Origin: Lysobacter silvisoli
GTDB lineage: Bacteria; Pseudomonadota; Gammaproteobacteria; Xanthomonadales; Xanthomonadaceae
Reading direction: 5' to 3'
Assembly (NCBI RefSeq): GCF_003382365.1
Contig: NZ_QTSU01000001.1
Coordinates: forward strand, 1,736,001-1,800,000
Length of the DNA: 64,000 bases
Part shown: piece after piece, positions 1 through 64,000 of the stretch
How the letters are laid out: each line of letters opens with the position of its first letter
Numbering within the stretch: the first letter of the stretch is position 1
Notes under the pieces: generated by a model
Databases searched by the model: none
What the model saw: the letters and a program-made list of their open reading frames with translations, nothing else
Told to the model about the DNA's origin: nothing
Made by a program: the position numbers and the translations under genes

Positions 1-46
1 GCATCACGCGGTATTGCTTACCGCCGGTGACTACAACTGCGTACAT
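1..46 (-). CDS. rplU: 50S ribosomal protein L21 (5' end only)
   Basis: Only the first 15 codons lie in the window, read on the minus strand from the ATG at 46. They translate to MYAVVVTGGKQYRVM, the characteristic N-terminus of bacterial L21, a 23S rRNA-binding protein of the large subunit. An AGAGGA ribosome binding site sits 8 bases upstream of the start. A good sigma-70 promoter lies further upstream at 111-139. The rest of the gene runs off the left edge. Confidence 0.9.
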   Translation of the reverse strand, partial: MYAVVVTGGKQYRVM

Positions 47-110
47 GACCAGATTCCTCTGTAGTTATTTTGGTCGCTGCCGCACCCGGAACCGGGCGGA
101 CAGAAGCGGA

Positions 111-139
111 ATTCTAAGCGGTTCAGCAAGTTAGAGCAA
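111..139 (-). promoter_or_regulatory. probable sigma-70 promoter of rplU
   Basis: On the minus strand TTGCTC (134-139) and TAGAAT (111-116) are separated by exactly 17 bases, followed by a leader of about 60 bases before the rplU start. The same TTGCTC -35 with a 17-base spacer precedes rpsB at 51892. Assigned by eye from consensus and position. Confidence 0.55.
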
Positions 140-254
140 GCACCCCCATCCGGCGGACCGCAGCCGGCGGCTGGCGCCGGCTTAACGCCGCCCGTGCTGT
201 AGTGGCCGGGCTGCGACGGACCCCGCGGCCCCTACTCCGTGCGGGACCCAGGCC

Positions 255-884
255 ATGTTCGATCACCTGCTGGAACCCCTCGCCGGCCGTCATGGGCTGG
301 CCCCGGACCAGGCCCGGGCGCTGCTCGCGGCCTGGCTGGACCGGATCTTCGACCCCGCCCGCGGCGGCCCGGCCGGCTTCCTGGCCGCCTTCCGGGCCCA
401 GGGTCTGGAGGACCTGGCCGGCTCCTGGGTCGCACCGGGCCCGAACCGGCCGCTCACCGCCGACCAGTTGGAGCGGGTGTTCGGCGAGCGCGAACTGGCC
501 GACCTGGCCGCGCGCCTGGACCTGCCCGCCGCGGTGGTGGCCAGCGCCTCGGCCGCGCTGCTGCCCGAAGCGGTGGACAGCCTGGGCGAGGACGGGCGCT
601 GGCCGGGACCGGCGGAGTGGCCGCCCGCGGCCGACCCGGCCGCAGCGGAGCCCGCCGGCCTGCAAGCGGTGCGCGATGCCGGGCTCGGCCCCCTGTCGGC
701 CAGCGATGCGCCGCTGTACCGCGCGCACGACGATGCGCCGCATCGCGACCCCGCCGATGGGCACCGCGTTGACGAACCTGTACCGGCACCCGCGTCGGCG
801 TCGTCGCGCGCGCGGCGGTGGGCGATCGTGGTCGTCGCACTGCTGGCGATGGTCTTGGCGGCGCTGCTGTCGCTGCGCGGCTGA
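255..884 (+). CDS. YidB-like (DUF937) protein with C-terminal membrane anchor
   Basis: 209 residues. Residues 5-120 resemble the YidB/DUF937 family: helical, with a conserved run reading GLEDLAGSWV, then an NRPLTADQLERVFG block and a hydrophobic LPEAVDSL end. The molecular function of the family is not established. Unlike compact YidB proteins, this one carries about 60 Ala/Pro/Asp-rich residues and a single hydrophobic helix at residues 187-206 following RARRW, so it may be tail-anchored in the inner membrane. The ATG at 255 has only a weak ribosome binding site. It is divergent from rplU and appears to be a single-gene transcript. Confidence 0.7.
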   Translation: MFDHLLEPLAGRHGLAPDQARALLAAWLDRIFDPARGGPAGFLAAFRAQGLEDLAGSWVAPGPNRPLTADQLERVFGERELADLAARLDLPAAVVASASAALLPEAVDSLGEDGRWPGPAEWPPAADPAAAEPAGLQAVRDAGLGPLSASDAPLYRAHDDAPHRDPADGHRVDEPVPAPASASSRARRWAIVVVALLAMVLAALLSLRG

Positions 885-1631
885 GGCACGAATTTCCCGT
901 ATCGCGACTTCGCTCACAGTATCGCGATTCCGCGCGAATGCTCGCGTTGGGGAAAAGCGCTGGCGCAAGCACGTTGCATCGCGCGCATTCGCATTCGTGA
1001 AGGCGGCTGTGTAAACACCGAATTTCATGGCGTTTTGCACATCGAATGCAGCGCAAGCGAGCCTGCGCATCGCCGCGCGCGTTACCGAATCGCAACGCTC
1101 CGGCACCGACTTTGGTCGCAGTGCGTGCCACTTGCGCGCATCGTTTGCATTTGTTTACGTTCCTTACGACGCGCCTGCAGGGGGTCGCGTTGCAGGAACC
1201 GGCACGGAGGCCGAGTCGCCGCGCAGTTGCGCGTGCGGACGCGGCGCATCGCGCCGGTTCCAAACACAGGGGCCTCTGCATGCGACTGGAATCGTCCAGC
1301 CTATTCGCTTCATTCGTCAGCCAAGTGCGCCGCGCGTCCGCGCGCACCCAGCCAGCTCACACCAGCAAGCGTCGCCGCAGCACGCGCGTGCATTCGATGC
1401 GCCGCGCGGCCTGCGCTCGCGTCGCAGCGTCGGAGACCGCGCTGCGCCACGCTGGGCTCCACGGTTTCCAACCCCACATCGCGACCACGCGCCGCCCGGG
1501 ACGGGCGTCGATGCGTGGCACGCGAACCCCAGTCCCGCGGCGAGGAGAAGAGAGCTAAGGCCGCGGACCCGCACCCGAAGCCGCTAGGGGAGGCAACGGG
1601 ATTCACGAGCTACGAACCAAGGATGTTTGTC
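885..1631. other. 747-base region without a convincing gene, upstream of the S8 protease
   Basis: No frame here gives a recognisable protein: translations are Arg/Ala/Cys-rich low complexity typical of shadow frames, although one frame stays open into the protease. Base composition is locally more AT-rich around 1000-1160 (for example TTTGCATTTGTTTACG near 1144). Short repeats built on GCGCAT and GTATCGCGA (898 and 921) are scattered through it. It probably holds the protease promoter and a long 5' leader. No specific operator was identified. Confidence 0.5.
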
Positions 1632-3719
1632 ATGACTCGCAAAGCACGTTCGATGAAATGGACCGCACTGGCCATCGCCACCGCGATCGTGGTCGCACCG
1701 GCGGCCTACTCCGGCGGCAAGCTGCCGACGGCCAACAAGACCAAGGTCTCGACCTTGTCCCCGCAAGCGGCGCAGTCGGCTAAGGAACAGCCGGTGCGGC
1801 AAGACCGCTTCATCATCACCTACAAGGGCTCGGCCAGCGCCAAGAGCGCGTCGGCGGCCAAGGTAGGCACGCAGCTGTCGGCCGCGTCCAAGGCGCTGGG
1901 CCTGGGCATCGCGCCCATGCGCACGCTGGGCACCGGCGCGGCGCTGATCCGCACCGACCGCAAGCTCGACAGCGCCGCCAGCAAGGCGCTGATGATCGAG
2001 CTGATGAAGGATCCCAACGTGCTCGCGGTGGAGCCCGACCGCTTCCGCCAGAAGCTGTTGGTGCCCAACGACCCGGGCTACGCGCAGCAGTGGCACTACA
2101 AGAACGGCCCCGGCGGCATCAACGCCGAACCGGCCTGGGACCTGAGCACCGGCGACGGCGTGGTGGTCGCGGTGCTGGATACCGGCAGCACGCCGCACGC
2201 CGACCTGGTCGGCAACCTGGTGGCCGGCTACGACTTCATCATCGACACCGACGTGAGCGTGGACGGCGACGGCCGCGACGCCGACCCGAACGATCCGGGC
2301 GACTGGCACGACGGCGAGTGCAACATCTTCGGCATCCCCGAGGACAGCAGCTGGCACGGCACCCACGTGGCCGGCACCATCGCCGCGACCACCAACAACA
2401 GCGTCGGCGTGGCCGGCGTGGCCTTCGGCGCCAAGGTCCAGCCGGTGCGCGTGCTGGGCAAGTGCGGCGGCTACGAGTCGGACATCATCGACGCGGTGAC
2501 CTGGGCCTCCGGCGGCACCGTGACCGGCGTGCCGGCCAACGCCACTCCGGCCGAAGTCATCAACCTCAGCCTGGGCGGCGGCGGCGCCTGCTCGGTGGCC
2601 GAGCAGGCGGCGTTCACCGCCGCGGCCGCTCGCGGCACCACGGTGGTGGTGGCGGCGGGCAACTCCTCGGCCGATGCCGCGGGCTACTCGCCGGCCAGCT
2701 GTAACGACGTGATCACCGTGTCCGCGGTGGGCCCGACCGGCGCGCTGGCCGGCTATTCCAACTTCGGCAGCGTGGTCGACGTGGCCGCGCCCGGCGGTTC
2801 CGGCGTGAACCCGGCGGCCGACAACATCCTGTCGACCCTGAACCTGGGCCTGCAGGGCCAGGAAGGCGACGGCTACGCCTGGATGGCCGGCACCTCGATG
2901 GCGGCTCCGCACGTGGCCGGCGTGGTCGCGCTGATGCAAGCCGCGGCGCCGACGCCGAAGACCCCGGCGCAGATCAAGAAGATCCTGGAGAACACCGCTT
3001 ACGCCTCCGGCGGTTTCGCCAGCGGCTGCAGCTACGAGAAGCCCTGCGGCGCCGGCATCATCGACGCCCGCTACGCGGTGGCCGTGGCCTCCGGCGCCGA
3101 ACCGCTGCCGGCCGATCCGCCGCCGGCGCCGGAACCGCCGCCGGCCATCGAGCTGAGCAACGGCGTCACCGTCACCGGCATCGAAGTGCTGGCCGGCGCC
3201 ACCGTGCGTTACCAGCTGCTGGTGCCCAACGGCGCGTCCAACCTGCTGTTCGCCATGTACGGCGGCACCGGCGACGCGGACATCTACGTCAAGCGCGGCA
3301 CCCCGCCGACCAACACCTCCTACGACTGCCGTCCGTTCAGTTCCGGCAACAACGAGAACTGCTTCTTCCCGGCGCCGCAGGGCGGTATCTGGTACGTGAC
3401 GGTCAAGGGCTTCAGCAACTCGGCCGGCGTGTCGCTGTACCCGAGCTTCACCGACGCCAACTGGCCGCGCGCGGTCGAAGCGGAAGCCACCCCGCTGACC
3501 AACCACCGCACCCGCGTGGACCTGACCTGGAAGAAGGGCAAGCGCAACATCGACATCTACCGTAACGGCGCGATCCTCAAGACCGTGCGCAACAACGAAG
3601 CCGCCACCGATACCTTCCGGATCATCGGCACCGGCACCATGAGCTACAAGCTGTGCAACAACGGTACGCAGGAGTGCGCCGATCCGGTGGAGATCGAGTA
3701 CGCCTCGTCCAAGCGCTGA
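1632..3719 (+). CDS. secreted S8 (subtilisin-like) serine protease with PPC domain
   Basis: 695 residues. The order is signal peptide (about 1-30), an I9-type propeptide starting near 58 (DRFIITYKG), the peptidase S8 catalytic domain (about 150-440), a PPC (pre-peptidase C-terminal) domain from about 507 to 605, and a final beta-rich module of about 85 residues. The triad is visible: Asp183 in VLDTGS, His242 in WHGTHVAG and Ser422 in GTSMAAPHVAG. The protein should be exported by Sec and matured by loss of the propeptide; the PPC domain is usually clipped after secretion. The reading frame is open far upstream. The ATG at 1632 was chosen because AAGGA lies about 10 bases before it and the signal peptide starts there; an in-frame ATG at 1623 overlaps that site. 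The C-terminal module after PPC (residues 612-695) looks like a fibronectin/carbohydrate-binding fold but is not assigned. Confidence 0.92.
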   Translation: MTRKARSMKWTALAIATAIVVAPAAYSGGKLPTANKTKVSTLSPQAAQSAKEQPVRQDRFIITYKGSASAKSASAAKVGTQLSAASKALGLGIAPMRTLGTGAALIRTDRKLDSAASKALMIELMKDPNVLAVEPDRFRQKLLVPNDPGYAQQWHYKNGPGGINAEPAWDLSTGDGVVVAVLDTGSTPHADLVGNLVAGYDFIIDTDVSVDGDGRDADPNDPGDWHDGECNIFGIPEDSSWHGTHVAGTIAATTNNSVGVAGVAFGAKVQPVRVLGKCGGYESDIIDAVTWASGGTVTGVPANATPAEVINLSLGGGGACSVAEQAAFTAAAARGTTVVVAAGNSSADAAGYSPASCNDVITVSAVGPTGALAGYSNFGSVVDVAAPGGSGVNPAADNILSTLNLGLQGQEGDGYAWMAGTSMAAPHVAGVVALMQAAAPTPKTPAQIKKILENTAYASGGFASGCSYEKPCGAGIIDARYAVAVASGAEPLPADPPPAPEPPPAIELSNGVTVTGIEVLAGATVRYQLLVPNGASNLLFAMYGGTGDADIYVKRGTPPTNTSYDCRPFSSGNNENCFFPAPQGGIWYVTVKGFSNSAGVSLYPSFTDANWPRAVEAEATPLTNHRTRVDLTWKKGKRNIDIYRNGAILKTVRNNEAATDTFRIIGTGTMSYKLCNNGTQECADPVEIEYASSKR

Positions 3720-3734
3720 TCGCGGTTAGCCGCA

Positions 3735-3760
3735 GGAGGGCCCGGTACGCCGGGCCCTCC
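3735..3760 (+). terminator. GC-rich hairpin after the S8 protease
   Basis: GGAGGGCCCGG and CCGGGCCCTCC form an 11-bp stem with a TACG loop 16 bases after the stop codon. There is no U-tract, so it may stabilise the 3' end rather than terminate intrinsically. Confidence 0.45.
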
Positions 3761-3876
3761 AACGGCGTCGGGCGCCCTGGCGGCGCCCGGCTCCGTCGGC
3801 GGCGGATTTCCGCGCTACCGCACGGCAGGCCCTAGCGATGCTGCCAGCGACTCCCCACGCGATACCCGGAGTTTTC

Positions 3877-4737
3877 ATGCACCCCGATTCCCCGATTTCC
3901 CCGCGCTCGCGCCGCCCGACGGCGGTGTGGGCGCTGGCCCTGGCGCTGGCCGCCACCGGCCTGGCCGGCTGCAACCGCGGCGGCGAGGCCGCCGACACCG
4001 CAGCGGCCGAACAGGCCAAGCCGGTCCCGCGCTACGAGGCCAAGCTCAGCCTGGTCAACAACAACGGCGCGCTGCGCTACGATGGCAACGTCGACAGCGA
4101 CGCGGCCAAGCAGGCCATCGTCGCCGCCCTCGCCCATGCCTACGGCGCCGAGCGCGTGTCCGGCGACCTGGCGGTGGACCCGTACGCGCGCCCGGCCGAC
4201 TGGGCCGCGCAACTGCCGCAGTTCGCCGCCGCCTTCACCCAGCCCGGCGCCGCGGTCAGTTTCGAAGGCCGGCGCATCGAACTGGCCGGCCAGGTCGCCG
4301 AGGCCGACCGCGCCGCGCTGCTGGACCGCGTGCGCCAGCTCTACCCCGGCTATGCCTACACCGGCCTGTTCGAAGGCGTGGGCGCCGGCCCGGCCAACGC
4401 GGCGCTGGCCGCGCTGCCGGCCAAGGCCGAGGCCGCGGCGGTGGTCGCGGCGCTGAACCAGACCCCGATCGGCTTCGAAGGCGACAGCGCGCGCATCTCC
4501 GCCGGCAGCCTGGACGCGCTGGCCGAGGCGGCCAAGGCCATCCAGGCCGCGCCGGCCAACACGCGCATCGAGATCTACGGCCCGGCCGGCGGCTCGGACG
4601 ACCAGATCGACCTGTCCAAGCAGCGCGCCGAGGCGGTCAAGGTGCTGTTGATCGTGAACGGCGTGAACCCGGCGGCGATCGAGACCAAGTCGGCGCCCGA
4701 CGGCAGCCGCGGGCTGGGCTTCAGGCTGATCAAGTAA
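3877..4737 (+). CDS. lipoprotein with BON-like region and C-terminal OmpA-like domain
   Basis: 286 residues. A lipoprotein signal ends in LAGC with Cys32 as the lipidation site, so the mature protein is probably anchored in the outer membrane. Residues about 65-180 contain a BON-like repeat (pattern ending GRRIELAGQVAEAD). Residues about 200-286 form an OmpA-like domain (IEIYGPAGGSDDQIDLSKQR), the fold that binds peptidoglycan; it is a diverged version. This architecture resembles OmpA/BON proteins such as mycobacterial ArfA. The start at 3877 follows a CCGGAG site; an ATG at 3838 would put 13 residues before the signal. The gene is followed by a strong terminator. Confidence 0.75.
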   Translation: MHPDSPISPRSRRPTAVWALALALAATGLAGCNRGGEAADTAAAEQAKPVPRYEAKLSLVNNNGALRYDGNVDSDAAKQAIVAALAHAYGAERVSGDLAVDPYARPADWAAQLPQFAAAFTQPGAAVSFEGRRIELAGQVAEADRAALLDRVRQLYPGYAYTGLFEGVGAGPANAALAALPAKAEAAAVVAALNQTPIGFEGDSARISAGSLDALAEAAKAIQAAPANTRIEIYGPAGGSDDQIDLSKQRAEAVKVLLIVNGVNPAAIETKSAPDGSRGLGFRLIK

Positions 4738-4805
4738 ACGGCGGCATAACCGCAGCCGCCGGGGCTTCCGGCGGCTGCAGGCTCAACGGCCTCTCTCCAG
4801 GCCCT

Positions 4806-4837
4806 CGCCGGCGCAGTTTGCGCCGGCGAATTTTTTT
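4806..4837 (+). terminator. Rho-independent terminator after the OmpA-like lipoprotein
   Basis: CGCCGGCGCA pairs with TGCGCCGGCG across a GTT loop, followed by AA and seven T residues. Confidence 0.85.
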
Positions 4838-4850
4838 GGGCGGAGCAAAA

Positions 4851-5010
4851 GCAAATTCCCCCTAGCCCCCTTTTTCAAAGGGGGGGAACCGCAATGGCCG
4901 CATCCCTAGCCAGCGGGCGCATTTGTGACAGATCCGTCCAACCGGAGTCGTCCTCGCCGCCTTTGCTTTTGTTCCCCCTTTGAAAAAGGGGGGCTCGGGA
5001 GATTTGCTCT
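4851..5010. repeat. intergenic palindrome family A, inverted pair
   Basis: Two head-to-head copies of one element. Each has a core hairpin in which CCCCC(T)TTTTCAAAG pairs with GGGGG, flanked by CTAG-containing C-runs and by GCAAA/TTTGC ends. Copies are at 4851-4890 and 4963-5010, with about 70 bases between. Related copies lie at 14505-14525, 33611-33645, 44706-44820 and 58889-58913, always between genes. This fills the space between the lipoprotein terminator and uvrA; nothing else was seen there. Confidence 0.75.
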
Positions 5011-5155
5011 TAACCCGCGCCCCAGTCTCACCCCCTGAGACCACCCCCGCCCACCCTTCCGTTTCCGGCATTTGCCCCCATCTACGCCACTCGATACGCT
5101 CTTCTGTTCGCCGTCGCCCCTGGCGTCGGCGGCCCTCCCCCCTTGCAGGCACCCG

Positions 5156-8073
<2,918 letters not shown>

Positions 8074-8077
<4 letters not shown>

Positions 8078-8487
8078 CCGACACCGCTACGCCCGCGCCT
8101 CTGTTCCGCGCTCCATTGGAGTTGCGCTGGCGCGACCTGGACGCGTTCAACCACGTCAACAACTCCAACTTCCTGACCTACCTGGAAGAAACCCGCATCC
8201 GCTGGTTCGCCAGCTGGAACGGCGAGTGGGTGACCGAGGCGGTGGCGCCGCTGCTGGCGGCGGTGCAGTTGAACTACCGTGCGCCCATCCCCTACCCGTC
8301 CGAGGTGGCGGTGGAACTGTACGCCGAGCGCATCGGCAGCACCAGCCTGACCATCGGCCACCGCATCGTCTCGGCCGACGGCGCCACGCTGTACTGCGAC
8401 GGCCACGTGGTGGTGGTCTGGATCGACCGCGCCAGCGGCCGTCCGGTGCCGCTGCCGGCGGCGGTGTTGCAGGCGATCAAGGGCTGA
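8074..8487 (+). CDS. acyl-CoA thioesterase, hotdog fold (4HBT/YbgC type)
   Basis: 137 residues, the size of single hotdog-domain thioesterases. The N-terminal [18 protein letters not shown] carries the catalytic Asp and HVNN motif of the 4HBT family, followed by [10 protein letters not shown]. It would hydrolyse acyl-CoA thioesters in the cytoplasm; substrate unknown. The ATG overlaps the uvrA stop by four bases, implying translational coupling, although no functional link to repair is evident. Confidence 0.85.
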
Positions 8488-8554
8488 TCGCAAAAACCGG
8501 GCGGGGTGCGATGGGTGCGGTTGGCACCGCACCCTACGCTCGCGCCTGAAGCAT

Positions 8555-10306
8555 TCACCCGCCCGCCGCGATCCAATCGTCGACCACCGCGTCCAGCACC
8601 GCCAACGGCACCGCGCCGTGGCGCAAGCCGGCGTCATGGAAGCGGCGCGGATCGAAGCGCTCGCCCAATGCCTGTTGCGCGCGCCGCCGCGCCTGGGTCC
8701 AGGCGTTGTGCCCGCACTTGAAGGCCACGCCCTGCCCCGGCGTGACGCTATGCCGGTTCACCCGCGCCATCGCCGCGGCCGGCGCCAGGCCGCCGGTGTC
8801 GGCGATGAAGGCCGCCGTGCGTTCGCCGCTCCAACCCAGCGCATGCAGGCCTGTGTCGGCGATCAGATTCATGGCGCGATAGCGGAACGAACGCAGGTAG
8901 CCCAGCGCCATCAGCGGCTGGTCCGCGTACACGCCCATCTCTTCGGCCAGGCGTTCGCAATACAGGCCCCAGCCTTCGTGGAACGCCGGCAGGTTGATCG
9001 CGTCGAACAGCCGCGGCGTGCGCGCCTGCGCCGCGCGCTCGACCTGGACGTAGTGGCCCAGGGTCTCGTGATAGCCGTGCGATACCACTTCCCAGCGCGG
9101 CACGTCGGGGGAGCGCAGGCTGGAGGCCAGCGGCGGCAGCCGGCGAACATCGGGGGGCGATGCCGGCGATATGGCCAGATAGCGCGGCAACAGCGGCCAG
9201 AGCGAATCCACGCGCGACTGCAGATCGCGCCGCAACTGCGCCGCGCCGGCCTCGTTGCCGGCGTAACGGTGCTGCACCTGTTGCGACAGCGCCAGGTAGC
9301 GCTGCCCCACCGATCCCTCGGTCAAGCCCTGCGCACGCAGCAATGCGTCCATGCGCGCGTCCAGTTCGGCCAGTTGCGCCAGCCCCTGCCGATGCAGTTC
9401 CGTCGCGTCCACCGCCTGAGTGGCGTTGTGCTGCAGCGCCCAGCGGTAGTAGGCCTCGCCCTCGGGCAGGCGCCCCACACCCGGCATCGCGCCGGCCTGC
9501 GGGCGCCACGATTCCAGCAGCGCGACCTGCCGTTGCAACGCGGTGCGCAGCGGCCCTTGCACGATGCGTTCGGCCTGCGCCTGCCACGCCGCCGCGCCCG
9601 GTAGCGACGCGGTCGCGCGCCGCAACGCGCTCAGCAGCGGCTGCTGTCCGACCGGCAGATCGCGCTGCGCGGCCAGCGCCGCAAGCGCCGATTCGATCAC
9701 CGCCAAGGGCGGCACTACGCCGCGTCCGGCATCTTCGCGCGCGCGCTCGCCGTCCTGGGCCATGGCCAGCGGCAACGCCGCCAGGCGCTCCAGGTAGGCC
9801 TGTGCACCGTCGCCATCGGCGATCCAGTGGCTGGCTTCTTCCAGCAGCGCCGGTACGTCCATGTGCGCGCCGTCGAGATGACTCAACGCGTACGGCCGCG
9901 AGACCTGCGGCGCGCCGTAGCCGTAAGCGGCGCCCTGCACGTAGGACGCGCTCAGCCAACGCGCCGCGCGCAGGCTCACCGCGGCCGGCGCGGGCAAGGC
10001 GCGCGCGTCGATGGCATCGAGTTCGCGCAGGAACCTGCGCTGCTCGCGGACGAAGCGCTCGCGCGCGGCCAGCGAACGATCGCCCAGCCGACGGCGCGCG
10101 GAAGCCTGCGCGCCGCGATCCAGCCCCTGACTGCTCAGCTGCTCGGGAAAGTCGCGTGCATAGGCCTGGAACATGCGCTCCAGCACGCGCGCCAACGCGG
10201 CATCGTCGCCTTCGGCTCCGGCCGCCAGCGCGCGCGAGCACGCGGGCAAGGAGGCGGCCGTCGCGGCGGCGAGCGTGGACACCAGAAAACGGCGGCGATC
10301 GATCAT
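8555..10306 (-). CDS. DUF885 family hydrolase with Tat-type signal
   Basis: 583 residues. The N-terminus reads MIDRRRFLVSTLAAATAAS, a twin-arginine-like signal, so a periplasmic or cell-surface location is likely. The body matches DUF885, putative metal-dependent peptidases or hydrolases with no agreed substrate. The family's HEGWxxYxE motif is present (HEGWGLYCERLAEEMG). The usual HExxPGHHLQ motif is altered to HETLGHYVQ, so metal ligation may differ. The start at 10306 follows a GGAG site. It is the third gene of a minus-strand unit after two NTF2-like proteins, 41 bases downstream of the second. Confidence 0.75.
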   Translation of the reverse strand: MIDRRRFLVSTLAAATAASLPACSRALAAGAEGDDAALARVLERMFQAYARDFPEQLSSQGLDRGAQASARRRLGDRSLAARERFVREQRRFLRELDAIDARALPAPAAVSLRAARWLSASYVQGAAYGYGAPQVSRPYALSHLDGAHMDVPALLEEASHWIADGDGAQAYLERLAALPLAMAQDGERAREDAGRGVVPPLAVIESALAALAAQRDLPVGQQPLLSALRRATASLPGAAAWQAQAERIVQGPLRTALQRQVALLESWRPQAGAMPGVGRLPEGEAYYRWALQHNATQAVDATELHRQGLAQLAELDARMDALLRAQGLTEGSVGQRYLALSQQVQHRYAGNEAGAAQLRRDLQSRVDSLWPLLPRYLAISPASPPDVRRLPPLASSLRSPDVPRWEVVSHGYHETLGHYVQVERAAQARTPRLFDAINLPAFHEGWGLYCERLAEEMGVYADQPLMALGYLRSFRYRAMNLIADTGLHALGWSGERTAAFIADTGGLAPAAAMARVNRHSVTPGQGVAFKCGHNAWTQARRRAQQALGERFDPRRFHDAGLRHGAVPLAVLDAVVDDWIAAGG

Positions 10307-10347
10307 CGTGCGGCTCCAGTCATTACGCCGGTCATGGCTTGCGTCGC

Positions 10348-11166
10348 TCACGGCGCCACATGCCATTCGGCCAGGATCGCGCCGTCGCGCACCCGGTACA
10401 GGCTCAGGTGTTCGCGCTCGGGCCGGCCGCCGCCGCGGTAGCGTTCCAGCGCCGCCACCCATTCGCCCAGCGCCACGCTGTCGATCAGACTCACCTGCGC
10501 GGGCGCGCCGCGTGCGTACAGCTCGCGGTAGTAGCGCAGGCGTGCGTCCGCATCGGGCGGCGTGGCCGACTCCGCGCCGCCAAAGCGGTCGCGCGCGTGG
10601 CGCGCGTGAAAGTGCTTGGCCTGCGGGTGGTAGAGCGCGACGAAGGCCTCGGCGTCGCCGCGGTTGTTGGCCTCCCCCAATCGCCGCACCACCTCGAGTG
10701 CATCCTGTCCGGACTGCGGGCCGGCGTCGGCTTCGCGGGCGATATGCCAGATCCGCTCGATGCCGTCGGTGCCGACCCGGAACGCGGTGAAGGCATGATC
10801 CGGCGGCGTGCCGTCGGGCAGGTGCGTGGCCACGCGCACGACCACGAGGTCGCCCAGCGACAGCATCTGCTCGACCCGGTGCGGCGCCGGCGGTTGATCG
10901 AGGAAGGCGGTGCGGAAGAAGGCGCGCAGCTCTTCGCGGGTGCGCATGCGCGTGGACAGTTTGCCTTCCAGCGCCAGCGGCTCGGCGGGCAGGCCGTACA
11001 TCTCGAACTGCGGTGCGAACTGCGCGGCCAGGCCGTCCACGTCGCCGCTGCCCAGGGCGGCGAAATCCTTGAGCACCACGGTTTCGGCGCGACGGTCGGC
11101 CGCCGCCGCCACCGGCGTCAGCGCCGCGAGCAACACCCCGAGGCAGGCAAGCGCGAGCCGGCTCAC
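10348..11166 (-). CDS. secreted protein with two NTF2/SnoaL-like domains (copy 2)
   Basis: 272 residues with a GTG start at 11166 that overlaps the stop of the upstream gene (GTGA). The N-terminal 25 residues form a signal peptide ending near VAAAADRR. Two similar cone-fold units follow, about 30-145 and 150-270. Each starts with a helix and a GD(V/A) segment and ends with a WHIA or WHVA strand, as in SnoaL/NTF2-like proteins. This fold binds small hydrophobic ligands or acts in isomerases and hydrolases, but no catalytic residues can be assigned. It is clearly a paralogue of the upstream gene. Confidence 0.65.
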   Translation of the reverse strand: MSRLALACLGVLLAALTPVAAAADRRAETVVLKDFAALGSGDVDGLAAQFAPQFEMYGLPAEPLALEGKLSTRMRTREELRAFFRTAFLDQPPAPHRVEQMLSLGDLVVVRVATHLPDGTPPDHAFTAFRVGTDGIERIWHIAREADAGPQSGQDALEVVRRLGEANNRGDAEAFVALYHPQAKHFHARHARDRFGGAESATPPDADARLRYYRELYARGAPAQVSLIDSVALGEWVAALERYRGGGRPEREHLSLYRVRDGAILAEWHVAP

Positions 11167-12041
11167 GGCTGCGCCCCCTGCACCGCGGCCGGCAGCGTTT
11201 CCTCGGCCAGCAGCCAATCGCCGACGATGCGCCCGTCGCGGATGCGGTAGATCGATACCTCATTGACGCGCTTGCCGGGCGCGTCGGCGAAGCCGCTCAC
11301 ATGCGACTGCTCCACCACCAGGTCGCCGACCGAGAACAGCGCCACCGCCCGCACCTGCACCGGCGTGCCGGCGAAGTACTTGCGGAAGTAGCGCTCGCGG
11401 CTGGCCGCGTCGACCAGGGTCTTGGACGGCTGTTCGGCCAGTTGGCGCGGATCGGCGGAGTGGCGGAAGTTGCGCGCTTGCGGATCGAACAGACTCAGAA
11501 AGCGGTCGGCGTCGCGCGCGTTGTTGGCCTCGATCAGCGCGCGGACGGTCCGGCTGGGATCGGGCTGGGCGGGCGCCTGCTCGGGCAGCCAGGCGATATG
11601 CCACAGGTCGTGGATGCGGCCGTCGCGTATGCGGAAGGCGGTGAGAAAGCGCATGCGCTGGCTATAGTCCGGCGGCTGCGCGGAATAGCCGGCGGCGATC
11701 GCCAGGTCGCCGACCACGGCGATGTGCTCGACCGTTTCGCGCGCCAGCGGCGAACGCACGGCACGGCTGAAGTAGTCGGCCAGCTGCGCCTTGCTGCCGA
11801 TCGCTTGCGAGCGTGCGCCGGCCAGCCGCAGCGGATCGCGCGAGCGGTCGTAGCTGCGTGCGTCCTCGTCGAACAAGGCCAGCAGCCCGGCCACGTCGCC
11901 CTCGCTCCAGGCCTGGGCGTGGCGGCGCACCACCTGCTCGGGCGTGGCCGGCGCCTGCGCCGAGGCGACGGCGGCCAGCGTCAGCCACAGCGCCAGCACG
12001 GCGACGCAGGGCAGCGGTTCAAAGCGGGAATTCCAGCGCAT
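11163..12041 (-). CDS. secreted protein with two NTF2/SnoaL-like domains (copy 1)
   Basis: 292 residues with a signal peptide (hydrophobic run to VASAQA). Two NTF2/SnoaL-like units follow at about 30-150 and 160-285. The repeated pattern is a start like EAWSEGDVAGLLALFD or EANNARDADRFLSLFD and an end like FRIRDGRIHDLWHIAW or YRIRDGRIVGDWLLAE. A TGGAGC ribosome binding site precedes the ATG at 12041. It is first in a three-gene unit (two NTF2-like proteins, then DUF885), divergent from a LysR regulator that probably controls it. The function is unknown. Confidence 0.7.
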   Translation of the reverse strand: MRWNSRFEPLPCVAVLALWLTLAAVASAQAPATPEQVVRRHAQAWSEGDVAGLLALFDEDARSYDRSRDPLRLAGARSQAIGSKAQLADYFSRAVRSPLARETVEHIAVVGDLAIAAGYSAQPPDYSQRMRFLTAFRIRDGRIHDLWHIAWLPEQAPAQPDPSRTVRALIEANNARDADRFLSLFDPQARNFRHSADPRQLAEQPSKTLVDAASRERYFRKYFAGTPVQVRAVALFSVGDLVVEQSHVSGFADAPGKRVNEVSIYRIRDGRIVGDWLLAEETLPAAVQGAQP

Positions 12042-12232
12042 GCAAGCTCCAGGTGGCGGGGAGACGGGGCCCAGGCTGCTATCCGCTCGTGCATTTGCCC
12101 TAGCGTTACTTTTGGCACATAGTGAAAGCAGGCGGGAGCGGATCAGCAGCATTCGGCTTATTTCCGCGAGGTTATGGCGTATCTCGCCAGGCGCACAACG
12201 CGAAATGCGCCCTTTATGCATAAGGTCAATTT
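12042..12232. promoter_or_regulatory. divergent control region between NTF2-like unit and lysR
   Basis: 191 bases between two divergent starts, the usual location of a LysR-type operator. It is more AT-rich near 12108-12232 than its surroundings. No operator half-sites were fixed by eye. Confidence 0.4.
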
Positions 12233-13168
12233 ATGAATAACCCGAGCCATGCCTTGCCCCCGCTGAGCGCCGTGCGCGCCTTCGAAGCGGCCGCGCGCCT
12301 GTCCAGCTTCACCGCCGCGGCGCAGGAACTGGGCATGACCCAGGCCGCAGTGAGCTACCAGATCAAACAGCTGGAGCAGCGCCTGGGACTGAGCCTGTTC
12401 CAGCGCCTGCCGCGCAAGGTCGCGCTGACCCGCGCCGGCGAACGTCTGGCGCCGGCGGTGCTCGACAGTTTCCAGAACCTGCGCAGCGCGTTCTCGAGCA
12501 CGCTGGAACGTTCGGAAAGCGAACTGGCCATCACTTCGCTACCGACCATCGCCGCCAACTGGCTGGTGCCGCGCCTGGGCGCCTTCCATCTGGCACGGCC
12601 GGGGCTGGCGGTGCGCCTGGACACCGGCGTGCCGCTGGTGGACCTGAGCCAGGGCGACTTCGACGTCGGCATCCGCGTGGGCGAAGGCCGCTGGCCCGGG
12701 CTGACGTCGCATTACCTGCTGCCCAGCCTGTACACGCCGCTGTGCGCGCCCGCGCTGCTGCAAGGCGGCGCGCTGCAGCGCCCGCAGGATCTGCTGAAGC
12801 TGTTGCGCATGGGGCGCGAACGCTGGTGGCGGTCGTGGCTGATCGCGGCCGGGATCGCCGAACCCGACCTGTCGGCGCGACCGGGCGTGGACCTGGGCGT
12901 GGAACAGTACGAAGTCACCGCGGCCATCGCCGGACACGGCGCGGCGATCACCTCGCCGCTGTTCTTCCACGCCGAACTCGAGGCCGGCCGCCTGGCACAG
13001 CCGTTCGCGCAGGTGCTGCGCGACCATCGCGATTACTGGCTGGTGTACCCCACCGCGCATCGGCGCAGCCCGAAGATCTGCGCGTTCCGCGACTGGCTAT
13101 TGGATCAGGCGGCGCAAGACCTGCGCGCGTCCCCGTGGGCAGAACTGAAGCCGACGCTGCCGCGCTGA
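12233..13168 (+). CDS. LysR-family transcriptional regulator (GcvA-like)
   Basis: 311 residues. Residues 8-67 form a winged helix-turn-helix of the LysR type (LSAVRAFEAAARLSSFTAAA then TQAAVSYQIKQLEQRLG). Residues about 90-300 form the periplasmic-binding-protein-like effector domain. The PPLSAVRAFEAAAR start is typical of the GcvA/AmpR branch. It is divergent from the NTF2-like/DUF885 unit, the classical arrangement for autoregulation plus control of the neighbour. The inducer is unknown. Confidence 0.88.
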   Translation: MNNPSHALPPLSAVRAFEAAARLSSFTAAAQELGMTQAAVSYQIKQLEQRLGLSLFQRLPRKVALTRAGERLAPAVLDSFQNLRSAFSSTLERSESELAITSLPTIAANWLVPRLGAFHLARPGLAVRLDTGVPLVDLSQGDFDVGIRVGEGRWPGLTSHYLLPSLYTPLCAPALLQGGALQRPQDLLKLLRMGRERWWRSWLIAAGIAEPDLSARPGVDLGVEQYEVTAAIAGHGAAITSPLFFHAELEAGRLAQPFAQVLRDHRDYWLVYPTAHRRSPKICAFRDWLLDQAAQDLRASPWAELKPTLPR

Positions 13169-13184
13169 GCGCGCGACCGCACGC

Positions 13185-13643
13185 TTACGGCGCGGGCTTG
13201 CGCGCTTCCAGCTCGCCGCGCAGCACGCCGCCGTCCTTGAGCTTGAATTCCACCACCACCTTGCTGCCCGGCTTCAGCGGCGCATGCGGCTGCATCAGCA
13301 TCAGGTGCAGACCGCCGGGCTTGAGCACGGCGTTGCCGTCGGGCGCGATGCGCAGCTCGGGCATGGCGCGCATGCGGCTGACGCCGTCGACCAGGCGGGT
13401 CTCGTGCAGCGAGCTGTCGCCGAAGGCCGGGCTGCTGACGCCGACGATGGTCAGCGGCGTGGCGCAGGGATTCTCGATGCGGCCGAAGCCGGCCATCATC
13501 GGCATGGCCATCGGCGGCAGCCGCACCCAGCCCTCGACCACGCGCGCGCTGCAGCCGCGCGCCTGCGCCGAAACCGATGCCGCGCACAGCGCGGCGGCCA
13601 GGGCCAGAACAGTGAACGCGCGTCGGCTACGGGGGCTGTGCAT
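13185..13643 (-). CDS. periplasmic PCu(A)C copper chaperone
   Basis: 152 residues with an N-terminal signal (residues 1-28, cleaved near SAQARG). The copper-binding pattern H-x10-M-x21-H-x-M is exactly met: His in LHETRLVDG, Met in SRMR, then HLM in GGLHLMLM. This family delivers Cu(I) in the periplasm, often to the CuA centre of cytochrome oxidase. It is convergent with the lysR gene and has no other copper gene next to it, but the Hvf-type cluster at 27.6-31.0 kb is another copper-related locus in this window. Confidence 0.88.
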   Translation of the reverse strand: MHSPRSRRAFTVLALAAALCAASVSAQARGCSARVVEGWVRLPPMAMPMMAGFGRIENPCATPLTIVGVSSPAFGDSSLHETRLVDGVSRMRAMPELRIAPDGNAVLKPGGLHLMLMQPHAPLKPGSKVVVEFKLKDGGVLRGELEARKPAP

Positions 13644-13714
13644 GGCCCTATGATAAGGCCCAACCCCGTCGTCACCACGACGCCCGCTTGCGACAAATCG
13701 TCCCAGGAAGCCCC

Positions 13715-14473
13715 ATGAGCCTAGTCACCGCCCTCCGCCACGGCGACATCGTCGAACTGCAGCTGGCGCGCGCGCCGGTCAACGCCCTCAACCCCGCGCT
13801 CTGCCACGACCTGCGCAACGCCCTGGGCACGGCGATCGCCGAAGGCGCGCAAGGCGTGCTGCTCAGCGGCGGCCCCAAGGTGTTCTCGGCCGGCCTGGAC
13901 GTGCCCTACCTGCTGTCGCTGGGCGACGACCGCCACGCGCTGATGACCGCCTGGCAGACCTTCTTCGACACCGCTCTGGCGCTGGCCGCCAGTCCGATAC
14001 CGGTGGTGGCCGCGCTGGCCGGCCACGCGCCCGCCGGCGGCTGCGTGCTGGCGCTGTGCTGCGACTATCGGGTGATGGCCTCGGGCCCCTACCGCATCGG
14101 CCTCAACGAAACCCAGGTCGGCCTGGTCGCGCCCGAGGGCATCCAGCGCCTGATGCGCCGCGTGGTCGGCACCTACCGCGCCGAACGCCTGCTGGTGGCC
14201 GGCGAAATGCTGGAATCGGAAGCCGCGCTGGCCGTGGGCCTGGTCGATGAGCTAGTCGAGATCGACCACGTCGCGATCCGCGCGCGGGTGTGGCTGGAAC
14301 AGCTGCTGACGCTGCCGCGCCAGGCCATGCTGCAGACCCGCAGCGTCGCCCGCGCCGATCTGATCGAAGCGATGCAGCCCGAGCACATCCGGCTGCAGCA
14401 TTTCATCGAATCCTGGTACGAGCCGTCGACGCAGCAGGCGTTGAAGGCGCTGATTGCGAAGTTGGGTAAGTAA
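13715..14473 (+). CDS. enoyl-CoA hydratase/isomerase family protein
   Basis: 252 residues with a crotonase fold. The oxyanion-hole segments are FSAGLDVPYL and AGHAPAGGCVLALCCDYRVM. The second catalytic Glu of hydratases is replaced in this region (LNETQVGLVAPEG), so it resembles 3,2-trans-enoyl-CoA isomerases rather than true hydratases. The ATG at 13715 follows AGGAAG; the frame is open a little upstream. It is monocistronic and convergent with the sulfurtransferase gene, with a palindrome between. Confidence 0.8.
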   Translation: MSLVTALRHGDIVELQLARAPVNALNPALCHDLRNALGTAIAEGAQGVLLSGGPKVFSAGLDVPYLLSLGDDRHALMTAWQTFFDTALALAASPIPVVAALAGHAPAGGCVLALCCDYRVMASGPYRIGLNETQVGLVAPEGIQRLMRRVVGTYRAERLLVAGEMLESEAALAVGLVDELVEIDHVAIRARVWLEQLLTLPRQAMLQTRSVARADLIEAMQPEHIRLQHFIESWYEPSTQQALKALIAKLGK

Positions 14474-14504
14474 AGCGCGAGAGCCGACACTTCTTTGCTG
14501 TGGA

Positions 14505-14525
14505 TTCCCCCTCAACAAAGGGGAA
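14505..14525. repeat. intergenic palindrome family A, short degenerate copy
   Basis: TTCCCC and GGGGAA flank a 9-base loop (CTCAACAAA) between two convergent genes. The C-run, AAA, G-run layout is that of the family A elements elsewhere in the window. Confidence 0.45.
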
Positions 14526-14536
14526 GGCAACATCGA

Positions 14537-15388
14537 TCACTCCTCGCCCGTCGCCACCGGCCGCGAGGGATCGTCGATCCATCCGCTCCACGAGCCGGTG
14601 AACAGCCCCGCGCCCTGCAGCCCCGCGTGCTCCATCGCCAACAGGTGATGACAGGCGGTCACGCCGGAGCCGCACATCACCACGGTGTTGTGCGCGGGCT
14701 GCGCGCCCAGGGTCTGGGCGAAATCCTGGGCGAGTTCGTCGGCGGGCTTGAAGCGGCCGTCGCGCAGGTTCTGCGCATAGGGGTGGTTGCGCGCGCCGGG
14801 CACATGGCCGGCCACGCGGTCCAGCGGTTCGGTCTGGCCGCGGTAGCGCTCGGCCGCACGCGCGTCGATCAGCAGGCCGCCGGCATCGACATGCGCGCGC
14901 ACGGCATCGGCGTCGAACAAGCGGTGGCGGTCGAACTCGGCTTGGTACTGCGAAGGCTGCGGCGTGGGCACCACGGCGTCGGTGGGCAGGCCCAGCGCGG
15001 TCCAGCGCTGCCAGCCGCCGTCCAGCACCGCCACCCGGCGGTGGCCCAGCGCGCGCAGCAGGAACCACAGCCGCGCCGCGGCCAGCGCGCCGTCGCCGTG
15101 GTCGTAGGCCACGACCTGGTCGCCGGGCGACACGCCCCAGCGCCGCAGCGCGGCGGTGAAGTCGGCGGCGTCCGGCCAGGGATGGCGGCCGGCGTTGCGT
15201 TTGCGGTGGTCGGACAGGTCGCGGTCCAGATGGGCGTAGCGCGCGCCGGGAATGTGCGCTGTCTGGTAGGCGGCCTCGCCGCTGCCCGGGTCGGCGAGCG
15301 CGGCGCGCGCGTCGATCACCACCAGGTCGTCGCGGCCGAGTTGCGCGGCCAGGTCCTCGGCCGCTACCAGCGTGGTCCAGTCGCTCAT
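14537..15388 (-). CDS. sseA: thiosulfate/3-mercaptopyruvate sulfurtransferase
   Basis: 283 residues made of two rhodanese domains (about 8-125 and 155-275). The active-site loop CGSGVTACH carries the catalytic Cys. The CGSGVTA form is that of 3-mercaptopyruvate sulfurtransferases, which move sulfur to cyanide or thiols through a persulfide. Its ATG overlaps the stop of the upstream Nudix gene (ATGA), so it is the third gene of the DUF1289-Nudix-sseA operon. Confidence 0.9.
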   Translation of the reverse strand: MSDWTTLVAAEDLAAQLGRDDLVVIDARAALADPGSGEAAYQTAHIPGARYAHLDRDLSDHRKRNAGRHPWPDAADFTAALRRWGVSPGDQVVAYDHGDGALAAARLWFLLRALGHRRVAVLDGGWQRWTALGLPTDAVVPTPQPSQYQAEFDRHRLFDADAVRAHVDAGGLLIDARAAERYRGQTEPLDRVAGHVPGARNHPYAQNLRDGRFKPADELAQDFAQTLGAQPAHNTVVMCGSGVTACHHLLAMEHAGLQGAGLFTGSWSGWIDDPSRPVATGEE

Positions 15389-16065
15389 GCGATCGCCTCC
15401 AGGCGTTGGCGCAGGTTCAACAGCATCGACGCGGTCGCGCCCCAGATGCGCTGGTCCGGATAGCGGAATTCCAGCACCTGGCGCGGACGGCCGCGGTATT
15501 CGAGTTGGTGATGGGCCAGATTGGCCGGATCCAGCAGATAGGACAGCGCGACCTCGAACACCGCCGCGACTTCGCCGGGATCGGGCTTGGCGATGTAGGC
15601 CGGGTCGATGATGGCCACCACCGGCAGCACGCGAAAGCCGGTGATCGTGGCCAGCGGGTCCAGGTAGCCCAGCGGTGCGATCTGCGCCGGCGGCACGCCG
15701 ATCTCCTCGCCGGTTTCGCGGATGGCCGCGGCCACCGCGTCGGCGTCGTCGGCTTCGATGCGGCCGCCGGGGAAACTGACCTGACCGCTGTGCTGGCGCA
15801 GGGCGTCGGTGCGCCGGGTCAGCAGCACGCGGGTGCCGTCGGCGCGCGGCACCAGACCCACCAGCACGGCCGCGCGCGCGGGCACGGCATCGGGCGGCAG
15901 CAGGCCGTCGAGTTCGTCCAGGTTCCAGGCGTCGCCGTCGGGTTCGGCCGTGAGCGGGCGCAGGGCCTCGCGCAGGCGCGGGACGTCATGCGGCATGCGG
16001 TCGTGCGGCATGCGCTCGAACCGCATCAGGTCGTGCTGGATGACGTCGGGCGGCAGCACGCTCAC
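15385..16065 (-). CDS. Nudix CoA pyrophosphatase (NudL-like)
   Basis: 226 residues using a GTG start at 16065 that overlaps the DUF1289 stop (GTGA); an in-frame ATG at 16026 is an alternative. The Nudix box is clear (SFPGGRIEADDAD, then AAIRETGEEIG) and is preceded by the LRQHSGQVSFPGG segment typical of CoA pyrophosphatases. The enzyme would cleave CoA or its derivatives to 4'-phosphopantetheine and 3',5'-ADP in the cytoplasm. Confidence 0.88.
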   Translation of the reverse strand: MSVLPPDVIQHDLMRFERMPHDRMPHDVPRLREALRPLTAEPDGDAWNLDELDGLLPPDAVPARAAVLVGLVPRADGTRVLLTRRTDALRQHSGQVSFPGGRIEADDADAVAAAIRETGEEIGVPPAQIAPLGYLDPLATITGFRVLPVVAIIDPAYIAKPDPGEVAAVFEVALSYLLDPANLAHHQLEYRGRPRQVLEFRYPDQRIWGATASMLLNLRQRLEAIA

Positions 16066-16247
16066 CGCCGGCGCGACTCGCGCTCGGGCAGCACCTGTTC
16101 CATCAGCCGCAGGCGCTCGTCGTCGTTCATCTGCGACCAGCGCGCGATCTCGGACGTGGTGCGGAAGCAGCCCAGGCACAGGCCTTGCTCGTCCAGCGTG
16201 CAGACGCCGATGCAAGGACTGAGCACTGCACGGAATTGGAAGCTCAT
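16062..16247 (-). CDS. DUF1289 small cysteine protein
   Basis: 61 residues. The four cysteines are in the DUF1289 pattern SPCIGVCTLDEQGLCLGCFRT, followed by the EIARW segment. The family is widespread in proteobacteria; it probably binds a metal and its function is unknown. It heads the operon with the Nudix hydrolase and sseA. No promoter was fixed. Confidence 0.85.
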   Translation of the reverse strand: MSFQFRAVLSPCIGVCTLDEQGLCLGCFRTTSEIARWSQMNDDERLRLMEQVLPERESRRR

Positions 16248-16400
16248 CTCACCGCACCACCGGGCCGCGATGGTCGGCGCGGCCGTTCAAGGCGGCCCGG
16301 GGGCCGCAACGCACCGGCCGTGGCCGGGTCCAACGCGCCGCCGTATCGCGGCGGGCTCGGGACTTAGATCGTGGCGCTACGGCCGCGATGCAAGCCCCCG

Positions 16401-16430
16401 AAAAAAGTTGCGCCGGCAAGGCCGGCGCAA
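16401..16430 (-). terminator. Rho-independent terminator of the FKBP-like gene
   Basis: On the minus strand TTGCGCCGGC pairs with GCCGGCGCAA across a CTT loop, then C and six T residues, about 20 bases after the stop codon. Confidence 0.9.
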
Positions 16431-16451
16431 CGGTGTTACGGCTGGGAGCGC

Positions 16452-17138
16452 TTACTTGGTGCTGACCAGCTTCAGTTCGAACTGCACCGCCACGTTCGGC
16501 GGGAACGGCGTGCGCGGGTCGGCGCCATAGGCCTTGTCCGGCGGCAGGGTCACTTCCCACTTCGAACCGGCCGGCATCTGCAGCAGCACTTCGCGCATGG
16601 CCTGCATTTCGATCTCGCTGACCTTGATGGCCGGGATCGCTTGCGGCGGACGCGCCTGCGCCGGACGCTCGCCCCAGGCGTAGGGACCGGCGACTTCCAA
16701 CTGCACGGTGCTGGCCTGAGTGGGCTTGGCGCCGGTGCCGTTCTCGATCACGCGGTACTGCACGCCGCTGGGCAGGGTCTTGACCCCGGCCTTGGCCTTG
16801 TTGGCGGCCAGGTAGGTGTCGCTCTTGGTCTTGTTGGTGGCGGCGGTCTTTTCCCATTCGGCCTTGGCGCGGGCTTCCTGGCGCTGCTGCATGTTCTTGA
16901 CCGCGGTGCGCAGCTGGTCGACCGGAACCGAGGGCTCCTTCTTGCCGTAGCCGTCCTGCAAGCCCTTGAGCACGGTATTCACATCGATCTGCTCGCCGCT
17001 TTCCACGGCGGTGCGGCCCCATTCGTAGCCCAGGGCGTAACTCAGCTTGCCCTTCTCGGACGAAGTGTCCTGCGCGACGGCGTTGCCGGCAGTCAGAGCC
17101 AAAGCCGCGACGGCGGCAGCGATCAAACGCAACTTCAT
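16452..17138 (-). CDS. FKBP-type peptidyl-prolyl isomerase-like periplasmic protein
   Basis: 228 residues with a cleavable signal (to AVAQ, about residue 23). The N-terminal part resembles the dimerisation domain of FkpA/Mip (KLSYALGYEWG... GLQDGYG). The C-terminal FKBP domain keeps LPSGVQYRVIENGTG, the LPPDKAYG segment and the closing PPNVAVQFELKLV. It lacks the usual DGTxFDSS and VIPGW segments that build the proline-isomerase pocket, so it may act as a chaperone without normal isomerase activity. The ATG at 17138 follows GGAG; the frame is open upstream. Confidence 0.8.
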   Translation of the reverse strand: MKLRLIAAAVAALALTAGNAVAQDTSSEKGKLSYALGYEWGRTAVESGEQIDVNTVLKGLQDGYGKKEPSVPVDQLRTAVKNMQQRQEARAKAEWEKTAATNKTKSDTYLAANKAKAGVKTLPSGVQYRVIENGTGAKPTQASTVQLEVAGPYAWGERPAQARPPQAIPAIKVSEIEMQAMREVLLQMPAGSKWEVTLPPDKAYGADPRTPFPPNVAVQFELKLVSTK

Positions 17139-17340
17139 TCGTGGGTATCTCCAGTAATGGCACGGGGCGGATCGCGCCGCCCCGTCGATAAGGCCCGATC
17201 GGGTCGAATGCGCCCGAATGGACGGGTTAGGATAGCGGCGGGCTGGCTTAACCGCCACTGACATCCCGGGCTCAGACCCCGCGGGCGCGCCGGAGTTCCG
17301 TACGCCCGCCCTGCCTCCTCCCCTCCAAACGCCTATTCAC

Positions 17341-18123
17341 ATGTCCTCATCGCCCCTGCTGACCTCCGATCGCGGCGCCGTGCGCACGATCACGGTGAAC
17401 CGCCCCGACAAGCTGAACGCCCTCAACGCCCAGACCCTGGACGCCCTGCTGGAGGCCTTCGAGGCCGCCGCGGCCGATCCGGCGGTGCGCTGCGTGGTGC
17501 TGACCGGTGCCGGCCCCAAGGCCTTCGTGGCCGGCGCCGACATCGCCGAAATGAACGGACTGACTCCGGTCCAGGGCCGCGACTTCTCCCTGCGCGGGCA
17601 GAAGCTGATGCGCCGGATCGAGAAGATGCCCAAGCCGGTGATCGGCATGATCAACGGTTTCGCCCTGGGCGGCGGCCTGGAGCTGGCGATGGGCTGCCAC
17701 CTGCGCATCGCCGCCGACAGCGCCAAGCTCGGCCAGCCCGAGGTCAACCTGGGCCTGATCCCCGGCTTCGGCGGCACCCAGCGCCTGCTGCGCCTGGCCG
17801 GCCGCGCCGCCACCCTGGAGCTGTGCCTGGTGGGCGCGCCCATCGACGCCCAGCGCGCGCGCGAACTGGGCATCGTCAACCGCGTGGTGCCGGCGGCCGA
17901 GTTGGAAGCGGAAACCGCCAAGCTGGCCGAACAACTGGCCGCGTCCGCGCCGCTGGCGCTGCGCGGCGTGCTGGACTGCGTGGCCGTGGGCGGCGAGTGC
18001 GGCATCGAAGAAGGTCTGGAGTACGAGACCGCGCAGTTCGGCCTGATGTTCGCCACCGACGACATGCGCGAAGGCACCGCGGCGTTCCTGGAGCGGCGCA
18101 AGCCGGCGTTCGCCGGCACGTGA
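17341..18123 (+). CDS. enoyl-CoA hydratase (crotonase family)
   Basis: 260 residues. Oxyanion-hole segments FVAGADIAEM and FALGGGLELAMGC are present, and both catalytic glutamates of hydratases are in place (GGGLELAM and GQPEVNLGLIPGFGGTQ). It should hydrate 2-enoyl-CoA in beta-oxidation or a related pathway. It heads a tight three-gene run: its stop overlaps the GTG of a small Cys protein, whose stop overlaps nth. Confidence 0.92.
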   Translation: MSSSPLLTSDRGAVRTITVNRPDKLNALNAQTLDALLEAFEAAAADPAVRCVVLTGAGPKAFVAGADIAEMNGLTPVQGRDFSLRGQKLMRRIEKMPKPVIGMINGFALGGGLELAMGCHLRIAADSAKLGQPEVNLGLIPGFGGTQRLLRLAGRAATLELCLVGAPIDAQRARELGIVNRVVPAAELEAETAKLAEQLAASAPLALRGVLDCVAVGGECGIEEGLEYETAQFGLMFATDDMREGTAAFLERRKPAFAGT

Positions 18124-18506
18124 GCGCCGCCTGCCGCTGCGGCTGCACGCGCGAGCATCCGGCGCACGCTATGGTCGCGGCGCTGGCGCAGGACGACGTG
18201 GACGGCGCCCTGCGCCTGGGCCTGCTCGACAGCGACGCCTGCGACGACTGCAGCGACGACTGCCGCGGCGGTTTGATCGACGCGCGCGATGCGCGCCTGC
18301 GCGCGCTGCAGGCGCGCGAGCGCTACCGTGCGCGCGATGCGCGCCTGCAACGGCGCGTGCAGGAGCGCGCCGCGCTGCGCAATGCGGCGCCCGTCGCCGC
18401 GACGCCCGACCGCCCCGCGGTTGCCACCGCTCCGGCCCTGCCCGCCGCTGCCGCCGCTGCGCTGGCGCGGGCCAAGGCCAAGGCCGCCGAACGCCACAAA
18501 CCATGA
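18120..18506 (+). CDS. small cysteine-containing protein of unknown function
   Basis: 128 residues if the GTG at 18120 is used (GTGA overlap with the crotonase); an ATG at 18171 would remove the first Cys cluster. The clusters are CRCGC at residues 5-9 and CDDCSDDC near 41-48, suggesting metal binding. An Arg/Ala-rich helical stretch and an Ala/Lys tail (AAAALARAKAKAAERHKP) follow. I do not recognise a family. Its stop overlaps the nth start (ATGA), so it is translated together with nth; a link to the Fe-S repair enzyme is only a guess. Confidence 0.6.
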   Translation: MSAACRCGCTREHPAHAMVAALAQDDVDGALRLGLLDSDACDDCSDDCRGGLIDARDARLRALQARERYRARDARLQRRVQERAALRNAAPVAATPDRPAVATAPALPAAAAAALARAKAKAAERHKP

Positions 18507-19279
18507 GCCGCCATCCGCCCGCCAAGCCCGGCCGCCGCGCCGCGGCCCCGCCCGCCGCGAAGAAGGCCGCCAAGAAGGCGGCGAAGAAAGCGGTCGCCAA
18601 ACCGCGCCGCCCGGCCCGCCTGTCCCCGGCCGAATCCGAGGACATGTTCGCGCGGCTCAAGGCGCTCAACCCCCACCCCACCACCGAACTCGAATACAGC
18701 ACGCCCTACGAGCTGCTGGTGGCGGTGACCCTGTCGGCGCAGGCCACCGACGTGGGCGTGAACAAGGCCACGCGCAAGCTGTTCCCGGTGGCCAACACCC
18801 CGCAGGCCATCGCCGCTCTCGGCGTGGACGGGCTCAAGCCGTACATCGCCACCATCGGCCTGTACAACACCAAGGCCGCCAACGTGGTCGCCCTGTCGCA
18901 ACGCCTGCTCGACGAGCACGGCGGCCAGGTGCCGCGCGACCGCGCCGCCCTGGAGGCCCTGCCCGGGGTCGGCCGCAAGACCGCCAACGTGGTGCTCAAC
19001 ACCGCCTTCGGCGAGCCGACCATGGCGGTGGACACGCACATCTTCCGGGTCGCCAACCGCACCGGCCTGGCCCCGGGCAAGACCGTGCGCGCGGTCGAGG
19101 ACGGCCTGCTCAAGGCGGTGCCGCCGGACTACCTGCACGACGCCCACCACTGGCTGATCCTGCACGGACGTTACGTCTGCAAGGCACGCAAACCCGACTG
19201 CCCGCACTGCGCGATCCGCGATCTGTGCCGCTATCCGGACAAGACCCCGGGCGAGCCGGAGCCCGTGGCCTCTGATTAA
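18503..19279 (+). CDS. nth: endonuclease III (DNA glycosylase/AP lyase)
   Basis: 258 residues. Endonuclease III removes oxidised pyrimidines in base excision repair. The helix-hairpin-helix LPGVGRKTANVV includes the catalytic Lys; the catalytic Asp is in VDTHIFR; the [4Fe-4S] ligands are C-x6-C-x2-C-x5-C (CKARKPDCPHCAIRDLC). The core starts near residue 40. The first 40 residues are a Lys/Ala/Pro-rich tail absent from E. coli Nth (211 residues). The start overlaps the preceding gene. Confidence 0.96.
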   Translation: MSRHPPAKPGRRAAAPPAAKKAAKKAAKKAVAKPRRPARLSPAESEDMFARLKALNPHPTTELEYSTPYELLVAVTLSAQATDVGVNKATRKLFPVANTPQAIAALGVDGLKPYIATIGLYNTKAANVVALSQRLLDEHGGQVPRDRAALEALPGVGRKTANVVLNTAFGEPTMAVDTHIFRVANRTGLAPGKTVRAVEDGLLKAVPPDYLHDAHHWLILHGRYVCKARKPDCPHCAIRDLCRYPDKTPGEPEPVASD

Positions 19280-19289
19280 GGGCGGCGCC

Positions 19290-19430
19290 TGGGGGACAGC
19301 CCTGGCCTCTGCTCGTCGTTTAGGGAATAGCCCCGGCCTTTGCTCGTCATCCCCGCGAACGCGGGGATCCACGGCTTCATCCAGGCATGACGCTGAAGTC
19401 TCTGGATCCCCGCCTTCGCGGGGATGACGG
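19290..19430. repeat. tandem near-repeat followed by family B palindromes
   Basis: A unit like GGGACAGCCCTGGCCTCTGC (19293) recurs as GGGAATAGCCCCGGCCTTTG (19323), about 30 bases apart. It is followed by two inverted hairpins of family B at 19345-19370 and 19404-19430, built on CATCCCCGCGAACGCGGGGA. Related family B elements lie at 23566-23697 and 51762-51857. The rest of the nth-porin gap holds the Pho boxes. Confidence 0.7.
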
Positions 19431-19518
19431 ATCGGAGCGACGCTGACCCGGCAGCTCGGTTCCAGCGGACCGCCTGAATGGACGGGCGCGCGTCTGGTCT
19501 TGACCCCATCCGGCCGGA

Positions 19519-19574
19519 CCGTCACCAATCGGTCACGGCAGCGAAATAAGTCAGTCCTGTCATATTTACGCAAC
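19519..19574 (+). promoter_or_regulatory. two putative Pho boxes upstream of the porin
   Basis: CCGTCAC-CAAT-CGGTCAC (19519-19536) fits the 7-4-7 PhoB direct-repeat layout. CTGTCAT-ATTT-ACGCAAC (19557-19574) has one perfect half and one weak half. Both lie within 105 bases of the porin start. Matched by eye to the CTGTCAT-N4-CTGTCAT consensus. Confidence 0.6.
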
Positions 19575-19623
19575 TTTCACACCCTAGCCTGCGCGGCATC
19601 CACCCACGCCCTAGGGCTTCCCC

Positions 19624-20847
19624 ATGAAACTCTCCCGCAGCACCCTGTCCGTCGCGCTGCTCGCCGCGCTCGCCGCGCCGGCCGCGCACGCCGAAGTCGC
19701 CCTGGACGTCATCGGCAACTCCGAAGTCAGCTTCGAAGGCCTGGTGCAGGCCGACTTCTACAGCTACGGCAACGACCTGAAGAACCTCAACGTCGACGCC
19801 CCGGACGGCTCCGATTCCGACAACGAGCTGCGCCGCGCCGAGCTGGTGCTCAAGGGCAAGGGCCCAGGCAACTTCGAGTGGGTGCTGGGTTACGACGCCA
19901 AGGACGACAAGTTCCTGGACGTGAACGTCAAGTACAAGTTCGGCAACAACGCCAACCACTTCATCCAGGTGGGCCAGTTCAAGCAGCCCAACAGCATGGA
20001 AGAGCTGTCGTCGACGAAGAACAACGACTTCATCGCCAAGGGCTCGATCACCAACACCTTCGGCGTGGCCCGCCGCGTCGGCGTGGGCTACTACTACGGC
20101 GACGTCAACTGGGGCGTCAACGCCACCTACTTCAGCCGCGAGCTGACGCGTAACCGCAAGCACGGCAACGGCTTCGGTCTGCGCGGCACCTGGGCGCCGA
20201 TCAACGAGACCGGCAACATCCTGCACTTCGGCCTGTCGCACATGGACTACGACGCCGACCTGGGCGGCACCGCCGCGCTCAACACCGGCGACATCGTGTC
20301 CTTCAGCGCGCGTCCGCTGGCCGACATCTCGCAGACCCTGGTCAGCACCGGCAACATCACCCGCTCCGACCGCGTCGCCACCACCGGCTTCGAAGGCCTG
20401 TGGGTGCGCGGCCCGTTCAAGCTGCAGGGCGAGTACATGAAGACCAGCGTGCAGCGCTACGGCGGCTCGCCCGACGTGGACTTCGACGGCGGCTACATCA
20501 GCGGCCTGTGGAACATCACCGGCGAGAGCTGGGGCTACAAGTCGGGCACCCCGACCACCCCGCTGCCCGATAACCCCGGCCTGGGCATGTGGCAGGTCGG
20601 TCTGCGCTACGACACCATCGACCTCAACGACGGCACCGGCAACACCACCACCGGCGCCACCACCGGCGTGCTGGGCGGCGAACAGGACGCCTGGACCGTG
20701 GGCGTGAACTGGTACTGGCGCTCGAACTTCAAGTTCATGCTGAACTACGTCAAGGTCGACAGCAGCAAGTGGGTCGGCGGCACCACCCGCCGCTACGTCG
20801 ACGACAACCCGAACATCACCGAAGTGCGCATGCAGTTCTACTGGTAA
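19624..20847 (+). CDS. phosphate-selective porin (OprP/OprO family)
   Basis: 407 residues with a 23-residue signal peptide (cleaved after AHA). The mature part looks like an OprP/OprO outer-membrane barrel, with ELRRAELVLKGK and FKQPNSMEELSSTKN segments typical of the family, and ends in an aromatic residue (QFYW) as outer-membrane barrels do. It should form a phosphate- or polyphosphate-selective channel. Its position before pstS and the Pho boxes upstream support expression under phosphate limitation. A strong terminator follows. Confidence 0.92.
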   Translation: MKLSRSTLSVALLAALAAPAAHAEVALDVIGNSEVSFEGLVQADFYSYGNDLKNLNVDAPDGSDSDNELRRAELVLKGKGPGNFEWVLGYDAKDDKFLDVNVKYKFGNNANHFIQVGQFKQPNSMEELSSTKNNDFIAKGSITNTFGVARRVGVGYYYGDVNWGVNATYFSRELTRNRKHGNGFGLRGTWAPINETGNILHFGLSHMDYDADLGGTAALNTGDIVSFSARPLADISQTLVSTGNITRSDRVATTGFEGLWVRGPFKLQGEYMKTSVQRYGGSPDVDFDGGYISGLWNITGESWGYKSGTPTTPLPDNPGLGMWQVGLRYDTIDLNDGTGNTTTGATTGVLGGEQDAWTVGVNWYWRSNFKFMLNYVKVDSSKWVGGTTRRYVDDNPNITEVRMQFYW

Positions 20848-20903
20848 TCGTCGGGCGGTACCGCTTCTCTCTCCCCCCTCGCTGTATCGTTCGCAAAACC
20901 TTC

Positions 20904-20934
20904 GGGGCGCGGCCGCAACGCCGCGCCCCTTTTT
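20904..20934 (+). terminator. Rho-independent terminator after the porin
   Basis: GGGGCGCGGC pairs with GCCGCGCCCC over a 6-base loop, followed by five T residues. Confidence 0.9.
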
Positions 20935-20985
20935 GTTGCGCGCGCGCCGCCGCGGTAAGGCCGACAGATTTCAACCGCAAGTCGC

Positions 20986-21036
20986 GTGTCACCGGTTTGT
21001 CACATACCGGACCCGCGACTGTCATCGAACCGTTAT
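20986..21036 (+). promoter_or_regulatory. two putative Pho boxes upstream of pstS (copy 1)
   Basis: GTGTCAC-CGGT-TTGTCAC (20986-21003) and CTGTCAT-CGAA-CCGTTAT (21019-21036) both fit the PhoB 7-4-7 pattern and are three helical turns apart (33 bases), as expected for PhoB dimers binding one face of the DNA. They end about 50 bases before the pstS start. Confidence 0.75.
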
Positions 21037-21088
21037 GAAATGCGCCCCGAGCGGGCCCGTGCCCGTCGTCTCTCTTCAGGAGCCCTCC

Positions 21089-22108
21089 GTGTTCAAGTCC
21101 ATCCGCTTCCGCCTGGCCGCGCTCGCGCTCGCCAGCGCCTTCGTCGTCAACGCCCACGCCGCCGACGTCACCGGCGCCGGCGCTTCCTTCGTGTTCCCGC
21201 TGATGTCCAAGTGGTCGTCCGACTACGCCAAGGCCACCCAGAAGAAGGTCAACTACCAGTCGATCGGCTCCGGCGGCGGCATCGCCCAGATCAAGGCCGG
21301 CACCGTCGATTTCGGTTCCTCCGACGCCCCGCTCAAGCCCGACGAGCTGGCCAAGTTCGGCCTGGCCCAGTTCCCGTCGGTGATCGGCGGCGTGGTGCCG
21401 GTGGTCAACGTGCCGGGCGTGGCCTCGGGCGCGATGAAGCTCGACGGCGAGACCCTGGCCAACATCTTCCTCGGCAAGATCACGATGTGGAACGATCCGG
21501 CCATCGTCGCCCTGAACGGCGGCATCCAGCTGCCGAACAAGAAGATCACCGTGGTCCACCGCTCCGACGGTTCGGGCACCACCTTCAACTTCGTCAACTA
21601 CCTGTCCAAGGTCAGCGGCGAGTGGAAGACCAAGGTCGGCGAAGGCACCTCGGTCAAGTGGCCGGTGGGCATCGGCGGCAAGGGCAACGAAGGCGTGGCC
21701 GCTTACGTCAAGCAGATCCAGGGCGGCATCGGCTACGTCGAGATGTCCTACGCGCTGCAGAACAAGATGACCTATTCGCGCGTGAAGAACGCCGAAGGCA
21801 ACTTCATCGTTCCCAGCGACGAGAGCTTCCAGGCCGCCGCCGCCAGCGCCGACTGGGCCAACGCCAAGGATTTCTACCTGGTGATGACCAACGCCCCGGG
21901 CGCCAAGTCCTGGCCGATCACCGCCACCAACTTCATCCTGATGTACCGCCAGCCCAAGAACGCCGAAGGCGCCAAGAACGCCAAGCAGTTCTTCCGCTGG
22001 GCCTACGCCAACGGCGACGCCCAGGCCAAGGCCCTGGACTACGTCCCGCTGCCGCCGGCGCTGGTGCAGCAGATCGAGGCTTACTGGTCGGCGAACATGA
22101 ATTACTGA
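21089..22108 (+). CDS. pstS: phosphate ABC transporter substrate-binding protein, soluble form
   Basis: 339 residues with a GTG start at 21089 behind CAGGAG and a signal peptide cleaved after AHA (mature AADVTGAGASF). PstS motifs include the phosphate-binding GAGASFVFPL, IGSGGGIAQI, FGSSDAPL and HRSDGSGTTF segments. It captures phosphate in the periplasm for PstCAB. The second PstS at 22430 is highly similar across the ligand-binding segments. An unusually long frame runs upstream, but the GTG with its ribosome binding site and signal peptide is the sensible start. Confidence 0.95.
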   Translation: MFKSIRFRLAALALASAFVVNAHAADVTGAGASFVFPLMSKWSSDYAKATQKKVNYQSIGSGGGIAQIKAGTVDFGSSDAPLKPDELAKFGLAQFPSVIGGVVPVVNVPGVASGAMKLDGETLANIFLGKITMWNDPAIVALNGGIQLPNKKITVVHRSDGSGTTFNFVNYLSKVSGEWKTKVGEGTSVKWPVGIGGKGNEGVAAYVKQIQGGIGYVEMSYALQNKMTYSRVKNAEGNFIVPSDESFQAAAASADWANAKDFYLVMTNAPGAKSWPITATNFILMYRQPKNAEGAKNAKQFFRWAYANGDAQAKALDYVPLPPALVQQIEAYWSANMNY

Positions 22109-22129
22109 TCCTTGCGGATCGGTTGCACG

Positions 22130-22151
22130 GAACGGGCCTTCGGGCCCGTTC
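22130..22151 (+). terminator. UUCG-capped hairpin after pstS copy 1
   Basis: GAACGGGCC pairs with GGCCCGTTC over a TTCG tetraloop, 22 bases after the stop. There is no T-run; it may be a processing or 3'-stabilising hairpin that partly separates this pstS from downstream genes. Confidence 0.55.
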
Positions 22152-22173
22152 TGCGTTCTGGGGGCTCTGTCTT

Positions 22174-22299
22174 CCCTTCTCCCGCCTGCGGGAGAAGGTG
22201 CCCGAAGGGCGGATGAGGGCGCGCGACATGCGGGGGCGGCGCGAGACCGGCACCCCGCGCGCCCTCACCCCAACCCCTCTCCCGCAGGCGGGAGAGGGG
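22174..22299. repeat. intergenic palindrome family C (copy between the pstS genes)
   Basis: Two hairpins, CTTCTCCCGCCTGCGGGAGAAG and a similar CTCTCCCGCAGGCGGGAGAG, in one element, linked by GATGAGGGCGCG and CCCTCACCCCAACCCC segments. A second element with the same parts in opposite order lies at 26510-26637. Together with the Pho box this accounts for the 320-base gap. Confidence 0.8.
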
Positions 22300-22343
22300 C
22301 CTCAGCCCCAACCAGCCTTTCACTACAAATTCGTTACCGAACG

Positions 22344-22361
22344 ATGTCATAGCGCTGTAAC
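22344..22361 (+). promoter_or_regulatory. putative Pho box upstream of pstS copy 2
   Basis: ATGTCAT-AGCG-CTGTAAC matches the PhoB 7-4-7 layout at 12 of 14 half-site positions, 68 bases before the start of the lipoprotein PstS. Confidence 0.7.
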
Positions 22362-22429
22362 AAAAAGATCATCAAATGGCGCAGCCAGCCGACGAGCCTA
22401 GTCGGCACCCCCTGTATATGGAGTTGCGC

Positions 22430-23524
22430 ATGACCCGCTCGCCGGCCCGCCTCGCCGCCCTCACCCTCGCCATCGCGCTGGCCGCCAGCGCCTGCCAGCC
22501 CGGCACCGACGCGGGCAAGGCCCCGGCCGCCAACGGCGCCGCCGCCGACAGCGCCGCGCCGGCCGGCGACAAGGTTGCCGCGCAGATCACCGGCGCCGGC
22601 GCCACCTTCATCTATCCGCTGCTGTCGAAATGGTCGGACGACTACCACAAGAGCACCGGCGCCAAGGTCAACTACCAGTCGATCGGCTCCGGCGGCGGCA
22701 TCGCCCAGATCAAGGCCGGCACCGTCGACTTCGGTTCCTCCGACAAGCCGCTGCCGCCGGAAGAGCTGGCCGCCGCGGGCCTGGGCCAGTTCCCCTCCGC
22801 CATCGGCGGCGTGGTGCCGGTGGTCAACGTGGAAGGCCTCGAGGCCGGCAAGCTGCGCCTGACCGGCCCGCTGCTGGCCGACATCTTCCTGGGCAAGGTC
22901 GCGACCTGGAACGACCCGGCGATCGCCGCGGTCAACCCGGGCGTGGCGCTGCCGGCGGTCAAGATCAACATCGTCCACCGCTCCGACGGTTCGGGCACCA
23001 CCTTCAACTTCGCCAACTACCTGTCCAAGGTCAGCCCGGAGTGGAAGAGCAAGGTCGGCGAAGGCACCTCGGTGCAGTGGCCGGGCGGCGTGGGCGGCAA
23101 GGGCAACGAAGGCGTGGCTTCGTACGTGAAACAGATCAAGGGTTCGATCGGCTACGTCGAACTGGCCTACGCGCTGCAGAACAAGATGGCCTACACCCAG
23201 CTGCAGAACGCGGCCGGAAAGTTCGTCGAGCCCAACGCCGCCGCCTTCCAGGCTGCCGCGGCGGGCGCCGATTGGGCTAACGCCAAGGACTTCAATCTGG
23301 TCATCACCAATGCCGCCGGCGAAGGCGCGTGGCCGATCACCGCCACCAACTTCATCCTGATGTACAAGCAGCCCAAGGACGCCAAGCGCGCCGCCGACAC
23401 CCGCGCGTTCTTCAAGTGGGCCTTCGAGCAGGGCCAGGAACAAGCCAAGGGTCTGGACTACGTGCCGCTGCCGCCGGAACTGGTCAAGCAGATCGAGGGA
23501 TATTGGGCGGCGGAGTTCAAGTGA
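22430..23524 (+). CDS. pstS: phosphate ABC transporter substrate-binding protein, lipoprotein form
   Basis: 364 residues. It begins with a lipoprotein signal (ASAC, Cys22) and an Ala-rich linker, then a PstS domain closely similar to the upstream paralogue (GAGATFIYPL, IGSGGGIAQI, HRSDGSGTTF). It should be tethered to a membrane while copy 1 diffuses in the periplasm. The ATG at 22430 follows GGAG; an upstream in-frame ATG at 22376 would disrupt the signal. It has its own Pho box, so the two copies can be expressed separately. Confidence 0.93.
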   Translation: MTRSPARLAALTLAIALAASACQPGTDAGKAPAANGAAADSAAPAGDKVAAQITGAGATFIYPLLSKWSDDYHKSTGAKVNYQSIGSGGGIAQIKAGTVDFGSSDKPLPPEELAAAGLGQFPSAIGGVVPVVNVEGLEAGKLRLTGPLLADIFLGKVATWNDPAIAAVNPGVALPAVKINIVHRSDGSGTTFNFANYLSKVSPEWKSKVGEGTSVQWPGGVGGKGNEGVASYVKQIKGSIGYVELAYALQNKMAYTQLQNAAGKFVEPNAAAFQAAAAGADWANAKDFNLVITNAAGEGAWPITATNFILMYKQPKDAKRAADTRAFFKWAFEQGQEQAKGLDYVPLPPELVKQIEGYWAAEFK

Positions 23525-23565
23525 CGCATCGGCCCGAGCCCGCGCAAGCGGGCTCGGCTTTGCCG

Positions 23566-23697
23566 ATGCGTCATCCCCGCGTAGGCGGGGATCCAGAAAC
23601 TTCAGCGCCATGCCCCGATGAGAGGTTCGTCGCGATGTAGCCCTGGATGTTCGGCTACGCCGAAGTGAAGCAGAGCCCGCGTTCGCGGGAATGACGG
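23566..23697. repeat. intergenic palindrome family B between pstS copy 2 and pstC
   Basis: A GTCATCCCCGCGTAGGCGGG hairpin at the left and a weaker CCCGCGTTCGCGGGAATGAC hairpin at the right enclose about 80 bases. Same family as 19345-19430 and 51762-51857. Confidence 0.7.
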
Positions 23698-23735
23698 CAA
23701 CAGCAACAGCAACAACAACAACAACAGCACCACCC
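23698..23735 (+). repeat. CAA/CAG triplet tract before pstC
   Basis: About a dozen consecutive CAA or CAG triplets, starting directly at the end of the family B element and ending 32 bases before the pstC start. A 21-base block at its left end (23693-23713) recurs inverted beside another repeat at 44820-44840. Confidence 0.7.
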
Positions 23736-23767
23736 AGCCCGCAGGCCCAGACGGACCCCACCCCGCA

Positions 23768-24736
23768 ATGAACGCGACCGCCTTACCGACGACCGCACCG
23801 CAAGCCCGCGACCACGCCGACGCGCGCAACGACCGCCTGTTCCGCTACGTGCTCACCGCCACGGTGATCTTCGTGCTGTTCGCCCTGGCCGGCGCCGCGC
23901 TGTCCATGCTCTGGGGCGGCCGCAGCGTGCTCGCCAGCGAAGGGCTGGACTTCTTCATCACCGCGCAGTGGAACCCGGTGGAGAACCAGTACGGCGCGCT
24001 GGTGCCGATCTACGGCACCATCGTCACCGCCCTGATCGCCATGCTCATCGCCGTGCCGGTGAGCTTCGGCATCGCCTTCTTCCTGACCGAAGTGGCGCCG
24101 CGCTGGGCGCGCGGCCCGATCGGCACCGCGATCGAACTGCTGGCCGGCATCCCCTCGATCATCTACGGCATGTGGGGCCTGTTCGTGCTGGTGCCGGTGA
24201 TGACCGAGTACGTCACGCCCTGGCTCAACGACCACGTCGGCACCTGGCCGGTGATCGGCAAGCTGTTCCAGGGCCCGCCGCTGGGCATCGGCATGCTCAC
24301 CGCCGGCATCGTGCTGGCGATCATGGTCATTCCCTTCATCTCCTCGGTCATGCGCGAAGTGTTCCTGACCGTGCCCACGCGGCTGAAGGAATCGGCCTAC
24401 GCGCTGGGCTCGACCAAGTGGGAAGTGAGCTGGGACATCGTCCTGCCCTACACCCGCTCGGCGGTGATCGGCGGCATCTTCCTGGGCCTGGGCCGCGCCC
24501 TGGGCGAGACCATGGCCGTGGCCTTCGTGATCGGCAACTCGGTCAACTTCTCCGCCTCGCTGCTGGAGCCGGGCACCACCATCGCCGCGCTGATCGCCAA
24601 CGACTTCGGCGAGGCCACCGAAACCTACCGCTCGGCGCTGCTGCTGCTGGGCTTCGTGCTGTTCATCGTCACCTTCGTGGTGCTGGCGGCTGCGCGACTG
24701 ATGCTGATGCAACTGGCGCGCAAGGAGGGCAACTGA
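23768..24736 (+). CDS. pstC: phosphate ABC transporter permease PstC
   Basis: 322 residues with about six membrane segments. The cytoplasmic EAA loop (ESAYALGSTKWEVSWDIVLP) contacts PstB. With PstA it forms the inner-membrane channel for phosphate. Its stop codon overlaps the pstA start by one base, so the two are co-translated. Confidence 0.96.
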   Translation: MNATALPTTAPQARDHADARNDRLFRYVLTATVIFVLFALAGAALSMLWGGRSVLASEGLDFFITAQWNPVENQYGALVPIYGTIVTALIAMLIAVPVSFGIAFFLTEVAPRWARGPIGTAIELLAGIPSIIYGMWGLFVLVPVMTEYVTPWLNDHVGTWPVIGKLFQGPPLGIGMLTAGIVLAIMVIPFISSVMREVFLTVPTRLKESAYALGSTKWEVSWDIVLPYTRSAVIGGIFLGLGRALGETMAVAFVIGNSVNFSASLLEPGTTIAALIANDFGEATETYRSALLLLGFVLFIVTFVVLAAARLMLMQLARKEGN

Positions 24737-25632
24737 TGGCCGCCGCCAACCCCACCGACGTGGCCGCGCAGCACCGCGCCGCCGACGCGCTGTACCGCCG
24801 CCGCCGCATCGGCAACGCGGTGGCGATCCTCGCCGCCTGCGCCGCCGCGCTGTTCGGCCTGTTCTTCCTCGGCTGGATCCTGTGGACCCTGGTGTCCAAG
24901 GGCCTGGGCGGCATCAACTGGGCGCTGTTCACCCAGAACACGCCGCCGCCGATGCAGGAAGGCGGCCTGCTCAACGCCTTCTTCGGCAGCGCGGTGATGT
25001 GCGCCATCGCCATCCTGATCGGCACCCCGCTGGGCATCGCCGCCGGCACCTGGCTGGCCGAGTACGGCAACGCGCGCAAGATCGGCACCGTGGTGCGCTT
25101 CGTCAACGACATCCTGCTGTCGGCGCCGTCGATCGTGCTGGGCCTGTTCGTCTACACCCTGGTGGTGATGCAGACCGGCGGCAACTTCTCGGCCCTGGCC
25201 GGCGCCATCGCCCTGGCCTTCATCGTGCTGCCGGTGGTGGTGCGCACCACCGACGAGATGCTGCGGCTGGTGCCGGCGCAGATGCGCGAAGCCGCGCTGT
25301 CGCTGGGCGTGCCGCAGTGGAAGGTGATCGTGCAGGTGCTGTACCGCAGCGCCTCGGCCGGCATCGTCACCGGCATCCTGTTGGCGCTGGCGCGCATCAG
25401 CGGCGAAACCGCGCCGCTGCTGTTCACCGCCTTCGGCAACCAATACTGGAGCGCGAACGTGCTGCAGCCGATGGCCAGCGTGCCGGTGGTGATGAACCAG
25501 TTCGCCGGCAGCCCCTACGAATCCTGGCAGACGCTGGCCTGGGCAGGCGCCCTGGTGCTGACCTGCTTCGTGCTGTTCGTCAGCCTGTTCGCCCGCACCG
25601 TGATCCTGCGCAAGCGAGTCTCCCATGACTGA
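24736..25632 (+). CDS. pstA: phosphate ABC transporter permease PstA
   Basis: 298 residues, about six membrane segments after a hydrophilic N-terminus. The EAA loop reads [19 protein letters not shown]. It pairs with PstC in the membrane. Its 3' end overlaps the pstB start by eight bases. Confidence 0.96.
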
Positions 25633-26497
25633 CCTGCGCACCCCCGACCTCAATCTTCGCAACCTAGACCGGACTCCGGCCATGAACGACGCCCGCCTCA
25701 ATCTCGCCACCCCGGAGCGGGACGCCGCCGCCACGGCCGCCGCGCCGGTCAAGCTCGCCGCGCGCGGGCTGGACTTCTACTACGACAAGTTCCACGCGCT
25801 CAAGAGCATCAACCTGGAGATCCCGGAGAAGCAGGTCACCGCCTTGATCGGCCCCTCCGGCTGCGGCAAGTCCACCCTGCTGCGCATCTTCAACCGCATC
25901 TACGCCCTGTACCCCAAGCTGGAGGCCAGGGGCGAGGTGCTGCTGGATGGCGAGAACATTCTCGATCCGAAGTACCCGATGAACCGCCTGCGCAGCAAGG
26001 TCGGCATGGTGTTCCAGAAGCCGGTGCCGTTCCCGATGACCATCTTCGAGAACGTGGCCTACGGCATCCGCCACCACGAAAAGCTGTCCAAGAGCGAGAT
26101 GAACGACCGCGTCGAGCACGCGCTGCGCCAGGGCGCGCTGTGGGACGAGGTCAAGGACAAGCTCGGCCAGAGCGCGCTGGGCCTGTCCGGCGGCCAGCAG
26201 CAGCGCCTGTGCATCGCCCGCGCGGTGGCTCTGCGCCCGTCGGTGCTGCTGCTCGACGAGCCGACCTCGGCGCTGGACCCGATCTCCACCAGCCGCATCG
26301 AGCAACTGGTGGAAGAGCTGAAGAAGGACTACACGATCGCGATCGTGACCCACAACATGCAGCAGGCCGCGCGCGTGTCCGACTTCACCGCCTTCATGTA
26401 CCTGGGCGACCTGATCGAGCACGGCCCCACCGAAACCATTTTCTCCAAGCCGAGCAAGCAGCAGACCGAGGATTACATCACCGGCCGGTTCGGCTAA
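25625..26497 (+). CDS. pstB: phosphate ABC transporter ATP-binding protein
   Basis: 290 residues. ABC ATPase with Walker [10 protein letters not shown], signature LSGGQQQR, Walker [14 protein letters not shown] and switch His in IVTHNMQQA. It energises PstCA. If the ATG at 25625 is used there are about 40 residues before the ABC core, longer than E. coli PstB (257); an internal ATG at 25682 would shorten this. The first start is preferred because it is coupled to pstA. Confidence 0.96.
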
Positions 26498-26509
26498 GGC
26501 GACACGAGC

Positions 26510-26637
26510 CCCCTCTCACGCTTGCGGGAGAGGGGTTGGGGTGAGGGCACGCGGCCTAACAAACTCGCGCCGTCATCCGCGTTTCGCACGCCCTCATCCG
26601 CCCTACGGGCACCTTCTCCCGCAGGCGGGAGAAGGGA
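26510..26637. repeat. intergenic palindrome family C (copy between pstB and phoU)
   Basis: Contains CCCTCTCACGCTTGCGGGAG, the TTGGGGTGAGGGC and CCCTCATCCGCCC linkers, and CTTCTCCCGCAGGCGGGAGA. The same modules as at 22174-22299 are present, with the order reversed, so the two elements are inverted relative to each other. Confidence 0.8.
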
Positions 26638-26657
26638 AAGGCAAACAGGACACACTC

Positions 26658-27368
26658 ATGAGCACCCACATGCACGACCACATCGTCAAGAGCTACGACG
26701 AAGAGCAGCGCCGCCTGCTGGACGAAACCCTGCGCATGGGCGAGATGGCCGCCTCGCAGCTGGAGGCCGCGCTGGACGTGGTCGAACGCCGCGACGACAA
26801 GGCCGCCGAGCGCATCATCGCCAACGACGAGGCGATCGACGCGCTGGAGCAGGAAATCAGCCACGACGTGATGAAGCTGGCCCTGCGCGGCCCGATGGCG
26901 CGCGACCTGCGCGAGATCCTGGCCGCGATCCGCATCGCCGCCGACATCGAACGCGTGGGCGACTACGCGGCCAACGTGGCCAAGCGCTCCACCGCGCTGA
27001 ACCTGTCGCCGCCGCTGCCGCACATCGGCGGACTGCATGCCCTGGGCACCCTGGCGGTGAAGCAGCTGCGCGACGTGCTGACCGCCTACCGCGACAACGA
27101 CATCGAGCTGGCCCAACGCGTGCGCGCGCGCGACGCCGAGATCGACACCGCCTACACCGGCCTGTTCCGCGAGCTGCTCACCTACATGATGGAGGACGCG
27201 CGCAGCATCACCCCCTGCACGCACCTGCTGTTCATGGCCAAGAACATCGAGCGCATCGGCGACCACGCCACCAACATCGCCGAGAACGTCTGGTTCCTGG
27301 TCAAGGGCGAAGAGCTGCTGCCGCCGCGCGAGAAGCGCGACACGACCAACACCACCGGCGCGGTCTGA
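26658..27368 (+). CDS. phoU: phosphate signalling regulator PhoU
   Basis: 236 residues made of two PhoU three-helix repeats with the metal-binding ExxxD patterns (RIAADIERVGDYAANV and KNIERIGDHATNIAE). PhoU links the Pst transporter to the PhoR/PhoB two-component system and restrains phosphate uptake when phosphate is plentiful. phoR and phoB are not in the window. The ATG at 26658 follows CAGGA; the frame is open upstream through the repeat. Confidence 0.96.
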   Translation: MSTHMHDHIVKSYDEEQRRLLDETLRMGEMAASQLEAALDVVERRDDKAAERIIANDEAIDALEQEISHDVMKLALRGPMARDLREILAAIRIAADIERVGDYAANVAKRSTALNLSPPLPHIGGLHALGTLAVKQLRDVLTAYRDNDIELAQRVRARDAEIDTAYTGLFRELLTYMMEDARSITPCTHLLFMAKNIERIGDHATNIAENVWFLVKGEELLPPREKRDTTNTTGAV

Positions 27369-27607
27369 AACCGCCCCGCCCGGCTCCGCATCGCGGGCCG
27401 GGCCGCGGCGCCCGCATGGCGCCGTTTCGCGCTGCAGCGCAACAAACCTGCAAACGGTTCCAGCGTTCGCCAGCTGAACCGAAGCCCAACAAAACCGCCC
27501 GCGTCGCCTCCGGGGCGAACCGTTTGCCGTAATCCCTAACTCTTGGTACATGTCCGTAGCGCCCCGCTACGGTTTATGTGGCAAGGATTCGGAGGGATAC
27601 GAAGGGC
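27369..27607. promoter_or_regulatory. gap between phoU and the ECF sigma gene, with a hairpin
   Basis: CCGTAGCG and CGCTACGG form an 8-bp stem with a CCC loop at 27554-27572, just before the sigma gene. It could end the pho transcript or structure the sigma leader. No clear promoter was assigned. Confidence 0.35.
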
Positions 27608-28123
27608 ATGACGGTTTCGATGGCTCATGGCGACCTGGCCGCGGCCCATTCCGGCGATCGCGCGGCGCTGGAGCGGGTGCTCGCGCACTCGCGCCAGGAC
27701 CTGCGCCGTTATGCCGAATTCCATTGCGTGATCAACGACATCGAGGACGCCGTCCAGGAGTCGCTGATCACCGTCTCGCGCAAGCTGCGCGACCTGCGCT
27801 CGCTGGAGTGCTTCGCCTCCTGGACTTTCCGCATCGTCAAGCGCGAGTGCAACCGGCTCAAGCGCGGCATGCGCCTGTTGACCGGCGACGCCATCACCGA
27901 GAACATCCTGCCGGTGGTGCTGCCCGAGCCCTGCGAGTGGCGCCACGACGTGGCCGCCGCCCTGGAGTCGTTGCCGGACCACTACCGCGAAGTGGTGCTG
28001 TTGCGCGACCTGGAGGGCCTGACCATCGCCGAAATCGGCGAACGCCTCGAGCTGACCCGCGAAGCGGTCAAGGCGCGCCTGCACCGGGCGCGCGTGCTGG
28101 CACGCGAATACCTGGATCCATGA
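27608..28123 (+). CDS. ECF-type sigma factor linked to the Hvf/bufferin-type cluster
   Basis: 171 residues from the ATG at 27608 (GTG at 27578 and ATG at 27620 are alternatives). Region 2 is at about 20-85 (INDIEDAVQESLITVSRKLR, FASWTFRIVKRECNRL) and region 4 at about 115-165 (LPDHYREVVLLRDLEGLTIA, TREAVKARLHRAR). No anti-sigma gene lies beside it. It directly precedes the EGKCG precursor peptide gene, and sigma factors of this kind often travel with DUF692 clusters, so it probably controls this cluster in response to copper or oxidative stress (inference). Confidence 0.85.
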   Translation: MTVSMAHGDLAAAHSGDRAALERVLAHSRQDLRRYAEFHCVINDIEDAVQESLITVSRKLRDLRSLECFASWTFRIVKRECNRLKRGMRLLTGDAITENILPVVLPEPCEWRHDVAAALESLPDHYREVVLLRDLEGLTIAEIGERLELTREAVKARLHRARVLAREYLDP

Positions 28124-28138
28124 ACAGTTTTCATACAC

Positions 28139-28164
28139 GGAAGCCGGCACACTCGCCCGGCGTC
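28139..28164 (+). promoter_or_regulatory. candidate ECF promoter before the precursor peptide gene
   Basis: GGAAG (28139-28143), 17 bases, then CGTC (28161-28164) resembles the GGAA(C)-N16/17-CGTC layout of many ECF promoters. It lies in the 106-base gap between the sigma gene and the precursor gene. One site only, matched by eye. Confidence 0.3.
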
Positions 28165-28229
28165 CGCCCCGCGTTTCCCACCGGCGGGTTGCCCCCGTCA
28201 TTATCGCCAACGTAATGGAGAGCAAGCGC

Positions 28230-28634
28230 ATGTCCAAGCAGATCAAGAAACCCGTCGCCCTCGCGCTCGGCGCCGCCCTGGTAGGCGGTATCGGCCTGTC
28301 GTCGTCCGCCTTCGCCATGAGCGACCTCGCCCAGGGCTACGTGCTGGGTGCGCAGCAGGCGCAGACGGCCGAGAAGGCCGCCGATGCCAAGGCCACCGAC
28401 GCCAAGGCCGCCGAAGGCAAGTGCGGCGCCGACAAGAAGACCGGCGAAGGCAGCTGCGGCGCCGACAAGGACAAGAAGCACGCCGAGGGCAAGTGCGGCG
28501 AAGGCAAGTGCGGCGCCGACAAGAAGAAGGCCGGCGAAGGCAAGTGCGGTGAAGGCAAGTGCGGCGCCGACAAGGACAAGAAGAAGGCCGGTGAAGGCAA
28601 GTGCGGCGAAGGCAAGTGCGGTGGCTCGGTCTGA
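28230..28634 (+). CDS. hvfA: HvfA/bufferin-type cysteine-rich RiPP precursor
   Basis: 134 residues. A signal peptide occupies 1-29 (SSSAFA end), followed by the conserved [11 protein letters not shown] segment and an Ala/Lys/Asp-rich linker. Then come eight pentapeptides, each with one Cys: EGKCG seven times and EGSCG once. They occur as two singles and then three [10 protein letters not shown] pairs spaced by ADK-rich linkers. All eight Cys lie in these motifs. In Haemophilus HvfA the cysteines of EGKCG repeats are converted by HvfB/HvfC into copper-binding oxazolone/thioamide groups; related bufferins carry thiooxazoles. By analogy this is an exported, modified copper buffer. The ATG at 28230 has GGAGA eight bases upstream; an ATG at 28215 is also in frame. 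Confidence 0.88.
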
Positions 28635-28644
28635 GCCACGCGCC

Positions 28645-29502
28645 ATGGACGGCGCGCGTCCGCTGAATGCGGACGCCGTCGGACTGGGCTTGCGGCGGGC
28701 CCTGCTGGGCCCGCTGCGGTCGGCCGCGGCCGGCGATTTCGATTTCCTGGAATTGGCGCCGGAGAACTGGATCGGCGTCGGCGGTCGCTACGGCGAGGCC
28801 CTGCGCGAGCTGTCCGCGCGCCACCCGCTGGTCTGCCACGGCCTGTCGCTGTCGCTGGGCGGCACCGCGCCGCTGGACGAAACCTTCCTGATCCGCGTGC
28901 GCCGCTTCCTCGACCAGCATCAGGTGCGCTGCTACAGCGAGCACCTGAGCTATTGCAGCGACGACGGCCACCTCTACGACCTGCTGCCCATCCCCTTCAC
29001 CGAGGAGGCGGTGCACCACGTGGCCGCGCGCATCCGCCGCACCCAGGACATCGTCGGCCGGCGCATCGCCATCGAGAACACCTCGACCTACGCCCATCCA
29101 CACCAGGAGATGAGCGAGATCGACTTCACCAACGCGGTCCTGGCCGAGGCCGACTGCGACCTGCTGCTGGACGTCAACAACGTCTACGTCAACGCGATCA
29201 ACCACCGCTACGACGCCAGCGCCTTCCTGGCCGCGCTGCCGGGCGAGCGCATCGCCTACATCCATGTCGCCGGCCATTACGACGAGGCCGAGGACCTGAA
29301 GATCGACACCCACGGCGCGCCGGTCAAGGACGCGGTGTGGGCGTTGCTGGGCGAGGCCTACCGCCGTTTCGGCGCGCGCCCGACCCTGCTGGAACGCGAC
29401 TTCAATTTCCCGCCCTACGCCGAGCTGGTGGCCGAGCTGGACACCGTGCGCGCGGTGCTGCGCGAGCATGCGCCCACGCAGGCGCGCCAGGCCCATGGCT
29501 GA
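28645..29502 (+). CDS. hvfB: DUF692 multinuclear non-heme iron oxidase (precursor-modifying)
   Basis: 285 residues, TIM-barrel fold of DUF692. Expected metal ligands are visible: [43 protein letters not shown] and a C-terminal DTHG...LLERDFN. Enzymes of this family use two or three iron ions and oxygen to oxidise peptide cysteines. The gene starts 10 bases after the precursor gene and its 3' end overlaps the partner gene. The ATG at 28645 lacks a strong ribosome binding site; a GTG at 28621 inside the precursor gene is an alternative start. Confidence 0.9.
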
Positions 29503-30280
29503 GCCGCAGCACGAAGCGCCCGCGCGCCTGCGCGCGCAGCAGTTCGAACTGACCCGGCACCTGCGCGATCCCAGCGCCAGCCCGGCGCCGTCCGGCATCG
29601 AGGAACGGCGCCTGGAGATCTACCGCGGCCTGCTGTTCAACAACGTGCTGGGCCTGCTGTCGGGCAACTTTCCGGTGATCGCCGAGCTGCTGGGCGAGGA
29701 CGACTGGGCCACGCTGGTGCGCGACTTCTATCGCGACCACCGTTGCCACACGCCGCTGTTTCCGGAGCTGGCGCGCGAGTTCCTGCGCTATCTTGAAGAC
29801 CGCGACACCCTGCCCTATGCCTTCCTGCCGGAACTGGCGCACTACGAGTGGGTGGAACTGGCGCTGCAGATGTCCGAGGCGCAGCCCGCCGACGCCATCG
29901 ACGGCGGCGCCGACCTGCTCGAGGCCGCGCCGGCGCTATCGCCGCTGGCCTGGGCGCTGGCCTATGCCTGGCCGGTGCACCGCATCGGCCCGGACTACCG
30001 GCCCGACGCGCCACCGCCGCAGCCGACCTTGCTGCTGCTGCGCCGCGAGGCCGACGGCGAGGTGCGGTTCTCCGAACTGAGCCCGCTGGCCTACCGCCTG
30101 ATCGAACGCCTGAGCGAATCGCCGCAGCTCAGCGGCCGCGAGCAACTGCGCGCGCTGGCGGCCGAGGCCGGCAGCGACGACGTCGAGGGCTTCGTGATCC
30201 AGGGCCACGCGCTGTTGCAGCAGATGCGCGCCAGCGGCGCGATCTTGGGCGGCGCGATCTTCGATAGCGCGAACCCTTAG
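29495..30280 (+). CDS. hvfC: DUF2063 partner protein of the DUF692 enzyme
   Basis: 261 residues. The N-terminal DUF2063 domain is clear: [53 protein letters not shown]. The C-terminal half is a winged-helix-like domain. In characterised systems this protein binds the precursor leader and presents it to the DUF692 enzyme. The ATG at 29495 overlaps the end of the DUF692 gene by eight bases, implying a coupled pair. Confidence 0.9.
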
Positions 30281-30341
30281 GCCCGGTCGGCGCCTCTATG
30301 GGAAAAGCGCCGGCGGTTCCGGCGCGTTCCGAGAGACCGCT

Positions 30342-30992
30342 ATGCCGTCCCTGTTCCGCTGCGCCGCGTCCCTGCGCGACCGCCTCGAAGGCCTAGGCGC
30401 CTGGACCGCGCCGCTGGGCCTGCGCCTGATCCTGGCCTGGGAGTTCTACGAATCCGGCCGCGAAAAACTGCACGGGGAAAACTGGTTCGGCGACGTAATG
30501 GCCGCGTTCCCGTTCCCGTTCGACCGCGTGCCGGCGAACCTGAGCTGGAGCCTGGCGACATGGTTCGAGTTGATCGGCGGCATCGCCCTGCTGCTGGGCC
30601 TGGGCACGCGCGTGTTCGCCGCCGCGCTGTTCGTGCTGACCGTGGTCGCGATCGCCGCCGTGCACTGGCCGCAGGACTGGATGGGCCTGAGCCAGCTCGC
30701 CCAGGGCTATGCGATCACCGACCAGGGTGCGGGCAACTACAAGCTGCCGCTGCTGTTCCTGGTCATGCTGTGGCCGCTGATCCTGCGCGGCCCCGGCCGG
30801 CTCAGCCTGGACGCGCTGATCGCCCGCCGCGGCGCGCTGCCGCAACCGCAGGCCGACACCCTGGCCTGGGGCGTGGCCGCGGCGCTGTTCGGCGCGGTCG
30901 CGGCGATGCTGCTGCCGCTGCCCGGCCTGGTGCTGGCCGCCGCCGGCCTGGCGCTGCTGGCGGCGCAGGCCCTGCGCCGCCACACACGTTGA
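30342..30992 (+). CDS. DoxX-family membrane protein of the Hvf/bufferin-type cluster
   Basis: 216 residues with about five hydrophobic helices. The N-terminal half is DoxX-like ([57 protein letters not shown]). DoxX-like proteins are common fourth members of DUF692/DUF2063 clusters; their role is unclear, perhaps membrane electron transfer or export. The C-terminal two helices (about 170-212) extend the usual DoxX length. It lies 61 bases after the DUF2063 gene. Confidence 0.82.
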
Positions 30993-31106
30993 ACGCCCCA
31001 CTCCCGTCCTCGTCCCCGCGCTTGCGGACGCGGGCGGGGGTGCGGGCACCGCCCGTGCGACCGCCGCGCCGCAGGCCCGATACGCGCGTCTGCTAGGCTT
31101 TCACGC

Positions 31107-31748
31107 ATGACCGATGCCGGCCCCGCCTCCTCCACCGCTGTGGCTCCACTGCGTTTGAACACCCGATTCCGCGGCTTCCTGCCGGTCGTGGTCGATGTCG
31201 AAACCGGGGGTTTCGACTGGAACCGCCATGCCCTGCTGGAAATCGCGGTGCTGCCGCTGGAGCTGGACGAGCACGGCCAGCTGATCCCCGGCATCACCAC
31301 CAGCGCGCACGTGGTGCCCGCGCCGGGCACCCTGATCGACCCCAAGTCGCTGGAAATCACCGGCATCGACATCGACCACCCCTTCCGCGACGCCAAGCCC
31401 GAACGCGCGGCGCTGGAAGCGGTGTTCGCGCCGGTGCGCGAGGCCTGCAAGCGCCACGGCTGCCAGCGCGCGATCCTGGTCGGCCACAACGCCCACTTCG
31501 ACCTCAACTTCCTCAACGCCGCCGTCGCCCGCAGCGGCCACAAGCGCAACCCCTTCCACCCTTTCAGCGTGTTCGACACCGTGACCCTGGGCGGCCTGGC
31601 CTACGGCCAGACCGTGCTCGCGCGTGCGGTGCAGGCCGCGGGCTTCCACTGGAACGCCGAAGAGGCGCACTCGGCCGTGTACGACGCCGAGCGCACCGCG
31701 GAGCTGTTTTGCAAGGTGGTCAATGCCTGGCCGGCGCCGGTGGGCTGA
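31107..31748 (+). CDS. rnt: ribonuclease T
   Basis: 213 residues. DEDDh exonuclease fold with Asp30 and Glu32 in VDVETGG, Asp132 in [10 protein letters not shown], His188 in [13 protein letters not shown] and Asp193. RNase T trims the 3' CCA ends of tRNA and matures 5S and 23S rRNA. Length and motifs match the E. coli enzyme (215 residues). It is convergent with the acetyltransferase gene. Confidence 0.96.
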
Positions 31749-31763
31749 TCCCGTCGGTGGCGC

Positions 31764-32201
31764 TTATTGCGGCAAAAACGCCATGTGGATCAGCGGAAAA
31801 TGCCGCCCCTGCGCATCGGTCTCCGAGCGCCCGGTATCGACGAAGCCATAGCGCCGGTAGAAACCGTGCGCCTGCGGGTTTTGTTCGTTGACGTCGACGG
31901 TCAAGGCGCCGTGCAGGGCGCGCGCGTGATCCAGCAGGCGCGTGCCGATGCCGCGGCCGCGCAGCAACGGGTCCAGGAACAGCATTTCCACTTGCGCGCC
32001 GGCCAGGCCGATGAAGCCGGCGACGGCGTCTGCGTCTTCGTATACCCAGACTTCGACCGCATCCAGATAGACGTCGCGCACCTGCGGCAGCAGTTCGGCG
32101 ATGTCGGCCTCGCCGAGGAAGTCGTGGGTGGCGCGGACCGAATGCTCCCAGATCTGCACCAGGCGCGCGCGGTCGCTGCGTTCGGCGCGGCGTATCGTCA
32201 T
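31764..32201 (-). CDS. GNAT family N-acetyltransferase
   Basis: 145 residues. The acetyl-CoA-binding motif A is LRGRGIGTRLLDHA, followed by LTVDVNEQNPQAHGFYRRYG and a C-terminal GRHFPLIHMAF as in E. coli YjaB-like proteins. Substrate unknown. It lies 56 bases downstream of the guanidinium exporter gene on the same strand, with a strong hairpin in between, so it could be partly read from the riboswitch-controlled transcript. Confidence 0.85.
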   Translation of the reverse strand: MTIRRAERSDRARLVQIWEHSVRATHDFLGEADIAELLPQVRDVYLDAVEVWVYEDADAVAGFIGLAGAQVEMLFLDPLLRGRGIGTRLLDHARALHGALTVDVNEQNPQAHGFYRRYGFVDTGRSETDAQGRHFPLIHMAFLPQ

Positions 32202-32216
32202 GGCGTTCTCGCTGAA

Positions 32217-32247
32217 GCTCCGGCGCGATACGGTATCGCGCCGGAGC
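32217..32247 (-). terminator. strong hairpin between gdx and the acetyltransferase
   Basis: GCTCCGGCGCGATA pairs with TATCGCGCCGGAGC, a 14-bp stem with a 3-base loop. Only two T residues follow on the minus strand, so termination may be partial. Confidence 0.45.
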
Positions 32248-32257
32248 GGGTTGCGCG

Positions 32258-32575
32258 TTACGGCGTGGCCAGCTTCAAGCCGACCAGGCCGGCCACGATC
32301 AGTACGATGCTGCCCGCGCGCAAGGCGTTCATCGGCTCGTCGAACAGGAGGGTGCCCAGGATCACCGTGCCCACCGCGCCCACGCCCACCCAGATCGCGT
32401 AGGCCGTGCCCACCGGCAGCGACTTCATCGCCAGGCCCAGCAGGCCCACGCTGATCGCCATCGCCGCGACCGTGCCCACGGACGGCCACAGGCGGGTGAA
32501 ACCCTCGGTGTACTTGAGGCCGATCGCCCAGCCCACTTCGAACAGGCCGGCGAGAATCAGCAGGATCCAGGGCAT
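32258..32575 (-). CDS. gdx: SMR-family guanidinium exporter (Gdx/SugE)
   Basis: 105 residues with four membrane helices, the standard SMR size. The membrane-embedded Glu is in [19 protein letters not shown], the form typical of the SugE/Gdx branch that exports guanidinium in exchange for protons, rather than the EmrE multidrug branch. A guanidine-II riboswitch directly upstream supports this strongly. The ATG at 32575 gives the usual MPWILLI start; the frame is open further upstream through the riboswitch. Confidence 0.93.
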
Positions 32576-32593
32576 GACGGAACTCCCATGTCG

Positions 32594-32676
32594 ATGGGGC
32601 CGTCCCCTTGCGAAACGCGCGCCGCATCGTATGGCCATGGCGGCCGGGCTGCGCGGACCCGAGTCGTCTCGGGTCG
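32594..32676 (-). ncRNA. guanidine-II (mini-ykkC) riboswitch
   Basis: On the minus strand two hairpins carry ACGR tetraloops, the defining feature of the class. P1 is GACCCGAG-ACGA-CTCGGGTC (32675-32656). P2 is GGGG-ACGG-CCCC (32607-32596), 48 bases later and about 20 bases before the gdx start. In this class guanidinium makes the two loops kiss, which exposes the ribosome binding site. A TATAAT -10 box lies 7 bases upstream of P1 (32683-32688). Confidence 0.9.
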
Positions 32677-32682
32677 AGGGCC

Positions 32683-32688
32683 ATTATA
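32683..32688 (-). promoter_or_regulatory. -10 box of the riboswitch-gdx transcript
   Basis: A perfect TATAAT on the minus strand in an otherwise GC-rich area, 7 bases before the first riboswitch hairpin, which is where the transcript should begin. No good -35 was found at the right distance. Confidence 0.6.
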
Positions 32689-32774
32689 AGGGCGTGCCCG
32701 CGCCCGTGAGCGCGGAGCCGGGCGCCGGGTCAGCGGGGGGTTCATTGCCTGCCGGCGTGCGCTGGGAGCGCGAC

Positions 32775-33536
32775 TCAACGGCTGCGCTGGCGCACCGCTT
32801 CGAACAGGGTCACGCCCGCGGCCACGGATACGTTCAGGCTCTCCACCGCCGCGCCTTCGGCCGCGCCGCCGGGCATGGGGATCTTGACCAGCTGGTCGCA
32901 GTTCTCGCGGGTCAGGCGGCGCAGGCCGTCGGCTTCGCCGCCGAGCACCAGGCCGACGTTGCCGCGCAGGTCCAGGTCGTAGAGCGAGGCTTCGGCTTCG
33001 CCGGCCAGGCCGTACAGCCACACGCCCAGCTGCTGCAGCTCGCGCAGGCTGCGCGCCAGGTTGGTGACCGGAATGATCGGAATGCTGTCGGCGGCGCCGG
33101 CCGAGGTCTTGCGCACGGTGGCGTTGATCTGCACCGCGCGGTCTTTGGGAATGATGACGACCGTGACCCCGGCCGCGGCCGCGCTGCGCAGGCAGGCGCC
33201 CAGGTTGTGCGGGTCCTGCACGCCGTCGAGCACCAGCACCAAGGCGCGGCCCTCGGCGCCTTCGACCAGGCCCTGCAGTTCGCTTTCGCCCCAGGTCTTG
33301 GCCGCGGCGTAACGCGCCACCGCGCCCTGGTGGCGCAGGCCGCCGGCCACGCCGTCCAGCGCCTGCCCCGCGACCCGGCGCACATCGATGCCGGCACGGC
33401 GCGCGTTGCTTTCGATCTCGGCCAGGCGCGGGTTCTTGGCGCCGGCTTCGATCAGCACTTCGCGCACGTTGTCGGCATCGTGCTCGATCGCCGCCGAGAC
33501 TGCGTTGATGCCGGCGATCCATTGTTTCTGGCTCAT
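32775..33536 (-). CDS. rlmB: 23S rRNA (guanosine-2'-O-) methyltransferase
   Basis: 253 residues, a SPOUT-class enzyme that methylates G2251 in the 23S rRNA P-loop. Motif 1 is DPHNLGACLRSA, motif 2 LVLGGEADGLRRL and motif 3 ends SLNVSVAAGVTLFEAVRQR. Motif 3 reads IPMPGGAAEGAAVESLNVS, about six residues longer than the E. coli IPMAGSVSSLNVS. An N-terminal substrate-binding domain covers residues 1-80. It lies about 130 bases downstream of rnr on the same strand, an association seen in many proteobacteria. Confidence 0.94.
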   Translation of the reverse strand: MSQKQWIAGINAVSAAIEHDADNVREVLIEAGAKNPRLAEIESNARRAGIDVRRVAGQALDGVAGGLRHQGAVARYAAAKTWGESELQGLVEGAEGRALVLVLDGVQDPHNLGACLRSAAAAGVTVVIIPKDRAVQINATVRKTSAGAADSIPIIPVTNLARSLRELQQLGVWLYGLAGEAEASLYDLDLRGNVGLVLGGEADGLRRLTRENCDQLVKIPMPGGAAEGAAVESLNVSVAAGVTLFEAVRQRSR

Positions 33537-33610
33537 GGGGGTTCCGAAAACGGGGTTGGGGCTAGGCGGAGAATTCTAAGCTACTGGCGTCCGACCGGCC
33601 CGACGGCAGC

Positions 33611-33645
33611 AGTCCCCCCTCTTTGAAAAAGGGGGCTAGGCGCGC
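33611..33645. repeat. intergenic palindrome family A copy between rnr and rlmB
   Basis: TCCCCCCTCTTTGAAAAAGG followed by GGGCTAGG: the same C-run, TTTGAAAAAGGGGG and CTAGG parts as at 4963-5010 and 44785-44812. Confidence 0.65.
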
Positions 33646-33663
33646 CCCCCCGGGCCCAGTGCC

Positions 33664-36135
33664 TCAGTACTTCTGCTTCACCCGCTTGGCCGGCAGCCCA
33701 CGCGGCGGCGGCGGCTTCACGCCGCGCTCCTCGACCAGGCGGAAGTCGATCTTGCGGTCTTCCACGCTGGCCTTCATCACCACGATCGACACCCGGTCGC
33801 CCAGGCGGAACTCGCGACCCGTGCGCTCGCCCTGCAAAGTCTTGCGGATCGGGTCGAAGTGGTAATAGTCGTGCGGCAGCTGGGTCACGTGGATCAGGCC
33901 GTTGACCTTGGATTCGTCCAGTTCGACGAACAGGCCGAAGCTGGTCACGCCGCTGATCGTGCCCTCGAACTCGCCGCCCACGTGCTTTTCCATCCACGCG
34001 GCGCGGTAACGCTCGTCGACCTCGCGTTCGGCCTCGTCGGCGCGGCGCTCGCGCTCGGAGCACTGCAGCGCCAGCGCGGCCATCTCGCGCGGCGAATACA
34101 CGAAACGGTCCGGGCGCTGGCCGCCGATCGCGTGCTTGATCGCGCGGTGCACCAGCAAGTCGGGATAGCGGCGGATCGGCGAGGTGAAGTGGGCGTAGGC
34201 CTCCAGCGCCAGGCCGAAGTGGCCCACGTTCTGCGGCGCGTACACCGCCAGGCTCTGGCTGCGCAGCAGCACCGATTCGATCAGGGCCGCGTCGGGGCGC
34301 TCGCGCACCTTCTTCAGCAACGCGGTGAAGTCGCGCGGCTGCACCTGCGCCCACGGCGGCATGCGCAGCTTGAACTCCTTGAGGAACTCCTCCAGGTCCG
34401 CGTACTTCTGTTCCGGCGGGCGCTCGTGGATGCGGAACGGCGCCGGCACCTCGGCCTGGATCAGGAACTTGGCCGCCTCGACATTGGCGGCGATCATGCA
34501 TTCCTCGATCAGCTTGTGCGCGTCGTTGCGCTGGAGCATGCCGGCCTGCACCACTTCGCCGCGTGCGTCCAGCACGAAGCGGACCTCGCTGGATTCGAAC
34601 TCGATCGCGCCGCGGCGCTGGCGCGCCTTCAGCAGCACCTGGAACAGCTGGTGCAGGCGCTGCACCTGCGGCAGCAGCGAGCCGATCACGCCCAGCGCTT
34701 CGTCGCGCTCCTGCTCGGGGATGCCCTCGCCCACCGCGTTCCAGACCTGGGTGTAGGTCAGGCGCGCGTGCGAGTTCATCACCGCTTCGTAGAACTTGGA
34801 ATGGCTGACCAGGCCATCGCGGTCCACCTGCATGTCGCAGACGAAGCACAGCCGGTCGACCTTGGGCTTGAGCGAGCAGATGCCGTTGGACAGCGTCTCC
34901 GGCAGCATCGGCACCACGAAACCGGGGAAGTAGACCGAGGTCGCGCGGCGCGTGGCTTCCTCGTCCAGCGGCGTGCCCGGGCGCACGTAGTGCGAGACGT
35001 CGGCGATGGCCACCACCAGGCGGAAGCCGTCGCGGTTGGGCTCGCAATAGACTGCGTCGTCGAAGTCCTTGGCGTCTTCGCCATCGATGGTCACCAGCGG
35101 CATCGCGCGCAGGTCCACGCGTTGCGCGGCGACCTCCGGCGGCACCGTCAGCGGCACCGCCGCAGCCTCGTCCAGCACCGACTGCGGGAACTCGTGCGGC
35201 AGCTCGTGGCCGTGGATCGCGGCCTGCACCGCCAGCGAGGCGGTCAGGCGTTCGCCCAGCACCGTCAGCACGCGGCCGATCGGCGGCCGTTTCGGGTCGG
35301 GCGCCTGCAGCAGTTCGCACACCACCAACTGGCCGTTGCTAGCGTCCATGCGCGCATCGGGCGGAATCTGCACGTTACGCTGGATGCGGCGGTCGTCGGG
35401 CACCACGTAGCTGATGCCCGACTCCAGCACGAAGCGGCCGATCAAGCGGTTGAGGCGGCGCTCCAGCACTTCGACGATGGCGCCTTCGCGGCGGCCGCGG
35501 CGGTCCACGCCGGTCACGCTGGCCAGCACGCGATCGCCGTGCATGGCCTTGCGCATCTCGAACGGCGGCAGGAACAGGTCGTCGCCGCCGCCGGATTCCG
35601 GACGCAGGAAGCCGAAGCCGTCGGGGTTGGCGATGACCACGCCGGCGATCAGGTCCATGCGCGCGGCGGGCGCGAATTCGCCCTTGCGGTTCTGCAGCAG
35701 CTGGCCTTCGCGCAGCATCGCCGCCAGGCGCTTGCCCAGCGCATCGGCGCGGTCGGGCGCGCTCAGGCCCAGGGTCTGCGCCAGTTCCTCGGCGCGCATC
35801 GGGCCGTCGGCGGAGGACAGCAACTGCAGGATGGCCTCGCGGCTGGCGATGGGCTGCTCGTAGCGCGCCGCTTCGCGTTCGGCGTAGGGATCGTGATACG
35901 CCGGCGGCGCGCCGTGCGGGCGCGGCGACGGCGCCGCGGCTTTGCGCGCGGGCTTGCCGGACTTGGCCGGCGGGCCGTGCTGCAGGTTCTCGGGCAGCCA
36001 GGCCGGTCGCGGCGCGGCTTTCTTGGTGGCGGTCTTTTTGCCGCCCGCCGGCTTGCTGCCGGCCTTCGCGCCGGCGGCGCGGGTGGTTTTGCCGGGTTTG
36101 CCCCCGGCCGGGCCTTTTTTACTCATGCCCGTCAT
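33664..36135 (-). CDS. rnr: ribonuclease R
   Basis: 823 residues. The order is a Lys/Ala/Pro-rich extension (1-80), a winged helix (about 90-150), cold-shock domains, the RNB catalytic domain (VTIDGEDAKDFDDAVY with the metal-binding Asp residues; TSPIRRYPDLLVHR) and a C-terminal S1 domain (GTISGVTSFGLFVELDE). RNase R degrades structured RNA 3' to 5'. Compared with E. coli the basic low-complexity region is at the N-terminus and the long basic C-terminal tail is missing. The start is either the ATG at 36135 or the one at 36126; neither has a strong ribosome binding site. Confidence 0.95.
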   Translation of the reverse strand: MTGMSKKGPAGGKPGKTTRAAGAKAGSKPAGGKKTATKKAAPRPAWLPENLQHGPPAKSGKPARKAAAPSPRPHGAPPAYHDPYAEREAARYEQPIASREAILQLLSSADGPMRAEELAQTLGLSAPDRADALGKRLAAMLREGQLLQNRKGEFAPAARMDLIAGVVIANPDGFGFLRPESGGGDDLFLPPFEMRKAMHGDRVLASVTGVDRRGRREGAIVEVLERRLNRLIGRFVLESGISYVVPDDRRIQRNVQIPPDARMDASNGQLVVCELLQAPDPKRPPIGRVLTVLGERLTASLAVQAAIHGHELPHEFPQSVLDEAAAVPLTVPPEVAAQRVDLRAMPLVTIDGEDAKDFDDAVYCEPNRDGFRLVVAIADVSHYVRPGTPLDEEATRRATSVYFPGFVVPMLPETLSNGICSLKPKVDRLCFVCDMQVDRDGLVSHSKFYEAVMNSHARLTYTQVWNAVGEGIPEQERDEALGVIGSLLPQVQRLHQLFQVLLKARQRRGAIEFESSEVRFVLDARGEVVQAGMLQRNDAHKLIEECMIAANVEAAKFLIQAEVPAPFRIHERPPEQKYADLEEFLKEFKLRMPPWAQVQPRDFTALLKKVRERPDAALIESVLLRSQSLAVYAPQNVGHFGLALEAYAHFTSPIRRYPDLLVHRAIKHAIGGQRPDRFVYSPREMAALALQCSERERRADEAEREVDERYRAAWMEKHVGGEFEGTISGVTSFGLFVELDESKVNGLIHVTQLPHDYYHFDPIRKTLQGERTGREFRLGDRVSIVVMKASVEDRKIDFRLVEERGVKPPPPRGLPAKRVKQKY

Positions 36136-36233
36136 GGTCGCACATCACCATGAATACGGCGTCGTCGGGCGGTTGCGGGCGCGCATCGTCTCGACGCGTC
36201 GGGCGGCGCCGCGCAAGCACGGAGCCCGAAAAC

Positions 36234-36259
36234 GAAAAACCCCTGATTTCTCAGGGGTT
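36234..36259 (-). terminator. terminator of the tRNA-Leu transcript
   Basis: On the minus strand AACCCCTGA pairs with TCAGGGGTT over a GAAA loop, ending in a TTTTTC run. Confidence 0.9.
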
Positions 36260-36271
36260 CTTCTTGAAGAG

Positions 36272-36356
<85 letters not shown>

Positions 36357-36577
36357 CTACCGCCGCGCCAGCAGCGCTGCGGGAGGCGTATGTTGCGGTG
36401 CGGTGAGGCGGCTGTCAACGGTTTTGTCACAACGCCGGTTCAATGCCCGATCCGGCACAGGCGGCCGCTGCCGCGCCCATCCGGCCGCCGCCCCGCGGCG
36501 CGTCCTCGCACGGGGCGAGCAAGAGCGCGACGCCGGTTAGAATCCCGTCGATCCCTATCGCGAGTGCTTTGCGTTCC

Positions 36578-38821
36578 ATGACTGATTCCGTACGTCCGGT
36601 CTTCCACGGCTTCGAACAGATCCCGCTGCGCGAGTACGCCGAGCGCGCCTACCTCGACTACTCGATGTACGTGGTCCTGGACCGCGCCCTGCCGTTCCTG
36701 GGCGACGGCCTCAAGCCGGTGCAGCGCCGCATCGTGTATTCGATGAGCGAGCTAGGCCTGAACGCCGCCTCCAAGCCGAAGAAGTCCGCGCGCACCGTCG
36801 GCGACGTGATCGGCAAGTACCACCCGCACGGCGACAGCGCCTGCTACGAGGCGATGGTGCTGATGGCGCAGCCGTTCTCGTACCGCTACCCGCTGGTGGA
36901 GGGCCAGGGCAACTTCGGTTCCAGCGACGATCCCAAGTCGTTCGCAGCCATGCGCTACACCGAGTCCAAGCTGACCCCCATCGCCGAGGTGCTGTTGGGC
37001 GAGCTGGGCCAGGGCACGGTGGACTGGACGCCGAACTTCGACGGCACCCTGGAGGAGCCGACCTGGCTGCCGGCGCGCCTGCCGCACCTGCTGCTCAACG
37101 GCACCACCGGCATCGCCGTGGGCATGGCCACCGACGTGCCGCCGCACAACCTCAACGAAGTGGTCAGCGCCTGCGTGCGCCTGCTCGACGACCCGGACGC
37201 GACCACGCGCGATCTGTGCGAGCACGTGCTGGGCCCGGACTATCCGACCACGGCCGAGATCATCACCCCGCGCAGCGACCTGATCGCGATGTACGAGTCC
37301 GGCCTGGGCAGCGTGCGCGCGCGCGCCGTGTACGAGAAGGACAACGGCAACCTGGTGGTCACCGCCCTGCCCTACCAGACCTCGCCGGGCAAGGTGATCG
37401 AGCAGATCGCGACCCAGATGCGGGCCAAGAAGCTGCCCTGGCTGGAGGACATCCGCGACGAGTCCGACCACGCCAACCCCACCCGCATCGTGCTGGTGCC
37501 GCGCTCCAACCGCGTCGACGTCGAACAGCTGATGGGCCACCTGTTCGCCACCACCGACCTGGAGCGCAGCTACCGGGTCAACTTCAACGTGATCGGCCTG
37601 GACGGCCGCCCGCAGGTGAAGGGGCTCAAGGCCTTCCTCGGCGAATGGCTGTCGTTCCGCAGCGACACCGTGACCCGCCGCCTCAAGCACCGGCTGGACA
37701 AGGTCGAGCGCCGCCTGCATCTGTTGGCCGGCTTGCTGATCGCTTTCCTCAACCTGGACGAGGTGATCCGCATCATCCGCAGCGAGGACGAGCCGCGGCC
37801 GGTGCTGATGCGCCGCTTCGACCTCAGCGAGGAGCAGACCGACTACATCCTGGAAACCCGGCTGCGCCAGCTCGCGCGCCTGGAAGAAATGAAGATCCGC
37901 GGCGAAGAAGCCGAATTGGAGAAGGAGCGCGAGCAGCTGATCGCGACCCTGGGCAGCAAGGCCCGGCTGAAGAAGCTGATCAAGGACGAGCTGCTGGCCG
38001 ACGCCAAGAAGTTCGGCGACGCGCGCCGCTCGCCGCTGGTTTCGCGCAACGCCGCGCAGGCGCTGTCGGAAACCGAACTGGTGCCCAGCGAGCCCATGAC
38101 CGTGGTGCTCAGCGAGAAGGGCTGGGTGCGCGCGGCCAAGGGCCACGACATCGACGCGTCCACGCTCAACTACCGCGAAGGCGATGCGCTGCTGGGCGCG
38201 GCCAAGGGCCGCAGCACCCAGCAGGTGGCGTTCCTGGACTCCACCGGCCGCGCCTACTCCACGGTGATCCACGGCCTGCCCTCGGCACGCGGCAACGGCG
38301 AACCGCTGACCGGCCGCTTCTCGCCGGCCGCGGGCGCCTCGTTCCAGGCCCTGGCCGCGGGCGACGACGACCACCGCTTCGTGCTGGCCAGCAGCCACGG
38401 CTACGGCTTCGTGACCCGTTTCGAGAACCTCACCGGCCGCAACAAGGCCGGCAAGGCCATGCTTTCGCTCACGCCCAACGCGCGGGTGCTGCAGCCGGCC
38501 GCGGTCGGCGACGCCGCCCAGGGCCGGGTGGTGGCGGTGACCAACGTCGGCCACCTGCTCGCGTTCCCGGTGGCGGAACTGCCCGAGCTGGATAAGGGCA
38601 AGGGCAACAAGATCATCGACATCCCCAAGGCCAAGCTCGGCACCGAGCGGGTGGTGGCGGTGGCGGTGGTCGCGCCCGGCGCGACTCTGAGCGTGCGCTC
38701 CGGCGCGCGCACCATGAGCCTGTCGTTCAAGGACCTGGAGGCCTACCTGGGCGCGCGCGCGACCCGCGGCGGCCTGTTGCCGCGCGGCTGGCAGAAGGTC
38801 GAAGGCCTGTCGGTGGAGTAA
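36578..38821 (+). CDS. parC: DNA topoisomerase IV subunit A
   Basis: 747 residues. ParC with ParE decatenates chromosomes. The catalytic Tyr127 is in [10 protein letters not shown]. The quinolone-resistance region reads [15 protein letters not shown], with Ser87 and Glu91 (equivalent to E. coli Ser80 and Glu84) both in the sensitive form. C-terminal beta-pinwheel repeats follow from about residue 490. The start ATG at 36578 gives [20 protein letters not shown]; the frame is open upstream. Confidence 0.97.
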
Positions 38822-38826
38822 GCGCG

Positions 38827-39483
38827 ATGGACGCGGACTTCTGGCACCAGCGCTGGCAGGACAACCAGATCGGCTTCCACCAGGACAGGCCCTCGCCGTT
38901 GTTGTTGAAGCACTGGCCGTCGCTGGGCCTGGCCGGCGGCAGCCGGGTGTTCGTGCCGCTGGCCGGCAAGACCCTGGACATGGCCTGGTTCGCCTCGCAG
39001 GGCCACCGCGTGCTGGGCGTGGAACTGTCGCAGCTGGCGGTGGAGGCCTTCTTCGCCGAACTCGGGCTGACGCCGGAGGTGTCGGAATCGCGCTACGGGA
39101 GCCACTACCGCGCCGGCGCGATCGAGCTGATCTGCGGCGACGCGTTCGCGCTCGATGCGCAGGCGCTGGGCGACTGCGCGGCGGTGTTCGACCGCGCGGC
39201 GCTGATCGCGCTGCCGCCGCCGTTGCGGCAGCGCTACGCGGACGAACTCTATCCGCGCCTGCAGCCAGGCTGTCGCGGCCTGCTGATCACGCTGGAGTAC
39301 CCGCAACACGAGAAGCAGGGCCCGCCGTTCTGCGTCAGCGAAGCGGAAGTGCGCGCGTTGTATGCGCGCGACTGGGATGTGACCACGCTGGAACGCCGCG
39401 ACATCCTGGCCCAGCAACCGGGCTTCGTCGTCGAAGGGGTGACGGCGTTGGAGACCATCGTGTACGCGCTGGGGCGGCGCTGA
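38827..39483 (+). CDS. tpm: thiopurine S-methyltransferase family protein
   Basis: 218 residues. Starts MDADFWHQRWQDNQIGFHQ, the family hallmark, followed by the SAM-binding VFVPLAGKTLDMAWFASQGH and GVELSQLAVEAFF. Bacterial members methylate thiopurines and also tellurite or selenite species. It starts five bases after the parC stop, so it is probably co-transcribed with parC. Confidence 0.93.
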   Translation: MDADFWHQRWQDNQIGFHQDRPSPLLLKHWPSLGLAGGSRVFVPLAGKTLDMAWFASQGHRVLGVELSQLAVEAFFAELGLTPEVSESRYGSHYRAGAIELICGDAFALDAQALGDCAAVFDRAALIALPPPLRQRYADELYPRLQPGCRGLLITLEYPQHEKQGPPFCVSEAEVRALYARDWDVTTLERRDILAQQPGFVVEGVTALETIVYALGRR

Positions 39484-39719
39484 TCTAAAGCAGCGCTGAC
39501 GTCGCCGCCACCAGCGATGGCGGGTAATCGCCAGCGAACGGCGCGATGCGACGAAACCCGGAATACGCCGACGGATGCGGGTGACGGCGTTCGGGATGGG
39601 CCGCAAAATGGACGCGACGGCGCAAAGCCGTCGTTGCTGCCGGCGACGGCCACCGGCGCGATCGCGCCGGATGCGCGTAGCCGGCTTTATCCACCTCAAG
39701 AACGCAAGGATCTGCGTCC

Positions 39720-40190
39720 ATGAAGCACTCGAACCATCGCGTCGCCCTGTTGGCGGCCGCCCTGCTGTGCCTGCCCTCAATCGCCGCGGCCGCGCCGCCG
39801 CCGGATGCCACCAGCCGCGTCGCGGTCTGCAACAGCGGTTACTTCGCCGAAATGTCGCTGGATTTCGGCAACACCGGCACCACCGCCACCGTCGTGGCCA
39901 AGGCCCACCTGGTCAGCAGCCCGGTCGGGCCGTTCCCGCCGAAGCCGCCCTACTTCAACGTCTACGCCTCGGCCTCGCACCGCCCCGACGCGGCCTCGGC
40001 CTGGTCCAGCAACGACCAGCAGTCCGACGGCTACGACTCGTATCCGGCGCAGCCGGCGCGCGCGCAGAAGTCGATGTTCCGCACGCCCACCTGCGAACTC
40101 GCGGGCAGCGCGGTGGTCAGCGTGCACTGCCCCTCGGGCCAGTGGGAGTACAAGACCCTGGATCGCGTCTGGGTCGGTTGCGGCCTGTAA
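39720..40190 (+). CDS. small secreted protein of unknown function
   Basis: 156 residues. The signal peptide is cleaved near IAAAA (about residue 24). The mature part has four Cys (VAVCNSGYFAE, TPTCELAG, VHCPSGQWE, VGCGL), which could form two disulfides, and is rich in Ser, Pro and aromatic residues. I do not recognise a family. AAGGA lies nine bases before the ATG. It is monocistronic and convergent with asnB, with a large hairpin between. The 236 bases before it contain no other gene. Confidence 0.7.
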   Translation: MKHSNHRVALLAAALLCLPSIAAAAPPPDATSRVAVCNSGYFAEMSLDFGNTGTTATVVAKAHLVSSPVGPFPPKPPYFNVYASASHRPDAASAWSSNDQQSDGYDSYPAQPARAQKSMFRTPTCELAGSAVVSVHCPSGQWEYKTLDRVWVGCGL

Positions 40191-40203
40191 GGCCGCGCCA
40201 TCG

Positions 40204-40241
40204 GCGGATCGCGGCGGCGCATCGGCGCCGCCGCGATCCGC
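40204..40241. terminator. 17-bp hairpin between convergent genes
   Basis: GCGGATCGCGGCGGCGC pairs perfectly with GCGCCGCCGCGATCCGC over an ATCG loop. There is no U-tract; it probably serves as a shared 3' boundary for the secreted-protein gene and asnB. Confidence 0.55.
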
Positions 40242-40247
40242 AACACC

Positions 40248-41933
40248 TCATGCCAGCGCGGCGTGGTGCACACCGGCGATCGCGCGGCCCGAGGGATCGG
40301 CCATCTGCGCGAAGGCCGCGTCCCAGGCGATCGCCGCCGGCGAGGAGCAGGCGATGGACTTGCCGCCCGGCACCGTCTCGGCGCAGGCCGTGCCCGGGAA
40401 CTGGCGTTCGAAAATGCTGCGGTAGTAATAGGCTTCCTTGCTCTGCGGCGTATTGATCGGGAAGCGGCTGGCGGCTGCGGCGAATTCGCGGTCGCTGACA
40501 TGGGCTTCCGCGTGCGCCTTGAGCCCGTCGATCCAGCCGTAGCCGACGCCGTCGCTGAACTGCTCCTTCTGCCGCCACAGGATCGACTCCGGCAGGTAAC
40601 CCTCGAAGGCCTCGCGCAGCACCGCCTTCTCGATCCGACCGCCGGCCTTGTCGACCATCTTGGCCTGCGCGTCCATGCGCATGGCCACCTCCAGGAATTC
40701 CACGTCCAGGAACGGCACCCGCGGCTCCACGCCCCAGGCCATCATCGACTTGTTCGCGCGCAGGCAGTCGTAGCTGTGCAGGGCGTCGAGCTTGCGCACC
40801 AGCTCCTCGTGGAACTCGCGCGCGTTGGGCGCTTTGTGGAAGTACAGATAGCCGCCGAAGATCTCGTCGCTGCCTTCGCCGGAGAGCACCATCTTCACGC
40901 CCATGGCCTTGATCCGCCGCGCCAGCAGGAACATCGGCGTGGACGCGCGAATGGTGGTCACGTCGTAGGTCTCGATGTGCTGGATCACGTCCGGCAGCAC
41001 GTCCAGGCCTTCCTCGAAGGTGTAGGTGAAACCGTGGTGCACCGTGCCCAGCGCCTGTGCCGCCACTTCGGCCGCGGCCAGATCGGGCGAGCCCTGCAGG
41101 CCGATGGCGAAGGAATGCAGGCGCGGCCACCAGGCCTCGGCCTGGTCGTCCTCCTCGATGCGGCGACGGGCGAAGCGCGCGGCGCAGGCCGCCACCAGCG
41201 AGGAGTCCAGGCCGCCGGAGAGCAGCACGCCGTAGGGCACGTCGCTCATCATCTGCCGGTGCACGGCGCGCTCGAAGGCGCTGCGCAGTTCCTCCTTGCT
41301 CACCTGCACGCCCTGCACCGCCTCGTAGCCGCGCCAGCCGGGCTGGTAGTACTTCACCGGCACGCCCACGTCGCTGTCGTAGTAGTGCCCGGGCGGGAAC
41401 GCGGCCACGTCGTCGCACAGCCGCGCCAGCACCTTCATTTCCGAGGCCACCCACAGGCGGCCGTCGGCATCGTGGCCCCAGTACAGCGGGCACACGCCGA
41501 TGGGGTCGCGCGCGATCACGTAGCGCCCGCGCGCGGCGTCCCACAGGGCGAAGGCGAAGATGCCGTTGAGGCGGTTGAGCAGCGCGCCCAGATCGCCGCC
41601 CTCGCGGTACAGCGCGTTGATGACCTCGCAGTCGGACTTGGTCTGGAAGTCGTAGGGCGCGGCCAGCTGCTGCTCCAGCTCGCGGTGGTTGTAGATCTCG
41701 CCGTTGACCGCCAGGGCCAGCTCGCCGTCGGCTGAACGCAGCGGCTGCGAGCCGCCGGTAGGATCGACGATGGCCAGGCGCTCGTGCACCAGCAGCGCGC
41801 GCGGGTCGACGCTGACGCCGGACCAATCGGGGCCGCGGTGACGCTGCCGCGCCGACAGGGACAGGGCCAGCGGCCTGAGCGGTCTCAGGTCGGCGCCGGG
41901 GCGGAGGTCGAACAGGCCGAGGATCGAGCACAT
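40248..41933 (-). CDS. asnB: asparagine synthetase B (glutamine-hydrolysing)
   Basis: 561 residues. The N-terminal glutaminase domain begins MCSILG with catalytic Cys2, followed by RHRGPDWSG and NGEIYNH. The synthetase domain has the PP-loop VLLSGGLDSSL at about 233-243 and SGEGSDEIFGGY. It makes Asn from Asp, Gln and ATP. Unlike the usual short leader, there are 275 bases between the leader-peptide start and this gene, holding an Asn-rich leader peptide and a terminator, which points to control by attenuation. In the Xanthomonadaceae I recall asnB lying close to dapE, as here. Confidence 0.96.
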   Translation of the reverse strand: MCSILGLFDLRPGADLRPLRPLALSLSARQRHRGPDWSGVSVDPRALLVHERLAIVDPTGGSQPLRSADGELALAVNGEIYNHRELEQQLAAPYDFQTKSDCEVINALYREGGDLGALLNRLNGIFAFALWDAARGRYVIARDPIGVCPLYWGHDADGRLWVASEMKVLARLCDDVAAFPPGHYYDSDVGVPVKYYQPGWRGYEAVQGVQVSKEELRSAFERAVHRQMMSDVPYGVLLSGGLDSSLVAACAARFARRRIEEDDQAEAWWPRLHSFAIGLQGSPDLAAAEVAAQALGTVHHGFTYTFEEGLDVLPDVIQHIETYDVTTIRASTPMFLLARRIKAMGVKMVLSGEGSDEIFGGYLYFHKAPNAREFHEELVRKLDALHSYDCLRANKSMMAWGVEPRVPFLDVEFLEVAMRMDAQAKMVDKAGGRIEKAVLREAFEGYLPESILWRQKEQFSDGVGYGWIDGLKAHAEAHVSDREFAAAASRFPINTPQSKEAYYYRSIFERQFPGTACAETVPGGKSIACSSPAAIAWDAAFAQMADPSGRAIAGVHHAALA

Positions 41934-41970
41934 AACGGAAATCTCCAGTGGGGCTGCTTTTCTTTAAGTC

Positions 41971-41990
41971 CCCGGCCATGGATGGCCGGG
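41971..41990 (-). promoter_or_regulatory. hairpin in the asnB 5' leader, after the attenuator
   Basis: CCCGGCCAT-GG-ATGGCCGGG is a near-perfect palindrome 38 bases before the asnB start and downstream of the attenuator terminator. It could add translational control or protect the read-through mRNA. Confidence 0.4.
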
Positions 41991-42033
41991 CTCTTGTTCA
42001 AGGACGAACGACAAAATCCAGGACCTAGAAACG

Positions 42034-42060
42034 AAAAAGCCCGCGCTTTTCGGCGCGGGC
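42034..42060 (-). terminator. attenuator terminator of the asnB leader
   Basis: On the minus strand GCCCGCGC pairs with GCGCGGGC over a CGAAAA loop, then five T residues. It lies 32 bases after the leader-peptide stop and about 100 bases before asnB, so it would end transcription before asnB. The 5' arm can instead pair for seven bases (GCCCGCG with CGCGGGC) with 42102-42108 inside the leader peptide gene, the antiterminator. Confidence 0.8.
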
Positions 42061-42091
42061 TTCTTGAGCGATTGAGCGTGTGTTGCGCGCG

Positions 42092-42208
42092 CTAATCGCC
42101 GGCCCGCGGGAGGCTGGCGTTATTGCGATTGTTATTGTTCGCCGCGGCCACGGCCGTGCCGCCGCCGGGGGCGGTGACGATCTGGGCGGTGACGAAAACG
42201 CGGCTCAT
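42092..42208 (-). CDS. Asn-rich leader peptide of asnB
   Basis: 38 residues, starting MSRVFVTAQIVTAPGGG. At residues 24-30 it reads NNNNRNN: codons AAC AAT AAC AAT CGC AAT AAC (42139-42119). It ends ASLPRAGD. AGGA lies nine bases before the ATG. Tandem codons for the product of the downstream gene, followed by a terminator, are the signature of a transcription-attenuation leader as in his, thr, leu and trp operons. Low charged-tRNA-Asn would stall ribosomes over the Asn codons and favour the antiterminator. I do not recall a described Asn attenuator. Confidence 0.8.
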   Translation of the reverse strand: MSRVFVTAQIVTAPGGGTAVAAANNNNRNNASLPRAGD

Positions 42209-42336
42209 GGCTCGATCCTGCTTCAGGCCGGGACGGTTTGCAAGCGGGGGCGGCGGCGGCCGGCCCCTGTCACTTTGGAAACGCGCCCCCCGGCACGCCC
42301 CGGCCATGGGCTAAGCTGCGCCGCGGAGGGGAGCTC

Positions 42337-44694
42337 ATGCGTCGATGGATCAAGCGCGGCCTGGCCGCGGTGCTGGTACTGGCTCTGATTGCGGCGGCGG
42401 GCGCCTGGTGGCTGTTGCGCGCCAGCCTGCCCAGCCTGGAAGGCGAACTGGCGTTGGCGGGTTTGTCGGCACCGGTCGCGGTGCAGCGCGACGCCCAAGG
42501 CGTGGTCACCGTGGACGCGGCCAACGAGGCCGACGCGATGCGCGCGCTGGGCTACGTGCACGCGCAGGAGCGCTATTTCGAAATGGACCTGCTGCGGCGC
42601 ACCGCCGCCGGCGAGCTGTCGGCGCTGTTCGGGCCGGTCGCGGTCGAGGTGGACCAGCGCCGGCGCATGCACCGGCTGCGCGCGCGCACCGAACAGCACC
42701 TGGACGGTTTTGCCGGCGAGCAGCGCGCGCTGCTGCAGGCCTACACCGACGGCGTCAACGACGGCCTGGACGCGCTGGGCGCGAAACCCTGGCCCTATCT
42801 GCTGCTGGGCACGCAGCCGCAACGCTGGCAGCTGGCCGACTCGGCCCTGGTCGGCTTCGCCATGTACTTCGATCTGCAGGACGGCGACAACGCGCGCGAA
42901 CGCGCGCTGTGGACGCTGCGCGGGGCCACGCCGACGGCGCTGTACGCCCTGCTCACCCACGATGGCAGCAGTTGGGACGCGCCGCTGTTCGGCACCGCCC
43001 GCGGCGACGCGCAGCTGCCCGACGCCGCCACCCTGGACCTGCGCTCGCTGCCGGCGCCCAGCGCCGACGCGCCGGTGCGGGTGCCGTACCGCAACGAGGT
43101 CGGCAGCAACAACTTCGCCGTGGCCGGCAGCCACACCCGCGACGGCCGCGCCATCGTCGCCGACGACATGCACCTGGGCCTGCGTGCGCCCAACCTGTGG
43201 TTCCGCGCGCGCCTGCGCTACGCCGATGCGCGCGCGCCCGAGGGCCGCGTGGACGCCAGCGGCTTCACCCTGCCCGGCCTGCCTGCGCTGGTGGTGGGCA
43301 GCAACGGCCACGTGGCCTGGGGCTTCACCAACAGCTACGGCGACTGGCTGGACTGGAAGCTGGAACCCGGCTGCGCCGGCGACGCGCCCAAGGCCTGCGC
43401 GGGCCTGCGCACCTACGAGGAACGCATCGAGATCAAGGGCGAGCCCGCGCGCGTGTTGCGCGTGCGCGAGACCGCCTGGGGACCGCTGATGCGCGACAAC
43501 GCCGACGGCAGCGCGCTGTCGCTGCGCTGGTCCGCGCACCTGCCCGGCGCGCTGAACCTGGAGCTGGCGCGGCTGATGCGCGCCGGATCGCTGGATCAGG
43601 CGCTGAGCGACGCGCAGCGCATCGCCTTGCCGGTGCAGAACCTGCTGGTCGCCGACCGCAGCGGCCGCATCGCCTGGCGCCTGCTGGGGCCGATACCGGA
43701 ACGCGCGGCGGGCTGCACGCCGGCCGTGCCGATGGCCGCCGACGCGGCCTGCCCGCCCTGGGGCCTGCGCACCGACCGCGCGCCGCAATTGGTCGACCCG
43801 CCCAACGGCCGCCTGTGGACCGCGAACTCGCGCACGCTGCAAGGCCCGGAGCTCGCGCGCATCGGCGACGGCGGCCTGGTGCTGGGCGCGCGCGCGCAAC
43901 AGATCCGCGACGACCTGCTGAGCAAACAGCGTTTCGACGAACGCGACCTGCTGCGGGTGCAGCTGGACGACCGCGCGATCTTCCTGGCCCGCTGGTGGAA
44001 GCTGCTGCGCGAGCAGGCCGCAAGCGCCAAGGATTCGCCGACGCTGAAGGAACTGGCCGCGGCATCGGCGCAGTGGGAAGGCCGCGCGGTGCCGGAATCG
44101 GTGAGCTACCGCTTGGTGCGGGCCTGGCGCCTGGCCGTGCACGACCGCCTGATCGACGGCCTGACCGCACCGGCGCGCGCGAAGCTGGGGGCGGATTTCG
44201 AGCTGCCGGAACTGGCGCAGTTCGAAGGCGTGGCCTGGCCGCTGGTAACCGAACGGCCGATGCATCTGTTGCCGCGTCGCTACGCCTCCTGGGACGCGCT
44301 GTTCGAGGATGCGGCGCGCCAGGTGCGCGACGATCTGGCCCAGCAAGGGCCGCTGGCGCAGCGGCGCTGGGGCGAGCGCAACACCGCGGCGATCTGCCAT
44401 CCGATTTCGCGCGCCCTGCCCGGCTTCGCCAAGCCCGCGCTGTGCATGCCCGCCGACGAGCTGCCGGGCGACGTGGCCATGCCGCGCGTGCAGCGCCAGG
44501 ATTTCGGCGCGTCCGAGCGCATGGTGGTGTCGCCGGGGCGCGAGGCGCAGGGCTACATCCACATGCCGGGCGGCCAGGCGGGGCATCCGCTGTCGCCGTA
44601 TTGGGGCGCGGGCCACGACGACTGGGTACAAGGCCGGCCGACGCCGTTTTTGCCGGGCGAGACGAAGTACCGGATGACGTTGAAGCCGCGGTGA
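42337..44694 (+). CDS. penicillin acylase family (Ntn) amidase
   Basis: 785 residues, a penicillin amidase (S45) type precursor. A single N-terminal hydrophobic helix (about 9-27) serves as signal or anchor. The autocatalytic cleavage site with nucleophile Ser257 reads RNEVGSNNFAVAG. Before it lies the alpha-chain region (HAQERYFEMDLLRRTAAGEL). Members hydrolyse beta-lactam side chains, or acyl-homoserine lactones (quorum quenching); the substrate here is unknown. The ATG at 42337 follows GGGGAG. It is divergent from the asnB leader. Confidence 0.9.
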   Translation: MRRWIKRGLAAVLVLALIAAAGAWWLLRASLPSLEGELALAGLSAPVAVQRDAQGVVTVDAANEADAMRALGYVHAQERYFEMDLLRRTAAGELSALFGPVAVEVDQRRRMHRLRARTEQHLDGFAGEQRALLQAYTDGVNDGLDALGAKPWPYLLLGTQPQRWQLADSALVGFAMYFDLQDGDNARERALWTLRGATPTALYALLTHDGSSWDAPLFGTARGDAQLPDAATLDLRSLPAPSADAPVRVPYRNEVGSNNFAVAGSHTRDGRAIVADDMHLGLRAPNLWFRARLRYADARAPEGRVDASGFTLPGLPALVVGSNGHVAWGFTNSYGDWLDWKLEPGCAGDAPKACAGLRTYEERIEIKGEPARVLRVRETAWGPLMRDNADGSALSLRWSAHLPGALNLELARLMRAGSLDQALSDAQRIALPVQNLLVADRSGRIAWRLLGPIPERAAGCTPAVPMAADAACPPWGLRTDRAPQLVDPPNGRLWTANSRTLQGPELARIGDGGLVLGARAQQIRDDLLSKQRFDERDLLRVQLDDRAIFLARWWKLLREQAASAKDSPTLKELAAASAQWEGRAVPESVSYRLVRAWRLAVHDRLIDGLTAPARAKLGADFELPELAQFEGVAWPLVTERPMHLLPRRYASWDALFEDAARQVRDDLAQQGPLAQRRWGERNTAAICHPISRALPGFAKPALCMPADELPGDVAMPRVQRQDFGASERMVVSPGREAQGYIHMPGGQAGHPLSPYWGAGHDDWVQGRPTPFLPGETKYRMTLKPR

Positions 44695-44705
44695 GGCTAA
44701 AAGCC

Positions 44706-44820
44706 AATCCCCCCTAGCCCCCTTTTTTAAAGGGGGGAACAGCTACGACGGCGCTCTCGCTTTCGCCCCCCTTTTGCTTTTGACCCCCCCTTTGAAAAAG
44801 GGGGCTAGGGGGGATTTGCC
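44706..44820. repeat. intergenic palindrome family A, inverted pair
   Basis: Left hairpin AATCCCCCCTAGCCCCCTTT then TTTAAAGGGGGG, right hairpin CCCCCCCTTTGAAAAAGGGG then GCTAGGGGGGATT. The ends AAATCCCC and GGGGATTT are exact inverted copies. Lies between two convergent genes. Confidence 0.8.
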
Positions 44821-44839
44821 GTTGCTGTTGCTGTTGCCG

Positions 44840-45985
44840 TCACCGCCCCATCAACCGCTCGATCAGCGCCAGATACAAATCCGGCAGCGCCTCCAGATCG
44901 GCCACCGACACCTGCTCGTCCACCTTGTGGATGCTGGCGTTGACCGGACCGATCTCGATGCACTGCGCGCCCAGCGGCGCGATGAAGCGCGCATCGGAGG
45001 TGCCGCCGCCGGTGCTCTCTTCCGGCGCGGCGCCGGAGAACGCCGCCAGCACTTCGCGCGCGGCCGCGCGCAAGGGGCCCTCGGGCGTGTAGAACGGCTC
45101 GCCGCCGCGCTGCCATCGCACTTCGAACTCCAAACCGTGCGCCTGCAGGATCGCCTCGCACTCGCGCTCCAGCTGTTCGGCGCGCCAGGTCGGGTTGTAG
45201 CGCAGGTTGAACAAGGCCTGCAGCTCGCCCGGGATCACGTTGTTGGCGCCGGTGCCGGCGTTGATGTTGCTGATCTGCAGGCTGGTCGGCGGGAAGGTCT
45301 CGTAGCCTTCGTCCCAGCGCCGCGCGGCCAGTTCGGCGAACGCCGGCATGGCCTGGTGGATCGGATTGCGCGCCTTCTCGGGATAGGCCACATGGCCCTG
45401 GATGCCGCGCACGCTGAGCGTGGCCGACAAGGTGCCGCGACGGCCCACGCGCAGCAGGTCGCCCAGCGCCGCCTTGGACGAGGGCTCGCCGGTTACGCAC
45501 CAATCGATGCGCTCGCCGCGCGCGCGGAAGGTCTCGGCCACGCGGCGCACGCCGTCGATGGCCACGCCCTCCTCGTCCGAGGTCAGCAGCAGCGCGACCC
45601 GGCCCGCATGCGCGGGATGGGCGGCGACATAGCGCTCCAGCGCGACCACGAACGCGGCCACGCTGCCCTTCATGTCGGCCGCGCCGCGGCCGTAGAGCAC
45701 GCCGTCGCGGATCTCGGGCAGGAACGGATCGCTGCGCCAATCCTCGACCGGGCCCGAAGGCACCACGTCGGTGTGGCCCAGCAGCACCAGGGTCGGGCCC
45801 TCGCCGTCGCCGTGCACGGCCCACAGGTTGTCGACCTCGCCGTAGCGCAAGTGCTCGCATCGGAAGCCGGCGTTGCGCAAACGCTCGGCGATCAGCGCCT
45901 GGCAGCCCAGGTCCGCGGGCGTGACCGACGGCCTTGCAATGAGCTCGCAAGCCAGCGCCAGCACCGGGCTTTGAGCGGCGCTCAC
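44840..45985 (-). CDS. dapE: succinyl-diaminopimelate desuccinylase
   Basis: 381 residues with a GTG start at 45985 overlapping the upstream stop (GTGA). M20 metallopeptidase fold: metal ligands in [27 protein letters not shown], and a C-terminal [12 protein letters not shown]. It produces L,L-diaminopimelate for lysine and peptidoglycan. It is the last gene of the map-glnD-dapD-arsC-like-dapE operon and lies with dapD, which catalyses an earlier step. Confidence 0.96.
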
Positions 45986-46341
45986 TGGCCGATCCCGAAG
46001 CGCTGCTTGAAACCGTTGTCGCTGAAGCCCTGGCTGATGTGGCCGTCGTCGGTGATCACCACCGGCCGGCGGATCAGCTGCGGATACTCCTTCAGCAGCA
46101 GCTTCCACTCCGCATCCGAGGCCGGCTCCTTGCGGTTGGGCGGCAACGTGCGCCAGGTGGTGGAGGACTTGTTGATCATCGCCTCCCAGCCGCCGAGCCG
46201 GTCCTTCCACGCGACCAGGGTCTCCGGCGTCTGCCGGTTATCGCGATAGTCGACGAAGCTGTGAGCGACGCCGAAGCGGTCCAGCCACTTGCGGGCCTTC
46301 TTGCAGGTATCGCAGTTGTTGAGTCCGTAGAGCGTGGTCAT
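45982..46341 (-). CDS. ArsC/Spx-family thioredoxin-fold protein (YffB-like)
   Basis: 119 residues. [18 protein letters not shown] gives a CxxC pair at residues 10 and 13; later [11 protein letters not shown] carries the Arg of the arsenate reductase fold. E. coli YffB, of similar length, also sits beside dapE. It is not expected to be a true arsenate reductase; function unknown. It lies 13 bases after dapD and overlaps dapE by four bases. Confidence 0.9.
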
Positions 46342-46354
46342 GTATGGGTTCGCT

Positions 46355-47250
<896 letters not shown>

Positions 47251-47254
<4 letters not shown>

Positions 47255-49944
47255 TGGTGGTCTCCTTCCAGGCAGGCGTGCAATGCCGCGCGCAGCGCCT
47301 GCTGTTGCGTGTCGTCGAGCGCGCGGTCGCGCCCGTCGGGGTCGGTGGCGGTGGTCGCAGTGATTTGGAACATGTCTTCGGCGCGCTCGCCGAAGGTGGC
47401 GATGCGGGCGTCGTGCACGCGCAGGCCCTGGTTGCGCAGGGTCATGGCCACGTCGGCCAGCAGGCCCGGGCGGTCGGTGCAGACCAGGCTGAGCAGGGTG
47501 CGCTCGCCGTGGGCGCTGTCGTTGCCGGATTTGTCGACGGTGTTGAAGCCGATCTGCGGCACGATGCGGAAATGCTTGAGGTGGCGCGGCTGGGCGCGGC
47601 GCGCGGGGCGCACGCGGTCCAGCGGCGCGGCCAGCGTCGCGGCCAGCCGCCGCTCCACGTCCTCGGCCGTGGGCGGATGACGCGGATCGGTGGGAATCAC
47701 TTCGAAGGTATCGAAGATCGTGCCCTGCGGCCCGTCCAGCACGCGCGCCTGCTGGATCGCCAGGCCCAACCGGTCCAGGGTGGCGACGATGGCGGCGAAC
47801 AGGCCGTCGCGGTCGGGCGAATGCACGAACACTTCCAACGCGCCGGCGTGCGCGCTGACCGGCCGCGCACGCACGCAGGTGTCGCCCACCAGCACCCCGC
47901 GCAGCGACGCCGCCTGCCAGGCGATCTGGTCGGGGCGTCCGCGCTGGAAACCGATCTCGGGCATGCGCGCGAACAGCGCATCGATCTCGGCATCCTGGCT
48001 GCCGAACGCGGCCAGCATGGCCTGCGCGGCGGCGCGGGTCTCGGCCGCGCGCTCGGCGCCGGCCACCGGATGCTCCAGGCCCCGACGCAGGGCCAGGCGG
48101 GTGGCGGTGTACAGATCGGCCATGAGCCGGTCCTTCCACGCGTTCCACAGCTTGGGCGAGGTGCCGGCGATGTCGGCGCAGGTCAGCAGATACAGATGGT
48201 CCAGGCGCTCGCGGTCGGCGACCTTGCCGGCGAAGCGGTGGATCACCTCCGGATCGGCGATGTCCTGCTTCTGCGCGGTCACCGACATCAGCAGGTGCTG
48301 GCGCACCAGCCATTCGACCAGCGCGGTGTCGGCCTCGCTCAGGCCCATGATCGTGCCGAAGCTGCGCGCGTCGTCGCCGCCGAGTTCGGAATGGTCGCCG
48401 CCGCGGCCCTTGGCGATATCGTGGAACAGGCCGGCCAGCAGCAGCAGTTCGGGCTTGCGCAGGCGCGGCCAGACCTCGTGGGCGATGCTGAAACGCTCGT
48501 CGGCCACGCCCGAGGCGAAGCGCGCCAGATTGCGCAGCACCGCCAGGGTGTGCTGGTCCACGGTGTAGACGTGGAACAGGTCGAACTGCATGCGCCCGGA
48601 GACTTTCGAGAACGCCGGAATCCAGCGGCCGAGCACACCCAGGCGCGCCATGCGCTCCAGCGCGTGCACCGGGTGCGGGCCGCGCAGGATCGCCAGGAAA
48701 CGCTCGCGCAGCGCCGGCTCGGCCTGGTCGTAAGTAGGCACGCGCGACAGCGATTCGGCCAGGGTGCGCGCGGTGCGCGAATGCAGGCCGCGCACCGCGT
48801 CGTGCGAGGCCCAGGCGGCGAACAGGGCGAAGATGTCGTGAGCGTCGCGCGGCCACTGCGGCGAGCGCGCGGCGATGTAGTCGCGGCGCAGCTCGAAAGC
48901 CTCGAACGCGCCGGACAGCGGCACCGCCACCGGCTCGCCTTCGATCTGCTCCTCGTAGCGCTGCAGCAGGCGTTCGCCGATGCGCAGCACCAGCGCGGCG
49001 CTGCGGTAGAAGCCCTGCATCATCTGCTCGACCGCCAGGTTGTCGGCGTTGTCGACGTGGCCCAGACGCTCGGCCAGCAGCTTCTGGTAGTCGAAGCGCA
49101 GCCGTTCCTCGCGCTTGCGCGCGACCAGATGCAGGCCGAAGCGCAGCCGCGACAGCGCGCGGCGCTCGCGCTCCAGCGTGCCCAGCTCGTCCACGCCGAG
49201 CTGGCCGATGGCCACCAGCGATTCCAGGTCGGCGGTGCCGATGATGCGCAGCGCCATCCAATGCAGGGTCTGCACGTCGCGCAGGCCGCCGGGACCTTCC
49301 TTGAGGTTGGGCTCCAGGTTGTCGGCGGTGTCGCCGTAGCGCGCATGGCGCTGGCGCAGCTCCTCGCGCTTGGCCAGGAAGAATTCGCGCGCCGGCCACA
49401 GGTACAGCGGCGCGATCGCCGCGCGCAGGGTGGTGCCGGCATGGCTGTCGGCGGCCAGCGCGCGCGCTTCCAGCATCGCCGTCAGCACGGTGATGTCGGC
49501 CGCGGCCTCGGTGCACTGCGCGGCCGAACGCACCGCGTGGCCGACCGGCAGACCGGCGTCCCACAGCAGGGTGAAGAAGCGGCCCAGGGCCTCGGCGTGC
49601 TCGGCCTGGGCCTCGGGCTCGGCCAGCACCAGCAGGTCGATGTCGGACTGCGGAAACAGTTCGCCGCGGCCGTAGCCGCCCACCGCAAACAGCGCCAGCG
49701 GCGCGTCGGCGGGCAGCAGTTCGCGCCACAGCGCGCGCAGTTCGGCGTCGACCGCGTCGGCGCGCGCGTGCAGCAGGCGGTCGATGTCCAGTTCGCTGCC
49801 GCCGGCCAGCGCGTCGAAACGCTGCGCCAGCGCCGCGTCCACCGCGGCCATGGCCGCGCGCACCGACGCCGCGCGTTCGGCGCCCTGCGCCGTTGTTGCG
49901 CCCGGCTCCGCCAGGCCCGACCCGGCGGGGGCGCTACCGGTCAT
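47251..49944 (-). CDS. glnD: [protein-PII] uridylyltransferase/uridylyl-removing enzyme
   Basis: 897 residues. The nucleotidyltransferase motif is [19 protein letters not shown]; the HD domain has [17 protein letters not shown] near residue 505; two ACT domains at the C-terminus ([20 protein letters not shown] and [17 protein letters not shown]) sense glutamine. It senses nitrogen status by modifying PII. The start ATG at 49944 overlaps the map stop (ATGA), and its own stop overlaps dapD. Confidence 0.96.
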
Positions 49945-50717
49945 AGGTCGTTGTCGTCGCCGGGCAGCCGGGTCAGGATCTCGACGCCGTCCTCGGTGAC
50001 CGCCACCGTGTGCTCCCACTGCGCCGAGAGCTTGCGGTCCTTGGTGACCACGGTCCAGCCGTCGGGCAGCAGCTTGGTGTGGCGCGTGCCCTCGTTGATC
50101 ATCGGCTCGATGGTGAAGGTCATGCCCGGCTTCAGCACCAGACCCTCGCCGGCACGGCCGTAATGCAGCACCTGCGGGTCCTCGTGGTAGATGCGGCCGA
50201 TGCCGTGGCCGCAGTACTCGCGCACCACGCTGAAGCGTTCGCCCTCGGCGTACTGCTGGATCGCCGCGCCGATGTCGCCCAGGGTCGCGCCCGGCTTGAC
50301 CGTGCGGATGCCGCGGAACATGGCCTCGCGGGTCACGTCGACCAGGCGCTTGGCCATGACCGACGGCGTGCCGACCACGTACATGCGGCTGGTGTCGCCG
50401 TGCCAGCCGTCCTTAATCACCGTGACGTCGATGTTGACGATGTCGCCGTCCTTGAGCACCTTGGATTCGCTGGGGATGCCGTGGCAGATCACGTTGTTGA
50501 CCGAGGTGCACACGGTCTTGGGGAAGCCCTTGTAGCCGACGTTGGCCGGGATCGCCTGCTGCACGTTCACGATGTGGTCGTGGCAGAGCTTGTCCAGCGC
50601 CTCGGTGCTCACGCCGGGCTTCACGTGCGGGGCGATCATCTGCAGCACTTCGGCGGCCAGGCGGCCGGCGACGCGCATCTTCTCGATGTCTTCGGGTGTT
50701 TTGATGGTGATGGCCAT
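49941..50717 (-). CDS. map: methionine aminopeptidase, type I
   Basis: 258 residues. Metal ligands: Asp in NIDVTVIKDGWHGDTSRMY (two Asp), His in EYCGHGIGR, Glu in FTIEPMIN and SAQWEHTV. It removes the initiator Met from nascent proteins. map and rpsB are often divergent neighbours, but here a metallo-hydrolase gene lies between them. It is first in the minus-strand operon reaching to dapE. Confidence 0.97.
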   Translation of the reverse strand: MAITIKTPEDIEKMRVAGRLAAEVLQMIAPHVKPGVSTEALDKLCHDHIVNVQQAIPANVGYKGFPKTVCTSVNNVICHGIPSESKVLKDGDIVNIDVTVIKDGWHGDTSRMYVVGTPSVMAKRLVDVTREAMFRGIRTVKPGATLGDIGAAIQQYAEGERFSVVREYCGHGIGRIYHEDPQVLHYGRAGEGLVLKPGMTFTIEPMINEGTRHTKLLPDGWTVVTKDRKLSAQWEHTVAVTEDGVEILTRLPGDDNDL

Positions 50718-50804
50718 GCGGGCATTATCGCCTATTCACGCCCCCCGATCATGGCGGCGCGCGGGCCACAGCGTGCCGTGGCCGCCCCTGCCGGAGTCTT
50801 CCGC

Positions 50805-51704
50805 ATGTCCTTGCGCCGCGTTCGCCCCCTGTTGCTGGCCCTGAGCTGGGCCGCCTGCGCTCTGAGCGGCGCCGCCGCGGCCGCCGATGCGCCGCCCGCC
50901 GCGCCGGCCTGGATGGAGTTGGCGCCGGGCCTGTCGGCCTGGCAGGGCCCGGCGACCACCGTGCTGCTGGCCGAATCCGAACAGGGGGCGCTGCTGGTGG
51001 ACAGCGAGCTGGAAAAGACCGCGCCGGCACTGTTGCAGGCCCTGGCCGGGCGCAAGCCGCTGCGCTACGTGGTCAACACCCATTGGCACGGCGACCACGT
51101 CGGCGGCAACCGCGCCCTGGCCGCGGCCGGCGCCACCGTGATCGCGCATGAGAACGCGCGCCGGCGCATGGCCGAGGACACCTTCCTCAAGCACCACAAC
51201 CGGGTGATTCCTGCCCTGCCGGCGGAATTCCTGCCCACCCTGACCCTGGCCGGCGGCGGCCGCCTGCACCTGGGCGGGCTGGAGGCGCGGCTGATCCACG
51301 TGCCGGCCGCCCACACCGACGGCGACCTGCTGGTCCACTTCCCCGCCGCCAACGTGCTGCACATGGGCGACTGCTACTTCAACGGCCTGTACCCGATCAT
51401 CGACACCGGCACCGGCGGCACGGTCGACGGCCTGATCGCCGCGCTGGACCGCGGCCTGAGCCTGGCCGACGGCCGCACCCGGATCCTGGCCGGCCACGGC
51501 CCGATCGGCGGCCGCGACGATCTCAAGGCTGCGCGAGACATGCTGATCCAGGTCCGCGACCGGGTCGCCGCGCTCAAGCGCGCCGGCCGCAGCCGCGAAG
51601 AGGTGCTGGCCGCCGCGCCCACCGCCGACCTGGACCCCCGCTGGGGTCAGGGTTGGGTGAAGCCGGCGCAGATCGTGAGCTCGGTTTACGATTCGCTGCC
51701 TTGA
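50805..51704 (+). CDS. exported metallo-beta-lactamase-fold hydrolase
   Basis: 299 residues with a signal peptide (to about GAAAAAD). Zinc ligands: THWHGDHVGG (HxHxDH), the His of PAAHTDGDL, the Asp of HMGDCYFNG and the His of LAGHGP. This set fits the general MBL fold superfamily; nothing marks it as a beta-lactamase. Substrate unknown. The ATG at 50805 follows CCGGAG and is divergent from map. Confidence 0.86.
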   Translation: MSLRRVRPLLLALSWAACALSGAAAAADAPPAAPAWMELAPGLSAWQGPATTVLLAESEQGALLVDSELEKTAPALLQALAGRKPLRYVVNTHWHGDHVGGNRALAAAGATVIAHENARRRMAEDTFLKHHNRVIPALPAEFLPTLTLAGGGRLHLGGLEARLIHVPAAHTDGDLLVHFPAANVLHMGDCYFNGLYPIIDTGTGGTVDGLIAALDRGLSLADGRTRILAGHGPIGGRDDLKAARDMLIQVRDRVAALKRAGRSREEVLAAAPTADLDPRWGQGWVKPAQIVSSVYDSLP

Positions 51705-51761
51705 GATGGGTTAGCCGTGCCTAGAGCGGGTTAACCGCACCCACGTCCGTCCTTACCCGTA

Positions 51762-51857
51762 CCCGTCATTCCGGCGAAAGCCGGAACCTGTGTTGATTTT
51801 CGGGGCGGTGGTGGGAGCAACAGCAAAATGGGTTCCGGCTTTCGCCGGAATGACGGG
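51762..51857. repeat. intergenic palindrome family B, inverted pair
   Basis: CCGTCATTCCGGCGAAAGCC and its inverse GGCTTTCGCCGGAATGACGG enclose about 40 bases. The GTCATnCC...GGnATGAC ends match the elements at 19345 and 23566. It fills much of the gap before the rpsB promoter. Confidence 0.8.
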
Positions 51858-51891
51858 GGTGGGGAGCCGAACGGGCGCGCCGCCCGCCCGG

Positions 51892-51920
51892 TTGCTCCAA
51901 GTCCCCGTCCGGGCTACACT
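51892..51920 (+). promoter_or_regulatory. rpsB: probable rpsB promoter
   Basis: TTGCTC (51892-51897), a 17-base spacer, and TACACT (51915-51920). The layout mirrors the rplU promoter at 111-139. Confidence 0.65.
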
Positions 51921-51926
51921 TTCACG

Positions 51927-52157
51927 GCTTTGCGGCCGGTTTCGGCCCCAACGCACCGCCCACGCCGGGCGTCACCGGCGAATACACACCCGCTGCCACA
52001 GCCCGTGCCGGGGTGCCTCGTACGAATGAATTCGTATGCGGTTCGGTCACGGAAGCAGCGGGGAGGCCCAACCCCGGAACCTCGCACCGCAGCCCACCTG
52101 CGGCGCACCGCCCATCACTGTCGCGGCGGCCGGTTCCATTGCCCTCGGAGTCATGCA
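51927..52157 (+). promoter_or_regulatory. long rpsB 5' leader, possible S2 autoregulation site
   Basis: About 230 bases between the promoter and rpsB with no gene. It contains an AT-rich stem-loop TACGAATGAATTCGTA at 52021-52036 in an otherwise GC-rich leader. Gammaproteobacterial rpsB leaders are known to bind S2 and repress the operon; whether this leader has the same fold was not established. Confidence 0.45.
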
Positions 52158-53000
52158 ATGCCCCAGATCACCATGCGCCAGATGCTGGAAGCCGGCGTCC
52201 ATTTCGGCCACCAGACGCGCTACTGGAACCCCAAGATGGGCCCGTACATCTTCGGCGCCCGCGGCAAGATCCACATCATCAACCTCGAGAAGACCGTTCC
52301 GCTGTTCAACGACGCGATGAACTTCATCTCGGGCGTCGCCCAGAAGCGCGGCACCATCCTGTTCATCGGCACCAAGCGCTCGGCGCGCGAGTCGATCAAG
52401 GAAGAGGCCGAGCGTTGCGGCATGCCGTACATGACCCAGCGCTGGCTGGGCGGCACCCTGACCAACTTCCGCACCGTGAAGCAGTCGGTGCAGCGCCTGA
52501 AGGAGCTGGAAGCCGGCGAAACCGACGGCAGCTTCGCCAAGCTGGTCAAGCACGAAGTGCTGGGCCTGCGCCGCGAGCGCGAGAAGCTGGAAGCCTCGCT
52601 GGGCGGCATCAAGGAAATGAACCGTCTGCCCGACGCGCTGTTCGTGATCGACATCGGCCATGAAGACATCGCGATCAAGGAAGCCAAGAAGCTCGGCATC
52701 CCGGTCATCGCCGTGGTCGACACCAACTACGATCCGGCCCTGGTCGACTACGCCATTCCGGGCAACGACGACGCCATCCGCGCCGTGCAGCTGTACGCCC
52801 GCGCCGCCGCCGACTCGGTGCTGGAAGGCAAGGCCGCCGCTCCGGCCGCCGGCGCCCGCGAAGACGACTTCGTCGAGCTGGACGCCGAAGGCAACGCGGT
52901 GGTGAAGGAAGACCGCAAGGCCGCCCCGCGCGGTCGCGCCCCGGCCAAGAAGGGCCCGGCCCCGGCCGGCGCCAAGAAGGACGCTCCGGCGGCCGAGTAA
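52158..53000 (+). CDS. rpsB: 30S ribosomal protein S2
   Basis: 280 residues. [20 protein letters not shown] is the canonical start, and [15 protein letters not shown] and [20 protein letters not shown] are family hallmarks. E. coli S2 has 241 residues; the extra 40 are a Lys/Ala/Pro/Arg-rich tail ([20 protein letters not shown] and following). The ATG at 52158, with CGGAG upstream, is used; an out-of-frame ATG at 52153 overlaps. It is followed by tsf. Confidence 0.98.
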
Positions 53001-53009
53001 GCGCACTGT

Positions 53010-53041
53010 CACGCAGCCGCACCACAGTGTGCGGCTGCGTG
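53010..53041 (+). terminator. strong hairpin after rpsB (possible partial terminator)
   Basis: CACGCAGCCGCAC pairs with GTGCGGCTGCGTG (13 bp) over a CACAGT loop, nine bases after the stop. There is no U-tract. In E. coli a partial terminator between rpsB and tsf adjusts their ratio. Confidence 0.5.
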
Positions 53042-53055
53042 CCGAACGAATCCGA

Positions 53056-53122
53056 CCGGGTAGAGGCGGCGTAAGCCGCGAGCGCAGCCGCGCGGGTCGC
53101 GGCTTACGCCGCCCCTACCCGG
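53056..53122. repeat. intergenic palindrome family D between rpsB and tsf
   Basis: CCGGGTAGAGGCGGCGTAAG at the left and CTTACGCCGCCCCTACCCGG at the right are almost exact inverses and enclose GCCGCG/CGCGGG segments, making one long hairpin. It is a distant relative of the GTAGGAGC elements at 54122-54328. Confidence 0.7.
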
Positions 53123-53146
53123 CCACACGAATATTGAGGTAACCCC

Positions 53147-54028
53147 ATGGCTGAAATCACCGCTTCCCTGGTCAAGGAACTCCGCGAGCGCACCGGCGCC
53201 GGCATGATGGAGTGCAAGAAGGCCCTGACCGAAAACAACGGCGACATCGACGCCGCCGCCGAATGGCTGCGCAAGTCGGGTCTGGCCAAGGCCGACAAGA
53301 AGGCCGGCCGCGTGGCCGCCGAAGGCCGCATCGCCGTGGCCCACGACGGCGGCAAGGCTGTGCTGGTCGAGATCAATTCCGAGACCGACTTCGTCGCCAA
53401 GGACGATAACTTCCTGGCCTTCGTCAACTCCGTCGCCCAGGCCGCCCTGGCCTCCGGCGCCACCGACGTCGAAGCGCTGAAGGCCGCCAAGCTGGCTTCG
53501 GGCGAGACCGTCGAGGAAAGCCGCGCCGCCGCGATCGCCAAGCTCGGCGAGAACATCCAGATCCGTCGCCTGGCCAACGTGGACAGCGCCAACAACGTCG
53601 CGGCCTACGTGCACGGCGGCAAGATCGGCGTGCTGGTCGAGGTCAAGGGCGGCGACGCCGAACTGGCGCGCGGCCTGGCCATGCATGTGGCGGCGATGAA
53701 CCCGCCGTACATCAAGGCCGGCGACGTCCCGGCCGACTTCGTCGCCAAGGAAAAGGAAATCGAACTGGCGAAGATGACCGACAAGGACAAGGCCAAGCCG
53801 GCCGACATCCTGGAGAAGATCATCGGCGGCAAGATCGCCAAGATCGTCAACGAGGTCACCCTGTACGGCCAGCCCTACGTGCTGGACACCAACCAGTCGG
53901 TCGAGCAGGTCCTCAAGGCCGCCGGCGCCGAAGTGGTCGGCATGCAGCGCCTGGCCGTGGGCGAAGGCATCGAGAAGCAGGTCGACGACTTCGCTGCCGA
54001 AGTGATGAAGCAGGCCGGCCTGGCGTAA
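53147..54028 (+). CDS. tsf: translation elongation factor Ts
   Basis: 293 residues. The start [20 protein letters not shown] with MECKKAL and the [13 protein letters not shown] segment, which contacts EF-Tu and promotes GDP release, are diagnostic. Full length compared with E. coli (283). Followed by a strong terminator, so it does not appear to be co-transcribed with anything downstream. Confidence 0.98.
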
Positions 54029-54053
54029 GCCGCCGCGCTAGCGAAGCGAGACG

Positions 54054-54082
54054 AAAAAGGCCGCGGAATCCGCGGCCTTTTT
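54054..54082 (+). terminator. Rho-independent terminator after tsf
   Basis: GGCCGCGG pairs with CCGCGGCC over an AAT loop, preceded by five A and followed by five T residues, so it could work in both directions. Confidence 0.92.
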
Positions 54083-54121
54083 CTTTGGGTGCCGCCGCGC
54101 CGGGTTCGCTGGGCGGGTTCC

Positions 54122-54368
54122 GGTGGGAGGGGCGCGAGCCGCGACCCGGAGCTCCATAGGCCGGTGGTGCTTCGACGTAGTTGCGCTGTCGCGGTCGCGA
54201 CTCGCGTCGCTCCTACATCGCAGTCGCCAGCCCTGCCCCTGTAGGAGCGGCGCGAGCCGCGACCCGGAACCGCACAAATCGGTGGTGCTTCGACGTGGTT
54301 GCGGTATGGGGACTCGCTTCGCTCCTACAATCGCAGCAGGGGGAAATCGCGGCTCACGCCGCTCTCAC
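54122..54368. repeat. tandem pair of ~118-base family D units
   Basis: Two units start at 54123 and 54241. Each contains GAGCGGCGCGAGCCGCGACC (slightly varied), then GGTGGTGCTTCGACGT(A/G)G, then an inverted arm like CGACTCGCGTCGCTCCTAC. A fifth arm, AATCGCGGCTCACGCCGCTC, follows at 54346. The arms resemble the repeat at 53056-53122. No gene is present between tsf and the AIM24 gene. Confidence 0.75.
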
Positions 54369-54374
54369 CGATAG

Positions 54375-54403
54375 AAAAAGCCGCGGACTTGCCGCGGCTT
54401 TTT
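54375..54403 (-). terminator. bidirectional terminator after the AIM24 gene
   Basis: AAAAAGCCGCGG pairs with CCGCGGCTTTTT over an ACTTG loop, giving a T-run on either strand; it lies 19 bases after the AIM24 stop. Confidence 0.88.
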
Positions 54404-54421
54404 CGTCGCAACCGGGCGAGC

Positions 54422-55114
54422 TCAGCCCTGCTGCTGGAAATACACCTCTTCGTACGGCTGCACCACCACCCAGCCGGTGCCGGCGAACTTGAGCTGCACG
54501 CTCTCGCCCGAGCCGCGACCGAACAGGGTGCCCAGCGAAATGTCGGTGACGATGTCGGGGCTGAGGTTGCCCGACCAGGCCACGGTGGCGTTGGGGTCGG
54601 TGAACACCGGCTGGTCCGGGGTCACCGCCAGGGTCAGCGGTTCGTAGTGCGAGGTGATCGCGACCACGCCGTTGCCCGAGAGTTTGATGTTGAACAGGCC
54701 GCCGGACATCATGCCCGAGACCTTACGCATCATCTTGATCTCCGAGGCCACGCCGTCCTCGTAGGCGAGCACGTCGTTGCCGTTGACGTAGATCGACTCG
54801 CCGGCCAGGCGCAGCAGGGTGATCTTCTTGCCGGCGTCGGCGATGTACACGCGGCCCTGCCCTTCCATCTTCATCAGCTGGGTGCCCTCGCCGCTGATCG
54901 CTTTCTTCAGCAGGTTGCCCAGGCCCTGTTCCAGCACGCCCTGACGCACGAACTTCACGCCGCCGCGGTAGGCGACCATCGAGCCGGCCTTGGCCCAGAC
55001 CCGGCCGTCCAGCTTGACCTCCAGCAGGTGCGAGCTTTCCAGCTCGAACGTCTCCTGGCTCAGGTCCTTCTGACTGCTGGTTTCGACGAAATCCTTGAGG
55101 TTCTTGATGCTCAT
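54422..55114 (-). CDS. AIM24 family protein
   Basis: 230 residues, matching bacterial AIM24/TerD-like beta-prism proteins: LLEVKLDGRVWAKAGSMVAY near the start, then GNDVLAYEDGVASEI and GGLFNIKLSGNGVVAITSHY. The family is named after a mitochondrial protein; its function in bacteria is unknown. There is no signal peptide. The ATG at 55114 follows CAGGA. Confidence 0.85.
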   Translation of the reverse strand: MSIKNLKDFVETSSQKDLSQETFELESSHLLEVKLDGRVWAKAGSMVAYRGGVKFVRQGVLEQGLGNLLKKAISGEGTQLMKMEGQGRVYIADAGKKITLLRLAGESIYVNGNDVLAYEDGVASEIKMMRKVSGMMSGGLFNIKLSGNGVVAITSHYEPLTLAVTPDQPVFTDPNATVAWSGNLSPDIVTDISLGTLFGRGSGESVQLKFAGTGWVVVQPYEEVYFQQQG

Positions 55115-55173
55115 ATGCGGTCCTGCGCCATTGGGACGGCAAGCATAAGCGAGCCGGCGACCGGCGGCATGAC

Positions 55174-55199
55174 AAAAAAAAGGCCGCCCGGAGGCGGCC
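55174..55199 (-). terminator. Rho-independent terminator of the autotransporter gene
   Basis: On the minus strand GGCCGCC pairs with GGCGGCC over TCCG, followed by eight T residues. Confidence 0.93.
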
Positions 55200-55322
55200 T
55201 GAGGTGCGAGAGAGAATCTGTCCGGCTGTTGCCCCCATCGACGGCGTCCGTGCCGAGCCGGTCGTTCCCCCGGCAGACGCGGCGGGAGAGCGGCCCGCCG
55301 CGCGTCGAACCGCATGCGCGGC

Positions 55323-58300
55323 TCAGAACTGCAGCGAGTAGCGCGCGTTGAGCGCGTGGTCGCGCGCCTCGTCCGCGAGCTGGCCGCTGTAGCTGAGCTC
55401 CAGCAGGCCGTTCTGGCCCAGGCGCGCGGCCAGTCCGGCTTCCAGCACGGTCGTGTCCTCGGCCAGCGGCGCACCGCGGACCTGGAACGCGCCGCCGTTG
55501 CGCCAAGCCACCGTGGCCTGCGGCGTTTCCGCGCCGCCGACGTGACGGCGGCCGATGCCGCCGCGCAGGCTCAGCCAATCCTCGGTTTGCTGCTCGCCGC
55601 GCAGGTTGAGGTTGAAGCGCAGGCCCAGGGTCGACAGGTCCAGACGCTGCTCGGCGCTGGCGCCGCTGAGCGCGGCGGCGCCGCCGCTTTCCTGGAAGCG
55701 GTCGCTGTCCACGCGCAGCTGCGCGTACTGCGCGTACGGCTCCCATTCCCAGATGCCGGTGGCGAAACGGTAGCCGCCTTCCACATAGGCCTGGCGGGTG
55801 CTGCCGTCGTAGTCGGCGCGGGTACGGTCGACGAAGCCCGGGAAGGCCACGTCGCGCTTGGCCTCGATCTCGTGGCGCGCGTAGTCCGCGCCCGCACGCA
55901 GGCCGAAGCCGCCCCAGTTCTGGCCGACGTACACGCCCAGATAACGGCTGCGCAGTTCGCCGCGCGAGCGGCGCGCGTCCAGCTGCGCGTCGCCGCGGCC
56001 GGTGCCGCCCAGCGCGCCGATGCGCCAGCCGTTGCCGAAGCGGTAGTCGTAGCCCAGCAGGGTCGCATCGCCGTTGTAGTCCACCGTGCCGGCGTTGCCG
56101 TCGGCGCGCAGGTGCCCGCCGCGCTTGAGCACCTGGGCCCACGCGGCCGAACCCGGCTCGCCGTCGACATCGGCATCGAACGCGCCGCGCCCGGCCTGCG
56201 CGCGCGCCAGAGCGGCTTCGCGCACGTGGCGGCTGTCTTCCACCAGCACCGAACGCAGGCTCGCATGCAGTTCGCCGCTGAGCGCGTCCAGCGCGTCCAG
56301 CGCCTGTGCCGGGAACAGCTGGGTCAGCGGCGCCGGCAGGCCCTGATTGGCGGCCAGCGCATCGGCCGCGCCCGCGGCCTGGCGCTGGTTGTAGCTGTTG
56401 GCGGCGCTGGCGATGGCCAGACCGCGCACCACGTCGACGGTGACCTTGTCCGCGCCGTAACCCAGGTCGAACTTCAGGAACGGCGAGAACGCGCTGTGGT
56501 CGATGGCGGCGAAACGGCCGTCGACGCCGAGCGTGGCCGAGAGGATGTCGTAGCGCTGGCCCAGCAGGTAGGTGCCGGGTCCCTGCGACACGCGCACGGT
56601 ACCGCCTTGCAGGAAGGCGCGGCCGTTGACGCGCAGCAGGTCCGAGGCCGAGGGCGCGGCCAGCTCGACCAGATAGGTGGAACCGGCGACCTGGGTGTAG
56701 TCGCCGTCGATGGTCAGGGTGCCGATGGAATTACCCGGCGCGATCGTGCCTTCGACCCGGGTGCGGCCCAGGGTGCCGGTGCCGCCCAAGGTGCCGCCGG
56801 CGCCGACCACGGTGCTGCCACCGCTCTGCACGCCGTTGAACGCGACCTTGCCGCCGTTGACGGCGAAGGCGACGTTATCCAGGCGGCCGCTGGAGGCGAT
56901 CAAGCCCCAGCCACCGGCCACGCTGAAGTCCAGGTCGTGCAGGCCGCCTTCGATGCGCGCCACACCGCTGTTCACCTGCAACGGACTGCTGTGCAGCTCG
57001 CCGGTAAGCAGCAGGTCGCCGCCGTCCACCGTCACCGCGCCGGCCAGTTTGTTGGTGCCGGCCAGTTCCAGGCGTCCCTCGCGCACGCTGGCGCCGGCGA
57101 AACTGTTGCCGCCGCTCAGGCGCAGCCAGCCGATGCCGGACTTGGTGAGCTTGCCGGAACCGGAGATGTCGTTGCTCCAATCGTCCCAGGCGTCGCCCTG
57201 CCAGACCTTGGCGCCGCCGGCGCGCTGGTTCATGACCACGTCGGTGTCCACGCGCAACTGGCCGGGGCCGTCGATGGCCTTGCGCAGGTCGATCAGGCCC
57301 CAGCCGTAGACCTCGTCCACGCCGGCCTCGCCCAGGTCGGTGGCGGTGGTCAGCAGAATGTCGCGGATCTGCGGATTATCGAGGTAGGGATAGCGCTCCA
57401 TCAGCAGCGCCAGGCTGCCGGTGACGTGCGGCGAGGCCATCGAGGTGCCGGTGTTGTCGCCGTAGCCGTAACTGATCTGATGCGGATCGATCTCCAGGTC
57501 GTAACCGCCGCCGGCGTTGGGCGTCACCCGGCCTTCCATCTCGGCGCTGACGATGGTGGAGCGGATGTCGGTGCCCGGCGCGGTCACGCACCAGTCCTTG
57601 CTCAGGCCGCAGATGCTGGAACTGCCGTCCAGGCCGCCGTCGCGGTTGAGGTTGACCACGCTGAGCCAGTACTTCTCCACTTCCGGCGCGAAGCGCGGCA
57701 GGGTGGCGTAGGCGCCGGCGATGTTGCCGTAGTCGTTGCCCGCGGCCCACACGTTGATGATGCCGGTGCGCAGCGCGGCGTCGGCGAAGATGCGGTAGTA
57801 GTCGGCGTAGGCGGCGTACTCGGCGTCCATGCCTTCCGGCGTCGTCGGCTCTTCGCCGTTGCCCCAGCTGTGATTGATCGCGCGCACGCCCTGCGCGCTC
57901 ATCTGGTCGAACAGGCTGTTCAGCGCTGCCTCGCCCGGCCCCTGGGTCAGCACGCGGCGATCGATGTTGCCGTCGTCGTCCACGAAGTACTCGTAGATCC
58001 GGTCGAAGAACAACTTGGACGCGGTCAGGCTGGCGCCCGTGGCCACGCCGTGCATGCCGCGTCCGTCGCGGTTGGCGACCATGGTGCCGGCCACGTGGGT
58101 GCCGTGGTCGTTGTAGAACAGCAGCAGACGCGCGCCGCTGCCGCCGAAGGACAGGTCCGGCGGCACGCTATCGTTGAGGTAGTAGGCCTCGATCTGGGCG
58201 ATCTCGCCGTCGGAGAAGAAGCAGGCGTCGGCGCCGCTGACCGTGGCCGAGGCCGCGCAGTTCGGATCGGACAGGCGCAGGCTGCGATGATCGCGACCGG

Positions 58301-58607
58301 CGAACTCCGAATGCGCCAGCGCCGAACCGCTGTCGAAGATGCCCAGGCGCACGCCGCGGCCGGTCAGCCCGCGCGCGTAGGCGTACTCGGCGCCGATCGC
58401 GCCCAGGCCCCAGTCGGCCTTGAACTCGTCGCTGCGCCAGCTCTCGGCATCGCCGATCACGCCGGTTTCCTGATAGGCCTGCGCGCTCGCCGCGGGCGCG
58501 AACGCGCCGCACAGCAAACCGGCGAGCACCGCCGTGGTCAGCGCGGAGCGCGCGTGGAGGCGGCCGTGGCCGCGGGACTTCCGTGTTGCCTGTGCATCGC
58601 CTTGCAT
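55323..58607 (-). CDS. S8 serine protease autotransporter
   Basis: 1094 residues. Long signal region (about 1-45, ending ASAQA), a subtilisin-type passenger with Asp92 in GIFDSGS, His168 in DHGTHVAG and Ser389 in GTSMASPHVTG, then a beta-helical stalk of GG-rich repeats (about 440-720) with the PATR-like TLGGTGTLGRTRVEGTIAPG, and a C-terminal autotransporter barrel (about 830-1094) ending in Phe (YSLQF). It should secrete a protease by the type Va route. Start at 58607 (AGGAG, 12 bases upstream) was chosen over ATGs at 58649 and 58742. It lies downstream of the fecI-fecR-TonB receptor genes on the same strand, but a 354-base gap suggests its own promoter. Confidence 0.92.
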   Translation of the reverse strand: MQGDAQATRKSRGHGRLHARSALTTAVLAGLLCGAFAPAASAQAYQETGVIGDAESWRSDEFKADWGLGAIGAEYAYARGLTGRGVRLGIFDSGSALAHSEFAGRDHRSLRLSDPNCAASATVSGADACFFSDGEIAQIEAYYLNDSVPPDLSFGGSGARLLLFYNDHGTHVAGTMVANRDGRGMHGVATGASLTASKLFFDRIYEYFVDDDGNIDRRVLTQGPGEAALNSLFDQMSAQGVRAINHSWGNGEEPTTPEGMDAEYAAYADYYRIFADAALRTGIINVWAAGNDYGNIAGAYATLPRFAPEVEKYWLSVVNLNRDGGLDGSSSICGLSKDWCVTAPGTDIRSTIVSAEMEGRVTPNAGGGYDLEIDPHQISYGYGDNTGTSMASPHVTGSLALLMERYPYLDNPQIRDILLTTATDLGEAGVDEVYGWGLIDLRKAIDGPGQLRVDTDVVMNQRAGGAKVWQGDAWDDWSNDISGSGKLTKSGIGWLRLSGGNSFAGASVREGRLELAGTNKLAGAVTVDGGDLLLTGELHSSPLQVNSGVARIEGGLHDLDFSVAGGWGLIASSGRLDNVAFAVNGGKVAFNGVQSGGSTVVGAGGTLGGTGTLGRTRVEGTIAPGNSIGTLTIDGDYTQVAGSTYLVELAAPSASDLLRVNGRAFLQGGTVRVSQGPGTYLLGQRYDILSATLGVDGRFAAIDHSAFSPFLKFDLGYGADKVTVDVVRGLAIASAANSYNQRQAAGAADALAANQGLPAPLTQLFPAQALDALDALSGELHASLRSVLVEDSRHVREAALARAQAGRGAFDADVDGEPGSAAWAQVLKRGGHLRADGNAGTVDYNGDATLLGYDYRFGNGWRIGALGGTGRGDAQLDARRSRGELRSRYLGVYVGQNWGGFGLRAGADYARHEIEAKRDVAFPGFVDRTRADYDGSTRQAYVEGGYRFATGIWEWEPYAQYAQLRVDSDRFQESGGAAALSGASAEQRLDLSTLGLRFNLNLRGEQQTEDWLSLRGGIGRRHVGGAETPQATVAWRNGGAFQVRGAPLAEDTTVLEAGLAARLGQNGLLELSYSGQLADEARDHALNARYSLQF

Positions 58608-58961
58608 CGTTGCCGTGAACTCCTGTCGAACGTGGACCGACCCGACCATCGCAACGCGATGGCGCCGTGGGGGTATGGGTAGGGGTTCGTCAGGATGCGC
58701 ACCGCTCCCCTGATCGCCGGTGGATGCGTGCCGTCGCTGCACGACCCCTGACTAAAACAACGCAGCGGCGCGCGCCCCCCCTACCCCACACGCGTGATGG
58801 CACAACAGACCTAACGTTGAATGTGGAGAAAAGATGCCACCGCAATGCGAAGGGCGACGAGGTTCTCCGGCCCCGGCTAGAGGCAGGAGCTAGCCCCCTT
58901 TTTCAAAGGGGGAAGCGAACAGCGAAAACAGAGACGGGGCCCAGCTGCGAAACGAATCCGC
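58608..58961. other. gap between autotransporter and TonB receptor
   Basis: No gene seen. It holds a single family A palindrome, TAGCCCCCTTTTTCAAAGGG, at 58891-58912, close to the receptor's 3' end, and a more AT-rich stretch at 58800-58850 that may include the autotransporter promoter on the minus strand. Confidence 0.5.
58889..58913. repeat. intergenic palindrome family A copy
   Basis: CCCCCTTTTTCAAAGGGGG (58894-58912) preceded by CTAG, the same core as at 4857-4885. Confidence 0.7.
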
Positions 58962-61829
58962 TCAGAAGCGGTAAGACGCGCTCAGCAGGTAATAGCGACC
59001 GCGCGGATCGTCGTAGGCGATGTCGTAGCCGCCCTTGAGCATGTCGTAGTTCACCGGCCGGCGATCGCCCAGGTCGTGCACGTTGAGCGAGAAGCGCCAG
59101 TGGGTGTCGCCGGTGTAAGCCAGGTTCAAGTCCACCGTGGCCGAGCCCGGATTGCTGCAGCGGCCGGCGGCGGCGTAGACCTTGGGGCAGTCCTCGTCGG
59201 GCCGGCCGATCTTGGACGGGCCCAGCGCGCGCATGCTCAACGTGGTCGCCCAGCGGCCGTAGGCCCATTCCAGCCCCGCCAGCGCGGTGCGGTCGGGGCC
59301 GTTGTAGCCGGCGTAATCCAGCGCCGGCGCATCGGGCGCATTGCGCCGCACCAGCCGATCCAGGTAGTTGCCGCTCAGTCGCAGCGAGAAGCGGCCGTAG
59401 CGCTGCGTCTGCAGGCGGTACTCGGCGTCGATCTCCCAGCCGCGCACGTCGGTGGTGCCGATGTTCTCGTAGTAGTCGTCGATGCCGACCAGCAGGCCGT
59501 TGCCGTCGTGCTTGAACGAGCGCTCGAACGCTTCGGGATCGTCCAGCGCGTTGACCTTGAGGATCTCGTTGCGGCGGCGGATGTCGAAGTAGTCCAGCGC
59601 CAGGCTGAAGCGCTCGTCCGGCGACCACACGAAGCCCAGGGTGCGGCTGCGCGAGGTTTCGGGCTTGAGCTGGTTGTTCTCGAACGCGCTGCGCGCCAGC
59701 ATGCAGACCTCCACCCCCGCCTCCACCTGCGCAGTGTTGCGGCAGGGGCCGGTGGTGTCGTCCTGGACCACGAACAGGCTGTTGCCGTCCACGTTGGGCC
59801 GGCGCAGTTCGAACAGCGAAGGCGCGCGGTAGCCGGAGGCCAGGGTGCCGCGGAAGGTCAGCGTGTCCAGCGCGTTCCACTTCAGTCCGAGCTTGGGCGA
59901 TACGCGGTGGTTGTAGCCCTGGCGGCGGTCGGCGCGCAGCGCGAATTCGCCCTGCAGGCGCTGCGCCAGCGGCGCGCTGAGTTCGGCGTAGAACGCGGCC
60001 TGATTGCGGCTCTGGTCCACGGCCACCTTGGGCGGGCTGAAGGCGAAGTCGTGGTCTTCCATCAGCGGGTCGGGCTGGTTCATCAGCGAGTCGCGGCTGA
60101 GCTCCAGTCCCGCGGCCACGCGCGTGCGCCCGGCCGGCAGCTCGAACCAGGGGCCGTGCACGCCCAGCGACAGCTGGTCCAGGCGCGCGCGGCCGCGCGC
60201 GGTGGCGCGCGGCGACAAACGGTCCAGCACCTCGCGCGCGTTGCCGCCGCTGTTGAAACGGTAGTCCAGGGTACCGGCGAGTTCGTAGAACTGGCTCAGG
60301 CTGACCAGGCCGTCGATGCGGTTGGTGACGTCGTTCTCGTGGTGGCCGACCGAGGCGCTCCACTCCCAATCGCCGCGGTAGGTCTTGGCGCCCAGGTTGA
60401 GATCGATCGTGCGCGCCTGGCTGCGCGTGCGGATCGGGCCGACGTCGTAGAACGCGTACTGCAGCGTGGTCGGCTCGCCGCCGGGCCAGAACGCATCGGG
60501 GTGGTCCGGAGGCAGGAACACGTTGGCGTAGAACGGCGCGCTTTGCAGTTGCTGGCTCACCTCGCCCAGGCGCAGGCTGGCATAGACCTCGCTGTCGGCA
60601 CCGATCGGCTGGCGCCAGTGGCCGTAGAACGAGCGCCGTTCGGCCTCGGGCTGCAGGCTGATCCACTTGGCGGTGTCCAGCGGGCAGTAGCCCTTCTGAT
60701 CGCGGCGCTGACGCGGACAGTACGCCCACAGCCGGGTGTTGTCGTCGCTCAGGTACCCCAGCTGGATACGCAGATCGCGCAAGCCGTCGCCGCTGCGGTC
60801 CATGGTGCGCCAGGAACGCTGCGAACCGTACAGCGCGTCCTGCTGGAAATAGTCGGCGCTCAGCAGCAGGTTGCCGCCGCGGCGCAGGTCGAAACCGCTG
60901 CCTACCGAAATGCGCCGCTGCTTGGCGTCGTTGCGGTCGGATATGCCCAGGCGCGCGGTCACTTCCGAGCCCTGCTGGTCCTTCTTCAGGATGATGTTGA
61001 CCACGCCGGCCATGGCGTCGGCGCCGTAAATGGCCGAGGCGCCGCCGCGGATGATCTCGATGCGCTCGACGATGCTCAGCGGAATGCCTTCCAGATCGGT
61101 CAGGCCGCCCAGTTCGGCCGAGATCAGGCCGTAGTTGGCGATGCGTTGGCCGTCGACCAGGAACAGGGTGCCGCGCGGACCCAGCGCGTTGAGGCTGGTG
61201 GTGGCCGCGGCGGCGAACAGCTGCTGGTAGGGCTGGCCGCCCTCGGCGGCCACGTCCACCGGATGGTGGCCGATCATGCCGGGCTGGAAGCGCAGCAGTT
61301 CGAACAGGGTCTGGTGGCCGCTGGCTTCGATGTCCTCGCGGCTGATCAGGGTCATCGGCGAGACCGACACCGATTCCAGGTCGCTGCGCGGGATATGGCT
61401 GCCGGTGACCTGGACCGTGCCCAGGTTGGTCGGCTCGGTGCTGCGCAGCGGCGGCGGCGCGGGGCGCGGGCGCGGCGCGGGCCGCGGCGGCTTGGCGATG
61501 GGCGGCGGCGCCGACTGCAGCACGAAGGTGTCGTCGTTGACCCGCATCGCGTTGAGGCCGCTGCCGCGCAGCAGCCGCTCCAGCGCCTGCGCCGGCGACA
61601 GCTCGCCACGCAGGCCGCCGCTGCGTTTGCCCAGCACCAGATTGGGCGCGTAGAGGATCTGCACGCGGCTTTGCGTGGCCAGCGCCTGCAGCGCATCGTC
61701 CAAGGGACCTGCGGGAATCGCGAAGCGGGTGACGGTGGGGGCGGCGGCCGCGCTCGCGACCGCGCCGGGCGCGCTCAGGCCCAGACAGAACGCACCCGAA
61801 ATGGCTAACGCGTACCTAACTCTGGCCAT
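58962..61829 (-). CDS. TonB-dependent receptor with N-terminal signalling (STN) domain
   Basis: 955 residues from the ATG at 61829. Signal peptide (to about 30), an STN domain at about 32-105 (FAIPAGPLDDALQALATQSR), a Pro/Arg-rich linker at about 108-132, the plug (VTGSHIPRSD, IEIIRGGASAIYGADAMAG) and a 22-strand barrel ending YYLLSASYRF. STN domains relay ligand binding to a FecR-type anti-sigma factor, and fecR and fecI genes lie directly upstream. The ligand is unknown (siderophore, carbohydrate or peptide). No good ribosome binding site decides between starts at 61829 and 61859. Confidence 0.92.
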   Translation of the reverse strand: MARVRYALAISGAFCLGLSAPGAVASAAAAPTVTRFAIPAGPLDDALQALATQSRVQILYAPNLVLGKRSGGLRGELSPAQALERLLRGSGLNAMRVNDDTFVLQSAPPPIAKPPRPAPRPRPAPPPLRSTEPTNLGTVQVTGSHIPRSDLESVSVSPMTLISREDIEASGHQTLFELLRFQPGMIGHHPVDVAAEGGQPYQQLFAAAATTSLNALGPRGTLFLVDGQRIANYGLISAELGGLTDLEGIPLSIVERIEIIRGGASAIYGADAMAGVVNIILKKDQQGSEVTARLGISDRNDAKQRRISVGSGFDLRRGGNLLLSADYFQQDALYGSQRSWRTMDRSGDGLRDLRIQLGYLSDDNTRLWAYCPRQRRDQKGYCPLDTAKWISLQPEAERRSFYGHWRQPIGADSEVYASLRLGEVSQQLQSAPFYANVFLPPDHPDAFWPGGEPTTLQYAFYDVGPIRTRSQARTIDLNLGAKTYRGDWEWSASVGHHENDVTNRIDGLVSLSQFYELAGTLDYRFNSGGNAREVLDRLSPRATARGRARLDQLSLGVHGPWFELPAGRTRVAAGLELSRDSLMNQPDPLMEDHDFAFSPPKVAVDQSRNQAAFYAELSAPLAQRLQGEFALRADRRQGYNHRVSPKLGLKWNALDTLTFRGTLASGYRAPSLFELRRPNVDGNSLFVVQDDTTGPCRNTAQVEAGVEVCMLARSAFENNQLKPETSRSRTLGFVWSPDERFSLALDYFDIRRRNEILKVNALDDPEAFERSFKHDGNGLLVGIDDYYENIGTTDVRGWEIDAEYRLQTQRYGRFSLRLSGNYLDRLVRRNAPDAPALDYAGYNGPDRTALAGLEWAYGRWATTLSMRALGPSKIGRPDEDCPKVYAAAGRCSNPGSATVDLNLAYTGDTHWRFSLNVHDLGDRRPVNYDMLKGGYDIAYDDPRGRYYLLSASYRF

Positions 61830-62003
61830 TGGCGCGGCGCGTCGATCCCCCGAACCCATCAACCATACGGAAGCCGGGGAGCCCCTGCAACGCGGCGCCA
61901 CTATTGGTTGCGATTCCACGGGCGACGATCGCGCCCATCGCAGTCGCGCCGACTGCAATCGCGCCGAAGGCGATTGCGCTGGCGAAGACCGCCCCGGCCG
62001 GCA

Positions 62004-63020
62004 CTAGCGGGTGGCGGCCTGCAGCACGATCTCGCGGTCGCCCACGCGCTGCGCCTGCAGCGACCAGCCGCGTTCCAGCGCCGCCAGCAGCGCCGCCTGG
62101 TCGTCGATATGGAACACGCCGCTGACCTTGAGCGCGCCCAGCTCCGGCTGGGCCAGGCGCAGGCGGGTGCGCGAGTAGCGGTTCATCTCGTCCAGCAGCT
62201 GGTCCAGGCGGCGGTTCTTGAACACCAGATCGCCCTGCGGCCAGGCCTGAGCCACGGCCAGGTCCAGCGGGCGCTTGTCGCCCAGGCCGCCGCCGGCGTC
62301 GATGCGCAGTTGCTCGCCCGGGGCCAGGGTGCTGCGGCGCAGGGGCGCCGCCTGGCCGCCGGTCTCGACCTCGACCACGCCCTCGATCAGGCCCACGTCC
62401 ACGGCGCTGCCGTCGCGGCTGACCTGGAAGGTGGTGCCGATGTCGCGGATGGTGCCGGCGCCGGCCTTGACCAGGAACGGCCGCGGCCCGCCGCTGCGGC
62501 CGGGATCGCCGCCCACGTCGAACTGGACCCGGCCCTGCGCCACCTCGACCACGCGGCGCTCGCCGTCGAAACGCGCGACCACCGCGCTATGAGTGTCCAA
62601 CAGCAAGGTGGTGCCGTCGGACAGGGCCACCGTGCGCTGCTCGCCGATGGCGGTGGCATACCGCTGCACCTCCGCCTGCGGAGCGGCGCGCAGCCAATAG
62701 ACCGTGCCCACGGCCAGCGCCAGGGTCGCGGCCAGGGCCGCGCCGGGCAGCAGCCAGCGCGAGGGCCGGCGCGCGCTGTCGCGCCGCGCCGAACGCGCCG
62801 CGGCGCGCAGCAGCTCGTCGTCGCCGAGCGCGGCGCACAGCTGGTGCAGGCGCTGCGCCTCGTCGAAATCCTGGGCATTGGCCGGCGACTGCCCGCGCCA
62901 GCGCTCGAACGCGGCGCGGTCGGCCGCGTCGCTGTCGGGGGCGTGCAGCCGGGCCACCCAGGCCTCGGCTTCGCCGTCGTCCATTTCGTACCGATTCGAA
63001 TTCGCGCTCGCCATCATCAT
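62004..63020 (-). CDS. FecR-family anti-sigma/sigma-regulating protein
   Basis: 338 residues. N-terminal DUF4880 cytoplasmic part (EAEAWVARLHAP... DFDEAQRLHQL), a single membrane helix at about 90-112 (WLLPGAALAATLALAVGTVYW), the periplasmic FecR domain (VQFDVGGDPG... FLVKAGAGTIRDIGTTFQV) and a C-terminal STN-like domain. It should receive the signal from the TonB receptor and release the sigma factor. The ATG at 63020 overlaps the sigma gene stop (ATGA); two further ATGs follow at once. Confidence 0.92.
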   Translation of the reverse strand: MMMASANSNRYEMDDGEAEAWVARLHAPDSDAADRAAFERWRGQSPANAQDFDEAQRLHQLCAALGDDELLRAAARSARRDSARRPSRWLLPGAALAATLALAVGTVYWLRAAPQAEVQRYATAIGEQRTVALSDGTTLLLDTHSAVVARFDGERRVVEVAQGRVQFDVGGDPGRSGGPRPFLVKAGAGTIRDIGTTFQVSRDGSAVDVGLIEGVVEVETGGQAAPLRRSTLAPGEQLRIDAGGGLGDKRPLDLAVAQAWPQGDLVFKNRRLDQLLDEMNRYSRTRLRLAQPELGALKVSGVFHIDDQAALLAALERGWSLQAQRVGDREIVLQAATR

Positions 63021-63616
63021 GCGCCACCTTCCGTGTCGGCGAGATTTTCCCTCAGGCGCAAGCGCAACAGCACCAGCGCGCGACCGATATGTTTCTCCAC
63101 GGCTTTGACGGATATCCCACAATGGCGAGATATCTCGGTGTAGCTCATGCCTTCGATGCGGTTGAGCAGGTAGACCTGGCGGCACTTGTCCGGCAGGCGC
63201 AGGATCGCTTCACGCACGCGCGCCAGCTCCTGTTGGTTGGCCACGCGCTGCTCGTGGGCGAGGTCCGCCGACGGCAGGCCGTGGAAATGCTGGTCGAAGC
63301 TCACGTGCGCGGCCGCGTGCTGGCTCTGCTGGCGGCGGCCGCGGTCGTTGAACTCGTTCATCGCGATCCGGTACATCAGCAGCTTGAGCTGGTCGGCCGG
63401 CTGGCCGCGGTAACGCATCAGCCGCACCAGGCTTTCCTGGGCGATGTCCTTGGCGTCTTCCTCGCTGGTGCGCTTGCACAGGAACCGCACCAGCGGCTCG
63501 CGGTGCTCGCGCACGAAGCGCTCGAAACCGTCGCCTTCGCTGGCGGCGGCCGGCGCGCGCAGGCCGGTCGGCGCCTCGGGCGCCTCGATCTGGGTCTGGG
63601 GCAAGGTCCAAGCCAT
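63017..63616 (-). CDS. FecI-like ECF sigma factor
   Basis: 199 residues. Region 2 is at about 45-100 (DAKDIAQESLVRLMRYRG) and region 4 at about 135-190 (LPDKCRQVYLLNRIEGMSYT, ISVKAVEKHIGRAL). The RIEGMSYTEI and VEKHIGRA pattern is that of the FecI group. It should direct transcription of the TonB receptor genes. A 35-residue N-terminal extension rich in Ala/Pro precedes region 2. Confidence 0.93.
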   Translation of the reverse strand: MAWTLPQTQIEAPEAPTGLRAPAAASEGDGFERFVREHREPLVRFLCKRTSEEDAKDIAQESLVRLMRYRGQPADQLKLLMYRIAMNEFNDRGRRQQSQHAAAHVSFDQHFHGLPSADLAHEQRVANQQELARVREAILRLPDKCRQVYLLNRIEGMSYTEISRHCGISVKAVEKHIGRALVLLRLRLRENLADTEGGA

Positions 63617-63906
63617 CGCTCAGATGGCTCCCATTGCGTTGGACATCGGCTGTGTCATCCCCCTGCTCCGGGCTGGCTGGAATCACTGGCTGGCGGGCCG
63701 CGGCCCCGATGGGCCTGGGCGGCAGGCCGGTCCCAGGCCCCGCGCTAGCTTTGTAACACGGATTTCGCTATGCCCAAGGCTGGCTCGCGACTTTGCCAAG
63801 GCTGGCGAACGCGACGGCCATCGCACTCCAGGGCCCGCCCCGGCTCGTGGAACCCGCCCGCCTCGGCTAGAATCCCAGAGTTTGCCCACGTAATCAGAGG
63901 TCGCCC
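63617..63906. promoter_or_regulatory. divergent region between fecI-like gene and pyrH
   Basis: 290 bases with no further gene. It must hold both promoters. AGAGG lies nine bases before the pyrH start. No promoter was fixed with confidence. Confidence 0.4.
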
Positions 63907-64000
63907 ATGTCCCAGCTCGCCTGTCGCCGTGTCCTGCTCAAGTTGTCCGGCGAGGCGCTGATGGGGGACGAGGACTACGGCATCGACCCCAAGGTGATCG
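63907..64000 (+). CDS. pyrH: uridylate kinase (5' end only)
   Basis: The first 31 codons read [20 protein letters not shown] and continue DEDYGIDP, the conserved N-terminus of bacterial UMP kinase, which makes UDP. The gene runs off the right edge. pyrH often follows tsf directly; here 9.9 kb intervenes. Confidence 0.93.

Follow-up and report, generated by a model that had tools for sequence, protein, structure and literature searches.

Attenuators of the thr, leu, ilv, his, trp and phe systems of proteobacteria share a layout in which codons for the product amino acid are combined with alternative antiterminator and terminator helices and with a biosynthetic gene downstream. In Firmicutes, T-box riboswitches for tRNA-Asn bind the tRNA directly and have no leader ORF. 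Leaderless attenuation is on record in Sinorhizobium meliloti where the 5' end of the trpL attenuator RNA is the ATG of its leader ORF, and this RNA, rnTrpL, is reported to act in trans as well (PMC7298713). Literature searches directed at an attenuator for asparagine or asnB, at attenuation in Xanthomonas, and at leaderless leaders and maps of transcription starts gave no title or beginning of an abstract that names an Asn attenuator; neither 'asn' nor 'asparagin' occurs in the available portion of the main text of PMC2965389. Here we describe a leader ahead of asnB that is very probably a ribosome-mediated transcription attenuator, sensing the charging of Asn-tRNA and controlling asnB.

The DNA analysed (the window) is a stretch of 64,000 nt from Lysobacter silvisoli (assembly GCF_003382365.1, contig NZ_QTSU01000001.1, positions 1,736,001-1,800,000 of the forward strand). 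The gene asnB lies at 40248-41933 on the minus strand; its product, glutamine-hydrolysing asparagine synthase B, matches NF006949 with 845.7 bits (cut-off 499, E 1.4e-254), and it is taken here as the controlled gene. An earlier note on this DNA had pointed to a leader ORF of 38 codons starting 275 nt ahead of asnB, to six Asn codons in seven within it, and to a hairpin with a U5 tract before asnB, and each of these was confirmed. The ORF, MSRVFVTAQIVTAPGGGTAVAAANNNNRNNASLPRAGD, for which translation is probably leaderless, runs from 42208 to 42092 (-) and closes with the stop codon TAG (42092-42094, -); the putative sensor codons, AAC AAT AAC AAT CGC AAT AAC, lie at 42139-42119 (-). The hairpin with its tract spans 42060-42034 (-): its stem and loop, GCCCGCGC-CGAAAA-GCGCGGGC, occupy 42060-42039 (-), with the 5' arm GCCCGCGC at 42053-42060 (-; segment 3), the 3' arm GCGCGGGC at 42039-42046 (-; segment 4) and the U5 tract at 42034-42038 (-). 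An Asn-codon leader followed by a hairpin is really present ahead of asnB, and the gene 3' of the leader makes the amino acid of its sensor codons. Within the last leader codons, CGCGGGC (42102-42108, -; segment 2) is able to form 7 base pairs with the terminator's 5' arm, the antiterminator that the earlier note had proposed.

Across the six frames of the window, a stretch with six Asn in seven codons occurs only in this leader and in a simple repeat near 23700 (+). The latter (23700-23729, +) is a CAA/CAG repeat giving an Asn run in one frame, with flanks that we named by eye as pstS-like and pstC-like. A mechanical terminator scan of the window did not have the attenuator hairpin among its calls. 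A separate palindromic hairpin of 8 pairs, CCCGGCCATGGATGGCCGGG, is located at 41971-41990, between the attenuator and asnB, and was classed by the scan as terminator-like on the plus strand.

A hairpin of this kind could be the ordinary terminator of an upstream unit, next to which the Asn-rich ORF would be incidental, and in several genera (for example L024, L027 and L043) the sequence before the promoter reads, by eye, as the end of a co-directional gene, which we take to be dapE. In the window, however, the long ORF on the other side of the leader (42238-44694, +; its sole NCBIfam match, an acylase, is far under the cut-off) is divergent, so that the terminator serves no upstream gene there. 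Moreover, the Asn codons, a covarying antiterminator arm and a promoter-like box that separates the leader from any upstream gene are all conserved, which argues against an upstream terminator and makes this explanation, in our judgement, highly unlikely.

Homologues of asnB were taken from 60 whole genomes (30 loci and 15 upstream stretches) and from the best 80 loci of named species. In each of the 20 genomes searched from the genus of the window, asnB is preceded by an ORF with 6 or more Asn per 10 codons. Among the best 80 loci, an upstream ORF with at least 3 Asn per 10 codons was present in 40 of the 43 numbered L031-L073, four of which (L031, L032, L034 and L040) repeat loci of the 60-genome set. 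The remaining three of the 43, titled Holophagales, Deltaproteobacteria and Rhodococcus (L041, L054 and L065), have an asnB of 73-83% identity with the leader absent, and may reflect transfer without the control region or mislabelled contigs. Leader-bearing loci are titled Lysobacter, Xanthomonas, Stenotrophomonas, Pseudoxanthomonas, Thermomonas, Luteimonas, Arenimonas, Dyella, Rhodanobacter and Fulvimonas; by taxonomy, Lysobacter belongs to Lysobacteraceae, and Rhodanobacter and Dyella to Rhodanobacteraceae, within the order Lysobacterales. Among genomes of this order with a full-length asnB, the leader was found in four genomes of two further families (G036, G047 and G056; G055) and was absent from eight genomes of five other families; the more distant asnB genes of the order (L119-L126, eight in all) had no upstream ORF with at least 4 Asn per 10 codons.

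The leader set comprised 71 Asn-rich leaders (70 from L001-L073, plus L089), all with the hairpin, of which 65 are distinct; alignment A1 holds 56 of these 65, eight seeming near-duplicates and the outlier L089 being omitted. We applied a covariance model, R1, with the terminator as its sole structure, to 119 genomes from the family of the window, and assigned matches to asnB when they lay on the same strand and at most 600 nt upstream. At E <= 1e-100, asnB was present in 106 of the 119 genomes and, among the matches listed, R1 matched upstream of it in 89 of the 106. The family holds two kinds of asnB. Genes with at least 70% identity to that of the window nearly always have the leader (R1 match in 89 of 92, among the matches listed, with a 90th found by eye), and genes with 63-65% identity are without it (0 of 14, among the matches listed; read directly, the upstream stretches of all 14, L118 and L201-L213, show at most 2 Asn per 10 codons). 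As for the misses, the leader of G431 lies 410 nt from a contig end and its asnB begins another contig, G441 has a divergent leader, MSFYFNRNNNNSIDLPRADGLMLRTEM, and hairpin, recognised by eye (23.7 bits), and in G022 the leader is absent upstream of asnB. The gap between the R1 match's end and asnB has a median of 53 nt (range 18-356, 89 genomes), leaving little room in many genomes for an asnB promoter past the hairpin, but in the window it measures 100 nt. The earlier note had set conservation in relatives as a test of its reading, and the Asn codons and the hairpin turned out to be kept far beyond chance, with the reservation that all conservation and covariation counts given here are of sequences and not of independent events.

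The 13 family genomes without asnB gave no strong R1 match (best E 6.1e-6, in G475, over model positions 74-125 only). Thirteen listed R1 matches lay elsewhere than before asnB; of the nine read, five are leaders of an ilv type, one is a second leader copy on a short contig (G437), one is the leader of G431, and the others are plain terminators. At the level of the class, R1 matched in 208 of 369 genomes at E <= 0.01, and only the 4 genomes of the window's family fell below 1e-19; the next-best matches that were read, G405 and G295, look like ordinary gene-end terminators with no Asn-rich leader. Likewise, three secondary matches in the window's own genome (L214-L216, of 20 listed) resemble gene-end terminators. 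Among the other 37 of the best 80 asnB loci (L074-L110), an ORF with at least 4 Asn per 10 codons was seen in four (L084, L089, L107 and L108), followed by a terminator in L084 and L089. L084 was rejected as a leader, since its reading frame continues unbroken to the limit of the sequence examined and it is probably the tail of a gene. In L089, on a contig titled Rubrivirga, an asnB of 64% identity follows an ORF containing NLTNANRN and a strong terminator; the locus scores 15.9 bits and may be of separate origin or a binning error.

Both helices were then judged by covariation. For the antiterminator we used columns 76-83 with 138-145 of A1, eight pairs chosen after viewing twelve, the outer four of which pair poorly. 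In these eight, 81.7% of cells are paired and 32 are changed on both sides, with a covariation score of 0.160 against 0.086 +/- 0.009 in shuffled alignments, a value reached by 0 of 500 shuffles; when the partner was slid by 1-3 columns, at most 42.6% of cells paired. The terminator has 95.0% of cells paired and 67 changed on both sides, with a score of 0.345 against 0.173 shuffled (again reached by 0 of 500). Two of the five covariation measures stay within the shuffle range for antiterminator and terminator alike. One is the count of pairs that have changed on both sides (antiterminator 4 against 3.1 shuffled, reached by 64 of 500; terminator 4 against 4.0, reached by 497 of 500), the other the count of pair types (antiterminator 10 against 9.6, reached by 301 of 500; terminator count reached by 338 of 500). 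The weak outer pairs of the antiterminator in A1 are 76/145, unpaired in 20 of 56 leaders, 82/139, unpaired in 12, and 83/138, unpaired in 34.

A larger set of 100 full-length rows (the 56 of A1, 4 others and 40 newly fetched as model matches, with seven partial antisense matches excluded and at least one repeat, L035 and L242 being the same contig) gave a similar picture. The antiterminator is paired in 81.0% of cells, with 56 changes on both sides against 27.9 shuffled, and the paired share, the both-side cells and the score were each reached by 0 of 1000 shuffles; its weak outer pairs are formed in 40, 53 and 76 of the 100 rows. The middle position, read as leader/5' arm/3' arm, is G/C/G in 89 rows, A/U/G in 7 and A/U/A in 4, so that both helices are kept in 100 of 100 rows, including 11 in which it has changed; these 11 come from seven numbered genera (g4, g6, g9, g307, g309, g313 and g322) and the named locus L033. 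Judged by this covariation, the antiterminator shares an arm with the terminator and both helices are kept.

When the 15 nt that begin at the first Asn codon are hidden, as under a stalled ribosome, and the 3' arm is not yet made, the 5' arm pairs with the leader ORF over 5 nt or more in all 65 leaders; with letter-shuffled leaders the share is 52%. The duplex energy of the antiterminator in single sequences, a weaker test than this fold, is moderate against dinucleotide shuffles (median z -1.71, with p <= 0.05 in 31 of 63). Folded by itself to minimum energy (-80.8 kcal/mol, z -2.49 against shuffles), the window leader has the terminator formed, as expected from thermodynamics without a ribosome.

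The earlier note had gone further and proposed a protector, a CCGCGG/CCGCGG pairing of the leader arm with sequence before the Asn codons, completing a 1:2, 2:3, 3:4 logic. The last two pairings of that scheme covary, and CCGCGG is indeed found upstream of the Asn codons in the window leader, but the first pairing is not conserved: only 5 of 55 leaders reach a shuffle p <= 0.05 (mean z -0.31). In this test the arm was placed uniformly at 24 to 6 nt ahead of the stop, a poorer fit for leaders with a later stop. Leaders are 21-44 codons long (median 39), and the core of the antiterminator arm, found in 55 of 65, begins 13 nt ahead of the stop codon in 40 of the 55 and 7 to 25 nt ahead of it in the others, at a median of 11 nt (1 to 26) past the last Asn codon. 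Given the ribosomal footprint, a ribosome at the stop codon would cover the arm and one at an early Asn codon would not. Since the protector is not conserved, the off-state is better explained by a stop-codon ribosome covering the antiterminator arm, and such a ribosome can do the work of a protector. For the same reason we file the element under the wider attenuator kind rather than under the strict classical scheme.

That strict scheme would call for a protector hairpin and for a 5' untranslated region with a Shine-Dalgarno site. In its favour, the window has the CCGCGG/CCGCGG pair and, together with its close relatives, an AGGA 7 nt before the ATG; however, the 1:2 pairing is not conserved, and AGGA is part of a predicted -10 element and is not kept in other clades, while TTGC at 35-37 nt is kept, and we hold the strict form to be improbable. 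The predicted -35 box, TTGCAA (42238-42243, -), stands 35 nt 5' of the leader ATG, and the predicted -10-like hexamer, CAGGAT (42215-42220, -), follows 17 nt past it and 6 nt 5' of the ATG. A box TTGC 35-37 nt before an in-frame leader ATG or GTG was found in 63 of 65 leaders (all but L073 and L089, with two fitting places in L062), whereas shuffles give 0.99 of 65 on average; this count was made after the box had been seen in alignments, and it also admitted spacings of 33 and 34 nt, neither of which was ever the first fit. Among 40 further loci, one of which (L242) is truncated at a contig end, the spacing recurred in 33, with at least L232 possibly spurious; all 33 show TTGC even though TTGA was allowed too. 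By alignment, CAGGAT is kept in most of 14 aligned Lysobacter-group leaders, TAGGGT or TACGGT stands at the same place in the Xanthomonas and Stenotrophomonas group, and in many leaders the hexamer ends 6-7 nt before the start codon. A scan of the window with an E. coli-type consensus called no promoter, at CAGGAT or elsewhere. The spacing of the TTGC box puts the probable start of the leader transcript on the leader start codon or beside it, a feature absent from the earlier note, and its mRNA is probably leaderless.

Codon choice in the leaders differs from that in the gene that follows. AAU makes up 187 of 391 Asn codons in 64 leaders (about 48%) and 88 of 202 in 33 further leaders, against 74 of 562 (13%) in the first 1650 nt of asnB at 65 loci. 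Both Asn codons are read by one tRNA, and AAU, the rarer codon, may be favoured in leaders for slower decoding or for weaker RNA structure. In 58 of the 60 relatives, and in the window's genome among these, an asparaginyl-tRNA synthetase (AsnRS) scored above cut-off; with AsnRS encoded, asparagine can be loaded directly, and free asparagine can set the charging of tRNA-Asn.

The leader ORF might instead encode a functional Asn-rich peptide, with RNA structure secondary, and the peptide end (ASLPRAGD or RARPMRVCD) is well kept within clades. These kept ends, however, coincide with the RNA arm, the peptide changes between clades while the pairing stays, and conservation is poor ahead of the Asn codons in an ORF of variable length; a functional peptide thus appears very improbable to us.

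The preferred reading, an attenuator sensing Asn-tRNA, would work as follows. From the promoter spacing, RNA polymerase would begin on the A of the leader ATG or beside it, and a ribosome would translate the leader as a leaderless mRNA. With ample Asn-tRNA, the ribosome would pass the Asn codons, reach the stop and, in the position expected there, cover segment 2; segments 3 and 4, a pairing supported by covariation, would then pair, and transcription would end after about 175 nt. With Asn-tRNA short, the ribosome would be expected to stall at the Asn codons and leave segment 2 free to pair with segment 3 once this is made, a pairing that the covariation of these arms supports, in which case no terminator would form and asnB would be transcribed. 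The comparative evidence for an Asn-specific attenuator before asnB is strong, the earlier reading as an Asn-responsive attenuator of asnB is supported by it, and we infer from it that asnB is regulated by asparagine. Beyond this, we lean towards an Asn attenuator class that is old in Lysobacteraceae/Xanthomonadaceae and Rhodanobacteraceae, leaderless and protector-free, and switched by the place of the ribosome alone (Asn codons or stop), whose RNA of about 175 nt could also act in trans.

If the attenuator reading is true, asparagine would join the amino acids whose synthesis is regulated through ribosomes that stall within a leader ORF. The clade concerned takes in Lysobacter, Xanthomonas and Stenotrophomonas, and the model is a precise, testable one made of a predicted promoter, sensor codons and two covarying helices. 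Were the element also leaderless and protector-free, it would be a minimal attenuator with the ribosome as its only switch, a layout common to an ilv-type leader of the same bacteria. That leader was picked up by the same model in five genomes of the window's family (L185-L187, L189 and L195; upstream parts L217-L221). Its ORFs end like LVLVLITSPTGAGRTGV, with a near-stop arm TGCGGGAC and a hairpin such as CCCCGCACTGAGAAGTGCGGGG followed by T6. It has Leu, Val and Ile codons where the element described here has Asn codons, and the name 'ilv' rests on these codons. In five of five cases TTGACA stands 36 or 37 nt before the leader ATG, from which the ilv-type leader of this family is probably leaderless as well.

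At the Asn leader itself no Rfam family reaches its cut-off; a weak likeness was seen to Thr_leader (RF00506, 27.3 bits, cut-off 55) and Leu_leader (RF00512, 26.5 bits, cut-off 50). No T-box match reached cut-off in the window, nor was one among the weak Rfam matches; a T-box riboswitch resembles the proposed attenuator in sensing the charging of tRNA-Asn and differs from it by binding the tRNA directly. The S. meliloti trpL attenuator is leaderless (PMC7298713), a property predicted for the Asn leader too. It differs in its Trp codons, in having trpE(G) downstream and in belonging to a rhizobium. Finally, like the thr, leu, ilv, his, trp and phe attenuators, the Asn leader has clustered codons, alternative helices and a biosynthetic gene downstream, and it departs from them in pairing Asn codons with asnB, in having no conserved protector and in being, by prediction, leaderless. 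The kind of control is a known one; what is new or unusual about this case is its amino acid, a start that is probably leaderless and the absence of a conserved protector.
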